Shown piece by piece: positions 1-64,000 of a stretch of 64,000 nt of DNA. The DNA comes from Chamaelirium japonicum (lineage: Eukaryota; Streptophyta; Magnoliopsida; Liliales; Melanthiaceae). Position 1 is the stretch's first letter. Each line of letters begins with the position of its first letter. The position numbers were made by a program, and so were the translations under genes. The notes beneath the pieces were generated by a model, which made no database searches, was not told the origin of the DNA, and saw only the letters and a list, made by a program, of their open reading frames with translations. The stretch covers positions 14,401,550-14,465,549 of the forward strand of contig OX393555.1 of assembly GCA_947650365.1 (NCBI GenBank). Reading direction: 5' to 3'.

Positions 1-57
1 AACAAATAAGAAATATCGGATGTCCTCGTAGTATCCTATGTATGTTGATATGCATAG

Positions 58-201
58 CATGTCGGTTGCTCCAACTGATATGGTAGTGATTGCTTCTGAC
101 TGACATGGTGTGATCCATGTCGGTCGGGATTGACTGACATGTATCACACCATGCCAGTCATGAGCAACCAACAATCATGTCAGTTGGGAGCGATCGACAT
201 G
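58..201. repeat. Long imperfect inverted repeat (hairpin)
   Basis: Arms of about 57 bases (58-114 and 143-201) pair with scattered mismatches around a 28-base loop. The innermost 17-18 bases (ending in GGCATGGTGTGAT or GACATGGTGTGAT, and the complement ATCACACCATG) match almost perfectly. The outer halves both begin CATGTCG when read outward-in. It could be a foldback MITE core or a transcribed hairpin. No flanking target duplication was identified. Confidence 0.6.
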
Positions 202-936
202 TTTGCAGGAATGAGAGAGAAGAGAGGGGTGGGGGAGGGGGAGAGGAAGAGCGACAATGAGGTGCATGGAACCGACAACTTCAGTGGTGCAATCATAGTG
301 GGTAGTGGGGAGGAAGGAGAGGAGGTGGCGTCGGTAGTGGTGAGATGCATGGAACCGGCAACTCCAGCAAGGCAATTGGAGTGGGGAGGAGGAAGAAGTG
401 GGGGAGCGGTGATGGCAGGTGGAGCAGGGAGGAGGGTGGGGGAGGCAAACCCATCTGTGAGGTGCACAATCAAAATGGGGGTAATAGTAAAAATCAAAAA
501 ATGGCCGAGGACTGTGCATGATAGGGGGGCGTTGATAATTATGTGGGTGCGAACAATAACACTCTTGCAGAAACCTCCCTCGTGTGCACAGGTGCAATGC
601 AATATTTACACACATGTAGTACTGCAACTGTTTAGGCACATGAGGAAGGTTTCTATAATTATTGAAAAGTGGAAGATTTTTATAATGATAAATGCTATTC
701 AGCTCGAAGATTTTTTCGATTCCCCTCAGCTCGATTGTCGTGGCCGTGTATGAGTCATGGTTGAATCTCACTAGTGACATCTAAATATCTACTCCCACCA
801 CTTGTACACGACCGTATCAATCGGGCTGAGCGGAATCGAAAAAACCTTCGGGCTGAATAACATCTCTCTTTTATAATTGATCTATTAGTTGGGGAGGATT
901 TTCCATGTTGGCTCAAGTTAAGTTTTGCTTTGTGCC
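202..936. other. Intergenic, no gene recognised
   Basis: The stretch is purine-rich on the plus strand up to about 450 and AT-rich after that. Long frames are open on both strands at once (130-753 plus, 175-780 minus), which is what a biased composition produces. Neither frame resembles a known family. Confidence 0.5.
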
Positions 937-937
937 A

Positions 938-1040
938 ACTAACTCAGCTGGTAAGGTCTCGGACCTAGGATTGTTCCTGAGACCAGGCATCGAATCTTTC
1001 CTTTCTTAGATTTGACGTTGATGGGTTCTTTAAAAATAAA
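938..1040 (+). mobile_element. tRNA-derived SINE copy
   Basis: An A-box-like stretch (aactcagctggtaaggt) and a B-box-like stretch (aggcatcgaatctt) lie at tRNA-like spacing. The copy ends in gatgggttcttt followed by an A-rich tail. Its 3' end matches the minus-strand copy at 1769-1925 (gacgctgatgagtttctt plus poly-A), so the two are probably one family. The exact 5' end is uncertain. Confidence 0.5.
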
Positions 1041-1126
1041 TAAAATAAAAATATAAACCTACTCCGGGCTTGCGATAAGGTTGGGTTAAGTGGATATTTA
1101 TTAGAGGGCTAAATTGCGCACATTAT

Positions 1127-1184
1127 TATTATTATTATTATTATTTTGTGTGTGTGTGTGTGTGTGTGGGGGGGGGGGGGGGGC
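1127..1184. repeat. Compound microsatellite (ATT)n (TG)n poly-G
   Basis: A run of ATT repeats passes into TG repeats and then about 17 G residues. Confidence 0.9.
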
Positions 1185-1359
1185 AGTTGGTGAAAACTCC
1201 TTTTAGGAGATGCTTTTGAAAATCTATAAACGAAAATACCCTCAACCATGTTTTAAATTTTCTTTGCAATGCCATCGAACCAGTGAATCGAACCACCAGA
1301 CTTGGCTAGATCTTCTCACCTCTCCTGGTCGCCGCCGCCAAATCCCACCTCCCTACTCA

Positions 1360-1640
1360 CCAGTGGTGGCTGCCGCTGGACTAGGGTGCAATGCACCTGT
1401 CGGCGATGGCTGCCGTCGGGGTGGGGTGCGATACACCAGCTAGAGCCCCACGTTTTCCATCATCACCGGTGGTGGCTGCCGTCAGGTTGGGGTGTGATGC
1501 ACCGGTCGGCGGTGCTGCCGTCGGTGTGGGATGCAACGTAACAATCGGAGTCCCGCTCCTCCCTCCTTACTGGCGATGGTTGTTGTCAAGGTGGTGTGCA
1601 ATACAGTAGCCGGAGCCCCACTCCCTCCTCATCGGTGGTG
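1360..1640. repeat. Degenerate GC-rich minisatellite
   Basis: Imperfect copies of a unit containing ggtggctgccgtc...ggtgcaatgcacc recur about every 90-110 bases. Short frames through it repeat the same motifs and are not taken as genes. Confidence 0.45.
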
Positions 1641-1768
1641 GTTAAGTAGAGAAAGATGAGAGAAGAAAATATGATAAGGACAATTTTGGGTTTATTATAA
1701 AATATAAGAACCTTAGGCTAAATAAAACTTTAGCGGGTCCTTTTCACGGGATGGGTCTAGCACATTAA

Positions 1769-1925
1769 ATTTTTTTTTTTTTTTTTTAAGAAACTCATCA
1801 GCGTCACATCTGAGTTGGGTTAAGGTCTTAAACCCTACCAGTTTTTTTTTTTTTTGATGAAGGCAGGATTCGACCCCAGGTCCCCGATACAACTACTGCA
1901 GAGCTCGCACCATCCACACTTCGCA
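1769..1925 (-). mobile_element. tRNA-derived SINE copy, reverse orientation
   Basis: On the minus strand a tRNA-like head (gcgagctctgcag, then ggggtcgaatcctgcc as the B box) is followed by an internal A tract. A body with gacgctgatgagtttctt and a long terminal poly-A follow. The tail matches the plus-strand copy near 1000. The internal A tract suggests a composite or dimeric SINE. Confidence 0.5.
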
Positions 1926-2005
1926 CAATATAATTTTGCGTTTATATATAATAGTAATTTGCGTTTAATATTGCGCACGATATAGTATTGCGTTTATATA
2001 TAATA
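1922..2005. repeat. 52-bp tandem duplication
   Basis: The block cgcacRatataRtwttgcgtttatatataata starts at 1922 and again at 1974 with a few substitutions. It lies between the SINE and the hAT MITE. Confidence 0.6.
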
Positions 2006-2028
2006 AAAACCACAGCTGCTTTGGGCGG

Positions 2029-2331
2029 TAGGGATGACAACGGTTCGGCTTAAAATCAAAAACCGCGGTAAACCGTACCGCATGGTGCGGTTTTGATTTG
2101 CCAAAATATAAAACCATCGCGATAGGGTGTGGTTTCGGTTTTCTGTTTTGGTATAGCGGTGCGATTTCGGTTTTGACAAAAACCGTATAAAATCGTACCG
2201 TTTAGGCCATTCTAGTGATAAACCGCCGTGCACCGCACCGCATGATGCGATTTCGGTGTGGCAGTTCGGTGTTGCGGTGCGGTTTCGGTTTTGTCCGAAA
2301 CCGCGCCAAAACCGCACCGTTGCCATCCCTA
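2029..2331. mobile_element. hAT-type MITE, 303 bp
   Basis: The terminal inverted repeats are tagggatgacaacggttcgg on the left and, read inward from the right, tagggatggcaacggtgcgg. It is flanked by 8-bp target duplications ttgggcgg (2021-2028) and ttgggagg (2332-2339), with one mismatch. The interior is rich in aaaccgcaccg-type motifs and has no coding capacity. The 8-bp duplication and TAGGG termini fit the hAT superfamily. Confidence 0.8.
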
Positions 2332-2339
2332 TTGGGAGG

Positions 2340-2589
2340 TTGGTAGTGGTGCCGCTCCTAGTGAGCAATATCCCGGATTCGATGCCTGTTCTCAACTTGG
2401 TGTGACGCTCCTGCTTGCTTGTGCGGTGACTTCTTGTGGCTAGACGGATCCTTCCCATGCTTAGTGTGGTGCTTCTGCTTGTTCGCATAGGGACTCCTAA
2501 GACCAATTGGGCCATGTCCTTGCTCTGTGTGACGCTCCTGCTGGTGGTGCAGCGGCTTCTGGTGGGCCAGGTGGGCCTTTTCTCCGGTG
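2340..2589. other. Short spacer between two hAT elements
   Basis: No gene is visible. The phrase tgtgacgctcctgct occurs twice, near 2400 and 2527, suggesting a local duplication. Confidence 0.4.
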
Positions 2590-2861
2590 TAGGGCTGGTA
2601 ATTTCGGACCCGACCCGACACGAAGTTAGCGGGTCTCGGTCAGGGCTAAACAGGTTCGGGTCGTAAACGGGTCGACACGATAGACCCGTTTAATAAACGG
2701 GTCGGGTCCGGGTTTAGGGTCTGGACACGGTAGACCCGGAAAGACCCGTTTAGTATTCAACCGGTCGTTTCGGGTCAGGTCTACCTGCAATCCGATACTA
2801 TAATATATAATACCAGCGGGACTTTTGGGTCAGGTCGGGTCGAGTCGGATCGGGTCAACGG
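2590..2861 (-). mobile_element. Truncated hAT-type MITE, same family as 11411-11853
   Basis: The left end tagggctggtaatttcggacccgac and the body (cacgatagacccgtttaataaacgggtc, caatccgatact) align with the reverse complement of the complete element at 11411-11853. The other terminus is missing and the match fades near 2861. Confidence 0.65.
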
Positions 2862-3784
2862 TCGGTGCCCCTGATCACAGCCCGGTGCATGCAGTCTCTC
2901 GAGTCGGATTGGGTCTCTCGGTCACAGCCCGGTGCATGCAGTCTCTCGGTCGCCGCACCGATAAGTATCTCAAGTGCAGAACTGGGTTGCAGCTAAATAC
3001 CGAAAAGAGAACTCCTGGGAGGCTTGATAGCAAAGCCAGAGCTAATTTGGACACAGCAAGGGAAGTTGAAAGCAGGGCCCCTGATCACAGCCGTCCCTTT
3101 GCCTGCCGGTTGGGGATGAGTGGGATTCACCGGTCGGGGATGGATGCAACAGCCGTACGGTGCAGACGATGGAACAGATACAGAGGGCGGACGGTTTGGC
3201 TTCAACGGTTAGGAGTTAGGGCATTGGAAACCTCACTGGCCTACTAACTACCATATACACATGCATGGCTTGGAAATTCCGAGCTCTACCAAGTTTTATC
3301 AAATTCTGAAACCTCTAGTTAAGTTTCGCACAAGGTTTCGCATATAAGAGTACGTGACGATGAAAGTTGGAACCATCTAAGGTAATAAGACCAAAATGCT
3401 TATTTATACTCCACACACATAAACAATGCACCTTATTCCATCACTTCGGGGTTCGACAACTCATTCCCGAACCGACGGCAACTCCTACCAAAACAAAATT
3501 TTCTTCAAAACATTTCTCACTAGCTCTAATTCATCCTTACTCATCCCTCTTTTTCAATCCTTTTTTAAGGTGTCAGGGATGCCTTTACCCTATTTTTCAT
3601 CACTTAATTCTTTATTGATGACACACATAGTTCCTACAATGTAATCGCTTCATGCCTTCCAACTCATTCATCCTACTTCTATCAAATATCCACCTCCATC
3701 TTATGCTCCTAAGTTATAAGCACTCCTTATCGCTCAACAATCCGATCCATACAATAAACCTTTGTCTCAACGATATACAACAAT
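2862..3784. other. Intergenic, no gene recognised
   Basis: A 26-base block cacagcccggtgcatgcagtctctcg occurs at 2876 and 2923. The rest, to 3784, holds no recognisable coding or RNA gene. Short frames around 3367-3644 look like chance. Confidence 0.4.
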
Positions 3785-4712
3785 AGCTGCCCATGCGACT
3801 GCCTAGGCGCTAGAAGGTCCCCCCACCGCCTAGCCCCTATGCGGTGCAGAAAAGCGGCTCAGTCCCCTAGGTGGACTAGGCGAGCCCAAACGGGTCTAGA
3901 AGGGTCCAAGTGGGCTGGGCTTTTATTTATTTTTTTAATATAGTCTATGTTCAATTCAATGCCTAGATCATCAATAAGAAGAAAAGGAAGAAAAAGCGAG
4001 GAGTATATGTATTACTAGCGACTAAAGATAGTAAGGCTCAAGGATGGATTGTTGATGGTGGTGGTGATGAAAAAAATGATGAAGATGTCGACGCTGGTTC
4101 AAGACTTGCTTGGTAAATGATGGGAGAAGCGATGAAAGCGGATAGTGTTCTAGGCCTAGGAGAAGTTCTAATACCATTGGTGATAGATCTTTCATCCCGT
4201 GAAGTTATAAAACTTTATGAAGAAGATTTTGTATCGGATAAGGAGACAGACGAAGAGTGTGATGAGGCGGTAAAGTTTAAGTCTAATGAAAATAGAGTCT
4301 TTGAGAGATATGGAGAAGAAGAAAGGTACTGGGAGTCTATTACTGTATCCTATAGGAGAAATGATGTTGTATTTTGTAACTTTTTTGTTTTGGATTGTAA
4401 TAGAATCTTGGATACTTAATCGTAATATCATGCTTCCGTTTGTTGTTGGTAATCTTGAATTTATTATTTGTATTTTACTAAAATCACGCATATTATCTCA
4501 TAATATCATACTTATCTTTGTTAATCTTGAATTTATGGTTAGGTAAATGATACTTGTTCTTTTTAATAATGGTTAGGATAATCTTGAATTTATAGTAAAT
4601 TTACAACATATATATTATATACAATATCAAAATAATAATTAAAAATAGTCAAAATATCTAGGCGGCCTCCCACCGCCCGACTAGTGTCTAGCGCTTTTTA
4701 GAACCTTGGTAT
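3785..4712. mobile_element. hAT-like transposon with coding remnant
   Basis: The right end, read inward, is ccaaggttctaaaaagcgctagacactagtcgggcggtgggaggccgcctag. The left end carries the matching, more eroded ctgcctaggcgctag...ccaccgcctagc. Such GCGCTAGGCG termini are common on plant hAT elements. Inside, near 4000-4420, there is an acidic coding-like stretch (including a frame at 4117-4419) that I could not assign to a specific transposase domain. No clear 8-bp duplication was found. Confidence 0.5.
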
Positions 4713-6900
4713 AATCGTATGCAAACATGCACCAAAGGTCCTCTTCTTGGATCTAATTCAGTTAGTGCATATGCATGCGTAAGAAGTTCGAGGCTTAGAA
4801 AAAAATCATGTCTGGATTCTTAATCTCAAGTCATAATTTCCATGAATTGCCCGAGGTAGAAAAGAAACTAGATAGCTAAACAACTTGCCATGACTCCAAA
4901 AACATCATCAACAATAGCTAAACAAATTGTTGAATGTAAATGTCAAACAATTTTCATACCAATGATCAAGAAGTCTTACAAGACCATAAAGCTTTGCATA
5001 GGCCAAAAAAATGTCCAACATCTGTTAACAAAGCGTGATTCCCTTGGACAGAATATAATTTCCCGTAAATACAGGATTAAAATTCAAAGAATCGCATGTT
5101 GTACACCTGAATCCAAAGACCACGCGAAAATTAAATTAACAAATAAGATGATCCAAACAATTGAGCTTCACAATGGTTACAATATTTCACTACCCTTGTT
5201 GCACTGCTACAATTTCTTCGTTCAACTTTATTCCATGGAAAGTAAACCTGAGTATCTAAAGGTCTTAACCTGATCTAAAACTCAATCCAGGTCGCCGTGC
5301 CCCTGGTTTATTATCCTTCCAAAGTTCACCAGCACAATCACATGCACTTCGGTTTCCTCGATGGTGATTGTCTTTTGAGCCCAAAACTCTTCTCAGATAG
5401 TTTCAGCAAGGCAAATACCCAAAGCGCTGGTGTGGCACACACGTCGCCTGAAACAAAAAGGCCTCAAGTCTTCATAGTCACTCATATATCTTTATGTCTT
5501 ACAAGAGGGGCTTAAGTCTTCATATATGTATATATTCTTCCAAGTTAAACTACACCACACATAGTGGGTGCATAAGGCATATCTTACACAGACCATGCAT
5601 AGACTAATATGAGGCACATGCAAAGATCAAAGAATGCTTCAGAATATATCAAATAATAAGCACCATATTGGGTTAATTATACCGCCTATATCAAACACTT
5701 ATAGAGAGTAGCAAAAGAAATAATAAACAAGTACCCCGCAAAAACTAAAAACAGAACTCATCAACTCCTAATTTACTATCTTGTTTATCTCAAGATCCTT
5801 CATCATCATTCTCTTTTATTGAAGATTATGTCCATTGTGAAATAAAGCCTCCAAGATCCTAACACATCACCTCTATCCAAGTAATCCTGGGGCTAGTTCT
5901 CTTGTTTACCTTGCTCCCCTTCTCACATAGGCACAGAAAAGTCTTTCAACAAAGCTGGCGTAGCGGAAGCAGAGGAAAACACATAACTCCGGTTGGATGG
6001 GGAAGAAGGAGAGCACCTTCTTATATGATAAAACCTTGGAATCCACCAGGTCTCTTGCAATCCACCCAGATAAAATAGAGAAGATTCTCCATTTTTTGTC
6101 CATCATCAACATGAACAACAACAGAGGGTTAGAGCCGTTTATATAGGAAACGAACCAAAATGATTATAAATCTAATACGATTCAGGACAATGACCCCTAA
6201 TCCTAATTAAACACACAAAAACTTTATAAAATTACCACTACACTCGACTTTGACAAATGATTAATATTTTCTAAACAAAATAACTAAATGACGATCTCCT
6301 CCCGAAGGGCCGATCGAACCGTCGGATGGAAAGGATCAAAGACCAAATGAAGAGGGACAAACTATGGGGTCCCTCATTTTTCAATAAAATAGCCCTCTAT
6401 TCATGTCAGAGCAATATAAATGATAAAGAATTACCTTTTTTCGGTAGATCGAGAAATGATGGAAGAGATCATGATGATTCAAAGATTCGTCGTTGCTTTG
6501 CGGATGATTCCTAAAGAGTCATTGAAAAATTTCTGAGGCACGATCGCGTGCCGAAGACGACGAACGATGCTTCTGAAAGGTGCGAGAGAGGCCGTGAGGG
6601 CTACCGATACAAAGAAGAAGCCGAAAGGGCTGCCGATGCAAAGACGAGAATGTCGAAGGGTTACCGAGGAGAGAGTAGAATCCAAGCAGGCCTCAAAGAG
6701 GTTGTGCGGCTGTCTAGGGAGCCGTGCGGTCTCTTGAGAAGAATCAGGAGGCTGTGCAGCTTCTTTTGAATTAATTGGCCCAATTAATTTACTGAAAAGT
6801 AAATTAAAATGGAGGAAGAAGATAGATTTTCTTACTGAAAAGTATATGATCTTTTGCTAAAAAGGTATGATTTTCCAACAATATTTTCTGGAAAATAGAC
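4713..6900. other. Intergenic, probable decayed LTR-type sequence, no gene
   Basis: No host gene was recognised. On the minus strand, about 5890-6170 contains a TATATAAACGG box followed by transcribed-looking sequence with agcggaagcagagg, a pattern also seen near other LTR pieces in this window (near 51970). It may be an old LTR fragment. The region 6520-6770 is GA-rich with frames open on both strands and no family resemblance. Confidence 0.35.
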
Positions 6901-6904
6901 GGAC

Positions 6905-7375
6905 TGTTGGATTTCGATCAAATATCAGTCATTTCAGACGACATTTCGTGTTTTCGAACCGAAATTTGGTACTGTGAAAATTTTGGAATTCGGACAATAT
7001 CTATGTCGGTTACTTAAAAAACTGTAAGGCATATTTTGATCATTTCATACAACAATCAAGATCCTGTCGATCGAAAAAAGGAAATTTGTCGGATTTAGGT
7101 AAATGCCGTCGGAAATTTTGTATTTGTTAAGGAGATATTTCGGCGGAAATTTATCAAATTTCGATCATCGATCGATTTTGTCAAATGTCGGTCCGTTATG
7201 AATGAAACCGGAATGGCGGAAAAAGATGAAATCATTCACTAAAAAGATGAAATTTTTACTGAAACTGTCCAAAACAGATAGAATGTCGAATTTCAGTCAA
7301 ACGTCGATCATTTCAGCCGACATTTCATTATGACTGGACCGAAATTTGGTACTAGCAAAATTTCGGGAAAAAAAA
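6905..7375. repeat. Pair of about 90-bp diverged direct repeats
   Basis: The block with tttcgatcaaatatcagtcatttcag...cgaaatttggtactg (about 6910-6990) recurs as tttcagtcaaacgtcgatcatttcag...cgaaatttggtactag (about 7280-7365). The sequence between them carries related cgatcatttc and atttcgg phrases. I do not recognise the repeat family. Confidence 0.5.
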
Positions 7376-7722
7376 AATCTAGGCCGCATCCTTAAAAAAC
7401 CAAAAAAGACATGTTTCGGTGATTCCATAGGAAATATGTCGACATTTGATTCCATGCCACAACAAGCCACCAAGTCTCTCGCGGCAAATAATAAAGCACA
7501 ACTTATCATTCTCATATATTCTTATACAGGATGTACTTACCACTACACATTCATATATAATAGAACAAAATCCAACAGTCATGAAAAGCAAAATATATTC
7601 ATATTTTTCAGGAAAAACAACAAGGCAAAACAATCCCACCATTAGCGCCCACCTCCATACCACCCACAAAAATAATCCTCAAGGCCACCGGCCGATGAAA
7701 GGTTAACACACTCACATTGGCA

Positions 7723-8247
7723 TTACTGTTGGAAGTAGAAGGCAAGGGGGTCCGCGGGCGGGCCGCCGAGCGGGCGGGAGATGACGTCCTCCCGCCCCTC
7801 CTCCCGCGGCACGATGTCGACGAGGAAGTCGAAGACGTCGGTGCGGGTGATGGCGGCGGCGATGTCATTCTTCTGGAGGGTGCGTCGCTTGTTCTCCTCG
7901 GCGTGGGCCCAGGACCGGTGGGTGAGCTCGAGGATGAACATCTCGCAGGCCCGGGCGAAGACCACGGGGGCCTCCGCGGCGATCATGCGGACGTCCTCGT
8001 CGGCCTTCATGATCTTCTTGATCCGGGCCAGCGGGAGGTTGTGGTTCTTGAAGTCGGTGGTCTGCTCGATCTCCCGGTACTGGTCGGCCCAGAACATCTG
8101 GAGCTGCTGGTTCTGTTGCTGCTGCTGCTGGTGGTAGAGGTGCTGGTACGCCTGGTACGCCGCCGGCGCCGCCACGGCGGCGGTGTAAGGCACCGAGGGG
8201 GGCACGCCGATCACCGGAGGGGGGTTCCCGTGGCCCTGCTGGTCCAT
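7723..8247 (-). CDS. NF-YC: Nuclear factor Y subunit C (NF-YC, HAP5-type CCAAT-binding factor)
   Basis: The 174-residue protein is one subunit of the heterotrimeric nuclear factor Y, which binds CCAAT boxes. NF-YC pairs with NF-YB through a histone fold before NF-YA joins. After a Pro/Ala-rich head, residues 37-50 are Gln/His-rich. Residues 51-67 carry the [12 protein letters not shown] segment that precedes the fold in this family. The histone fold spans about 68-145, with [31 protein letters not shown] and [13 protein letters not shown]. The tail is only about 28 residues, shorter than in many paralogues. The start is chosen at MDQQGHG, the usual plant NF-YC beginning. Just upstream is a probable 3' splice site, fifteen bases before the ATG, which fits the 5'UTR intron known in this family. 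The coding part is much richer in GC than its surroundings. The CO- and NF-YB-dependent roles known for the family are not shown by this sequence. Confidence 0.95.
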
Positions 8248-8265
8248 CCCTTTGATGTACTCCTG
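8248..8265 (-). other. Probable 3' splice site of an NF-YC 5'UTR intron
   Basis: On the minus strand GTTCCGGCGCAG is followed by GAGTACATCAAAGGG and the ATG. This places an intron end at 8263. I could not fix the donor or exon 1, which probably lie within 8.3-8.8 kb. Confidence 0.5.
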
Positions 8266-8825
8266 CGCCGGAACAAAACCCAGATGTCAAAATCCGAACT
8301 TTCTGAGGAGACAATTGGAGAGAAGAAGGGTTTGATGAGTGGGGAAGACCTGTGATATGGAAGACAAAGGTGGAGGAGGCTTTTGGATTGGGAGGGGAGA
8401 TACTGGTTGAAAGGAAATGTAATTCTAGGGTTAGGGCTTGAGGTGGCAGGACAGGAGACCCGAAGCCAAGAAGGGATCTAAATGGGTGGGCACCTATTGG
8501 ACAGGAGGCTGGGGGAATGAGGGTAGAATTGGGAGTTTCCTCTTTTGTTTTCTTTTTTGTTTGGAAATGTTAACTGCAGCCCTTCTTTTACTAGGGCAAC
8601 CCCCTCTCTCTCTCTCTCCTTTCTTATTCCATTCAAGGGCAACCCCCCTTCTCTCTCTCTTCCTTCTTATTCCATCGTCACGGTTTCCAATCCCATCAAG
8701 ACGTTGCAAGCCTCCAGCGTTGTCTCCGGCCTTCTATAGGCCACCGTACACCTCTGTGGTATATATCATTCTTCCTCTTTCTATTCTTTTTTATTCATCA
8801 GTCTTTTTCTTCCTCTCCAAAAAAT
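8266..8825 (-). promoter_or_regulatory. NF-YC 5' flank: putative intron, leader and promoter
   Basis: The stretch upstream of NF-YC includes two CT-rich blocks on the plus strand (8603-8665) that repeat gggcaaccccc...ctctctctct...cttattccat. On the transcribed strand these are GA repeats of the kind common in plant leaders. No TATA box could be assigned with confidence. Confidence 0.4.
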
Positions 8826-8829
8826 AGGG

Positions 8830-9115
8830 TAACTCGACCATTACATGTCGAGTGCTCCTTCAATAAATTCGGCTAACCCTCTAGTCGATGTGGCACTAAA
8901 CTCTAACACTCCCCCTCATGTGCAAGCTGATTTCGTACGGTCCTTGTCCCGTGGGTAGGATCCCACTCGGCTTAACGGGCATAAGTCAAACTTGCTTTGA
9001 TACCATGTTAGATACCCACACGCCCTAAAACCTGGGTTATAAGGGGAGGTCCACAGAGGGTATATGAAGAAACCACTACCCAGCCCGCTACCCGATGTGG
9101 GACTAAACTCTAACA
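8830..9115 (-). mobile_element. TRIM element (small LTR element), partial
   Basis: Read on the minus strand, a 110-bp terminal repeat (9006-9115) starts TGTTAGAGTTTAGTCCCACATCGG and ends GGTATCTAACA. It is followed directly by the primer-binding sequence TGGTATCAAAGC, about 90 bases of non-coding interior, a GAGGGGGAG polypurine tract and the start of a second repeat ending at 8908. No protein is encoded. The second repeat diverges towards 8830. It is an old fossil copy. Confidence 0.65.
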
Positions 9116-9124
9116 CTCTTCCAA

Positions 9125-9453
9125 TATATAGAAATTTTCTTAAATCCAAAACTCGAGTTGTAGAGAAAGGTCCCAACATAGCATTTGAGCAAACTTCTAA
9201 TCTTCCCATAGTCGTTGTAGGACTAAACAAACGACATACGCCCCCTCACATGCACAACACGTGGACAACAAATAAACGGATGAGGCTCTCACACTCGGGT
9301 GAGACTTAACTCGGACCTAGCTCTGATGCAATATTGAAATTTTCTTAATCCCAAAACTCGAGTTGTAAGGAACGGTCCCAACATAGTATTTAAGCAAACT
9401 TCTGATCTCTCTATAGTCAATATAGGGCTAAACAAACGACACATGCCCCCTCA
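9125..9453 (-). mobile_element. Second TRIM-like element with about 118-bp direct repeats
   Basis: Two direct repeats (about 9130-9250 and 9337-9453) share aaattttcttaa...ccaaaactcgagttgta and gactaaacaaacgacaYatgccccctcac. Between them, on the minus strand, lies tgcatcagagctaggtcc, close to a tRNA-Met primer-binding site. It is a non-coding LTR-type fossil lying next to the TRIM at 8830-9115. Confidence 0.55.
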
Positions 9454-9914
9454 CGTGGACAACAAATGCCAACAGTCTTGGTCTAAAAATAGTGGAGTCT
9501 CCAACTTTAACGGTTTCTCATACATAAAGAGTTGTTTTCTTAGGACATGGTTCTTTTTCATCTATCTATTGGTCTATGCTTCTTTCTTTCTTCGGCAGTA
9601 GGGTGGATCAAACAAGACTAGACAACTCTGAGTTGCTAAACCATTAGTCGCTTCCAGGGAGTGGTAGTAGGTTGGATCGAACAAGACAATATAGAGAGCG
9701 AGATCAACTGTTGGTTGTTCAATCCGATCGAGCGCCATTGCAACGGTCCGTGCATTGCACACGATTAGTACTAGTCACATCTAAAATGGTGGTTTAAGGT
9801 CTTCTAATGTGCGACTAATGCTATAAAGACAAGTCACCACATGAAACTATGAAAGGTATGATCTATAAATACGATCGTTATTGGGTTGAGGTGGCAGCAA
9901 CTGATAGGATCACA
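9454..9914. other. Spacer, nothing recognised
   Basis: The gtggatcRaacaagac phrase occurs twice (near 9602 and 9671), suggesting a local 70-bp duplication. No coding signal was seen. Confidence 0.35.
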
Positions 9915-9916
9915 AT

Positions 9917-9965
<49 letters not shown>

Positions 9966-9966
9966 T
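9915..9966. repeat. Compound microsatellite (TG)n(AG)n
   Basis: About 12 TG units run directly into about 12 GA units. Confidence 0.95.
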
Positions 9967-9988
9967 TCTACATGCATGATTTTATTTT

Positions 9989-10559
9989 GGGAAATGTTAC
10001 TCATACCCCAAAAGTACTTTGCATATCCCATTTACTCCCAAAAGATCAATTCCCCTTCTTCATCCCCTCTCCTTCTTCCCCATCTCGTTGGAGCCGCCAC
10101 CTGCGTCCATCGCCTCCGTCAACCCCAACGTCCGCTTCACCCCCGACAATTTTCTCCATTCTTGACGAGGTCTTACGATCCTATATCGACTTCATATCCG
10201 AACCCTCTGTCAGGCTCTCGCTTCTTGGCCTCCTCCGGACCTATGACAATGGCACCGAAGATGTTGACCATGACTTCGCCGCTCTCTCCATCAGCGAACC
10301 TCACCCTCGTCACCGCTGCGATCCCGACCTGAGATCCACTCCCGCCTGGGCCGCGTCGCCCAACCACGACTTGGAGGCTCTTATCAGGTCTCGAATCAGG
10401 GCTTCGACGGTGATGAGGAAGGAGGAGGAGGCTCCGGCGGTGACGTCTCAAACGGTGTGGAAAGGGAGGAAGGAAGCAAGTGGGGGTATGAGGTGGGAAT
10501 CAATTTTTTTGGGAGAAAAAGGGGTATGCGAATAGTTTTGGGGTATGAATAAAATTACC
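9989..10559. mobile_element. Mutator-like element, 571 bp, possibly Pack-MULE
   Basis: Terminal inverted repeats of about 50 bases (gggaaatgttactcatacc left; ggtaattttattcataccc read inward from the right) are flanked by a perfect 9-bp duplication, ttttatttt (9980-9988 and 10560-10568). Nine-base duplications mark the Mutator superfamily. The interior (about 10075-10480) is clearly more GC-rich than the ends and keeps a frame open across most of it (9849-10535). This is the pattern of a captured gene fragment, but I do not recognise the protein on either strand. Confidence 0.8.
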
Positions 10560-10569
10560 TTTTATTTTA

Positions 10570-10938
10570 GGATAAATTACACGTTACCTGCACCCTGAAA
10601 TTTAGCCTAAAATCAGTTAACCCCGGCCTATAGTTAAAAAACTATATTTTGCCCAAAATCACTTTACCACCCTGAAGTTTACCAAAAAAAGAAAATTTAG
10701 TAGTTAACAAAAGGTATTGTTCTAAGATTTAAAACTATAGGGAACCTTTTAGATGTAGTGTTACTATTAGTCACACCTCGGTAGTAGTATTGTATTGGTG
10801 TGTATTCTCTCTTTATCAATACATAAGATTATCTCTCCTTATACAAGGAGAGAACGCATGTCATTACAATACCACTATCAAGGTGGGACTAATAAACATA
10901 GTGATTTGGACCAAACTTCAAGGAACTATAATTTACCC
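10570..10938. mobile_element. Mutator-like MITE, 369 bp, abutting the previous element
   Basis: The ends are ggataaattacacgttacct and, read inward from the right, gggtaaattatagttcct. They are flanked by a perfect 9-bp duplication, tttatttta (10561-10569 and 10939-10947). The left duplication overlaps that of the element ending at 10559. A second inverted pair (agtcacacctcggtagtagtattgta versus its complement near 10870-10890) suggests a nested foldback inside. Confidence 0.75.
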
Positions 10939-10947
10939 TTTATTTTA

Positions 10948-11402
10948 TGTATAAGGAACAAAATGGACTTTGTCATGGGTTTGGATAAAAAGCTATGTTC
11001 GCAGTCTTCGGAAGAGATCATCTTCTTCCCCATTGCTCACATCAAGAGAGATGCGAGCTGCCGACGCGGCCATCACAGGAGCCGCCCCTTCGGCCAATGA
11101 ACAACGTACGGTCTCCGACGCTTTCCTGATTGATTTCCATCGAAATGGAGGGAGAGCATGATGTTGGAGATGACTATGATCACATCAAATATGATGTCGT
11201 CGTCGTCTTCAGCTTCGAAAGCCATTGACATGATTGTCCTGATGATTCCTTCTTCGAGCTCGGCCTTCTACTGTGCCCTGCATCTCCAAAGGTGCTATTA
11301 ATAGTTTTTAGGGTTTAGAAATATACTGTCCTCATTTAGTTGGTTGAGCTCTCAAACCCCCCTCATATATTTCTCTGTACATTTTTTAATTAAAAAACAA
11401 CA
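10948..11402. other. Intergenic, no gene recognised
   Basis: The part at 10990-11290 is relatively GC-rich with coding-like composition on either strand, but no frame matches a family I know. A captured or decayed gene piece is possible. Confidence 0.35.
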
Positions 11403-11410
11403 GTTTTAGC

Positions 11411-11853
11411 TAGGGGTGTCAACGGTCGTGTCCGGTTTGTGTTGTGTCTAGTTTCGGGTCGTGTCCAAAACCCCTAGACCCGGACTCGACCCGTTTAACT
11501 AATCGTGTCTAGATCCTACACCCGTAGCCGACCTGCTAATAAATGGGTAGACCCGATAAGACCTGGTAAGACCCGTTTACCACACGGGTCTATTCAGTTG
11601 ACCCGATCCGACTCGACTCGACCTAACCCGATAGATCCGCTGGTACTATATATTACAGTATCGGATTGCGGGTAGACCCGACTCGACCCGACCCGGCCCG
11701 TTGAATTTTAAACGGGTCTTCATGGGTCTAATGTGTCCAGACTCTAAACTCGGACCTGACCCGTTTATTAAACGGGTCTATCGTGTCAACCAGTTTACGA
11801 CCCGAACCCCCAGACCCGCTAATTTCGTGTCGGGTCCAAAATTGTCAGCCCTA
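11411..11853. mobile_element. hAT-type MITE, 443 bp
   Basis: The ends are taggggtgtcaacggtcgtg and, read inward from the right, tagggctgacaattttggac. A perfect 8-bp target duplication, gttttagc, flanks it (11403-11410 and 11854-11861). The body consists of acccgtt and gggtcg motifs with no coding capacity. A truncated relative lies at 2590-2861. Confidence 0.85.
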
Positions 11854-11899
11854 GTTTTAGCCCAAATCCTCCCGGACCCGTCCAAAATTTCATCGTATA

Positions 11900-12605
11900 C
11901 TAGTAAGAAACCCGGGCAATGCCCAGATGAGCTTGATGCACGCCTCTTAGTGCAAACGACATCACAATCGCCTTAAGAAATGTACAATCATGAGTGATTG
12001 TGATGAACTCGTCAAGGTGTGATTCACTTGTTAGAAAGAGAGAGTAGTTAACATCAAACAATAATTAAATATCATTAAATGGATATTTATCATCATTATA
12101 GTAGGTTTTTAATAGGATTTATGAGAGAGAAATGCGTTCACACACGGGAGAATGATTCAGGCTTTTTAAAAGAAATCCATGTGTCACAACGTGGAAGAGA
12201 GGCTTCCATTTTAGCATATATACTAGTAAGAAACCCGGACAATGCCCGAATGCGCTTGATGCACGCCATTTGACAAAAACGACATCACAACTGTTCGAAG
12301 AAGTGTGAAATCTGAAGTGTGTGTGATTCACTTGTTAGAGAGAGAGAGAGAGAGATTCAAATGACCATTAAATGCCAGTGAATGAAATTTATCATCTTTA
12401 TGGCAGGATTTGAATGGATTTAAAAGATAGCCATGTTCACACACGGAAGAAGAATTATAGCTATTTAAAAGACGTCCATTTTAGTATATAGTACTAGTAA
12501 GAAACTAAGCCGTGTTCACACATGGAAGAATGATTATGGTTCTTTAAAAGACGTCCACGTGTCACAACACGGGAGAGAGGCTTCCGTTTTAGTATATAGT
12601 ATAGA
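11900..12605 (-). mobile_element. Tandem run of non-autonomous Helitron-like copies
   Basis: Three head-to-tail units begin at 11900, 12223 and 12494. On the minus strand each of the first two ends with a short GGGCAtTGCCC-type hairpin, then GGGTTTCTTACTAG. This matches the hairpin-plus-CTRR 3' end of Helitrons. The rightmost unit begins TCTATACTATATACTAAAACGG on the minus strand, a usual plant Helitron 5' start. The third unit is shortened and lacks the hairpin. Units share gcttccRttttag and gtgtcacaac blocks. No replicase-helicase is encoded. Confidence 0.6.
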
Positions 12606-12817
12606 TAGATATAGATGTATATCCGGGCTGGGTTCGGGCTCAGATAATCAGACCCTTGGCCTGAGGCATGGCCCGACGAGCCCAATGCACCCATCTGAAC
12701 TTGACATATGTGGGCCCAAATCGGCCCGGCCCAAAATATTTTAGCCTCCACCCAGCCCGTTTTATACCCTACTTGGTCTTGGAATTATGCCACGTGGTCC
12801 AAATAAAAAAGCATATA
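12606..12817. other. Spacer with GGGCTCGGGC-type repeat fragment
   Basis: The part at 12626-12765 is rich in gcccgacgagccc and cggcccggccc motifs like those in eroded hAT MITEs, but no matching termini were found. Confidence 0.3.
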
Positions 12818-12826
12818 AAAATGATA

Positions 12827-13333
12827 GGGTTTTTTACAAATCAACCACTGCAATCTTCTCTATTTACATATAAACTCCTTTTATGTTTACATATAAACCC
12901 ATTGACCCATCCAATATTTATATATAGACCTCTATAGTTAGTTGTCATCCAAAATAAAGCAATATTTTTTAAAAATTTCTTCATTTGACTGTTACTTATT
13001 TAATCTTAAAAAAAAAAAACCAATTTATTCATGATTTTAATTAGTTAAATTGACATCTTAATTGAATATAGACTTAATCCAAAATAAACACAGACATAAT
13101 CCGAATCTAATTTTGATCTAATTCGAAGAATTCTTATATTGAATGGAGATTTTTAGAGTTCAGGTAAAATATTAAGAATGAAATCGAAAATATTCTCTCA
13201 TTTTGGATGTCAGCTAACTGATGGATTCAATATATAATGTTTGAATGAATTGAGGGGTTTATATGTAAAAATCACTTTGTTAGGGGTTCATATGTAAATA
13301 AATAAGATTGTAGAAAAGATTTGTAAAAATCGA
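12827..13333. mobile_element. Mutator-like foldback element, 507 bp
   Basis: Long inverted ends (gggttttttacaaatcaacc... and, from the right, cgatttttacaaatctttt...) share tttacatataaaccc blocks. A perfect 9-bp duplication, aaaatgata, flanks it (12818-12826 and 13334-13342). The interior is AT-rich and non-coding. Confidence 0.75.
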
Positions 13334-13342
13334 AAATGATAA

Positions 13343-15400
13343 TGTGACAGCGGGGATTATCTCTTGGGGTTAAGTGAGTTAACTACTTAATAGTGGGCCC
13401 CATTAGACCATGAAGCAAACATCTGCCGTCCATGTCGCTTTCCTCTGTCTTCACTTTGGGCCAAGTGATGTGGGCCCACACCACGTGAACCATCACGAAT
13501 ACAATATCTCTCCTCTGGATTCTAGCTCGAGGACATCCACGTCACGGGATTCCTTCCATTTTGGCCCTTGGGTTTCTACAAGGTCCTAAATCTTTATACC
13601 AAACCAGGAGTTTTGAGATTCGGATCATGATCCGGTCCATTGATAGGATCCGGAGATCAAAACAACATAAACAGTCAAACAAAAACTCATGGCTTCTAAG
13701 TCTCAATCGTCGATCAGCTCGGATTAACGGACATGGCAATCCAAAGATCTGACGACTAAAATAATATGTCTGAGTTGGACACCAGACGATCGAAATAAGA
13801 TGATTGGGTTTGCAATACCGACTCTGATATATGTTATAAAAGCTGATAAATGTATCAGATTGGATCCATATTTGATCCAATTATATTTCAAATCGAATCA
13901 TGTCGTTTTTAATCGTATATCTAACCAAAAAACTAATACCAACTTTGGGATTTTCGGATCAGATTCGGATCAAGATCCGATCACTTAACATGCCTAATGA
14001 CGATGTTTATAACGATTTTAAAATAATAATAAATTATAATTAGTACCCTTTTATTACGTCGTTTAATGACAGTCATAACGAACCATCATGACGCTTCGAC
14101 TGCCATAATAACGATAAATAATTCCTTAAAAATATATAGAGACTTGGTTAAATGATATATATTAATATATAATTAAAATGTTTAACAAAAAGTATAAAAA
14201 TATAAGGGGCTATTAACATTAGCACCTTAAAAAAAAATTTGTGAAGGTTGAACTTATTGTTAAGCCACTATGGGTTGACTTTGGCTAAAGCAAGCTCCTT
14301 TTGCTGTGTATATTAAAATAACAATTTTACCCCTACATATAAAGTACTAGTGTATACCTGTGCTTGTCGGTACTGCAGCGGGCCGCCTTCGGTGGCAACC
14401 CATCTGCTGGCAGCGGGCTGTCTTTAGTGACGACACACCTGAACGCCTTCGGTAACAAAACACTTTCGACAACAACACCAGCATTCATAGGGACACCCAT
14501 TTTCTCGGGCATGTCGATTGGCAAGAAGTAGGCTCCTTCGGCGCGACCAACTCTCCACACTTTGAAGCGTCGTGCACCGAAGACCGGCCAAAATTCGCCA
14601 GAAATACTAAGTCTGGAACGCGCACCCCGAAGCGTGTCGCACCGAAGACCGATCAAAATTTCCCCCTCCCCCTATAATCAATCAATCACAACTGTCTCTA
14701 TTCGAACTGATTCCTCAAGATCGACCCGATGGTTTATAGTCGTTAATTTTAGCTAACTCGAGCTACTTCTGCCTCACACATGAAATAACATAAATTTTTT
14801 AATGAAAATTTTACCCCTACATATAATGTGTTACAATCGTAACAAAAGAGTAACATTTAAGTGAAGAGTACGTATCAATCCGTTAACAAAGAGTAACAAT
14901 TTGATTTGATAAAATGACTTCATCATAGATTGATTGTAGTGGTATTTCTGCTCATCTAGATGCAATATTTTTTTTACATTCAACTATTCTATCTTGCACA
15001 TGAAGAGTAACAATTCGATAAAAATGAGTAATTATTTGGTCGGTTGATAGAATATTTTTATTTTGATGAAGATAGATAAAAATAAATAAAAAAATTATAT
15101 TGTGGTTTTAAATCGACGATCTAGAGTGATTTTAATTGTTTTTCGTGTAAGAAAACGTTTGTGTTCAATTAATGATATAAAATATAAATTTAATAAAATT
15201 TAGTTGGACATTATTGTCTTTCTTTTTTTTTCTATTTGGTTCTACGGGATTTCAGGAGGAACCTATTGCAATACAACACTCGCATGATAAGTTATTTCAA
15301 ATCGATTCCTTTGTCTTGGAGCTATCATTGTGTCTCCCAAAATATAATTTTTAATAAAAAATACTGTAAATATAGTTTATAATAGGTAATAGTTTTTGGA
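13343..15400. other. AT-rich intergenic stretch, no gene recognised
   Basis: Most of it is AT-rich without structure. Around 13610-13990 ggatccgga and ggatcaRatc phrases occur at both ends. At 14340-14660 a GC-rich patch contains a 107-codon minus-strand frame with no recognisable domain. The phrase attttacccctacatataa occurs both at 14325 and 14808, flanking that patch as direct repeats. Confidence 0.4.
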
Positions 15401-15763
15401 AGAGAGAGAGAGAGCACCACAACCGTTCAGTAGTTGTGTATAGTCTAGGTGAGTGTGACGCTAGAGAGAGAGAGAGAGAGAGAGAGAACCGTTCAGTAGT
15501 TGTTATAGTCTGGGTGAGCGTGATTCATCTAGCGTGAGTGCATGCTATTGAACGGTTCTGATATCCTTCTCCAGCGGTGCTCATCGAAGGGTTATACGGC
15601 ATTTACCGGACGAATCCAGGGCTGGAGAGGAGTCAGGCGCTTGGATTCGGAATCGGGTTAGTATACGTAGCTCCTCGGATCCCCTGTATAAGTAGGGGTC
15701 CCCGCAGCTCTCCTCCGTCCACGGATTTGTTGAGAGAGAGAGAGAGAGAGCTCGATCACTTCA
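15400..15763 (+). promoter_or_regulatory. AGPase small-subunit promoter and 5' leader
   Basis: Upstream of the start codon lie GA microsatellites (15402-15413, 15464-15487, 15732-15750). A duplicated block accgttcagtagttgt...tatagtctRggtgag occurs at about 15422 and 15488. A TATA-like tgtataagtagggg sits near 15684, about 80 bases before the ATG, so it may be the core promoter. The leader next to the ATG is GA-rich. Confidence 0.45.
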
Positions 15764-18700
15764 ATGGCGGCAGCGATTGGCGTTTCAAGGCTCTCATGCT
15801 CCAAAACCCTAAACCCTTCCTCGAATCGGAGCTCGAGATCCGGGACTACGCTCCTCAGATCGGCGACTCCAAGCCTCTCATCCTCCTCCCACTTCTCCGG
15901 CGAGAAGCTTCGCTCCCGGGACCTCTTCAGCTGCCGGAAAAAAGTTTTCAACCGGCGGAATCCGCTTCTGGTTTCCCCGAAGGCTGTTTCGGACTCTAGG
16001 AACTCGCAGACGTGCCTTGATCCCGAAGCGAGCCGAGTGAGTTGGATCTCTGCTTGCCTTCGCAAGTTTTTTGAACTAGAAAATATGGTGATTTTGAAGT
16101 CGATGGAGATTGATTTAGGGTTTTTAGGGTTATCCAGATTAATGTAGGCATACTGATGACTTTTGTGATTGAAAATCCGGTTGTTTGCTGAACAATGTCA
16201 TGGTGGAGTGTTTGATGCTTCTGCACATGAATAATTTTCTTTATTTTGGAAAATTGGGTATAAATTCTCTTAATAATTCTTTTTCCTGTAGAGTGTTTTG
16301 GGGATTATACTCGGGGGCGGCGCAGGGACCCGGTTGTACCCTTTGACGAAGAAGAGAGCAAAGCCGGCTGTTCCTCTCGGAGCTAACTACAGGCTGATTG
16401 ATATTCCTGTCAGCAATTGCTTGAACAGTGACATCTCGAAGATCTATGTTCTAACCCAGTTCAATTCGGCGTCGCTCAACCGCCACCTCTCGCGAGCTTA
16501 TGCAAGTAACATGGGCGGGTACAAGAACGAAGGCTTTGTGGAGGTCCTTGCCGCCCAGCAGAGCCCGGAGAACCCTAACTGGTTTCAGGTTATATTTCTG
16601 AAATTTTATTTTCTTTCTATCGAGTTAAAATTAAACTTTTGAATTCTTGACGGTATACATGCCACTTATCTATGTCGAGCTACTTGATAAATGTGAGCAC
16701 TTTTTTTTTTTGGTTCTTGAAGAAGTTATAATTTGTTACATGATTATATTGCACTATAGTTATTTTACAATTAAATGTGAACACATGTTATTTATGGACT
16801 GAATTTCTATAATTTGTTGACTTTTGTCTCTAATTTGTTCTAGATAGTGTTCATATCGGACGTATAAGTGATAAATTGATTCCAATTAGGGTTAAAGGTC
16901 AGGTTTCTATCAAGTCCAGTTTTGTACTTCGTGACAATCACATCATCCAAAGACCTGTTGGCATGAAGCAAAAAGGACGGCCTAGATTATTCATAAACCT
17001 TGATTTAGCAAGTACAATTGGAACACGACTCTAAAAAAAGGACTATACTTATATAAGGACATGACCTTTACGCTATTCTAGATGGTTTTCTGATTTTTTC
17101 TTGTTTCAAGGCCTATTCTTTCTCAATTTCGGAATATATTATGGATTATTTTCTGCTTATAGAATTCCAGTAAAACAACACCAATTTATGAGCCTTAAGT
17201 TTTGGACAATTATTTCTAGAAATTCACTTCTTATTGTTCTCTTTCACCACTTGAGTCTAACGCTATCTTATCTCCTTAAATATAGGGATTTGGTATTCAA
17301 GTTTTTAAAACACGGTATCAGTCGCTGTATCAGACAACCCCAACCTCAGTTGCACTAAACTCAGTATCGGTTGGTTCGGATCGAAACCGGTTCAAGCCTT
17401 TTTTTTGTCCCGTTTCATTCAAGGTTTGGGCCTTGCAGTGCACCCATCAAACACATGGAAATATCATTTGTGTTGGACTGCTGGGAAAGTGGGGGAAAAG
17501 CCAAAAGAACAAATTTCCATGTAATATGGCCCTAGCAGATACTAACCTGGTCGTACTAGATACCATAATGAATCGGCTAATACAAACTGATATAGGGATG
17601 GACCAATCGGTACGCGGCCTTTCGTGGTTTTGGTGGCCGATTAGATACTGGTCCGATCAAAATTGAGTGCTATCGACCAGTGCACTCGGTAATGATCAAT
17701 TTTTTAAACTATGTTGGTATCCTCTTTTTGTTCTTTCATAGTGTGACTCTACCCAACAATATTGAGATTGGATTATCTCTAAAAAATGAAATCTTAGTCC
17801 TTAAATTTAAGGGATATGGCCAGCCGAAAATTCTGCATAGATTTATTTTTTCAAGAAAGTCCATCTTGAGATTTTGCAAATGTTTCTTTTAGTTTCCTTT
17901 GTGCAATTGCTTTGTCTCGGATCGATACAACGACTCAGATTATCGACTCCCTGCAGGCAAGCTCGAGACACGCCTTGAATGGATCCAACGATGTAGGCCC
18001 CTCCAGGATATGAAAGTGGAGGGTTACAAAATTAAAATTCAATCCCTACTTGTGGGGAAAAAAATTCCAAAAAGCTCTAAAATTAAAATAAGGCCTAAAG
18101 CTCATAAAAACAAAGAAGCAACTAAAATATGTCTAATGGACTCAATGTGGACTCAAGTTGACTAATTTTTCCAGCTTGTTTATGCTTTTAAAGTACCTTA
18201 TGAATGCTTTTGCATGAATATCCATGGCTTGAAAATTTTCTCCACTCCATCAGGAAGATTTGGGTAAAGGTCTTGAGTTTGAACCACCTGATGTATAGGC
18301 CATGTTGAAGGTCTGATCGATCTGGTCTCTTATTGAAGTAGAACAGTAATCAAATATCTCCGGGATTCCCCGCATGTAATCACCACTTAATTGTTTCCGA
18401 ATAACATGTTGGGGATTTTATGATATTCGTCTTCTGATGGATGTCATCTCTCATTTAATTCTTAATTGGTTCATCTTCATCGTTTGTTCTTTTAAAATTC
18501 AATATCGAAGAAGATGAAGGGCATTTCATGTTCAGGCTCCAGTAATTCTTAATGGCACGAGACATCCTCTGATGGTGAGTACAAATCCATGACTTCCATC
18601 ACGGGCTCTTATTTGGCATTACCCATGGACACCTCTGTCTTAACTACAAGCTCTTTATCGAGCACATCTTCGGGTTCCACCATAGGTGTTTCGTAGGGTT

Positions 18701-21700
18701 GCACCGAGGAAGCAGGAGCACAAACACAAATATGACGAATTAAAAACGCAAAACAATCATAGATTTCCAAATAACTGAAAGTAAAGACGAGAAAAAAAAA
18801 AGACTACAATCATGAGACAACGATTTACGAGAAAACCCAAATTAGAAAAAAACCATTGGCGATACCGATCAAAATCCAATATGAAGCCGAGGAACAAGAA
18901 AAGATACAAGCAATCTCTCCCTCAATGAGCAACCCTATTCACCTTAGGGCTTATCCTCTTAGAAATTTGCCAAAATCTCACCTTATATCTAGGGTTGGCA
19001 ACGGGTCGGACCCTACCCTTGCCCTTACCCATATCCATTTGAGTATGGGAGGGTCCATACTCGACCCATACCGATTCGGGTATAGAGGAGTCCATACCCG
19101 ACCCATACCCATTCGAGTTTCGGTTCGGGTTTCGAGTATGAATTGGGTAAATTTTTGCTCTCTTTTACATATTCTAATTTCTTTGCAATACCTGGATTGG
19201 GATTTGAATTGTTTCAAGTCTGACAAAAAAAAAAAACAAAGCAAAGCAAATAAAATAATTAGGTTAAAGCAGAGCCAGGGTTGATGCCTTTTGAGGCTTT
19301 GAAATCACTACACCAGGTTGAAAAACAGAGTCGGGGAAGCTTTTGAGGCTTTCGCACCAGGCTGAAAAACAGAGCCGGGTAGGCCTTTGAGACTTTGAGG
19401 CTGCGACACTAGGATGCAAAACATGGGGTTGTGAGCCTGAGGCCTTCGACTCTTTGACGCTTTGAGGCTTGTGTGACTTTTTAACACCAAATCTTCAAGT
19501 TGGGAATGAGTTTAATATGGGTATTGGACCTATTGGCTTATTGCAAAAGTTAAAAGGGGATATTGGGTACCATGTACACACTCAAGACTCATCACGACTC
19601 ACGCTCCCGGTTGGGAAAGATATAAAGGGGTACGAATATCGCAGGTAAAGATGTAGAGCTTAAGATTCCAGTTTTGGCTTGGACAGAGGGGTATCCATAA
19701 CCATATCCAAAATTTGAATGGGTATGAATCTGATACCCATACCCGACCCGAATTGATTTCGGGTACAGATTTCATAACCATACACTAATTTTTGGGTTGG
19801 GTTTTTGGATTTTCAAGCTCCATTGTCACCCTTACTTATACCCCCAGTCCTCGAAACATCCTATATGTACATATGTTTACATGGTTTTATGGAAATTGTA
19901 TAAATAACCCCTCCTCTTCTTCCACCCCCTCCCCCCCCAACACACACACACACACACCCCACCACCACCACACCCCCACAAATTCTTAGGGCTGCCACCC
20001 TCGAACCTTCACCGGGCGCGCGCTCTGCGCACTTCGTCTGGGTTCAGTGCAGTTAGGCTGCGTGCGGGCTGTCACATTCACCCGGACCTTATGAAGGGTC
20101 AATGCCAATAATTGAGCCATAACTCCACAGTGGTCTCCTCGTCAAAGTTTCGGATTATGAGTTGGGCTCATCTTGGGATTTCTTTTCAGCTTATTTGATC
20201 AAATGTTTTTGAAATTCTATGTGGGCATCTATTCGGGATCCTCGTCGAAGAGATGTGAGCTCCAATATACTATTGGAGATTCCCTCGGAGGATCATCTAC
20301 AGAGAAGAATACTTTTTTTTAAATTCGTTTTGGTGAATTTGGGGACTTGGGCTTGCAATGAACAGTTTCGGAGGTCCGTTCACCACCCAATCATTATTTA
20401 GGTTTCATCTCTCTTGTTTGACATGATTGATACTAAAGTTCTAAGAATTCAATGTCTTGCATGAACCGCTCGATCTGATTCCACATCTCCACAATTCCCT
20501 TTTCTAAAGTTATATCCACACGGTTCTTGATATCGATCATTGGCATCCATCCTCGTTGTAACCATCACCTCTAGCATAATCCTTAGTAAATCTTGGTAGA
20601 ATGAGAGGATAATCTTGCTCTTATACCAATATATGAAGGGATATGATAAAAACTCATAATCACTTAATACACCTAGAGAGTGTTTACTTAATACAACTCA
20701 TTAAGATGGACTTATTTGCAATAACTCATAATCACTTAATACACCTATAGAGTGTTTACTCGTCTGCATTATCTTTAGCCTGTTTTATGCGATGGTCTCA
20801 TTCCATCCAGATTTTCACAAATTTTCATTGAAGTAGGATATATGGAAGATCTAGAGAAACACCAAAGGCCATAAAATGGATTCTTAGATATTGAATAGTA
20901 CTCTAGGTCTAGTTTTGACGAGGATAGTGATATGAAGGCATCGTGAAGAGTTTGTCTGACATTAATTTTGGCGGCAACATAATCCAACATGATCAGGACA
21001 AATGCATATCTACTTCAATGGAGAGCATATAGTTGAAGGCCGGTCCTACGACCAATCTTTCATTTGTTGTGAGCGTTTGTAACAGTTACAAAACCAAAAG
21101 TTCAATGGTTGAGGTCATTGTTTGTTGATTTTGGTGTTCGACGGGTCACTCGTGTGTTCTTTGAGATTAGTTTTTTCTTGCAAGCGAGAAACTCATTATT
21201 CTCTATCATTCCTTGAGGAAGATTATAGAATCAGGTAAAGTAACCTTGAGAAAGATGGACACCGAAGAGATATATTTACAAATCTAGTTCATGCATTGAA
21301 GTTCAAATTTTGCTTGGATAATTATTGAAGAAGGTTGATTGGGTTCCTTTCTGGGTATAGTGGACAAAGCTACTTTTTGTATTAAAATTCAGGCTTTGGT
21401 TAGACTTGAACAATGTTGAAAGGCTGATTGTGTATCCTTTTGGTTGCCTTAGTGAAGATATGGGAATGAAGATTATTGACTTATCTTAGGTGTTGTAAAT
21501 TGGTATGATTGGGTATGCACTAGGATGAGAGTGGGAAAAGGGACTTCCATTTTTTTTTTTAATATTTTGGCTTTCTCAAAGTGAGGTATGGGATACACAA
21601 ACCATTTTGGTTATAGTTTAGCTTCTCAATTTTAGTCCGATTCAGTATATGTGTGACATATGGGATCCGTGGTTTAGCTATAACCTTATCATCCAAAGGC

Positions 21701-24700
21701 AGTCAATTTGAAGGAAAACGACCAACCTATATCTAGGCATCCTTGGAGACATACAAACCCTTTTGGAATATCTACTCCTTGATTTGATATCTATAGGCCC
21801 TTTTGCGTTTTGGGAGGTTTCATGACTTTTATGAGTTTTTTTTTTTTCCCATTGGGTATGTATGGTCAATAGGTCTACAAACGAGCCAAGCCGAGCTTTG
21901 GTCTGTTTGAGCTTGGCTCGTTTATTAGATGAGACAACTTCAAGCTTTGGGCTAGGTTTGTTTAATAATCGAGTCGAGCCGACATTTGGTCTGCTTGAGC
22001 TTGGCTTGTTTATTAAATGGCCCTAAACTTCAGGCTAGGCTTCACTTAATTAGTGATTGAATAAACTCGAACGGTCCCTTATCGAGCTTGTTTCCGAACT
22101 ACAGAATGAGTCAAAAGTGTATAATATATATGTTAGGTCTATTCAAGCCTTTTATGAGCCTATTCATGAGCTTGCTTACGATCCCTAAACAATCATGTTT
22201 GCGAACCCAACTGAGTCAAGCTTTGGTCTTTTTTAGCTTGGCTTGTAAACTCTAAGCTTGGGCTTGGCTCGATTAGTAATCGAACAAACTTGAACAAGCT
22301 TTATCAAGCTTGTTTGCGAGCTGCTCACAGACAACTTGGTTTGTTTGCTGCCTTAACAGACGATAAAGCTCAACACATTTGACGCACCTAGAGATTTTAG
22401 AATCGATTGATTGTTGGTGGATATGCCATCAATGGCAAGGTAATCATCCTCACCAAAAATCAGCCTATTCTGCAACCTTTGTGTACATCTAATGGACAAC
22501 ATGTCAAACGACTTGCCACATATTGTTGTGGTAAGGATCATATTGTAGATTGTGCAAGGGTTAGATACTCGGATCATATCAAACCAAATCATAGATCATT
22601 TTTTTTTTCCTGATACCTACTAGAAAGGGAAAGACATGAAAAAGAAAGGAAACATATTCAAGTATAGTCTGGATGTTTAACAAGCAAAACTACAAACGGA
22701 GTGCAAGAACTGTTGATATCACCATGTGTTGGTATTATAGCTTTGGCTAATTTATCCAACCTCCCATCCTAATTACTTATCAAAATCGTACAAAAAGATG
22801 GAAAACTTAATGAAGTATTTTTTTTTAGCTAAGCATGATTAAGTCAAAGCACTAGCTAGCTGCCCGCTTCAGACATTTAATTAGCTCTCCCCTCCCCGTG
22901 TAGAAACACATTGGAAAAATGTCGGATCTAAGCAAATGAGTACGAAGATATAAACAAACTTCCTCTATGGGTTTCTCCCTAAACCCTCTTTTTTGCCTTG
23001 CAAGCTAAAAAGACTATGATGATACGACACTAATGTTTTTCACAAGGATATGAGATGCTCCTTTGATCTAAACAAGTAGAAGCAAAAGAATCAATATAAC
23101 TATTAATGTGGAACAAGACATGTTTTGGCATCGTTCGGGTCGCACGATCCATGACACATTTCTTGGGAACGTTTTTGGATTGTCCAATTCAATTGGAACC
23201 CTGAACAAACCAATTGATCTTGATCGAAAAGACCCTATTTGATTTGGATCTTATGATCTAGATCTTGAAGTATGGGACCCTAATAATGCTACGATTTTGT
23301 AGTTCTCTTTGAATAGTGGAGTATCTCTTGGACCGCCTTTGTAGAAGTAGTACGTTTTTTAGTGAACCTTTAATTGTTGTGTGCTCTTCTCTTCAACCAT
23401 GTTAATCTCTGTGATTTTTCACGTGCATGATCCATGCATATAGACTCCAACCACATCTTAGCTTCTTTTGCTAGGTTTGGTGGTTCCCCATGATAAGAAT
23501 TTGTTTATTTGGATGATAATAGGATTATTTGGTGAAAGGCTAAGCTCTTGTGTTTTGTATGATAATCAATGATAGGAACCATTAGGATCTTCTTTTTCCA
23601 TTTGCCTTTTTCTATTCATAAGATAAGGTACTTAGTAAATCAATGACCAGAATGTGCTAAAATAGATTCCTCTAAGGAATTTTTTGGAATAATACTATAA
23701 TGTACAACTACAACCTTCTCTCCCTCGAAATGGGGATGCATAGACAATACATGGGAACTTCAAGGTAAAGTCAACACATACCATCACTGGTGAGTGGTGA
23801 TTCTCTTTTAGCAAGTGAATGCAAAATAGTACTTTGGGTTTATAAGAATCTCACACCTACCTGGGACTTGGAAGCATCATCACCTGGTTCATCAGTGTTA
23901 TCTATGAGTTCCCAAGGCGGCCTTCCATACTCTCATCATTAATGATTCTTCCCTCAATGCTAGTGTCTCTGCTTCATTGGATTTCTGCTCCAATAGGTTT
24001 GGAACTTTTGCTGGGGCATAAGTAATAAGGTGGTTTGCATCAAATATCCTTGTCAAACTGTCAAAATTTGCTGGTATTTCTTGTTTTTGTGTGCACATTG
24101 TGGAAGATGATCATGGGACAAGGTTATACAACTGTAGCAACTAGGTTCAAAGTAAGATACGAAGAACTCAAGGTTCAAGTCTTAATTTGGTACTTAACAT
24201 TGACCTAATGCCTAAAATAGTAGAAGATGAGAGGGAACGGTTTTTTTCCCTTTGTAGAAGCCCTTGTTTAGAAAGCTATTTATTATAGAAACCAGTAAAG
24301 TTGTAGAAATAATAATATTTAAAACTGTCAAGTAAGATCTTTTGACATTCTTTGGCCATATGAAACTATTAGCGTATGTATAGATGGGTTGCGTTACATG
24401 TACAATTATCTATACATGTAACCCGACCTATATATACATAAGCTAACAGAAACTTATGTAACCAAGAGTATATTGGATTTCTATTGTGTCTTGAATAGTT
24501 ATTTAGTTTGGTCATGCTTAGTTCTTTCCCGTTTTCCCATGGATTAAGGGGACAATTTTAAATTTCAGTAATTTATAGTTCATTCTTTCAGCAAAACAGC
24601 ATATAATTCTAAGTTGGTATGTGACTTGCTAAATTGGTATGCTATGTACCTGTGTTGGTATGCGATGTACTATAACCGGTATGCAATGCACAATTTTAAA

Positions 24701-27700
24701 TCTTGTGACATATTATATAGGGTGAACCACTTTACCGGCTTTAGCTTGATTACATTCCCTGTAGCTGATTGATATCTCCTTCCTGTGAGTTTCATTACGC
24801 CATATCTGAATTCATCTTGCCTTTTATGGGATTTCAGGGCACTGCTGATGCTGTCAGGCAATATCTGTGGCTTTTTGAGGAGCATAGTATTTTGGAATAT
24901 CTTATTCTAGCTGGAGATCATTTGTACCGAATGGATTATGAAAGATTTATTCAGGCACATAGAGAAACCGATGCTGATATTACTGTGGCTGCACTGCCAA
25001 TGGATGAAAAACGTGCAACTTCGTTTGGTCTAATGAAGATTGATGAGGAAGGCCGCATAATTGAATTTGCAGAGAAGCCAAAAGGAGAGCAACTCAAGGC
25101 AATGAAGGTAGAGGCTTTTGACTAGTTTCTTTAAGGTGTTTAAGGCCATGCAAATTATTGAGCAATCAAACTGTGTATATATCATTTCTTATTAAGGTGT
25201 TCAATAATTCTACCAATACGTGGTGTATCATAATATTTCCCCGTTTTTGTAGGTTGATACCACAATTCTAGGCCTTGATGATGAAAGAGCAAAAGAGATG
25301 CCTTATATAGCAAGTATGGGTATATATGTGATTAGTAAAGATGTGATGCTGCAATTACTTCGTGACCAGTTTCCTGGTGCGAATGACTTTGGAAGTGAAG
25401 TAATTCCTGGTGCAACTAGTATTGGACTGAGGGTGAGTTTGATAGTTTTTTTTTTTCTTCTAATCTCTATATTTAACCATTTTTTTCTTGTAAATCACAA
25501 AACGCTCAGATAGATGTAGATAAATTTGTACTTATTGGTATGGTCCTATGTTTTCTATGTAAAGAAATCGTTACATAAAGAATAAATCCTACATAAATAT
25601 GACAATCTTCAACATCTGAAAATCATAACGTTTGCATTTCTTTCCATCATTTTGATATCGAAATGAGGTTTCCTCCTTTAATTTATTCCAAGTAAACATC
25701 CAATTTCTCAAAGCATCCATGTTATCAATGAACATTAAGTTTTAATATTATGAGCAAATTACAAAAACCTCCCCTGAACTATACTTCGCATTTCATATAG
25801 ATCCCTCAACTTTTTTTTTGAACAATTTGATCCCTAAACTATGCTCTATCTGCATTTAGGCCCATCTACCCTTATCAATTTCCTATAAGACTCAAAATTA
25901 TGCTTACGAGGACAAGGGCATTTTCGAAATAAAAGTTGACAGAGGGGGCTAAATGCAAATGTAGCATAGTTCAGGGATGAAATTGTTTTTAAAAAAAAGT
26001 CGAGGGGCCAATATGAAATGAGGTGTAGAGTTCAGGTGAGGTTTTTGTACTTTGCCCTAATATTATTTTGTACAACTTTAATCCTATATAGATGTCCAAT
26101 TTCTTCATACTATAATGTGCGTTAGATGTTTTGCACGAGGAAGTATCAATTTTGAGTTATGTTTTTATATGATTGAAAATTATTATGCATGGATGCAATG
26201 ACTATATTATTCTTCTGTTTATGGCTCTTTTATTGTATTAAATGTAAGAATACCTTGTTGGGTTACAGGTACAAGCCTACTTGTATGATGGGTACTGGGA
26301 AGACATTGGTACCATCGAGGCATTCTACAATGCAAATTTGGGTATAACTAAAAAGCCAGTACCTGATTTCAGGTAGTTTTTTAGAAGGGATAACATCAAG
26401 AAATAATTTTATTCACTTGGTCATAGTTTAATACCATAATTCCTTTAATATTTATTCTAACAATGGCTAGTAAATTATCTTTGCAGCTTCTACGATCGTT
26501 CGTCCCCAATTTACACACAACCTCGATATTTACCACCTTCAAAGATGCTTGATGCCGATGTTACAGATAGTGTTATTGGCGAGGGTTGTGTCATTAAAGT
26601 AAGTTCTGTTTTTATATTACGTCTCACACATCCGAATTAATCCACACTAAATAGTCTTGTTTAAACATATAACTATAAACTTTTTGGACTGTTTGTCCTT
26701 ATTTTTTTGCTATATGAACATTATGTTGTCAGAATGATTAGAACAAGTAGTTTTTTTACATATAGATGGGTATCTGCATCTTGATTTGTTACGATTCCCG
26801 TGCCCCCTCAAAACCGGTAATGAGAGGGCGGGAGCAACGGTATATGAAGACGTGGAACTCCCACCCCTTCTCCGATGTGAGAGACTATTTTCAACACCCG
26901 CCTGCCCGTAGAGCTCCTCTCGATCGGAGGGAGGGAGAAAGAGGGTGCAACGGTACCACATGGAGGGGAGACGGGGTGAGGCCTAGCTCTAATACCATGC
27001 TACGATTCCCTTGGCCCCCTCAAAACCAGTGATGAGTGGGAGGGGGAAACGGTATATGAAGACGTGGAGCGTCCACCCCTTTACCGGTGTGGGACTATTC
27101 TCAACATGATTAAAACAACCTGATTAGGAAAATTTTAGAGGATGAACAAATTTTATAATCGCGATTATATGGCTGTAGACACACGAATTTCGTCGGACCC
27201 GAACCTGACTTACGTGTGTCGACGCGGATGCAAACCCGACACGCGGACCCGACTCAAAGGCCCCTACGTGGATGCAAACCCGACACGCGGACCCGACTCG
27301 CGCGCACCGATGCGGACCCGGACCCGACTCGCACCTAGCAAAGAGGAGCGGACCCCATGCGTCAAGGGGGGCCGGCCCCTACTAGGGTCCGAACCCCATG
27401 GGGCCGGCCCCTACTAGGACCCGAGCCACATGGGGCCGGCCCTAGTAGGACCCGAACCCCATGGGGGGGGCCGGCCGGCCCTGCAAGGAAAGGGAAGAAA
27501 AAGAAAGAAAAGAAAAAGGAAAGAAAAGAAAGGAAAGAAAAGAAAAGGAAAGAAAAGAAAAGGAAAGAAAAGAAAGAAAAGGAAAAAATACCGCCATGCG
27601 CGGGGGGAGGTAGCGTATGACGTCTGCACACACGCGGATCTGCGCCGATCCCTCGATCCGACGCACAAGACGAAGCGCCCGATCGCCATCGATTTCGTGC

Positions 27701-30372
27701 GCAAAATCCAGCCATAATTGCACCCGCCAGAAAAGGAAAACAACTAAATGTTATTCCCCTCATCAATGGATGAATAAAATCCGGGTAATTATGAGAGAGA
27801 TACAAAAGGGATTTAAAATTAAAAAGTTCCCATATCTCTCTCCCCACCTCTTTGCCTATAAATAGAGGGGGTGGGGGAAGGAAAAAAGGTCGAAGATTGA
27901 AGACAAAGCGCGGGAGCTCTGCAAACGAGGAGACGCTTCTTCACCGACCCAAGGCTTCACGAGGCACAGTCAAGCCTGTCCCGAGGGATCGGCTTACTGA
28001 AAGTCCTCATCAATGTGAAGACCCTTGCACACGAAGATCATCCCTTCGACTCCGTGCACGAAGAAGAAAGCTCGGAGAAGAAGAACCCTTAGACTCCGAA
28101 GACGCCAGAAGCAAAGGCCGGAGAAGAAGAGGAGCGGCACTACCCCGTCGTCTCCAACAAGCTTCGACTCCGATCAAGCCCAAAAGCCCGGAGAAGAAGA
28201 GAAGCGGCACTACCCCGTCGTCTCCAACAAGCTTCGACTCCGATCAAGCCCAAAAGCCCGGAGAAGAAGAGGAGCGGCACTACCCCGTCGTCTCCAACAA
28301 GCTTCGACTCCGATCAAGCCCAAAAGCCCGGAGAAGAAGAGGAGCGGCACTACCCCGTCGTCTCCAACAAGCCTTCAACTCCGATCAAGCCCAAAAGCCC
28401 GGAGAAGAAGAGGAGCGGCACTACCCCGTCGTCTCCAACAAATCCTCGATCCCGATCAAGCCCCAAAGCCCGGAGGAGAGAAGCGAAGCGTCATCACCCC
28501 AGCGTCTTCGACAAACGCCTGCCCCATCCACGAAGAAGAAAGCCTGGAGCAGATCGTCTGAAGCGTCGCCACCCCCGTCGTCTTCATCAACAAAAGCCGA
28601 CGCTACAACCGTCGCACGGAGATCGGTGCTACCCCCACCATCTTCGAAAGCATTCTTCGACCCCGATCACGCCAAAGAAGCCCGGAGAAGAAGAGAAGTC
28701 CAGTCGACACGTAAACCGTTGAAGCACCGGAGAAGTAGCCCACGTCGTTCGAAGAAGAAGATCGAGTTGACGCCAAAGCTAAAGCCAACGCAAGAAGCCA
28801 AAGCAAAGCCCCAGTAAAGCCCGCGCCAAAGCAAAGCAAGTGCCAACGCCAAGCGACTACGCCGGCCACGAGCAAAAGCACCGCACGTTCTAGCCGATAC
28901 GACGCGAAGTCCGGAAGAACGAAAGCATCGCAAGTCTCTCCCAGCTACGTCCAAGTGCAAGCGCCGAAGCAAAGCAAAAGCCAGAGCCACGCCGGAGCCA
29001 AGCCAAAGCCAAAAAAGCCAAAGCCAAAGCCAACGCCAAAAACTCGATCGACGCCGCGAACCGACGATCAAGGACACCGAGGTCAAGCAAGGAACGAGGA
29101 AGACACGAAGACCGAGGAACGAAGCCGAAAACCCCCTAGCCGAGAAAGCGCGAAGCACGGAAGGGACAAAGCAACGGTGGACATTCCTTAGCCTCTCCAA
29201 AACCCTCTCCCTGTAAAACCCCTGTCCTGGGCAGCCCCTTCAGAGCTCTCGCACGAACACCACGTGGAGACGCGGATCAAAGGGATCCCCCAGAAGATCT
29301 TTCCCACAATCCCCTGATCAAAACTCGCCGCAGCCCGGACTCGCTACACCCGAGCAACCCGGGTCCCAGCCACATTTGTAATCTCGTGTGATTCGCAATA
29401 AAGACGACCCGCGCTTTTTTCCGCATCCACAATGGCCATGGGCCAATCTCATATGCAATGTGCATGAGAATGATTGCTTTCGACAAGAACCTCTTGTAGA
29501 AGGTTACACACATGAACCTTTTAAAGGGGTTGATAATTGCTCTCTGGTATCGCTGATTTTTATGCAAAAACTTGTTATTTAGTTAAGCATTATAAAAGTG
29601 GTTTCACAATTTTAATTAAGACCACTTTAGGGTTTAAATATGTTCAAAGCGATCTGTAAGTGAGATCCGTCCGTAAGTGAGATCCTTATAATACATGACA
29701 TGGTGCCTCGTTTCACTGCAGAACTGCAAAATTCACCATTCTGTGATAGGGCTTCGCTCTTGTATTTCTGAAGGTGCAATCATAGAAGACACTTTATTGA
29801 TGGGAGCAGATTATTACGAGGTAATGCTCACTTGATTATCAAACAAAGCCATGGAGGTCGAATATGTGTTATATTATACTTTTGTGCAACGACTCACCGC
29901 GTTGATTGTGTCGCGTTATGCTTTCAGACGGACGCCGACAAGAGATTCCTATCTGCAAAAGGCAGTGTTCCGATCGGTATTGGAAAAGATTCTCACATCA
30001 AAAAGGCGATCATCGACAAAAACGCCCGCATTGGAGAAAATGTCAAGGTAATCTCTTACTACATTTACTGATAATTATTTTATTTCCTTTATTTTCTTTC
30101 TGAAAGTATATACAGTACCAATCATCTATCTAGTACTAAGTCAGGATGGAAAAAATAAAAACAAGAGTGAATCTTTAAAAGGCTATTAATATTTGCACCA
30201 CAATATTTTCTAAGTACCACAACACGTAACAAAAACAAAATTCTGGCTGCCCCCCTGACCTAATTTACGAGTACCACCACAGTGGGCCTTGATCTGCCCA
30301 TACAAGCACTCATTACCGCAGTCATGCTCGTGCTGCTGGTCAAGTTCTCCCCCCTTCCTCTTCCTCCAACTC

Positions 30373-30445
<73 letters not shown>

Positions 30446-30716
30446 CACATGCACATTAAGGTTTTAGTTATTTATTTCTATGACGTATTCCTTTACCAAT
30501 CTTCTGCGCTTCATTCACCATGGAAGTCTGTCCATGTACATGCATACATACATATGCACATAGGTATGACCATCATCTGATGAATTGCTGTTGTTCCAGA
30601 TCGTGAACATCGACGACGTGCAAGAAGCGGCGAGAGAGACGGATGGATACTTCATCAAGAGTGGCATCGTCACCATAATCAAGGATGCTTTGATCCCCAG
30701 TGGGACTGTCATATAA
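15764..30716 (+). CDS. AGPS: ADP-glucose pyrophosphorylase small (catalytic) subunit, plastidial, nine exons
   Basis: The enzyme makes ADP-glucose from glucose-1-phosphate and ATP, the committed step of starch synthesis in plastids. It works as a heterotetramer with large subunits. Exons are 15764-16036, 16292-16588, 24838-25107, 25253-25432, 26269-26372, 26487-26598, 29722-29820, 29928-30047 and 30600-30716. All introns are GT-AG and phases agree, giving 523 residues, a normal length. The first 70 or so residues are Ser/Arg-rich (transit peptide). SQTCLDP holds Cys84, equivalent to the redox-regulated cysteine of potato. [20 protein letters not shown] (exon 2) is the nucleotide-binding loop, and [13 protein letters not shown] (exon 3) has the catalytic Asp. 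EFAEKPKG (exon 3) is the glucose-1-phosphate region. [15 protein letters not shown] (exon 8) and [16 protein letters not shown] (exon 9) hold the 3-phosphoglycerate activator lysines. The start follows a GA-rich leader. Introns 2 (8.2 kb) and 6 (3.1 kb) are inflated by transposons, but the exons look intact. Confidence 0.96.
16589..18981 (+). other. AGPS intron 2, first part: no gene inside
   Basis: The intron starts GTTATATTTC right after TTTCAG. This part is AT-rich. No nested coding or RNA gene was recognised, and short frames (17101-18165) have no family resemblance. Confidence 0.6.
18990..19834. mobile_element. hAT-type non-autonomous element, 845 bp, in AGPS intron 2
   Basis: The ends are tagggttggcaacgggtcgg and, read inward from the right, taagggtgacaatggagc. 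An 8-bp duplication flanks it with one mismatch: cttatatc (18982-18989) and cttatacc (19835-19842). Both halves carry catacccgacccatacc motifs. The middle (about 19200-19620), with an aaRcagagccggg duplication near 19322 and 19367, differs from the ends and may be a captured or inserted piece. Confidence 0.7.
19926..19980. repeat. C-rich/CA microsatellite
   Basis: Poly-C, (CA)n and CCA repeats follow one another inside AGPS intron 2. Confidence 0.85.
19981..21865 (+). other. AGPS intron 2, middle part
   Basis: A 38-base block aactcataatcacttaatacacctaKagagtgtttact is duplicated at 20651-20688 and 20723-20760, one mismatch apart. No gene or well-bounded element is visible otherwise. Confidence 0.5.
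21866..22340. repeat. GAGCCAAGC/GAGCTTG repeat-rich segment
   Basis: Multiple copies of agctttggtctgtttgagcttggctcgtttatta occur at about 21893, 21972 and 22218. They form a degenerate dispersed repeat typical of plant MITE-like elements. No clean ends were found. Confidence 0.45.
22341..24369 (+). other. AGPS intron 2, late part: nothing recognised
   Basis: This is AT-rich sequence with poly-T runs. No coding, RNA or bounded repeat feature could be supported. Confidence 0.5.
24370..24452 (-). repeat. Palindromic repeat resembling the start of the Copia LTR
   Basis: The sequence tgtatagatgggttgcgttacatgta...tatacatgtaacccgacctatatataca folds into a hairpin. Read on the minus strand it begins tgttagcttatgtatatataggtcgggttac, much like the first 30 bases of the LTR at 35055. 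It may be a relict LTR end of a related family. Confidence 0.4.
25752..26057. mobile_element. Mutator-like MITE, 306 bp, in AGPS intron 4
   Basis: Near-matching inverted ends of about 70 bases (gagcaaattacaaaaacctc; from the right gggcaaagtacaaaaacctc) bound it. A perfect 9-bp duplication, taatattat, flanks it (25743-25751 and 26058-26066). It is non-coding. Confidence 0.85.
26790..27106 (-). mobile_element. TRIM element in AGPS intron 6
   Basis: On the minus strand, a terminal repeat of about 107 bases (27000-27106) starts TGTTGAGAATAGTCCCACACCGG. Next come a primer-binding-like TGGTATTAGAGC, a non-coding interior of about 100 bases, and a second repeat (26790-26896) starting TGTTGAAAATAG. 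Both repeats share ccacgtcttcatataccgtt. It is a fossil copy without genes. Confidence 0.65.
27485..27587. repeat. Purine (GAAA/AAAGG) tract inside the solo LTR
   Basis: There are repeated gaaaagaaaagg units on the plus strand. Frames through it are low-complexity Lys/Arg/Glu or, on the other strand, Phe/Ser/Leu. Confidence 0.8.
28105..28491. repeat. 70-bp tandem array, about 5.5 units, inside the solo LTR
   Basis: The anchor taccccgtcg recurs at 28141, 28211, 28281, 28351 and 28422. Each unit runs ccggagaagaagaggagcggc...caagcttcgactccgatcaagcccaaaag. The period is 70 (once 71), so each unit shifts the reading frame by one. All three plus frames stay open through it. Confidence 0.9.
30375..30441. 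repeat. (CT)n microsatellite in AGPS intron 8
   Basis: About 33 uninterrupted CT units lie 160 bases before exon 9. Confidence 0.97.
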
Positions 30717-31070
30717 AAACCCTCCATATGTATAGTTATAAGGGCCACCCCCTCGCCTCTGTTTCACCCTTTCTAGGCGCACAGTGTTCTGTTTATTTAT
30801 TTTCTCAGTTATTTTCCATCTGGTGTTAGATGCTCTGATGAAGGGAAGGACCTTTTACTGAGAACCTATCACTGCTGTACAGAGAACTCTTCCCGTTTCC
30901 ACTGGTTTTCAGCTGTGTACCGGCATGAGCAAGGTCAATTGCTTAGGGCAACCCGTGCCCAACGCTGCCATTGCCGGTCCCCTGCATGCTGCCGTTTGCC
31001 TTCGTCGTCTGCGTCCGCGCTGACCCCATGCAACCCATGACTGCTGTCTCCTTCCTTCTCCCTCCTACAC

Positions 31071-31234
31071 GGGAAAAAATTTCAGCACCGCCTCTCTAAT
31101 GTACAGCCGCTGAGCCTACAGTGGTTCAAGAGACATGGGGTAGCAGGCCCCAGCACGCGGAGCATGTGATAGGCTCTGGGGGGCAGTAGGTCCCACGGCT
31201 GTATGGTAGAGAGGTGGTGCTGAGTATTTTTCCC
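31071..31234. mobile_element. Short foldback MITE, 164 bp, downstream of AGPS
   Basis: The inverted ends gggaaaaaatttcagcaccg and, from the right, gggaaaaatactcagcacc continue for about 38 bases to acagccg. The flanks tcctacac (31063-31070) and tcctacat (31235-31242) look like an 8-bp duplication with one mismatch. The superfamily is uncertain (hAT or Mutator-like). Confidence 0.7.
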
Positions 31235-31284
31235 TCCTACATAGCAATTTCAGACCGGGAGTTTCTACAACCCATTCGGTCGTA

Positions 31285-31319
31285 GGAGACTGAGTGCATT
31301 GTAATGTCACTCAGTCTCC
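31285..31319. repeat. Perfect 12-bp stem-loop
   Basis: The sequences ggagactgagtg and cactcagtctcc are separated by 11 bases. A transcribed terminator or hairpin role cannot be decided. Confidence 0.7.
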
Positions 31320-31630
31320 AATGGCTGAGTTATTGTTTTAAATGGAGGAAGAAGGGGAGGAGGAAGGAAGAAGAGAAAGGTGGAGCGAGGAGACGACTGC
31401 GGAATCAAAAGGGCGGCAGCGTGCACAAGATCAGTGTGTGGTTGATGAGAAATGTGGGAAATTCCTACCAAAAGCATAGAGAAACAGTAGGAAAACTCAT
31501 TTCTTTTACTTTCCTTTCCTTTCCGACTTATTCCTTTCCCGCAAAACTTTCTTGGCAATCTGGCATTCCATTAGTTTCTTTCAGAAATGTTTGTAGTGCA
31601 ACTGTGCATCCTGTTATTTTGGGTGAGGAT

Positions 31631-32213
31631 TGTTGGGTTTAGTCCCACATCGGCTAGGTGCTGGGTGATGGTGGCTACTTATATCCTTAGGTGGATCTCC
31701 ACTTACAACCCGGGTTGTGGGGCAAGAGAATATCCAACAGTGGTATCAGAGCAACGTTCCGCCAAGCCAGCTTTAGTTGGGTGTGGTCAGGCGTCTCTTC
31801 CCCTGATGCCTGCCACACAAGAAGAGGCTTAGCGGTTGTTTAGTCCTAGCCTCGTGTGAGGGGGGATTATTGGGTTTTGTTCCACATCGGCTAGGGGTTG
31901 GGTGGTAGTGTCTTTCATATACCCTTTTTGGACCGCCCTTTATGGTCCGGGTTTTGGCGTGTGAGGGTATCTAACAGTGGTATTAGAGTGAGGTTCCGTC
32001 CAATAGGATAATAGACAGGCCCTGGTTTGACTCTTCTTCTGCGCCCGCGCATGAGAAGGGGGGGACTGGCGGATGTTCAGCCCTAGCCTCGTGTGGCGGG
32101 GATTGTTGGTTTTAGTCTCACATCGGCTAGGAGCTGGGTAATGGTGGCTTCTTATACCCTCTGGTGGACCTCCATTTACAACTCGGGTTTTAGGGCAAGA
32201 AAGTATCCTAACA
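31631..32213 (+). mobile_element. TRIM array with three terminal repeats
   Basis: Three diverged terminal repeats lie at 31631-31738, 31868-31976 and 32104-32213 (108-110 bp), each starting TGTTGG or TATTGGG and ending in AACA. They are separated by two interiors of about 128 bases. The first begins with TGGTATCAGAGC (31740-31751), a primer-binding site, and both end in a G-rich purine tract. No protein is encoded. It is an old fossil tandem product. A relative is partly present at 39945-40153. Confidence 0.75.
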
Positions 32214-32216
32214 TAA

Positions 32217-32961
32217 TTTTTTTTTGGTAAACTGATACATCCTACTGAATTAAAGGCACCTACCTAACAAAAGCACGTAAGCTACAATCAATCGTGGCAA
32301 GGTCCAAGATAGATCTAGGGAATTCTTGGCGTCATAATTGTGCAAATCTCGCTCGCTTTACTTCCGTCGCTAGCCAGTCAGCTACACTGTTCACCTCGCA
32401 ATAAGTGTGAGTAGCTTGAGTAACTTGGAGGGCTATGAGCATCCTCCTGCAGTCTCCAAGGATTGGGTCCTCCTCCTCTGTATTTTGGAGACGAGTGATA
32501 GTGAACGAAAAGTCCCCTTCAATCCAGATGGGCTCCAACTTAAGCTTAGAGGCATAGCGTAGGCCCTCCCATAGGCCGCGGGCGTCTGCAACCGCAACAG
32601 AGGATGTGCTGAAGTCACAACATCCAGCAAGAATGATATCCCCTTTATGGTTCCTGATGAACCAGCCCGCTCCCACCTCTCCCGATTTGCTCGAGACTGC
32701 TCCATCGAAATTGAGTTTGAAGATTCATTGGTCTGGGGCTACCCACTTGACGTTGATTGATCTTGGTCCGCTTGGATTCGCCTGCAAGGGAAGTGTACAA
32801 TTAGCATTAATGTACTCCCGAGTGGCCTCAATAGCCATCCGAGCTATGTTCTTCGATGGAATTATCTGCCCTTCAATGCATTCCTTGTTGCGGGCTTTCC
32901 AGACATGCCAGGCACCCATGATTGTTAGGGATTTAGTGAAGTGCTTAGGCCAATAGGTCAC
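32217..32961 (-). pseudogene. 5'-truncated LINE (L1-type) tail with RNase H domain
   Basis: On the minus strand the frame begins with a Trp/Lys-rich segment (AWHVWKARNKE), as found at the C-terminus of plant L1 open reading frame 2. An RNase H-like (RVT_3) domain follows: FKLNFDGA, VGAGWFIRNHKGDI, then DARGLWEGLRYAS, IWIEGDF and NSVADWLATE. The Trp usually preceding the RNase H start is a TGA codon here (near 32727), so the copy is dead. After the stop about 105 bases lead to a poly-A (poly-T on plus, 32217-32225), the expected LINE 3' end. A free-standing plant RNase H-like pseudogene is an alternative. Confidence 0.7.
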
Positions 32962-32967
32962 AGATTC

Positions 32968-32987
32968 CCCCCCCCCCCCCCCCCCCC
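32968..32987. repeat. Poly-C run
   Basis: Nineteen or so C residues lie next to the LINE remnant. The length may be affected by sequencing. Confidence 0.9.
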
Positions 32988-33340
32988 ATGATTAGGAGTG
33001 TGGTTTGTTCGCCTTAGGACATGATTGTTGTCATTGGCATGCCTCAGAGTTTGAGTAATAGCTTTAGCCATGGGGCATCGATCCAAAGGGATTGTTGCCA
33101 ACCATTTAAGAAGTCCTCCTTAAATGGTTTCGGACAATATATCAAGGCAGTCATAGATACCTGACATTATATTAAGGCACGGGATCCTATGAGGCGATAA
33201 GATGAGATATGTTAAAGCCAAAACTGAATTACAACCATCCATCACACCTAGCCTGAGCTGTGAATTGCACTCAGCCGCAAATGGTATTCAAAAGAACGAC
33301 TGTTACTAAGGTTTTACTTCAACCTATCTGATTCTATGAC
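32988..33340. other. Possible continuation of the LINE remnant, no clear gene
   Basis: A minus-strand frame around 33000-33110 reads PLDRCPMAKAIT and may be more decayed LINE sequence. I cannot support it further. Confidence 0.3.
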
Positions 33341-33348
33341 GTTATAAC

Positions 33349-33887
33349 TAGGGGTGCAACTTGGGTCGGGTAAACCCTAGAACCGAACCAACCCGAACTA
33401 AATAGGTCGGGTTGGTTCGGGTATTGTTAAATTTTAGGTTGGTTTGGTTCCGATATATCTTGACCCGACTAAATCGGGTCGGTTCTGGGTTAGAGTCGGG
33501 TAAACCCGAACCAACCCGACCCGGATCCTTATACTAGGGGTGCAACTCGGCCATTAGCTTAAACTAGACCATTAGTTTGCATCAGACCCATTGCACCCCA
33601 TGGTTCAACTAGGTCATCAGTTTAAATCAGACCCATTGCACCCCATGGTTCAACTCGGCCGTTAGTTTAAATCAGACCCATTGCACCTTATAGTTTCAAT
33701 ATGAACCGAGTTGCACCCCTAGTTTAAATCAGACTTGAGAACCGACCCGAACCAATCCGATTTGGTTCGGGTTGGGTTTATATAAAATTCGGGTTGGGTC
33801 GGGTTAGAAAATAGTAGAACCGATAACTTTCGGACCGGTTCTGGTTTGGCTCAAACCCGAACCAACCCGACCCAAGTTGCACCCCTA
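33349..33887. mobile_element. hAT-type MITE, 539 bp, with a nested second element
   Basis: Perfect inverted ends taggggtgcaacttgggtcggg sit between perfect 8-bp duplications, gttataac (33341-33348 and 33888-33895). The interior consists of cgaaccaacccg motifs. A related but distinct element with ends taggggtgcaactcgg sits inside at 33535-33721. It carries three copies of a unit of about 58 bases (cagtttaaatcagacccattgcacccc). No coding capacity was seen. Confidence 0.85.
33535..33721. mobile_element. Nested hAT-like MITE, 187 bp
   Basis: The inverted ends are taggggtgcaactcggcc and, from the right, taggggtgcaactcggttc. It shares its first 13 bases with the host element's own ends. No clear target duplication was seen, so it might instead be an internal rearrangement of the same element. 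Confidence 0.55.
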
Positions 33888-33895
33888 GTTATAAC

Positions 33896-34256
33896 TCCAC
33901 CCTATATTAATAGCTATTGACTCCACCCTTCTCTTGAATTGTGAGCAATGAACAAGAACAGCCCATAAACTTCTCTCCAGCATCTCCATCAGTGCGGCAA
34001 GCTACATCGAATTGGTTTCAATTGGCTTTTTTAAATATCTTTATTCAATTTTTATGTGATTTCATTTTCTCCAAAAGCATTTTTGCTAACCGACGGGTAT
34101 GCTGCACTAGCTATGGCCAAATTCGAGTGGTGATAAATCGTCGGAGAAGCTCACACAATTATCTGATGGCTTAATAGGTCGTCGTAGAAGCTCAACCGTC
34201 TAGAAAAGTTCAAATGGGTGTCAGAGAAGCTTGGTCTTCAAAGGGCTCGAGGTGTT
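33896..34256. other. Spacer, no gene recognised
   Basis: This is AT-rich sequence ahead of the LTR fragment. A 77-codon frame (33941-34174) has no family resemblance. Confidence 0.4.
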
Positions 34257-34876
34257 TGTGGGTGCAAAATTTGACCAACGTCATAAGGTGGGACCCACCA
34301 ACCTTGCTTGGGGGTGTCCACAAAGACGATGGTGGAACTCACTAACCCTGCCTAGGGATTCACAAAGACAACTGTGGGACCCACTAGTCCTATCTGGCGG
34401 TCCACAAAGACGACGTTGGGATCCACTAGCCCTGCGTAGGAGTTCACAAAGATGACGGTGGGGCCCACCAGCCATGACTGGAGCCTGTCGAGACAGCTAC
34501 AGAAACTGTCCCGGAATCCGGATATTTCCAAATCCCTATAAATAGCAGACCCGATGAATATTCCAGATTGATCTTTTGATTCTCAGATCAAACTTTCGAA
34601 AACCAGAGCTCTGTCATCCTTTTCTACCTCATTCAAATACAGACAAGTGACACTCGGTCCGTCGAGGTCACTGCATTTCAGTGTTAGTGAATTAAGGTTG
34701 CACCTTACAGCACGGAGACGTAGGCTTCGGCCGAACTTCGATACCACACCTTTGTTTATTCTCTTATCTTCTCTACTCACTCTCCTCTACTTCAAAGCCA
34801 AAGTCAGCAAGTCAATACCTGATCGATTGATTGTTGGATGGAGTCCTCGGACGGCACGAGGATCATCCCTTACATT
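34257..34876 (+). mobile_element. Gypsy-type LTR fragment, about 620 bp
   Basis: It is related to the LTR at 58274-59076. Both have a U3 built from repeated ggacccacYagYcct...ggtccacaaagacgac units, then gatatttccaaatccctataaatagcaga (TATA box near 34539) and accttacagcacggagacgtRggcttcg. The putative start is TGTGGGTGC and the putative end CCCTTACA. No internal region of this element follows directly. Fossil. Confidence 0.55.
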
Positions 34877-35049
34877 GTTCTGATCGGCTGCCAAAGTGGT
34901 GGTGGGGGTCGATCTGTTAGGTTGAGATGTTTGGGGGTGGCGATGGGGAATCATGCTATCTCATTCCTGTTTAGTTGTCCACATGGCACGCCCGTATTAG
35001 ACTGTAAGCAAGTGCAACATACCGGTCTGGTAGCAAAATTGCTCTCATT
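34877..35049. other. Left flank of the Copia insertion
   Basis: This short stretch has no recognised feature and ends at the gtcac target site. It does not resemble the TRIM sequence on the right side of the insertion. Confidence 0.4.
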
Positions 35050-35054
35050 GTCAC

Positions 35055-35194
35055 TGTTAATGTATATAGATGGGTCGGGTTACTTGTACAGTCGGGTCGG
35101 GTTGTATGGTCATACATGTACATATATATTGGGCTTGAGTCCCTCAATAGAGACAATTCCATTCTCTCCAAACCCTAGTCTTCATCTCCTAACA
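35055..35194 (+). repeat. Copia 5' LTR
   Basis: TGTTAATGTATATAG...CATCTCCTAACA, 140 bp, is the same as the copy at 39795-39934. Confidence 0.95.
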
Positions 35195-35224
35195 TGGTAT
35201 CAGAGCTCTAGGGTTCTCTCGTGC

Positions 35225-35870
35225 GACGACGGCAGCCCCCCTCCGGCCTCCCTCCACTCGGCAGCCCCTCCTCCGGCCTCCCTCCACCCGGCAGCCCTCC
35301 CCTCCGGCCTTTCCTCCTCCCGGCAGCCCCTCCCCTTCACCCGGCAGTCACCTCCGGCCACTCCTTCACCCGGCAGCCCCCCCTCCGACCCATCTACACC
35401 CCGCAGGCCCCCCCTCCGCCTCCCTCCACCCGGCAGCCCCCCCCCCCCCTCCGGCCCCATCTGCACCCCGCAGGCCCCCCCTCCGCCTCCCTCCACCTGG
35501 CAGCCCCCCCCTCCGACCCCATCTGCACCCCGCAGGCCCCCCCTCCGCCTTCCTCCACCCGGCAGCCCCCCCTTCCGGCCCCACCTGCACCCCACCGGCC
35601 CCCCATCCGCCTTCCTCCACCAGGCAGCCCCCCCCCAGCCCTATCTGCACCCCGCAGGCCCCCCCTCCGCCTCCCTCCACCCGGCAGCCCCCCCTCCGGC
35701 CCCATCTGCACCCCGCAGGCCCCCCCCCCCTCCGCCTCCCTCCACCCGGCAGGCCCCCCTCCGCCCTCCCCTGCACCCCCGCCCCCTCCTGCACCCCCCT
35801 GAAGCCCCACCGCCCCCTCCTGCGCCCCCCCTGAAGCCCCACCGCCCCCCCTTCTCCTCTGTACGAACTG
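35225..35870. repeat. C-rich tandem repeat inside the Copia element
   Basis: Imperfect units of about 61 bases (ctgcaccccgcaggccccccctccgcctccctccacc) repeat about ten times. Frames on both strands stay open (Pro/Ser-rich on plus, Gly-rich on minus), as expected from composition. Confidence 0.85.
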
Positions 35871-36133
35871 CCTTAGACCTCCCTTGTGCCGGCTCGCCCC
35901 CGTACTTCAGGGGTATGGCTTCCTACAGCTTCTCTCGACTCCCATACTGCCTGCACACAGTCGCTGATCGTCGAGTCCCTCAGTCTCCTCGTTTTGATGG
36001 TATTCTCGGGCCACGTCCCTCCACCACGTCCGTCGATTGTGGACGTCGTCAGGGTCCCCTCCGCCATGATGGCGAGACTGCTGCTGCTGCTGATCTCCCT
36101 ACTCCAGCACCACCTGCCACCACTCCTGCTCCG

Positions 36134-36484
36134 TCTCGGTCTTACTTCGACCGCCTCCAGCGCTTTGAGGAGTTACTGTTGCGATACCTCGCATCCACCA
36201 GCTCTTCGACCGATCACAGTCTCTCTGCCACTCCGGATACTTCTGCTCAGTCTCGGTCTTACTCCGACCGCCTCTAGCGCTTTGAGGAGTTACTGTTGCG
36301 ATACCTCGCCTCTACCAGCTCTCCGTCAGCTCACAGTCTTTCTGCCACTCCGGATACTTCTGCTCAGTCTCGGTCTTACTCCGACCGCCTCCAGCGCTTT
36401 GAGGAGTTACTGTTGCGATACCTCGCCTCTACCAGCTCTCCGCCAGCTCACAGTCTTTCTGCCACTCCGGGTACTACTGCTCCA
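36134..36484 (+). repeat. 117-bp (39-codon) tandem triplication inside the Copia element
   Basis: Copies start at 36134, 36251 and 36368 with tctcggtcttactYcgaccgcctc. The period is a multiple of three. Each copy encodes a segment with SRSYSDRLQRFEELLLRYLA, just ahead of the protease region. Confidence 0.9.
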
Positions 36485-39400
36485 TGGATCTTCGACTCGG
36501 GTGCCTCCTGCCACCTTACCTCCGATCCTTCTGTCCTCACGGACTGTAGCCCTGCTCCTACCCACATGGGGATTCACACTGCTGATGGGACTCGTCTACC
36601 CATTTCGCAGTGTGGATCCATCACCCCTGCCTCGGATCCCACTGGTCGCCTAACCTTACCTCGTGTTCACCTTGCTCCCCGCTTAAACATTAACTTAATA
36701 TCTGTTAGTTCTCTTTGTGACTCGGGCCTGATCGTTACATTTACTTCTTCTTCTTGTTCTGTGCAGGATCCGCGGACGGGTCAGAGAGTTGGGCTGGGTC
36801 GTCGAGCAGGGGGACTCTATCAGTTGGATCACCTTCAGGTTCCCACTTCCACTCCGTCGGCTCTGTCTGTTACCTCTGATGCCGATTTGTGGCACAGAAG
36901 GTTAGGTCACATATCCAGTGATCGACTCCAAAGCGTTTTTCGCTCTGGCGCTTTGGGTCGGGTGTCCTTCTCCCCTCTCTTTGTCTGCACTGGGTGTCGA
37001 TTAGCCAAACACCTTGCTCTTCCTTTTTCTACTAGTGTTTCCCGTTCCAGCGCCCCTTTTGATCTCGTGCACTCTGACGTGTGGGGTCCTGCTCCAGTTG
37101 CCTCTTTTACTGGTTTTTTGTATTATGTGAGCTTCATAGATGATTACTCCCGCTGCACCTGGGTCTATCTCATGCGTCGCCGCTCCGAGATTCCTCATAT
37201 TTACAGGACCTTCACTACTATGCTTCACACCCAGTTTGGTCGGCGTATTAAGACTTTTCGGTCTGATTGTGCCCAGGAGTATCTCTCCTCTGAGATGCGT
37301 GAGATCCTTCAGACTCACGGCACTCTTCACCAACAGTCGTGTCCCCATACCCATGAACAAAACGGAGTCGCCGAGCGCAAACATCGTCATGTCCTCGAGA
37401 CAGCACGAGCTCTACTTCTGTCTGCTTCTGTTCCACATTCCTACTGGGCTGAAGCTGTCCTGACCGCTGTTCACCTCATCAATATCACTCCGTCCTCATC
37501 CCTCTCGGGTGTTTCCCCGTACGAGCGGCTTTACTCCACATCTCCTGACTACTCTCTTCTTCGTACCTTTGGGTGCACGTGTTTCGTCCTCCTCCCTCCC
37601 CATGAGCGCACCAAACTCTCTGCTAGGTCTGTTAGGTGTGTTCACTTAGGACTCAGTCGGGAGCACAAGGGCTATCGGTGCTACGATCCCTTAGCTCGCC
37701 GGATCCGTATCTCTCGCCACGTCTCCTTTGTAGAGGATGTCCCGTACTTTTCCACTGAGTCCCGGGATCTTCCCTCACCACTTACGTCCTCTTCTACGTC
37801 GTTACCCTCCTCTCCTGCGTCACCCTCCTCACCTTCATCACATCTCCACATTCCCGTTCTACCCCCGTTTTCTGTTGCCCCACCCACACCTACTCCACCT
37901 CCATCTTCCCCGCCACCTCCACCACCACCACCACCTCCTCAGTCTCCCTCGCCTCCTCCACCACCACCTGTTACTCGTGTCTATGTTCGTCGGTCTGCAG
38001 CTCCTCCTCCAGAGTCGATTCCCACTGGTACTCCCTCGCCTGATGTTGTTGCCCCCTCCTCCCCGGTCGTGGATCCTGCTCCTGTTCGGCGCTACCCGGC
38101 GCGCGAACATCACCCTCCTGACAGATATGACTACTCTCCTGACAGGTTTGGCTACTCTGCCTTTCCCTCTGACTCTCCTGACTCCTCTGGCTACTCTGCC
38201 AGTGCCTCCTATTCACCTTCTTTTCAGGCCTTTCTTACTGCTATACACACCCATCGGGAGCCCCAATCGTACCGTGAGGCAGCGTTGCATCCAGAGTGGC
38301 GGCAGGCCATGTCAGTTGAGCTTGAGGCTTTTCAGCGGACCCAGACATGGGATTTGGTGCCTTGTCCCTCAGGTGTGGTGCCTGTTAGCTGCAAGTGGAT
38401 ATTCAAGGTCAAGACTCGACCTGACGGATCCATTGAGCGGCACAAGGCTCGCCTCGTTGCTCGTGGCTTCTCCCAGGAGTATGGGATTGACTACGAGGAG
38501 ACGTTTGCTCCAGTTGCTCGGATGACTACTGTGCGCACCCTCTTACCTGTGGTAGCTGCTCGAGGGTGGCCTCTCCATCAGATGGATGTCACCAATGCAT
38601 TTCTCCACGGTGATCTCTCCGAGGAAGTCTTCATGGCTCCTCCTCCGGGCACTTCAGTTCCTCCAGGGCACGTGTGTCGGTTGCGCCGAGCCATCTATGG
38701 GCTCAAGCAGGCCCCTCGTGCCTGGTTTGAGCAATTTCGCAGTGCAGTTCTGGCCGCCGGTTTTGTTGAGCGTCACTCCGATTATGCCTTGTTCACTCGC
38801 TCCTCCAGTCAGGGCATTGCAGTTCTTCTCCTCTATGTGGATGATATGATCATCACTGGGGATGACAGTGCCACCATCGCCTCTCTCCAGCGGCACCTCC
38901 AGAGTCAGTTTGAGATGAAGGATCTGGGATCTCTTCGCTACTTTTTGGGCCTTGAGATTGCCCGGTCAGCCCATGGTCTGTTGGTCTCCCAGCAGAAGTA
39001 CATCTCCGACATCCTTGCTGATGCTGCTCTTACTGACACACGCACTGCTGATACACCCATGGAGCTCAATTTGAAGCTTCTCGCTACAGACGGTGAACCG
39101 CTCCAGGATGTCTCCCGCTACCAGAGGCTGGTTGGGATGCTCGTCTACCTCACTATGACCCGGCCAGACATTGCTCATGCTGTTGGCATTGTCAGTCAGT
39201 TTGTTCAGGCTCCACGCTCAGTTCTCTATGCAGCTGTCCTTCGGATTCTCCGCTACCTCCGAGGCACCATCACCCGTTCACTCCTGTTTCCCTCCACATC
39301 TCTGTTGGTGCTGCGTGCCTACTCTGATGCAGATTGGGCAGGAGATGTAGCCACTCGTCGCTCTACTACAGGATACTGTGTGTTTCTGGGTGATTCGCTC

Positions 39401-39794
39401 ATTTCGTGGCGCAGTAAGAAACATGAGTCTGTTGCTCGCTCCAGCACCGAAGCCGAATACAGGGCTATGGCTTCCACCACCGCAGAGATTGTCTGACTTC
39501 GCCGCCTTCTGCTCGACTTGGGAGTTGTGATATCCGGGCCCACGCCTCTCTTCTGTGACAACCGGAGTGCTATTCAGATTGCTAGCAACCCGGTCTTCCA
39601 CGAGCGAACAAAACATATCGAGGTTGATTGTCATTATGTTCGCCAGGCGTTTCTCGACCACACCATCTCCTTGCCATTCATTTCGTCATCGGAGCAGACT
39701 GCTGATTTTCTGACGAAGGCCCTTACGATTGCTCGCTTCCGACACTTTATCGGCAAACTCTCGGTTCATGATCCACCGTGAGTTTGAGGGGGAG

Positions 39795-39934
39795 TGTTAA
39801 TGTATATAGATGGGTCGGGTTACTTGTACAGTCGGGTCGGGTTGTATGGTCATACATGTACATATATATTGGGCTTGAGTCCCTCAATAGAGACAATTCC
39901 ATTCTCTCCAAACCCTAGTCTTCATCTCCTAACA
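39795..39934 (+). repeat. Copia 3' LTR
   Basis: No difference from the 5' LTR was seen by eye over 140 bases. Confidence 0.95.
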
Positions 39935-39944
39935 GTCACCATGT

Positions 39945-40153
39945 GAGCTCAAGAGTTGGGAGCCCACGAAGCCTATACCTTTAAAATAGAACATAGGTCA
40001 GCAATCTTGGTTGATGGGTGGTCAAGCCCTAGCCTAGTGTGGGGGGATTGTTGGGTTTAGTCCCATATCGGCTAGGAACTGGGCGGTGGCTTTCGTATGC
40101 CCTATGTGGACCTCCTCTTACAACTCAGGGTTTTTAGGCCCCAGGGCATCCAA
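39945..40153 (+). mobile_element. TRIM 3' part, related to 31631-32213
   Basis: The interior tail ggtcaagccctagcctagtgtggggggat is followed at 40049 by TGTTGGGTTTAGTCCCATATCGGCTAGG...ggcatccaa. It is the same layout and wording as the TRIM array 8 kb upstream. Its 5' part is not seen. Fossil. Confidence 0.65.
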
Positions 40154-41000
40154 TTATGGGCTTCATATCCCATCTTGGGCCTTCCATTATAAGCCGATTT
40201 TATGAGGAGACGGATATCCAAGGGTCACCAAATGAAGCACATAAGAAAGTCCCGAGATTCAAAGAACAACAGACATAATGATCCGACCCGTTTCCAATTT
40301 TACTCCACCTCAATCAACTTGGCATCACCCGACTCGATCCGACCCGACCCGACAACCCTTATATACCCTAACCTGATCAAACCCACCTAAACCGACATAA
40401 CTTGACCAGACATGACTTTGAAAATTACCATTCTAGATCCTGCTTGACCGTTTGACTGATAAAACTATCATTGATTTAAATTATAGGCCATGGGATGAAT
40501 CCTAAGGGGATGCCCCCCTCCCCCCCCAACTGCCAGCCATCACCTTTGCCGACCCACCTCCCACCCATTGCCGTTAGTCGGCCCCGCCGCCACCGTCCGC
40601 AGACCGCATCCCATTAATTAGAACTTTAGGAATATATTTGTATTTTCACATGATTATGATTTTTTTATGAAAACTTTCAAATTATATCCGTTTTCGTATA
40701 TACTTTCAAAACATGGTCTTATACTTTTTCCTTAAGTTTCCGTTCCTTTGGCTAGTAATTTAGATTGTATATTGATTTATCCGGATAATCTCACTTTGTG
40801 TCACAATCTTTTATCCAATGTCCTAGGAAAATGATTTTTCAGGATTTATTTTTTTTCTAGTTTGGTGGCGCATTAGAGTCTCACCAAAATTGATCGGACA
40901 TTGATTGCCCATCGCGTACAAAACATTATTTGCCGATATATATTTGATCGATCGAAAATTTAGATGAATTTACCTAGATCAAAAGAACATGAGAAATTTA
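40154..41000. other. AT-rich spacer, no gene
   Basis: Traces of ccgacccgacccgac (40325-40360) resemble the hAT MITE interiors. Nothing else is recognisable. Confidence 0.4.
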
Positions 41001-41613
41001 GGGGGTGTTAGTCAATTGGGATTTTAAAATCATTATTCAGGAGTTCATGGACTTGCGGTCAGAGTCTATGGACTTTTTTTAAAGAGTCTCTGGGTTTTTT
41101 TGTGAGTCTGCAGACTTTTTTGAGAAGCCCGCGGTCTCATAAATCCCTTTTTTAGGAGTTCACGTGGGATTTTTGTTGTAGACTTGGACATAAAATTCCA
41201 TTTAACTAACACATTTGACGAACAATTTTGATGAATTTTGAAGGCTTAATACGAAAAGTATTAATACGTTCATTAAAAAAATATATAAGAACAATGAATC
41301 AAAATTAACCTCGATTTAATCAACATTGCCTCTGTCATCCAAGATTGTCTCATCACGTTGGATAAATAGTTTGACCAATTTTTACATAAGTCAAATGGTA
41401 AAAAAAATTAATATCAAAGATATGAGTAATTTTACATATAGAAATTGATAATTTTTTTATAAATAAGATCATATTTCAAACAAGATTACCAATTGTATCA
41501 TGCCAAAAGATTTTAGCATACTATCAACCAAGGAGGTCATTTCCACAAATAACATACAAATTGGAAGTAGCATACTAATTAAAATAATGAGTCCAATATA
41601 TGATCGAGGAGGC

Positions 41614-41707
41614 AGGCGTCATGACGGAGCCGGATGGGCGTCGTGATCGGCACCGGACGGGCGTTACGATCGGAGCCAGACGGACGTCGTGATCGGAACC
41701 GGACGGA
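41614..41707. repeat. 23-bp minisatellite, four copies
   Basis: ggcgtcgtgatcggaaccggacg-type units begin near 41615, 41638, 41660 and 41683. Confidence 0.75.
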
Positions 41708-41714
41708 TCCAGAG

Positions 41715-41716
<2 letters not shown>

Positions 41717-41768
<52 letters not shown>

Positions 41769-41809
41769 GTATTTTGTTCCGACCGGGGGGGGGGGGGGGG
41801 GGGGGGGGG
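41717..41809. repeat. (CT)n run and poly-G run
   Basis: About 24 CT units (41717-41765) and, after 19 bases, about 25 G residues (41785-41809). Together with the minisatellite this is a likely hypervariable site. Confidence 0.95.
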
Positions 41810-42192
41810 CGAAGGGAGAGGGCGGTCGAGAGGGGTTGGGTATACCCAAAGAAGAGGAAGAAAGGAGATAGAGAGATACCTGGAAGAGGAGAATGAGGGT
41901 TGTTGGGGATCCGACGTTAGCTTCCACGCTAGGATTCCGGGAGATGCCGATGATACCTTTCAAAGAGAAAGTCTTATGTAGGGGATTTAAAATTCCACCT
42001 TTGAGGTGGAACTTTTGATGGGCAAAAAGTATATATGCTTGGGTTTGTAAATCCTTTTTGTTATGAAGTCATGGACTTGTACCATGATTATTGACTAACG
42101 CCTAACTTAGGAGTTCAAGATCATATAAAATATTGACTAACGCCTGGATCAGGAGTTCACGCTGTGGACTCCGCAACCACTAACACTTAAAT

Positions 42193-42900
42193 CTAAAATA
42201 CCACAAAGAAGTTCAGAACCACTACTTATGTAAACCTAAATACAAGGAACTCTTCACCAAATCCTAATTTACTAACGGCCCTTAGGTTATTTTCATCTAG
42301 CAGAGGATATCCTCGTCAATTACCATTTCTAAGATAAATTCGATTCTTCAACATCCAATTGGCAGACAAACCGACGGAGCGATAAATTCTCATTTCCAAC
42401 TATTCATTCCACCAGAACAAATATTAACCGTTACTTTTAAAATTTGGAGCCGGAAATAACAACAAAAGTTTCCGTAATGTTGCCAAACACCTCCTTTAAT
42501 TTCTCGAGACATCATTGTCATTTTTCATGAATGTGTCACGCAAATGAATTTCTGATCCCATTTATATCTCCTCAAAGGCCCATTTATATCTCCTCAAAGG
42601 ATTGGATCCCAAAAAGGAGAAAGCTAAACACATACATGTGGAACACACGTGTGCCGGCAGGAGTTGTATCCGTGTGAGTTTGTCAATGATTCCTTACTTA
42701 AGGTGACTCATCACAGCCGTCCGATGGCAGGCAACCCGACAGCTACATGACACTCAGCCGAACCAATGGCGGTGATACATCCCGATGGTTTTGATGTGAG
42801 TTTAAAAAAATGAAAGATTTTTTTCTGGATATCAACTACAGTCATCACTGTAGCAACGTCTAAACGCCGAATTCAAATTGGAAAAAGGCCAAAAAAACTA
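42193..42900. other. Spacer, 3' flank of the unknown gene
   Basis: No coding or repeat feature was recognised apart from a short duplication, cccatttatatctcctcaaagg, at 42558 and 42580. Confidence 0.4.
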
Positions 42901-43368
42901 TCATGCGCTGGAGCCCTTACTGTACACAGCGGAGAGCGGCTGCCCGAGCGCGCAGCTCCAGATGCAATCCACGCCGTCCGCCTCTCCATCCAACGGCCAG
43001 GAGCTATCCTCGTCCCTCTCCTCGGGGAGAGGGATCGCCGCCGGGGCCCGGAACAGCCGGTCACCGGGGAACCCGATGGCGGCGGAGGAGCCGTCGACGA
43101 GGGACGAGAAGAACACGTCCAGGAGATCCCGGCCGTCCGGCTCCGCCGCCGCGAGCCCCTCCTGCTGCTGCCACGGGAACTCGAAGACGCCGAGCGCCCG
43201 GCCGGCGCCGGATCCGTTGGAGACATCGCCGCCGTCCTCGAAAGCCGGGCCGCGCATCTCCTGCTTCCTCGCCTTCGTCGACGAGCCCGCGCCGACTCCT
43301 ACTCGTACCATCCCCTCCTCCATCAGTTCCTTCCCCTCTCTCCCCCTCTTCTTGCTCCCACGCTCCAT
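42901..43368 (-). CDS. Unknown GC-rich plant protein with a GVFEFPW motif, 155 residues
   Basis: I do not recognise the family. The protein starts basic (MERGSKKRGREGKEL). It contains GVFEFPWQQQE at 60-70, an acidic/hydrophobic stretch DLLDVFFSSL (81-90) and PGDRLFRAPAAIPLPEERDED (101-121). It ends with DCIWSCALGQPLSAVY (134-149). There is no signal peptide or membrane span, so a small nuclear or cytosolic protein is likely. Start choice: the ATG lies three bases after a good 3' splice site (TTTGATGCAG, ending at 43372). Upstream at 43776 is CGAG followed by GTAAGA, so a 5'UTR intron of about 405 bases is likely. This makes the longer upstream in-frame ATGs intronic. High GC against AT-rich flanks, a promoter-like TATA upstream and no stop over the full frame support a real gene. 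Confidence 0.7.
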   Translation of the reverse strand: MERGSKKRGREGKELMEEGMVRVGVGAGSSTKARKQEMRGPAFEDGGDVSNGSGAGRALGVFEFPWQQQEGLAAAEPDGRDLLDVFFSSLVDGSSAAIGFPGDRLFRAPAAIPLPEERDEDSSWPLDGEADGVDCIWSCALGQPLSAVYSKGSSA

Positions 43369-43371
43369 TCG

Positions 43372-43776
43372 CTGCATCAAATGAACACACAAACGATTCA
43401 ATTTCTTCAGGGAAAAAAAAATTTCAAATCTCAAAATTCAGCTCAGGGAGAAAATTCAAAATTTCGGAGATCGATAACACTGAAATGCATCACAAGCTGC
43501 ATGCAGTCAGATTTTTCCAAAATAAAAATCGGGAATCAAAAAGAGCCGAAGAGCGAAGAAATCTCGGATCCGCGCGGGAAAACCTCGAGGAATGAGCTCG
43601 GCGAACTGATGAATGGATCCAGATCAGAAGCGAAACCGATTGAAATCATGGATTCAATTTTTTTTTTCCAAACAAGACGATCGAAGAATCAAAAAGACGG
43701 TGAAACTCGCACTGATTATTGAAGGCGACCTTCAACAATTTTGAATCCTCTCTCTCTGTCTCTCTCTCTCTCTTAC
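43372..43776 (-). other. Predicted 5'UTR intron of the unknown gene
   Basis: The donor CGAG|GTAAGA lies at 43776 and the acceptor TTTGATGCAG|CGAATG at 43372, read on the minus strand. The intron is AT-rich compared with the coding exon. Confidence 0.55.
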
Positions 43777-43866
43777 CTCGATCGGTTGCTGCGGCTTCTC
43801 TCTCTCTACTGTGTCGTTAGAGAGAGAGAGGAGGGGGGCCGGGGAGACTATATATCGAGAAAGCCA
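43777..43866 (-). promoter_or_regulatory. Core promoter and leader of the unknown gene
   Basis: On the minus strand a TATATA box (cgatatatagtctcc, near 43850) is followed by a CT/GA-rich leader leading to the predicted donor. Confidence 0.5.
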
Positions 43867-44500
43867 GGGTTTGCTCGCACGCCACGCGAGCCCTAGCGAT
43901 GCAAAACCGCCTCAACGATATCCACGCTCCCCCTCTCTCTCTCCCCACCGTTTGTGTGGGCATTTGGGGGTTTCTCTCTCTAAACTCTGTATCGATCCGC
44001 CCATTATATGGCAGGGTGAGGGCATGCAGAGAGCCGTTGCTTTCCTGCTCTCCCCTAATCCCTTTCTCCATCCTTTTTTTTTCCTAATTTAACCTTGGAG
44101 AATCCCTCAATTACGGTAAGCAGCGTTCAGCAAGCCTGGCAATCCGCGTTTGCTCTTGGAGATGGATGTCGCCACCCGCTTTCGATAATGCGTACGGCAC
44201 ATGGCGACCGGCTGTAGAGGGTTCACTTGCCGGCTGGGTCAGCTGGATTGCGTTTGAAACCTGGTGTAGCAGGTAAATAGGAGTGTATTATTAAAAGGAT
44301 GGGGTGGCGATATCGGTGGGTGTTGGCGGACACGCTTCAACGTCCGCATTTTGTTCCGGTGTCCCGCGTGGCAACCTTATCGTTTCATTCATGGTCGATG
44401 TCCAGTATCTCCCAACCGTCGGAGGTTGGGGCTGTACACCTCAGAGATTACTAGGGAAACACAATTGCCAGGGCAGGTGCAGGTTATTGAGGGCCAACAC
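43867..44500. other. Upstream flank, no second gene
   Basis: Frames at 43811-44092 overlap the promoter and have no family resemblance. Nothing else is recognised. Confidence 0.4.
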
Positions 44501-44502
44501 CA

Positions 44503-44815
44503 GCAATTGTAACCCAAATCTTCTGGGTCATTTTTCTGCTCCATCGTTTGTCCCACTAGTCATAGCCGTCTGTTGCACCCATACCCGACGGGTGCATCGC
44601 CTTTCAGTGCACCAGGTAATCAAAGAAACGATTATGATTGGCCCAGCGACATAGGCTCCAGCTTGTACCTGATCACTGTCGTTCTTTGGCCAGCCAGTTG
44701 GGGCTGAGTCCAATGCACAAGTCAAGTATGGGTGCAACGGACGACTGTGACTTGGGGGGCAGACAATAGTGCAGATCAAGAAATAGTGCAGAAGATTTGG
44801 GTTCCTGCAATTGTG
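44503..44815. repeat. Foldback repeat with about 85-bp arms
   Basis: The arms 44503-44584 and 44726-44815 are inverted copies (gcaattgYaacccaaatcttctg...gtctgttgcacccatac). This looks like a MITE, but no target duplication could be fixed. Confidence 0.6.
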
Positions 44816-45620
44816 CCACACCGGCCGGTAATGTGTGGTGCAAACCACTGCTCATCACCGTCCATCGAATCATGCCTCCTTTCCTCCTCACGTTGCCATC
44901 CACCAAAGTCTGTCCACCGCCCTGACCATGCTGGTGTCCATCGTCCATCCGTTGCTGCCCATCCTTTTCCTCCTTCCTTCTCCTTCCTCCGCCTTCCCCC
45001 CAGCCCCCTCTACACTCAGTCGTTTCAGTCGAGTGCATAAAGAAAGGGGATCAGGCTGAAACAATCGAGTGTATGAGGAGGACGAAGGAGTGACCACTCA
45101 GCCATGCAATGCCTAGTGCAGCTACAGACCATTCGGCCATCAATGAACACTCGGTTTTTATATGACCAAATGATATATAGATGCACTCAACATCGTATTG
45201 CTAAGTGCACAGGGAAGAAGCCCAGTCTGAAACAATCGAGTGTAGGAGGAGAAATAAGGAGGGGGGGGGGGGTAGGGGGAAGAAAGAGGAGGGAGAAAGT
45301 TGGAGGGGGACGAGGAATGAGGGAGAGGAGAGAGGCAGAGGTAGATTCGAACGATAGAGGTGGGTGATGTTTTGTCTGACAAGGTCGGAGATGGCAACAT
45401 GCCTAACATGTAGGATTGGGGACGGAGGAGGCGTGGCAAAGGGTTTGAGTTGCCCTCATTCATGACATAGGGATATGATCGGCTTTTTCTTTTTCTTAAA
45501 TGCGCTGCCCCTAGTAATACAGGTGGTGTAAATAGCCGCACCCATTACCGGATCCCTCTGTAGTAAGTTGATGGGGCGGGGGGGTCCTGTAACCCGCGGG
45601 TGCACTGGAAAACCCGTTGG
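44816..45620. other. Repeat-like spacer
   Basis: The phrase caggctgaaacaatcgagtgtatgaggag (45050) recurs as cagtctgaaacaatcgagtgtaggaggag (45223). This indicates a duplicated segment of about 170 bases with purine-rich ends. No gene was recognised. Confidence 0.45.
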
Positions 45621-46345
45621 TTTTTTTTTTTTTTGGCAGGAACTACGGGGTTCTATTCATGGCGCCCAAACCCGAAAGTCAGGAACCTGATTACAATTAT
45701 TCATCGAGTCCAAATCAGATTGGATAAGGGTGGCGATACAAGGGGAAGCAATGAAAGACGAAAATGAGTCATTAGCCTGAAGGGCGAGCTTAGCCAGCAT
45801 ATCGGCATAGCTATTAAGATTCCTGCGAACATGGGAGAAAACGCACTGGAAAAATCCCAGAGTTAACATCCTGTAGTCAGATATAATATTTTGTATCCGT
45901 CATGATGGAGACAGATCTCCATCCGACAGGAGATGAATGAGAACTTGATTGTCCGCCTCCATAATGACCGAGGAGCATCAACTCTTTTTAGAGCTTGCAA
46001 CCCATGAATGATAGCTCTGTCCTCAATCGCAATGACCTCGCAAGCGTGGAAAACAGCCCCTGCGGAGTACACATGAGCTCCCGAGCTATTCCGAATGATA
46101 ATTCCTGTGGAAGCTAGCGATCGATCCGAAGCCCCATCCACGTTAACCTTTAATAGTCTCGGATCCGACAGTAACCAATGGGAGGGATGTAACTTCAGAT
46201 CATGGTGACTGATCGATTGAAGCTGCTAGAAGAGGGCGTTAGAAGCCATAAGGATATCGTGAGGATTCGGAAGCTCTTTGTCAAAGATCCAGCGGTTCCT
46301 GGCTTTCCAGATGTTCCATAGGATGATAGAGCCTCCTATGGATAA
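45621..46345 (-). pseudogene. Second 5'-truncated LINE tail with RNase H domain
   Basis: Minus-strand layout is as in the copy at 32.2 kb: ILWNIWKARNRWIFDKE, then LLKVNVDGASD, STGIIIRNSSGAHV and, further on, HVRRNLNSYADMLAKLAL, the closing RNase H helix. The reading frame is interrupted by a TAG (near 46229) and shifts inside the domain, so it is dead. A poly-A (poly-T on plus, 45621-45634) closes the 3' end. Confidence 0.7.
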
Positions 46346-47012
46346 GTGAGTGGATAAACCAAAGCCTCAAACACTTGTCATGTCGTAATGAATTTGTGGA
46401 GAGTGATTCTTGACACCATAGTGACCACACACCCAACTGACCCATAGTGTTAATTAGTTGACTAATTGATTAATTAAGATTATCTTGGATTCATAGGTGG
46501 GAGGCCCACTAAGATGCCAGCTATCATTGCTCGCTCCTTTTGCCGGATTAGAGTGAGACGAGTGGTTTGCTGTTCCGAGAAGAAGACGGTGCAGCTGATA
46601 GGCACGATCATCACCGTCGATAGGCTTTTATTGAGGGCTGGAGCGGTGGTGATATTTGGGTGTTGTGGACAGAACAGCAAACACCACTTTTGGATCTCCC
46701 ACCGGGTCAGCATTGTAGGCTAGTAAACGAGATTTAGTTCGTTGTATGGATAAGGATCAAATACAAATAAATATTTATTTATGATTCAAATCTGCACCTA
46801 AACATAATAGGAATGTGGGATCAAAACTTATCCGATATTATTCGGATTTGATTTCAGATCCGTTATCGCATGCATGAAGAACAAACCATCTATCTATTTA
46901 TCTTAATATAAAGCTGAGGGCTTTCGTGCCACATGGCAGCTTCCCATTCGTCCACTCTCATATGTATATCATTAGTGAATGCCCGTGCCTTCGGCGTGAC
47001 CCCCCCAACCCC
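46346..47012. other. Spacer, no gene recognised
   Basis: A TCTATCTATTTATCTTAATATAAAGCTGAGG phrase at about 46890 resembles a plant Helitron 5' start, but no 3' hairpin end was found. Otherwise nothing is seen. Confidence 0.35.
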
Positions 47013-47014
47013 CC

Positions 47015-47079
47015 GGAGAGAGAGAGAGAGAGAGAGGTTGGAAGAGAAAGAGACGGAGAGAGAGATAGAGAGAGATCGT

Positions 47080-47134
<55 letters not shown>

Positions 47135-47254
47135 GTTGGAAGAGACAAAGAACGTTGGAAGAGAGAGAGAGATAGAGAGGACGAAGAGAGAGCAGTTAGA
47201 AGGAGAGACGGAGAGAGAGATCGTGGGGAATAGAGAGAAGGAGAGAGATCATGG

Positions 47255-47284
<30 letters not shown>
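47015..47284. repeat. GA-rich microsatellite block
   Basis: (GA)n runs alternate with atcgttggaagaga units. Arg/Glu frames on plus and Ser/Leu frames on minus through it are artefacts. Confidence 0.9.
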
Positions 47285-47285
<1 letters not shown>

Positions 47286-47999
47286 GTCGGATGGATCCCA
47301 TTCATATATTGATTAGATCGGATGGTTAACTTATCTCTGCGCAATATTAGCCTAGTAGTACAATACCGCCTTAACATGCATGTTATATAGATTTTTCTCA
47401 TCTTTTAAAATTCTTTATAATTAAACATATCTTGTTATAAAAAATTGATTTTGGAGTGAATATAAAACTGTTTTTTTTATTCAGTATCATATTATACAGG
47501 GGAGAACTATTAATGCATATTTAATAGGACTCTCTGTATACGGCTTTGTTGTTTCTCAAGAATCATACCTAGTTCACCACACACGCGCGTGCCGAGCCGC
47601 GTGGATCCGAATGGACATCAGACTTTCTTTTGTATTGAGTTTTAATATTTTAATATAGAGTTATTCCTATCGTTACACGTTTCACGAGATGTACATGCTA
47701 GGTTCGTTGTGTTGGAAGTCTAACCATTTTATACTAGGAAAAATAGGACTTAATCAAATTCTTAATATTAAAATATTTATTGTTTAGCAAATAGTATTTT
47801 ATAAATAAAGACAATACAACGAATTTTATTTAGAAATGATTTGCCAAGGCAGAGCGGGTTCTATGGAACCGTCATTCGCCTTGTCGAACTTTTCTAGAAA
47901 AGAGAGACAAATAGATATCTATATAAATACCAAAAATCTATTTAGATTTTATATTAAATGCAAGTTAATTTATATAGATCTAGTACGAGCAAGAAAGTA
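47285..47999. other. AT-rich spacer, nothing recognised
   Basis: No frame, RNA or bounded repeat could be supported. Confidence 0.45.
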
Positions 48000-48690
48000 G
48001 AGTTAGAAACTCTGGTCTGATGGTCGAATCGTACTAAACGTTGTCACAAGAATCTTATTACCCCCTCTCGTACAAGACTCATGGCAATAAATTTTGGAGA
48101 TATGACGACCCCGGTCAGACAATCTTCTTCCCATCAGCACGACTTCAAGAAGGATATGTGAACCTCAAACAACTTACAGGAATCCAGCGACTCGAAAGCA
48201 AGAGAAGAAATTCTCGCGAAGCAAAGGGGTAGCAACGCAGCACAACTTTAGTGTGTTCTCCATGGTTGCACCAGTCCTTATATAGGCCTTGGACAGTTAA
48301 TAGGAAGATGAAAGAGGGGAGCGGTTTATGCAGCAATACTCTCGCGTAACGGCTAGCATGCAACGACTAGTGGCCAAAATGAAAAATAATAAATATAGTA
48401 GAGGGTTTAAAACCAAAAATAAAAATAAGGCATGTGCGGACCAACCCATTTCAAAGCGATTATCGGGTCCAGGTCCGTGGGCGCACATACATGCGCTGCC
48501 AAGCCCAGCCCGGCTTGGTTTGGCACGCACGTGCACGCACACACGTGTGTACGCTTGTGGAGTCTCTCCTCTTGTGTGATTAGTAGGGGAAAGGGAGAAT
48601 CTCTTTTAAATGTATAAGAGGGTTTTCCCTATATCAATATGGGACTAAACTTTTATTGATTTTGTGTGGTTATCAAACACACACCCAACA
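48000..48690 (-). mobile_element. LTR-like fragment
   Basis: On the minus strand it begins TGTTGGGTGTGTGTTTGATAACCACAC at 48690. It has a TATATAAGGAC box near 48280 and shares caccacaagcgtacacacgtgtg-type blocks with 55136-55390. The 3' boundary is not defined. Non-coding fossil. Confidence 0.4.
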
Positions 48691-49597
48691 CATTGTACAT
48701 AAACTCGACAGAGTAGTGAATGCTCTTTAGTGCAGGAACCGTTATTGCATGTGATGGATGGTGAGCGCGGGGTTGACGTTACGGCTAAGGACCCACCGTA
48801 AACCATGACCCTTGATTCACTCTGCGATGCTTCTCGTGCCTATTGTTCCTGAGCTGTTTTTTGTTAGCCAACGATCGAATATCCTCCACACCCTGTTGTA
48901 CTACAGGTTTGCCCACGTCTGAGTCCGCCATCACCACGACCGTCATCATATTTTTTCAGTCGTTCGTCGATAGCCACGCACCCTGCTAAACTGCAGGTGT
49001 ACCTGCGATCGTGCATGTCGCTTCTGTGCCCGTCAGTACCCACATCGCCTGTCGACGATCCGAACCGGTATCCGTCGGCACCTCCAACTGTTACTAATCG
49101 GCAACCAACATTAATCCGCTCGTCGGTGGTTAAACACGATGCCTCGATGACTCCCGTGCCATCGAGGTGCTCCCCCTCGATCTAGGCACCCACATGTACC
49201 GTGCCATCACAGCTTGCTATCGTGATCTATCAAACCAAAGAGTAGGTGCCAAGATCTCACCCCTCCTCCCGGCTAACGCCTTTGGTGTCTCGAACCGTTC
49301 CGAAGGAGGAGGTGCTCCCCCTCGAAGACTCCTCCAAAGACCCGAACCTCCTGGAAAGCATTGGACTGTGCCTCTTCCTACTGTGCCCTTTGCCTCGGGC
49401 GCCAGCTGTCATTGCAATAAGCCCCCGAGAGGGAGGTGCTATACTGCAACCTCTCCCTGGCCCTCTGGCTTCCTCCTTGAGTGTCGCTCCTGGGTCCTCC
49501 GTCGCACCCCGTGCCGCGAGTGCATCTCGGCCCCCTTTCTTCGGTCGACATTGTTTTGCACCGTCGAACTAGAGCCTTCTCGGATCCCCAACAAGAA
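48691..49597. other. Probable interior of a decayed LTR element
   Basis: GC-rich sequence with overlapping frames (49167-49604, 49246-49572) that match no family. It lies between an LTR-like fragment and a run of primer-binding sequences. Confidence 0.3.
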
Positions 49598-49711
49598 GCT
49601 CTGATACCAATTTCTTGGTATCACCCCGAACCTAAGCTCTGATACCAATTTATTGGGATCACCCAGAACCTAAGCTCTGATACCAATTTATTGGTATCAT
49701 CCCGAACCTAT
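49598..49711 (-). repeat. Three tandem 38-bp units, each with a tRNA-Met primer-binding sequence
   Basis: On the minus strand TGGTATCAGAGC occurs at 49598-49609, 49636-49647 and 49674-49685. Each is followed by ttaggttcgg. A similar single copy, TGGTATCAAAGC, is at 52003-52014. Confidence 0.8.
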
Positions 49712-52002
49712 GTTAAAATTGGTGAGGTCTACAGCTCGTAAAAATCTATAGTTAAGCTATGAATGGTTGATAGCTTAAGATTGCATCTTAGTACATACCT
49801 TAGTATGTGTTCTGATTACAGAATAGAGAGTCATAGCTATATGGTAATCCACTTAAGTGGGAAACTCAAGGGACTGATCCCATGTAACCTAAATACGTTC
49901 GCAGCTCTGATTAGGGTTGGTCATCCTATTAGGATAAGCTGTTGGGATGACAAAGCATGGATGTCTCCACCACGGTCATTACCAGGCACAGTGTCTGTGG
50001 TCGAACAGAACCAACACGGTACACAGATCGATGAGTAGACACCGGTGCACTAAGCCATATTTCTGCTTAGGGTAAAACGGTCCTAAATCCTGAGGAACCA
50101 TGTCTGGTGGACTAACCAGTTGTGTGGTGCTTTGGCGCACCAATGTGTGAGGATCCGGATATAGTGATCCAAAACCACAGTGTACTGGGTTACCCGACTG
50201 GCGTTGCATCAGTGTGTCACTCCTGTAAGCCATCCATATCCCTAACGAGAGGTGCATTCCTTGGTCTGACCTACGTCATATTAAACCCTGGCCAAGTGGT
50301 CATCAGCTGGACTGTTGACCGAATCCAATTACTCAGCAGAGTAATCTGAGGTACGACGTATGTGGTCAACCTGAAAGGAACCAAGTCATATGAGTACTCG
50401 AGTCTGACGGTATCCTCCACAACTCGAGTTGCATCATGGCACCAAGTGGAGGGATAGTGGGTTTACCATACTAAGCGGAGAGCAGGGGTATGCGAGAGGT
50501 AAGTCCGGGGGAATTGGAGTACAGCTTGTGTTGCACTTTGGGTGGACACGCAGGGGACTCAGGGGATCAATGGTACACTCGGGTAGTGTGTCGATCGAGT
50601 CCAAGTTGAAAGCCATGAACCCTAGTCCCTAAAGGTTCCACCTTATCCACATTATGTACGGTCTTTGTACCATCTCCTCGAAACACAGGACGTAGTAAGC
50701 GTAAGCGAGAAGTTCAAACTTATGCTCCATGAGTGCTTCACACTAGTGCACGGTAGATGCGTAACTACGTGTGTGTGCACTAAGGGGAAACCCTATGTTA
50801 GTGCAAAAATGCATGTAATTATCCCTCGCCATAAGTGAACTTCACTACATAGGTGCGAAGCACCGGGATATGTTACGAGTTGACTAGTTGACTTTACTAG
50901 GGGCACCCTCCGGTGACCTCAATTAATAGTAAAGTAACTTGTAAAGATAACTTAAGGAAGAGTCGCTAAATCTCGCACACTAGAAATGATCAATTTAAGG
51001 CATAAGGACGTTTTGGTAAAAATATGCACTGTCAAGCCTCACTGGTGGCCAACCCTAGCTGTGGGAGACCTATATAGGGCCGGCCCCTATATTTTGGGGA
51101 TGAGAATCCCCAGTAATAGTGCCGACCATAGGGATATACATAGAGATTTGAATTGATCAAATTCAAGTCTTATAAGTGGGGGAAACGGATAAAGAGAATG
51201 AGAGATAAAAGGAGTTTTTTTGGGATCAAACCTATCCCATTAGTGCCCTATTCAATGGGGTAGGCTGGCCTTATAAAAGAGGCAAAGGTAGGCTGGCCAT
51301 AGGTGCTGAAAAAATCGAACCCCCTTCCTTTATTCTCCATAGCTCTCTTCTCCTCTCCTCTTTCGTCTCTCCCCCTCGCTTGTGCCATTGGATGGTGACT
51401 CGTCTTTCTCGCGTGGTATTTCGTATAAGGAGAAGGCTCATCGGATGGAGGCACTCAGAGATCCATCGACGAGGTGCCATGCATCGTGTGAGATCGGGTG
51501 AAGTAGAAGGTGTCTTCCGTAAGCTTTTGCTGTCCAGATACTGTATAGAAAATCAATGATGTTTCTATGACTGTGGGATCTACAGAACTCCAAACGACGT
51601 AAAACCACTTGCAAAAGTTGCGTCTCGAAGTTCTCTACTTGCAGTCCAAAATTCAGCCCAATCGAAGTTCAGAGCAAAACGTTATGACTGTTGCACCGAA
51701 GGTATACCAAGCAGATCTGAGGCTATCTCCATCGACAAAGAATAAATTTGTCGCCGCAAAAGAATCCACACGGAGGTATGATCTCTAACTTGTAGATCTA
51801 GCATAGATGGAACATGCATGCATGCTAGATTATTCTCTCGTGTTAGATCGACGTTAGGGGTTTGCATAGTTGTCATGCTAGATTCATACACGTATGTGTA
51901 GGGTTTTAATGAAAATTTTGATATGTAACGCACACCGCTCACGGTCTTCGGACCTACTCTTTGCTTCCGCTGCGGGTTTCTGCCATGCAATTATTTCCAA
52001 CA
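49712..52002. other. Non-coding LTR-element-like stretch
   Basis: No protein frame of note in 2.3 kb of evenly composed sequence lying between two primer-binding-type sequences. It may be the LTR and leader of a large non-coding (LARD-type) element on the minus strand, but ends were not found. No host gene is visible. Confidence 0.35.
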
Positions 52003-52688
52003 ACCTAAGCTTTGATACCAATTTATTAGTATCCGAAGCCTTAGCACAGCAGAATATGATGTGCGTAGAACCACCACGGTATAGACGACCACCGACAAGA
52101 CCGAGCAAGAAGGAGTAAACAAGCAAAACACCCAAAAAATTTCAACAACGACCAATCGATGGATTTACTTGTATGAGAAAAACTCGAGTACAATTACAAT
52201 TGTCTCTAACCAATCCCCCATACGCCCACAAAGAGGACCCCCCCTTTAGAGAATAGATCCCGCAGCCCTCCACCCCAATGGATTCTCTACTGAGAACTTC
52301 CGCCTCCAATGGATTCTCTTTCCTCTTCCTTGGTGATGGCTACCTTCTAATCTCTCCTTAGGGTTACTATTGTGCCACCATGATCCCCTAGGTTCGTCCT
52401 AGGATCACCTATTTATAACCATACATCTGTATTCAACTTGGAGAAGGAGTCCCACGAGAAAACACAGCCCGAACCGCCCATCCTGCGTGTTGCCGTTGAA
52501 AGTCGTGCACACAATGGCCGTGTGCACAACTCGACTTTATTTTCTCGCCCTAAAAAATTGCCGATACCAATCGTGCGCACGACTATGCCTGGCCGAGTCC
52601 TTCTCCCCCCTGATGCTCTATCTTACACTGTTTCTTCGCACACGATCCTTGGAGTTTGTATATGCTTGTTTTGAGCTACATCTTTAAC
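52003..52688 (-). mobile_element. Copia-type LTR remnant with primer-binding site
   Basis: On the minus strand it starts TGTTAAAGATGTAGC at 52688 and has a tatttataggtg box near 52410. It runs to about 52015, next to TGGTATCAAAGC. This gives an LTR of roughly 670 bases. The terminal CA is not preserved. Fossil. Confidence 0.45.
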
Positions 52689-53035
52689 ACCCTCATCTAA
52701 AGCCATTTCTCCATTTAGCTCTCTCTCCCCTTGAGATGAGAAAACCACCAAGAAAAATGTTCTCTTTTACTTGTACAATAATTTTGTTCACCCAGGGTGA
52801 ACTTTACCTTCCAATTCCAATGTGAATCGCTAGATGAGCTTCTAGCACACGCTTTACATTGGAGAATAATATTCACCCTGGATAGCCAAAATTGCTCTCT
52901 TGTTCATGGGAACATTGACGGTGGTAGATGTCAATCACAACGGTAAGGGCGGTGACAGGCCTCGTGGCGATGACGAGCATTGACGGTGAGGGAGACCGCA
53001 TATATAGTGACGAAGATCATCAATAGTGAGGGTGG
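52689..53035. other. Spacer, nothing recognised
   Basis: No coding, RNA or bounded repeat could be supported. Confidence 0.4.
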
Positions 53036-53036
53036 T

Positions 53037-53240
53037 TGCAGGGATGGATCCAGGGGGCGTGTGGGGGCGACCGCCCCCCTAGATTCGAAAGAGAACATTT
53101 TATTATAGTAGTATTAGCTAAGATTATTTTAAAATTATATAACTTCGCCCTCCCTAAATTTTTAACAAAATTTAAGACCCCACCCCTCGAAAGATTTTTC
53201 TAACATTTCCCCCTCCAACGTTTGATTCCTGGATCCGTTG
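53037..53240. mobile_element. MITE-like element with CAGGGATGGATCCAGG end
   Basis: The left end cagggatggatccagggggcg and, read inward from the right, caacggatccaggaatc form an imperfect inverted pair. The interior is AT-rich with a cgcccccctag/cccctccaacg bias at the edges. This GGATCCAGG end is common to plant non-autonomous DNA elements. Target duplication is unclear. Confidence 0.5.
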
Positions 53241-53699
53241 ATGAATTCTCGCAATGGAGAGGGAGAGGAGTGACAATATTTTTTACCTTTGGATGAGGCT
53301 CCCGTGAAAAAAAAAACTGTTATTCACTGTTAGTGGAACACTGCACCATCGATTAACTAGTTCCAATGGATGTATTTCTCAGCCACCAAGAAAATTCACT
53401 TCATTGAGATTTTTCTTTGATTTCTCCCTTCTCTAGACACTTGCTTTCCTTCCTATTATCTTTGAAATATTTAAATTATTTTCTATAGGACCAAATTTAA
53501 AAGGTGACAAGAGTGAAAAATCCTTTTTGAGAGATTGTTTTGAGCTCCAGTCCAGGTAAGATGTTTGAGCTCCAAACCCTTCTGAAGAGACAATTTTTAT
53601 ATCAAGTCCTTGTTAACTTTTTCAACCTCTGAAGATTGATAAAAATATCCTCCCATTACAACATAGTATCAATTCAGATGGCAAGAGTATCATTTTGAT

Positions 53700-54030
53700 T
53701 ATTACAGTGATTTCACTGTAACTATAGTAAAACCACTCCCAACCAAATTGTTACTATATGCTACAGAAAAATCACTAGCTGCTACAATGAAATTATTATA
53801 GCTGGTTAACAATTCGATTTAAAGTATCAATTCGGACAGCAGAGTATCAATTTCGCTGCTACAGTGATTTCACTATAGCTCAACGAAATCACTCACAATC
53901 GAATTGTTACTCTGCTACACCTACACTATAGCTCAACAAAATCACTCACAATCGAATTGTTACTATGCTACACTGTAGCTTCATGAAATCACTCCCAATC
54001 GAATTGTTACTCTGCTAGCTGCACTGCAAC
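53700..54030. repeat. Degenerate tandem repeat, about 54-bp unit
   Basis: Units with actatagctcaacgaaatcactcacaatcgaattgttactctgctac repeat near 53870, 53926 and 53980. More diverged versions, some inverted (gtatcaattcggacagcagagtatcaattt), lie upstream. Confidence 0.65.
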
Positions 54031-54258
54031 AGTAATTATGTATGCACTATTACCAATTTAATATCCTAGGAGTAAAAATAAATATTTAAAAATAAAATTA
54101 CAGAAACTTAGTTAAATGCAACTTAAGTAAGGGCTTATCGAAATAAAGAGAATAACGAGTCACACATTTGACTACCATCACACCCCACCTCCAAAAAAAA
54201 AAAAAAACTGGTTTTTATTGTTTTATTTGGACGCAATACGTACACAGATGAAACCCTA

Positions 54259-54423
54259 TCACTCGACCCCACCATCCGACCGCATAACCCCAACCGTCTG
54301 ATTCTCAGTTGGACTCATCTCAGCCTTTTCCTGCAAATACCCACGAAACTCCATCTCCTCCTCCTTCACCCCCTCCCGCGACTCCCTCAACATCCCCGGA
54401 ATCCACCCGACTCCGCCGGTGCA
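54259..54423 (-). pseudogene. In-frame C-terminal tail of the oleosin beyond a TAG
   Basis: Directly after the TAG at 54424-54426 the same frame stays open for 54 codons to a TGA (54259-54261). It reads GWIPGMLRESREGVKEEEMEF, then RGYLQEKAEM. This charged, helix-forming segment is what an oleosin C-terminus should look like. With the upstream part it gives 152 codons, the usual oleosin length. Confidence 0.6.
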
Positions 54424-54717
54424 CTACCCGCCGCAAACCGAACGGAAGGCCCACACGAGGGCGGAGGTCCCGGCGAAGGCCATGGCGGCGCAGGCACCGA
54501 ATCCGGCCAACGAGGCGGCGAGGACGAACCCTCCGAAGAGGAGCAGGGGGCTGGAGAGGAGCAGGAGCGGGGAGGCGACGAGGAGGAGCGTGGTGGAGGC
54601 CATAAGCGTGAGGCCCATCATCAGGAGCAGCGGCCCGCTGACTGCGAGGCTCGCGAGGGCAGCGCAGCCGCTCATCTGGCGCTGCCCCTCACCGCCCGGT
54701 AAGTATTGTTCCGCCAT
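54424..54717 (-). CDS. OLE: Oleosin-family protein, shortened by an internal stop
   Basis: Oleosins coat seed oil bodies with a long hydrophobic hairpin. The frame from MAEQYLPGGEG gives 97 residues: a short polar head (1-27), then an uninterrupted hydrophobic domain (28-88). The central proline knot PLLLLSSPLLLF (50-61) matches PX5SPX3P except for Phe in place of the last Pro. The domain closes with SALVWAFRSV, where oleosins have a Trp/aromatic boundary. The TAG at 54424 cuts off the C-terminal helix, which continues in frame downstream. The start is chosen 44 bases below a TATAAAAA box. An earlier in-frame ATG at 54819 lies upstream of that box and is rejected. It may be a recent pseudogene, a functional short form, or a sequencing error. 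The GC content is far above the flanks. Confidence 0.8.
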   Translation of the reverse strand: MAEQYLPGGEGQRQMSGCAALASLAVSGPLLLMMGLTLMASTTLLLVASPLLLLSSPLLLFGGFVLAASLAGFGACAAMAFAGTSALVWAFRSVCGG

Positions 54718-54920
54718 CCTGCGGCTGTCATCCTGGAGCGGGAGTAGAACTTCGGGTGTATTTTTATAGCACGGGAGTTGAATCTCTAAGAACACGTGGC
54801 AAACGGTCGACTGATACACGTTGCGTGACAGATGCCAGCTCTTTGTGTTCTATCGACGTGGTAGCGTTTTGGGCAGCAGATAACGTTGTTGGGTGACGTG
54901 GCAGAATCCATGGCCCACTG
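54718..54920 (-). promoter_or_regulatory. Oleosin promoter with TATA and ABRE/G-box motifs
   Basis: On the minus strand, TATAAAAA lies at 54761-54768. Upstream is a G-box/ABRE GCCACGTG (core CACGTG 54793-54798), with further ACGT cores near 54820, 54856 and 54896 (tgacgtggca). Clustered ACGT elements of this kind are typical of ABA- and maturation-controlled seed promoters, so seed expression is a fair inference. Confidence 0.6.
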
Positions 54921-55135
54921 TTATCGTTTTTATTGAACCTAGCCGAACCTTTGCAGTCTGAGCTTCTCGGCTCCACTGTTCACCGCCACCGAATTGAACC
55001 TAAACGTAAGACCTATAAGTAATTGGATGAACCATAGACCTAGAAATTATAAACCTAACTGAACCCCTCCGTCCCCCGTTTCTTCTAGTCTCCACTGCTC
55101 GCCGTAGCCGATGATGCGGCCATGGACGGAACTAT
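54921..55135. other. Spacer upstream of the oleosin promoter
   Basis: No feature is recognised apart from a duplicated tccactgYtcRccg phrase (54972 and 55090). Confidence 0.35.
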
Positions 55136-55395
55136 GCATGGGCAAAGAGGGGTCATGTGTTTGCTGGGTGTTTGAAAACCTCACAAAAATAACGGGTTTT
55201 GTCCCATAACCCGTTTACCAACTTAAAAAGGATCATCCCTTTCCCCTCACTAGTCATCACATTAGAGGAGGGACTACAAGTTCACACACATGCACGTGTG
55301 CGTGCCGTGCCGAACCGGACTTGGGCTTGGGCTTGGGCTTGGGCTAGGGCATGGGAAGCGCGGCGCGCGTGTGTGCGCCAGCGGACTTGGACATG
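55136..55395 (+). mobile_element. LTR-like fragment related to 48000-48690
   Basis: tgctgggtgtttgaaaacctcac, catccctttcccctcactagtcatcac and cacacatgcacgtgtgcgtgcc parallel blocks of the minus-strand fragment at 48.3-48.7 kb. A (cttggg)n run follows at 55320. Fossil. Confidence 0.4.
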
Positions 55396-58273
55396 ATAGC
55401 TGTGGGGGTGCTACAACTTTAAGTAGTCCTAATTAAGGGACTAAAAAGTGCAATTTAACCCCAAGTATAGGGTGTGTAGCGAAGTAGTAATCTCGGTGAG
55501 TCCGAGGTCGATTTCACAGGGACTGAAGGACTAATGGGAACTAATGTGATGACAGTGCGTGAACGTGAGTGCTAATCAGGGTTTTCCACTGAGAATGGAG
55601 CACAATAGATGAAACTACGTTACTAAATTAAATAGAACTAAATATTATAATTAATTAAAGGAGGTTACAATGGAGATGAGGCTAAGGCATCCGGGTTCAA
55701 CCTAGTAGTATTTCATGTATTCTTTTGATCAATAATTCGTATGAGGAGAATATCAAAGTTAAGTTCGGATGCATGCTACAGAGGTCCTTAAGCATTACAC
55801 ATGCCTGGAGTTGATGTGAAATCAAGAGGACTTGTACAAATACATCGATTTCTAGTGATAAGCATCCAACATACTAAAATAGATTGAAAATCATATGACG
55901 AGAGACTTGTTACGCTAGTGCGATCTTACCACAGGGATTCATAAGCAGTCTGTATGCCCGGAGTCAAACAAATGTGCAAGTAAAATAACATACATCATCA
56001 GACAGTGTCATCCATATAAGATTCAATCATATAAAAATTAAGCTTTATCATTGATCAAATGAAAAACGTAGCATACTACTAGGCATCCCCCATAGCCTTA
56101 GCTAGGAGTTTAGCCGCACATGTTCATAGAATTTAACATAAAAGCATAAGTGCAAGCAAACTCTATTAATGACAATACGAAGGGTGACGAGCGTGGATGA
56201 CTGCTTCCGGCGATGATGACGACGTGCGATGACAGTGACGACGTGCTTCGAGATGGTCTTCCACGGCAAGGATGATGGAGTATGGAGTGACTTCGGCAAG
56301 GATGAAGCGTGGCTCGGAGCTTGGCAGATGGAAGATGATGGATCCGGTTGGTGGTGAAACGATGCAGTCCGGGGGTGATGGTCTGATCAAATTCGGGAAG
56401 ATGGTGGATGAAGTTCGGGCCCGATTGGTGATGGAATGGTGGCCGGGTGGAACGTTTGATGAGGTTCGGGCTTAATGGTTTGATGAGGTTGGGCGGTGAT
56501 GATTCGATCCTTCCAGTCGTCCCCTCCTCCTTCTTTTATATAGGGATGAGGGATGCACGGTTTTAGAAAGAGAGAAATCGGGCAGGAGAAAGAAATAAGT
56601 TCGGATAGAACTGGGTACACCGAACGGCTGTGATGGGGTTCAGAATGGGAAAGAGAGAGCGAGAGGGTTTCGGTTTAGGCAAGGAGAGAGAGAGAGACGT
56701 TCAGGAGGAGCTGCTGTAATGGGGAGATCGCCAGGTTTTTAGGAGAAGGAATCAGCTGCATGCATGCATTGATGGGATCCCGAGGGGTTCGGAAGAGATA
56801 GAAAGATGAGGGGAAAGAAGAGAGGAAATCGAACGGCTGCATGGGGATCGGACTAGAGAGATAATCCAAGAGAGAAAAACTAAGATGGGAGAGAAGAGAG
56901 AGATGGGTGCGGTCGGCTGTGATCTCGGGGCTGCTGGATCGGTTTAGAGAGAGAAAGAAACGGTTTCAGTTAGAATAAGGAAAGAGAGAGAATCGGGACA
57001 GGAGAGGGACGGCTGTGATGGGTCTCGGAATAGAGAGAGAGTTAGAGGAAGAGAGAGAGACGATCAGGTAGGGGCTGGATTTAGAAAGATTTAGAGAGAG
57101 AGAGAGAGAATAAGAGATATGGTAAGAGAGAGAATCGGTTTTAGAGAGAAAGGTGCGGTAATGAGAGAAGATCGGTGCAGATTTTAGAGAGAGAGAATCA
57201 AGGAGGAGAGAGAGTGGAGGCGATCGGGTCGGGGATGAGAGAGGGACGGCTGTATGGGCTTGCATGGGACACCTGTTATCAGGTTTTCCGAGAAGGTGGT
57301 TATGCATGGGGTTTAGTTGCACGAACGACTGTGATTAAAATGGGAAGAAAAGAGAGAGCTGGTCTTGGTTGGGTGCATGCACAGCTACTGTGCATGGAAT
57401 AAAGGGACGGCTGCATGTGGGAGTACACGGACGGCTGCATTTGGGTGTCCGGGACAATCGCGAGGGACGACTGTGATTAAGTACTGGGAAGGAAAGGGAC
57501 GGCCGCATAGAGATGGAGTTGGGTGCAATGGGTTGTGATCCGGTTTAGAATTTAAAAAGAAAAAGTAAGAGAAGGAAACGGGTACTGCATGGATTTCGGA
57601 TGCATGGCTAATTGATAAGCCCATGGATGGCTGTGATCACTTTTCTAAATATGATAGTGAAAGAGGAGTGCATGCATGGGTAAAGTTCGTGCTAAGTTAG
57701 GTATAAAAGCTCATCGGGTTCGAGGCTTAGATATCTAAAAGATCGGGTATGAACTAGGCGTATCGAACGAGATCCGAGATCATCCTTTACGAGCTCCATT
57801 CCCATCCGAACCACTGAACCAGCCGCCACACCCAATGCCAGGTCATTTGCTTATGCATAGTCTTCTTGTAGTCGATCCCACTAGTTAGTTACAAGCTCGT
57901 GAACTGTCCACCTGATTTGCTTTTTGTTGACGTGCAATGTATCATTCATCGATCCGAATCAACGTCGTCAATTACTTAGTTGCATGCATTGTAGCAGAAT
58001 ATGAGAACCGGATTAATTTCCTGAAAAACACATGAAATAAACTCCATAAGATTTCGATAAAGTAATTGATAGAGACAGGGATAATTTGGACTATCGGGCT
58101 CCGTATTTTTCATGTGTGCATCGTATGAGTGCGAACCAATATATCACTGTGTTCGTATGGAAGTGTACTATGCATTAGTGCAAAGAAAATGATACGCTTT
58201 ACGAGTATATGAAAAGTTTTACGTAGGAAAGCGATGATAATGCAGTCCGAAATAAGTGATAAAATACATTATT
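55396..58273. other. Repeat-derived stretch, no gene recognised
   Basis: The part at 55440-56140 is AT-rich, beginning with a ccccaagtataggg...cgaggtcgatttcacagggact phrase that is widespread in plant LTR-element leaders. From 56150 to 57650 it is purine-rich, with agagagag runs and recurrent gggacggctgtgatg/cggctgcatg units. The frames there are compositional. Nothing is recognisable in 57650-58270. Confidence 0.4.
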
Positions 58274-59380
58274 TGTAGACTTAACAGGGAGCAATATCTG
58301 GCTAATCCACGACAGTAGGACCCACAGCCCTGTCTGGGGCCCATGAAGACGACAATGGGATCCGCAACCTTATTTGGGGCCCACGGAGACGACAATAGGA
58401 CCCGCAACCCTACTTGGGGCCCCCGGAGATGATAGTGGGACCCGCAACCTTACCTGTGGCCCACGGAGAACCCGCAACCATGCTTGGGGCCCACATAGAT
58501 GATAGTGGGACCCGCAGCCCTACCTGGGACCCATGGAGACGACAGTGGAACCCGCAGCCTTATTTTGGACCCACGGAGATGACAGTGGGACCCACAGTCC
58601 TACTTGGGGCCCATACATACTATTTGGGATCTGGTAAATCCTCTCTGATATTTACCAAAACCCCCGATATTTCCAAACCTCTATAAATAGCAGACTCGAT
58701 AAATATTCGAGGATCGAATATTCCAGACCACATTCATTTTCTGTTTTTCAAAGCTCATCGAGTCTTCTGGTGATTAGACTCCAGTCAAGCTTGCTCCACC
58801 CTCTGTCTACTTGTATAAGCACTTCTCGGCCTGTCGAGAGTAGCTCTATTTCTTCAGAGATAATAGATTCAAAGGTTACGCCTTACCGCACGGAGACGTG
58901 GACTTCGGTCGAACTCCGTCACCACCTCATGTGTCAACTTCTTCTTTTCTCTCTCTCTACTTTGCTCTACAATATTAGCGTGACAGCTCAGCCCCCTACA
59001 ACATGCAACACATCGAAGCTCTACCCTTTAATTGACTATTAGAGGGGGATCGTATGGCAGCCGTAATCTCCCCCCATAATTTGGCACCGTTTGTGGGATC
59101 GAACAATCAACTTACAACCTCCAGGCTTTCCAGCTCCTTTGGTCAAGTAGCAACTACCGATATCCTGAGCAATCCGTCTGTCTCCATTGCTATACAAGAA
59201 TGACGAAGATATGACCCGTGAATCAGCCGAAGGAAGTTATTTAAATATAGACGTTCAAACATAGGGGGTGAATCCTCCGATGTCAGTCATCTGTATCAAC
59301 GACGGAACAAACATCCACTGGTCGTGCGACCCATCCCCTGCTCCTTCCAAACAATCTGTTATCGACATCAACCGACAACA

Positions 59381-59597
59381 GAGGACTTGGAGACGGCCAA
59401 CCCTCGGGCATCCTTCGGCATTGCAGATCGCTTGAGGATCTAACCATCAACCGAGGGCTTGGAGACAGCCAACCCTCAAGCACCCTACGGTATTGCAGAT
59501 CACCCGAAGGTTCGACTAATAACTGAGGGCTTGGAGACAGCCAACCCTCGAACATCCTCCGGCGTTGCAGATCACCCAAGGATTCAACTGTCATTCA
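59381..59597. repeat. 72-bp tandem repeat, three copies, in the gypsy leader
   Basis: gagggcttggagacagccaaccctc starts at 59381, 59453 and 59525. Confidence 0.85.
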
Positions 59598-59797
59598 TTG
59601 TCAAACGCAAAGGTGCATAATCGATGTCCCTTCACTGGATTGATCACACGGGGTCTCTCCACGATCTGCCAGTATTCAAAGAAACCTGTTATAAACCCCA
59701 CAACCGATTGGGTCGGTAAGAGGTTTGTCTCGACCAACAGAAGACAAGACTAATTTAATCGCACAGGGTCTCCCCACAATCAACCAGCATTCAAAGC

Positions 59798-60016
59798 CTT
59801 GGCAGTCGAAGACAAAGTCAGAGGCAGGCTTTGATACCTGCTAAAGCCAATGTACGTCAATATTGTCTCGACCCAAGGAGACAGCCTTGGTATTCAAACA
59901 CAAAGTCCGAGGCAAGTTTTGCTGCCTCAGCACCAAACAAAGCCCGAGACATTGATATCGTCTCAGCCCAAAGAGACAGCCTGGGAACTCGAAGACAAAG
60001 TCCGAGGCAGGCTTCA
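59798..60016. repeat. 88-95-bp imperfect tandem repeat in the gypsy leader
   Basis: Units starting cttggcagtcgaagacaaagtc begin at 59798, 59886 and 59981. The third is cut short by the CACTA end. Confidence 0.7.
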
Positions 60017-60019
60017 CTA

Positions 60020-60125
60020 CACTACAAGAAAACAGACTATTTGCGACGGTAAAGAGCGACAGATTAAATCCGTCAGATTATAGCGACGATTTTAATCCGT
60101 CGTTAAAAGTCAATATTTCGTCGCA
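60020..60125 (+). repeat. CACTA terminal and subterminal repeats
   Basis: The terminal CACTACAAGAA is followed by at least four GCGAC/GTCGC-type motifs: gcgacggt, gcgacag, gcgacgat and, inverted, tcgtcgc. This spacing is typical for En/Spm ends. Confidence 0.8.
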
Positions 60126-60963
60126 ACTGATATCCCCCAAATATTTCTAAAAAAAAAAATACATAGCACCCACGTTCTATAATTCGCGCGCAACTGGGGA
60201 AAAAAAAGGCGCGCCCTCCGCTTCCTCCAAACGGGGAAAGTGGTTTATTGCTCTTTGGGTGTTCATCCGATTGAGTTATCACATGATCACAATCGTCCAT
60301 ATAATTAATGCCCTAATATATTTACCCATCCCAGCTCCTCATGGTCACGAGCCGCTCCCTCTCTTCTCTCGTTCCCCCCTCTTCATCAGCACATCCCCCG
60401 CAGCACAGTACATCCTTGATTCATCGATCATAGCCCTGGATTTCAAGTAGTGGGAGGCGATCCACTCCCTCTCTCCCATCTTCATCTGCACGGCACCAGC
60501 AACGGAACCGGGTTTGATTCAATTCCTTGGAAAATTGTTTTTTTGAAATTATTTCTTAGAAAAATAGATTTTAAGTACATGAATGCCAGAAGGTTGCAGC
60601 GGAGGACCTTGTCCTCTGTTTTAGGGTATACATATCTCATTGTATGTTCTATATGAGTTTTGGTTTTGGATTGACATCCTGCACCACCTATTACCATGCA
60701 CACCTCCCATGGCTTCCTTTGGATCCTTCCCCATAAATCCCCATAAAACCATGTCCCTTCCACTCCTCTGGCATTTGGAGTATTGAGACCCCAATATGGG
60801 ATTCTCCAAATGGGTCGCTTTTTTTTTTTTTTTTTTTTTTGAGAAATTCCAAATGGGTCGCTTTGATTTGCCTTCTCGATTAGTTGAACATGGCACTGGC
60901 CGCTTCATATGTGCCCGATGCTACCGGATTCCTCCGGTTGGAAAATGATCCAGAGTTTTCAAC
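60126..60963. other. CACTA leader, origin unclear
   Basis: No protein frame is recognised. At 60821-60848 a stretch of about 20 T residues plus gagaaatt is flanked by the 15-base direct repeat ccaaatgggtcgctt (60806-60820 and 60849-60863). It is a tiny retrotransposed poly-A insertion in minus orientation. Confidence 0.5.
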
Positions 60964-61853
60964 TTGATGGTCGGGGTGAGGAAGAGGATCCACGATAACT
61001 TGGAGTTGGGGTACAAGGAATTCTAGACTTGTGAGCTCATTCGGCGGGAGCTACACAAGATGGGCATCCCCTACAAGCATCAGGTCGTCGGTGTTGTCGG
61101 ATTCAGAGGCTCTGTTTTGTCGCCTTCGAACCGACATGTATGCCCCTGCCATGCAGGTTTCCCCTTTCTAGTTTTAATTTTGTGTGAATGTATATATATT
61201 TGATAAATTCTTGTTTGATCTTAAATGGGTTTTGCCTGGTATCCAAGAACTCTTAAAGAAACAAGGAAAAAAAAAAGACTGGTATGACTTTTGGGATCTT
61301 TAGAGGATTGTGTATTTAGTTGGGTGTTGTACGGTTTTCAAGAAATCTCCATTATCTTCAATCTTGTTGAAATTTCAAATTCCCAAAGTTAGTTTCCTTC
61401 GTCGAGGGAATTTGCATTATTGTTTTTTGGAAACTCTTCGGCAAAGATCGATCAAGGAAGAGAAACCCCTAATCTTTATGAAACATGATAATTTCAATTT
61501 TAGTCATCTTGATAGGAATTTTAGCTCAAAGTCTTGATTTGAGAATCTGCAAAATATCGATTCATTTAAATCGAGAATTTGAATAGTTATATCCACTTAT
61601 TTTACTTGGATTTCACTATATTTGCTTTATATATTTTAATCCCCTTCCTTCTAGCGTTTGTAATTTCCCACCATTTTTTTAACTTTATCCTAAATTCCAT
61701 CTCTGTGATAATGGATAGGAAAGTGTGGAGTGGGAGCACAAATATAAAGTCCTCGGGAAGCATAGCGATGAGTTGAATGCTAGCCATGATGAACATGTTT
61801 CAATGTTGCTAGTAGATAGAAAGATCCTTTACGAGGGTAACGACGAGTTGAAG
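60964..61853 (+). pseudogene. ILL: Captured ILR1-like IAA-amino-acid hydrolase fragment (two exons and intron)
   Basis: IAA-amino-acid hydrolases (M20 metallopeptidase family) free auxin from its conjugates. Exon A (60964-61156) reads LMVGVRKRIHDNLELGYKEF, then a TAG where the family has Glu, then TCELIRRELHKMGIPYKHQV. After a one-base frame change it ends LRTDMYAPAMQ just before a GT donor (family: LRADMDALPMQ). Exon B (61719-61853) follows an AG acceptor. It reads ESVEWEHKYKVLGK, then SHDEHVSMLL and NDELK, and ends at a GT, as in the genuine genes. The family metal-binding segment MHACGHDAH is replaced by an altered stretch lacking its Cys. It is thus a transduplicated, non-functional gene piece. 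No later exon was found. Confidence 0.75.
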
Positions 61854-63153
61854 GTTTGCCATTAGTTTAGATCTTCTCTTTTATCTTGAATATTTTATTA
61901 ATTTGTTATTCAGCAATTAAAGTTGATTAAGAGAAGAATAAGGTAGAATATTTCTTACGTCACGATATGTTATAGTTGATTACAGTAAATGGTAAATTTG
62001 AAAATATTTTTTATATTTTTTATGAGAGAAATTATTGTTACTGGATGTACCTTTTATAAATTATTTGTGTATTATGTGAAGAATAACTTTTTTTTTCCCT
62101 TGTAGTACATCATTAATATCAATAAAATAGTAAAAAATTTGTGTTCAACCCTTCTTTAAATTAGATAGCCTTGAATTATCTTAGAAATTTTCTACTACAG
62201 GCCATGATTGATTTAGTGATTCTTCCATCAATAGGAAGATTTGTTCAGCTTGTTGGGTAGTCTTCACTCTATCCTTAAAACCTACTTATTAGCTCTTTAA
62301 CTATTAATTATCGTCTCATACTTAGTGCCTAATTTTAAGCTTCCTTTGGTTACCAAACATGTATAAATTATTTCTGTTTTAGATCCATTATTCTTGAATA
62401 CATGATTTGGAGTTTGAAAAGTATGTGTTTTGTTGTGCATAATAGGACCCGAATATTTAAACATTATCACTTTGTTATGAAAGTTTTAATTATGTTATTT
62501 ACTTGCTAATAACATGTATATATTTTACTCATATTTTGTTACTTTACTCAGGTTATAGATATTTTTACATTTAGCTAAATCGAAACTTTTTTTGTTATTT
62601 GAGCTTCGATCGGTTGATCATTAATAGTTCTGTGAAAACATGATTACTTCAAAAACACTAGTTCCTGATATGTTGGATTTTAGCAACACCCACATTTATA
62701 TGTATCGATAATATATGAATCCTATGGTGGTCATCCTTTTTGTAATTCATACTTTCTAATTTGTGCATTGCCTTATTAACATGATATCTTTATTATCGTG
62801 ATATCTATTATTCTTGAAAATAGTGATTTCCATTATTCACCTCTCACTGATTCCTTTTCCTAATTAATTGCAGAAAATATTCACTTGAGAAGATTGTTCT
62901 ACAAGCCATTTTATTCCTCGACTAAAGGTAATAGTTATTCCTCGACTGAAGGTAATAGTTCAAAATTTGATTCCATTAATGACATTATAGAAGTTGTTAT
63001 ATGTTCAATTTTTATGAAAAAAAATTATATTTAAACATTGGATTTTTTTTTGTTTTGTTTATGTGGTTAACTACATGATATGTATTGATTAGTGATATAA
63101 CATATATATGTGATTCTATATTTTTAGGTCTACGTCATAAAGATATATTGTCC
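61854..63153 (+). other. CACTA region between captured fragment and transposase; likely 5'UTR with intron
   Basis: AT-rich sequence with no recognised frame. A 24-base block ttattcctcgactRaaggtaatag is duplicated at 62911-62934 and 62935-62958, each copy containing an AAGGTAAT donor-like site. A 3' splice-like TTTTTAG lies at 63121-63127, 26 bases before the transposase ATG. These could be the donor and acceptor of a leader intron. Confidence 0.45.
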
Positions 63154-64000
63154 AATGGAGCGGAGTTGGATTACACTTTCTTTTCCAGACCAACGTTTTG
63201 TGGATGGTGTCGATAAATTTTTGAACTTTGCACGGGAGCATCTTCCTGGTAGAGAGAAAATTATTTGTCCATGCAGGAATTGTACAAACATACACATACC
63301 AATCTGCTATGATGATGTTAGGTTTGATCTTTTCAAATATGGATTCAACCCAACATATACGGTCTGGCACTTCCACGGTGAGTGTGCAACACTTGAGTCT
63401 ACTGAACCTGTACGAATGTTTGAAGATGACCTCAATGAGATATCATTGGATAACCAAGATAAATATCTTATAGACTCAATAGTTCAAGATCTTGATGGTA
63501 ATCCTGAAGTCTCAAGTTTTCAAGATGAGACGAATGTAGCGGTTGGTGGTGAAGAAGCTATTGACAATGATCCAGACATCGATTTTAAGAAAAACATGCG
63601 AGAGGCTATGACTGCATTATACCCTGGATGTGAAGATTTTACTGTGCTCACATTCGTTATAAAACTATACAACATAAAGATGAAATACGGATGGAGTGAT
63701 ATAAGTTTTACAGAGCTTCTTCAATTGTTCCAAAAGGTCTTACCTTTAGGTAATAAGACCTCGAAGGATACCTATCGTGCAAAGAATATTATAAAAGAGC
63801 TAAGTCTTGATTATGAGAAGATCCATGCTTGTCCAAATGATTGTATCTTGTATTGGAGAGAGCATCAGTCCAAAAGCAGTTGTCCAATTTGTGGTGCTTC
63901 TAGGTATAAGATAGTTCTCGATCAGAAAAAGAGAGGAACTCGAGTCCCTGCTAAGGTGTTAAGGTATTTTCCATTAACACCGAGGTTACAAAGGATGTAT
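63154..64000 (+). CDS. CACTA TNP2-type transposase, N-terminal part, open to the window edge
   Basis: The frame from ATG (MERSWITLSF) stays open for 282 codons to the last base of the window. It catalyses cut-and-paste transposition in En/Spm elements. Residues 1-76 form the transposase-associated domain found at the N-terminus of TNP2: RSW, FVDGVDKFLNFA, CPCRNC (38-43), a GF/YT pair and WHFHGE. A linker of acidic residues follows, then AMTALYPGCEDFT, KYGWSDISFTELLQL, IHACPNDCILYWREH and a zinc-finger-like CPICGASRYK. These lead into the catalytic domain (Transposase_21 type), which continues beyond the edge. No stop or shift is seen in the visible part, so this copy could be autonomous, but most of the catalytic core is not in view. 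The start fits the family's usual MD/ERSW beginning. Confidence 0.9.

Follow-up and report, generated by a model that had tools for sequence, protein, structure and literature searches.

Capture of a hydrolase gene 5' piece by a CACTA element that carries its own transposase in Chamaelirium japonicum

The window analysed here is a 64,000-nucleotide stretch of Chamaelirium japonicum DNA (C7:14401550-14465549, contig OX393555.1). Close to its right edge, exon-like pieces of an ILR1/ILL-type hydrolase gene lie beside one end of a CACTA element, and the question is whether the transposon took up this host DNA and moves it as cargo or whether a resident gene fragment was hit by transposon pieces. 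The window also contains a 187-aa open frame at 7726-8286 (-) with CBFD_NFYB_HMF and Histone matches, by eye an NF-YC-type subunit gene. A 1072-aa frame at 36278-39496, by eye a copia-type polyprotein, lies between two identical 140-bp stretches within 35055-39934, and the self-complementary stretches at 25743-26065, 58-201 and 680-876 (70-78% alike to their own reverse complement) are possibly MITE-like.

We determined the extent of the element, which runs from C7:14461569 (window 60020) to C7:14472503, beyond the window end, and is 10,935 bp long with CTA on both sides. Its terminal inverted repeat is a perfect 13 bp, CACTACAAGAAAA, and begins CACTA. The motifs GCGAC and CGACGG, which were picked by eye, are found 6 times in the first 250 bp and 14 times in the last 1000, with 0.12 per kb in the middle. 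Pfam models Transposase_21 (3.8e-89), DUF4218 and DUF4216 match beyond the window end. With CACTA termini in an inverted repeat, a 3-bp target-site duplication, TNP2 domains and subterminal repeats, this is a CACTA (En/Spm) element. It is not a Pack-CACTA, which is without its own transposase: the transposase domains are present, and the four C7 stretches tested are stop-free. A TNPA-type second product looked likely by eye, yet the five pieces 3' of TNP2 all fell below every Pfam cut-off. The copy on contig C9 is 12,397 bp long with ATA on both sides. At the C7 right end (C7:14472401-14473130), the element's last ~100 bp and the adjoining flank are duplicated about 230 bp downstream, in a tandem-repeat flank that resembles the left-end flank.

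Table 1. Features of the CACTA element and its captured segment, in window coordinates.
Feature	Position	Strand	Remarks
Left copy of the 3-bp target-site duplication, CTA	60017..60019	.	CTA also at C7:14472504-14472506, after the right end
CACTA 5' end: terminal inverted repeat, GCGAC/CGACGG subterminal motifs, element's own 5' region	60020..60680	+	
Captured ILR1/ILL-type segment: leader, exon 1, intron 1, exon 2 and ~470 bp of intron 2	60681..62320	+	71-74% DNA identity with the C8/C11 genes; ends from BLAST, accurate to some tens of bases
Captured exon 1, donor start codon to MQ/GT	60796..61156	+	TAG and several frame-changing indels
17-bp direct repeat (60805-60821, 60848-60864) flanking poly-T, within captured exon 1	60805..60864	.	
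Captured intron 1, GT...AG borders	61157..61718	+	
Captured exon 2	61719..61853	+	Filler resembling its own 3' end in place of the HACG stretch
Captured 5' part of intron 2	61854..62320	+	C11 alignment to about 62320; C8 diverges near 62243
Start of TNP2-type transposase gene	63155..64000	+	Transpos_assoc, E=1.2e-17

Window positions 60967-61156 and 61719-61853 read as neighbouring exons of an ILR1/ILL hydrolase. Spliced into 108 aa (window frames, X at the stop), they were searched against the PDB (177,635 distinct sequences, E up to 10), where the sole match was Arabidopsis ILL2 (1xmb/2q43, E=3.8e-17). The Pfam M20 model did not match a 111-aa exon splice, and captured exon 2 alone matched zero Pfam models. 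Since Pfam is silent, the identification rests on the PDB match together with the DNA match to donor-type genes described below. The splice borders read CAG/GT after 61156, AG/GAA at 61719 and AAG/GT after 61853. A preliminary description of this DNA had proposed consecutive ILR1/ILL-type exons with preserved intron borders, placed between a CACTA end and a TNP2-type gene. The ILL2 and donor matches, the GT, AG and GT at these borders and the order of the features in Table 1 bear this out. It had placed the capture at 60964-61853; the hydrolase exons are there, but the captured piece is larger, about 1.64 kb.

A DNA search with 60964-61853 against the genome (1.519 Gb in 3253 contigs, including the window) gave nine matches: the window itself, C4, C9 and C1 at 98-99%, three partial matches on C2 at 97-98%, and C11 and C8 at 71%. 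The C8 and C11 loci are genes with five exon matches to ILL2 each and no stops inside the exons. Their exons 3-5 bear AG and GT, the borders of exons 1-2 were aligned with those of the captured piece, and the protein of the C8 gene matches Peptidase_M20 (2.1e-46). Ks between the two genes is 0.108 and Ka is 0.015 (305 codons of exons 1-4, three at splice borders), and both are under purifying selection. The preliminary description had proposed finding a parental ILL gene in the same genome and comparing introns; the captured piece does align with the C8 and C11 genes through the introns, at 71-74% DNA identity. Because the introns match, the capture was from DNA and not from a transcript, which rules out uptake via a processed transcript. 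Other ILL genes were rejected as donor: at places on C10, C5 and C1 amino acid identity is 42-48%, whereas exon 1 of the C11 and C8 genes reaches 67-69%. The C8 and C11 genes are relatives of the donor gene, and the age estimate below bears on whether one of them or their common ancestor supplied the piece.

Six copies carry the captured stretch, at five distinct insertion sites. When the left flanks of the six were compared, only the C2a/C2b pair was alike. The three partial matches on C2 represent a copy interrupted in intron 1 (C2a) and a first part only (C2b), whose left flank is identical to that of C2a, so it is a segmental or assembly duplicate. At C2:10217578-10233976, an insert of ~15.5 kb interrupts captured intron 1; it has CACTA-type ends itself and, by eye, is flanked by TAT, so that one CACTA is nested within another. 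Two copies are truncated, C1 at element base 3378 and C4 at 6749. Both element ends were seen at C7 and C9 only; the right ends of C4, C1, C2a and C2b did not appear in the sequence covered. Among the five aligned copies, differences amount to 0.4-2.8% in the captured stretch, 0-2.4% in the element's own 5' end, 1.0-2.8% in the spacer before TNP2 and 0-1.7% in the start of TNP2; most copies differ by about 2%.

The preliminary description had suggested comparing copies with and without the insert. The six copies with cargo supply the one half, but a close capture-free element was not found. Among the matches listed, the close ones to the N-part of TNP2 were on C7, C2, C4 and C9 at 97-100%, all four with cargo, and the next reached at most 41% identity over the whole piece or 48% over part of it. 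This comparison covered 141 matches listed and 138 of 2286 candidates scored; among those 138, every element with a close transposase carried the cargo. The element 5' end (bases 1-659) has 38 genome matches, comprising the six full copies, 21 terminal matches and 11 to inner stretches. The 21 terminal relatives are 77-88% alike, start at base 1-4 and reach base 122 at most, and the inner stretches, within element bases 181-617, recur elsewhere in the genome. The three of the 21 related 5' ends that were read (4 kb each) have bases 1-121 in common with the element, one also has 453-524, and zero TNP2 or ILL2 matches were found in them at E up to 1. Without a close capture-free relative, the uptake junctions are not bracketed by an empty element. 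Several stretches resembling the element's 5' end are clustered at C9:57633981-57759048.

The captured piece is heavily damaged. The in-frame TAG of the preliminary description is confirmed in captured exon 1, but its single frame change understates the damage: aligned with C8 and C11, exon 1 has several indels, with 6-, 10- and 1-bp losses, and the piece has a further 1-bp loss near 60958. Directly 3' of the captured start codon (60796) is a 43-bp insertion, relative to C8 and C11, of poly-T and its flanking direct repeat. This insertion is in 6 of 6 copies and absent from C8 and C11, and so most simply arose after capture and before spread; it resembles the scar of a retroposition event. In exon 2, the HACG stretch, which we take to be a metal ligand of the hydrolase, is replaced by GCATAGCGATGAGTTGAA, in keeping with the reported loss of the metal-binding Cys region. 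This sequence is the 3' end of donor exon 2, exact in C11 and with one base different in C8. It is filler templated from nearby, though it may be later damage rather than a product of the capture itself. At C7, hydrolase exons 3-5 have no match within 20 kb. A functional ILR1/ILL hydrolase has the HACG motif and an open frame through all exons, and the captured piece has neither. With HACG replaced, the TAG, the frame changes and exons 3-5 unmatched, the copy is unable to make the enzyme, as had been claimed.

Decay of the cargo was compared with the condition of the transposase. At sites where C8 and C11 agree, changes specific to the captured exons fall on codon positions 1/2/3 in the numbers 28/28/23, whereas the differences between C8 and C11 are distributed 1/3/15 (positions 1+2 versus 3, Fisher p=1.2e-4). 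The result is similar with the filler excluded (23/24/21, p=3.7e-4) and for exon 1 alone (p=0.02), and on this pattern the captured exons show no coding constraint. C>T plus G>A account for 111 of the 209 captured-specific changes and T>C or A>G for 21 (107 of 198 and 20 with the filler excluded), with direction assumed from C8/C11 agreement. Methylated, silenced DNA is expected to show such an excess, which suggests that the captured DNA is or was methylated. Four transposase stretches, with borders chosen by us, have zero stops or gaps in C7, C9 and C2a and pooled pN/pS of 0.23 (C7-C9) and 0.18 (C7-C2a); these counts show purifying selection on the stretches tested. The C4 transposase has a stop and, versus C7, 14 nonsynonymous and 3 synonymous changes, and constraint is not evident there.

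For the age of the capture we used transversions, because the transition excess would inflate it. Over 779 intron sites, the transversion distance is 0.072 from the captured piece to either donor and 0.028 between C8 and C11, a ratio of 2.5 (bootstrap 1.8-4.1); if the element evolved faster overall, this ratio would nevertheless be too high. At face value it would place the capture before the C8/C11 duplication, or the element would have come from another plant. Horizontal transfer of an element that had already captured another plant's own ILL gene would jointly explain the small family (five sites, 97-100%), the lack of a close transposase relative (at most 41%) and a piece that falls outside C8/C11; we consider it quite improbable. 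If it did occur, the fossil exon-intron piece would serve as a label of the source species.

We conclude that, with high probability, the 1.64-kb 5' piece of an ILR1/ILL gene was acquired by a CACTA (En/Spm) element that has a transposase of its own and carries the piece as passenger cargo. The gene capture proposed at the outset is supported by donor-type genes with matching introns, by six copies at five sites and by homology that lies inside the element ends. Uptake occurred at the DNA level, between the CACTA 5' terminus and the TNP2 gene, possibly in break repair (the one templated filler tract inside the cargo would be a trace of this, unless it is the later damage considered above) and probably in this genome's ancestry, earlier than the C8/C11 duplication. 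The element with its cargo now occupies five or more sites. The cargo encodes no enzyme and decays unconstrained; as a passenger it would move because the transposase stays functional.

The window itself holds one element end only, which would fit a resident ILL pseudogene and separate CACTA insertions brought together by local coincidence. However, the right end and target-site duplication are present at C7 and C9, and at unrelated places the 5' end recurs together with the captured stretch, with homology from the CACTA end. Because they recur at five unrelated sites, the hydrolase piece is cargo of the element and not a resident gene into which transposon debris inserted. The six copies at five sites thus refute this reading, which the preliminary description had itself raised, and we give it practically no credence.

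If the piece is cargo, it could still have acquired a use. Its leader and splice sites may have become the transposase gene's transcribed 5' leader and aid expression: the cargo has the same orientation, lies between the element end and TNP2 and includes the donor start region, GT/AG/GT are kept in the five aligned copies (C2b lies outside the alignment), and the cargo is present in 4 of 4 copies with a close TNP2 match among the matches listed. We find this unlikely nonetheless. By our own arithmetic, at about 81% identity six splice bases survive by chance in about a quarter of cases, and the captured part varies between copies about as much as other noncoding sequence, in copies that are too alike for judging selection on the splice sites. 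The element copies are probably silenced, to judge from the C>T excess, and the piece shares with both donors an identical 33-nt run, 24 nt of which are exonic, that spans the beginning of exon 2. Small RNAs made from the piece might thus silence the donor genes in trans, much as the preliminary description had suggested. Against this, identical exonic 21-mers number 6 of 456 in C8 and 4 of 456 in C11, and both donors are kept under purifying selection; the proposal looks weak, and we rate it as very improbable. Passenger cargo is the reading we retain.

The locus clearly exemplifies gene capture, a phenomenon already known, and does not open a new class. As a case it is compact: the element is complete, target-site duplications and donor-type genes are identified, there are several copies, and decaying cargo stands against a transposase under selection. 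Since the cargo falls outside both resident donors, it can reveal either for what length of time useless cargo persists in a transposon lineage or a foreign origin of the element. The preliminary description had considered capture of this family by a CACTA element not to be a standard example. Among the literature matches listed there is indeed no CACTA element with an ILR1/ILL gene, which is weak evidence as most subscription journals lie outside the search, but related captures have been published, which weakens the claim of rarity. As described in an excerpt of the Chenopodium study (PMC8978399), CACTA elements there contain captured fragments of Neprosin and AP2 on the 5' side of the transposase-associated domain, in regions its authors call prone to capture. 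Those elements are likewise TNP2-type, with the host fragment in the 5' region 754-1342 bp upstream of that domain, compared with about 835 bp here. Set against that excerpt, the present piece is 1.64 kb with two exons, an intron and a leader, its donor-type genes are identified, and it occupies several insertion sites in one genome. Maize Ds2-22, in the portion of the report consulted (PMC3260210), carries ILR1-like3 exons 5-6 and their intron, a fragment of the same enzyme family that was also captured from genomic DNA and has its donor elsewhere in the genome. In contrast to the present element, it is a Ds2 element of the hAT superfamily and took exons 5-6 rather than the gene's 5' end. Soybean Tgm-Express1, according to the excerpt (PMC1947982), is a CACTA with host exons, introns and usable splice sites, but it is 5.7 kb long and made up of five unrelated gene fragments, and its splicing was shown with cDNA. 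A 2026 review describes, in its excerpted text, transduplication by Pack-CACTA (PMC13317346). Pack-TYPE elements, as the excerpts define them (PMC8903248, PMC13317346), also hold captured host DNA between CACTA ends but are non-autonomous, whereas the element described here carries transposase domains.
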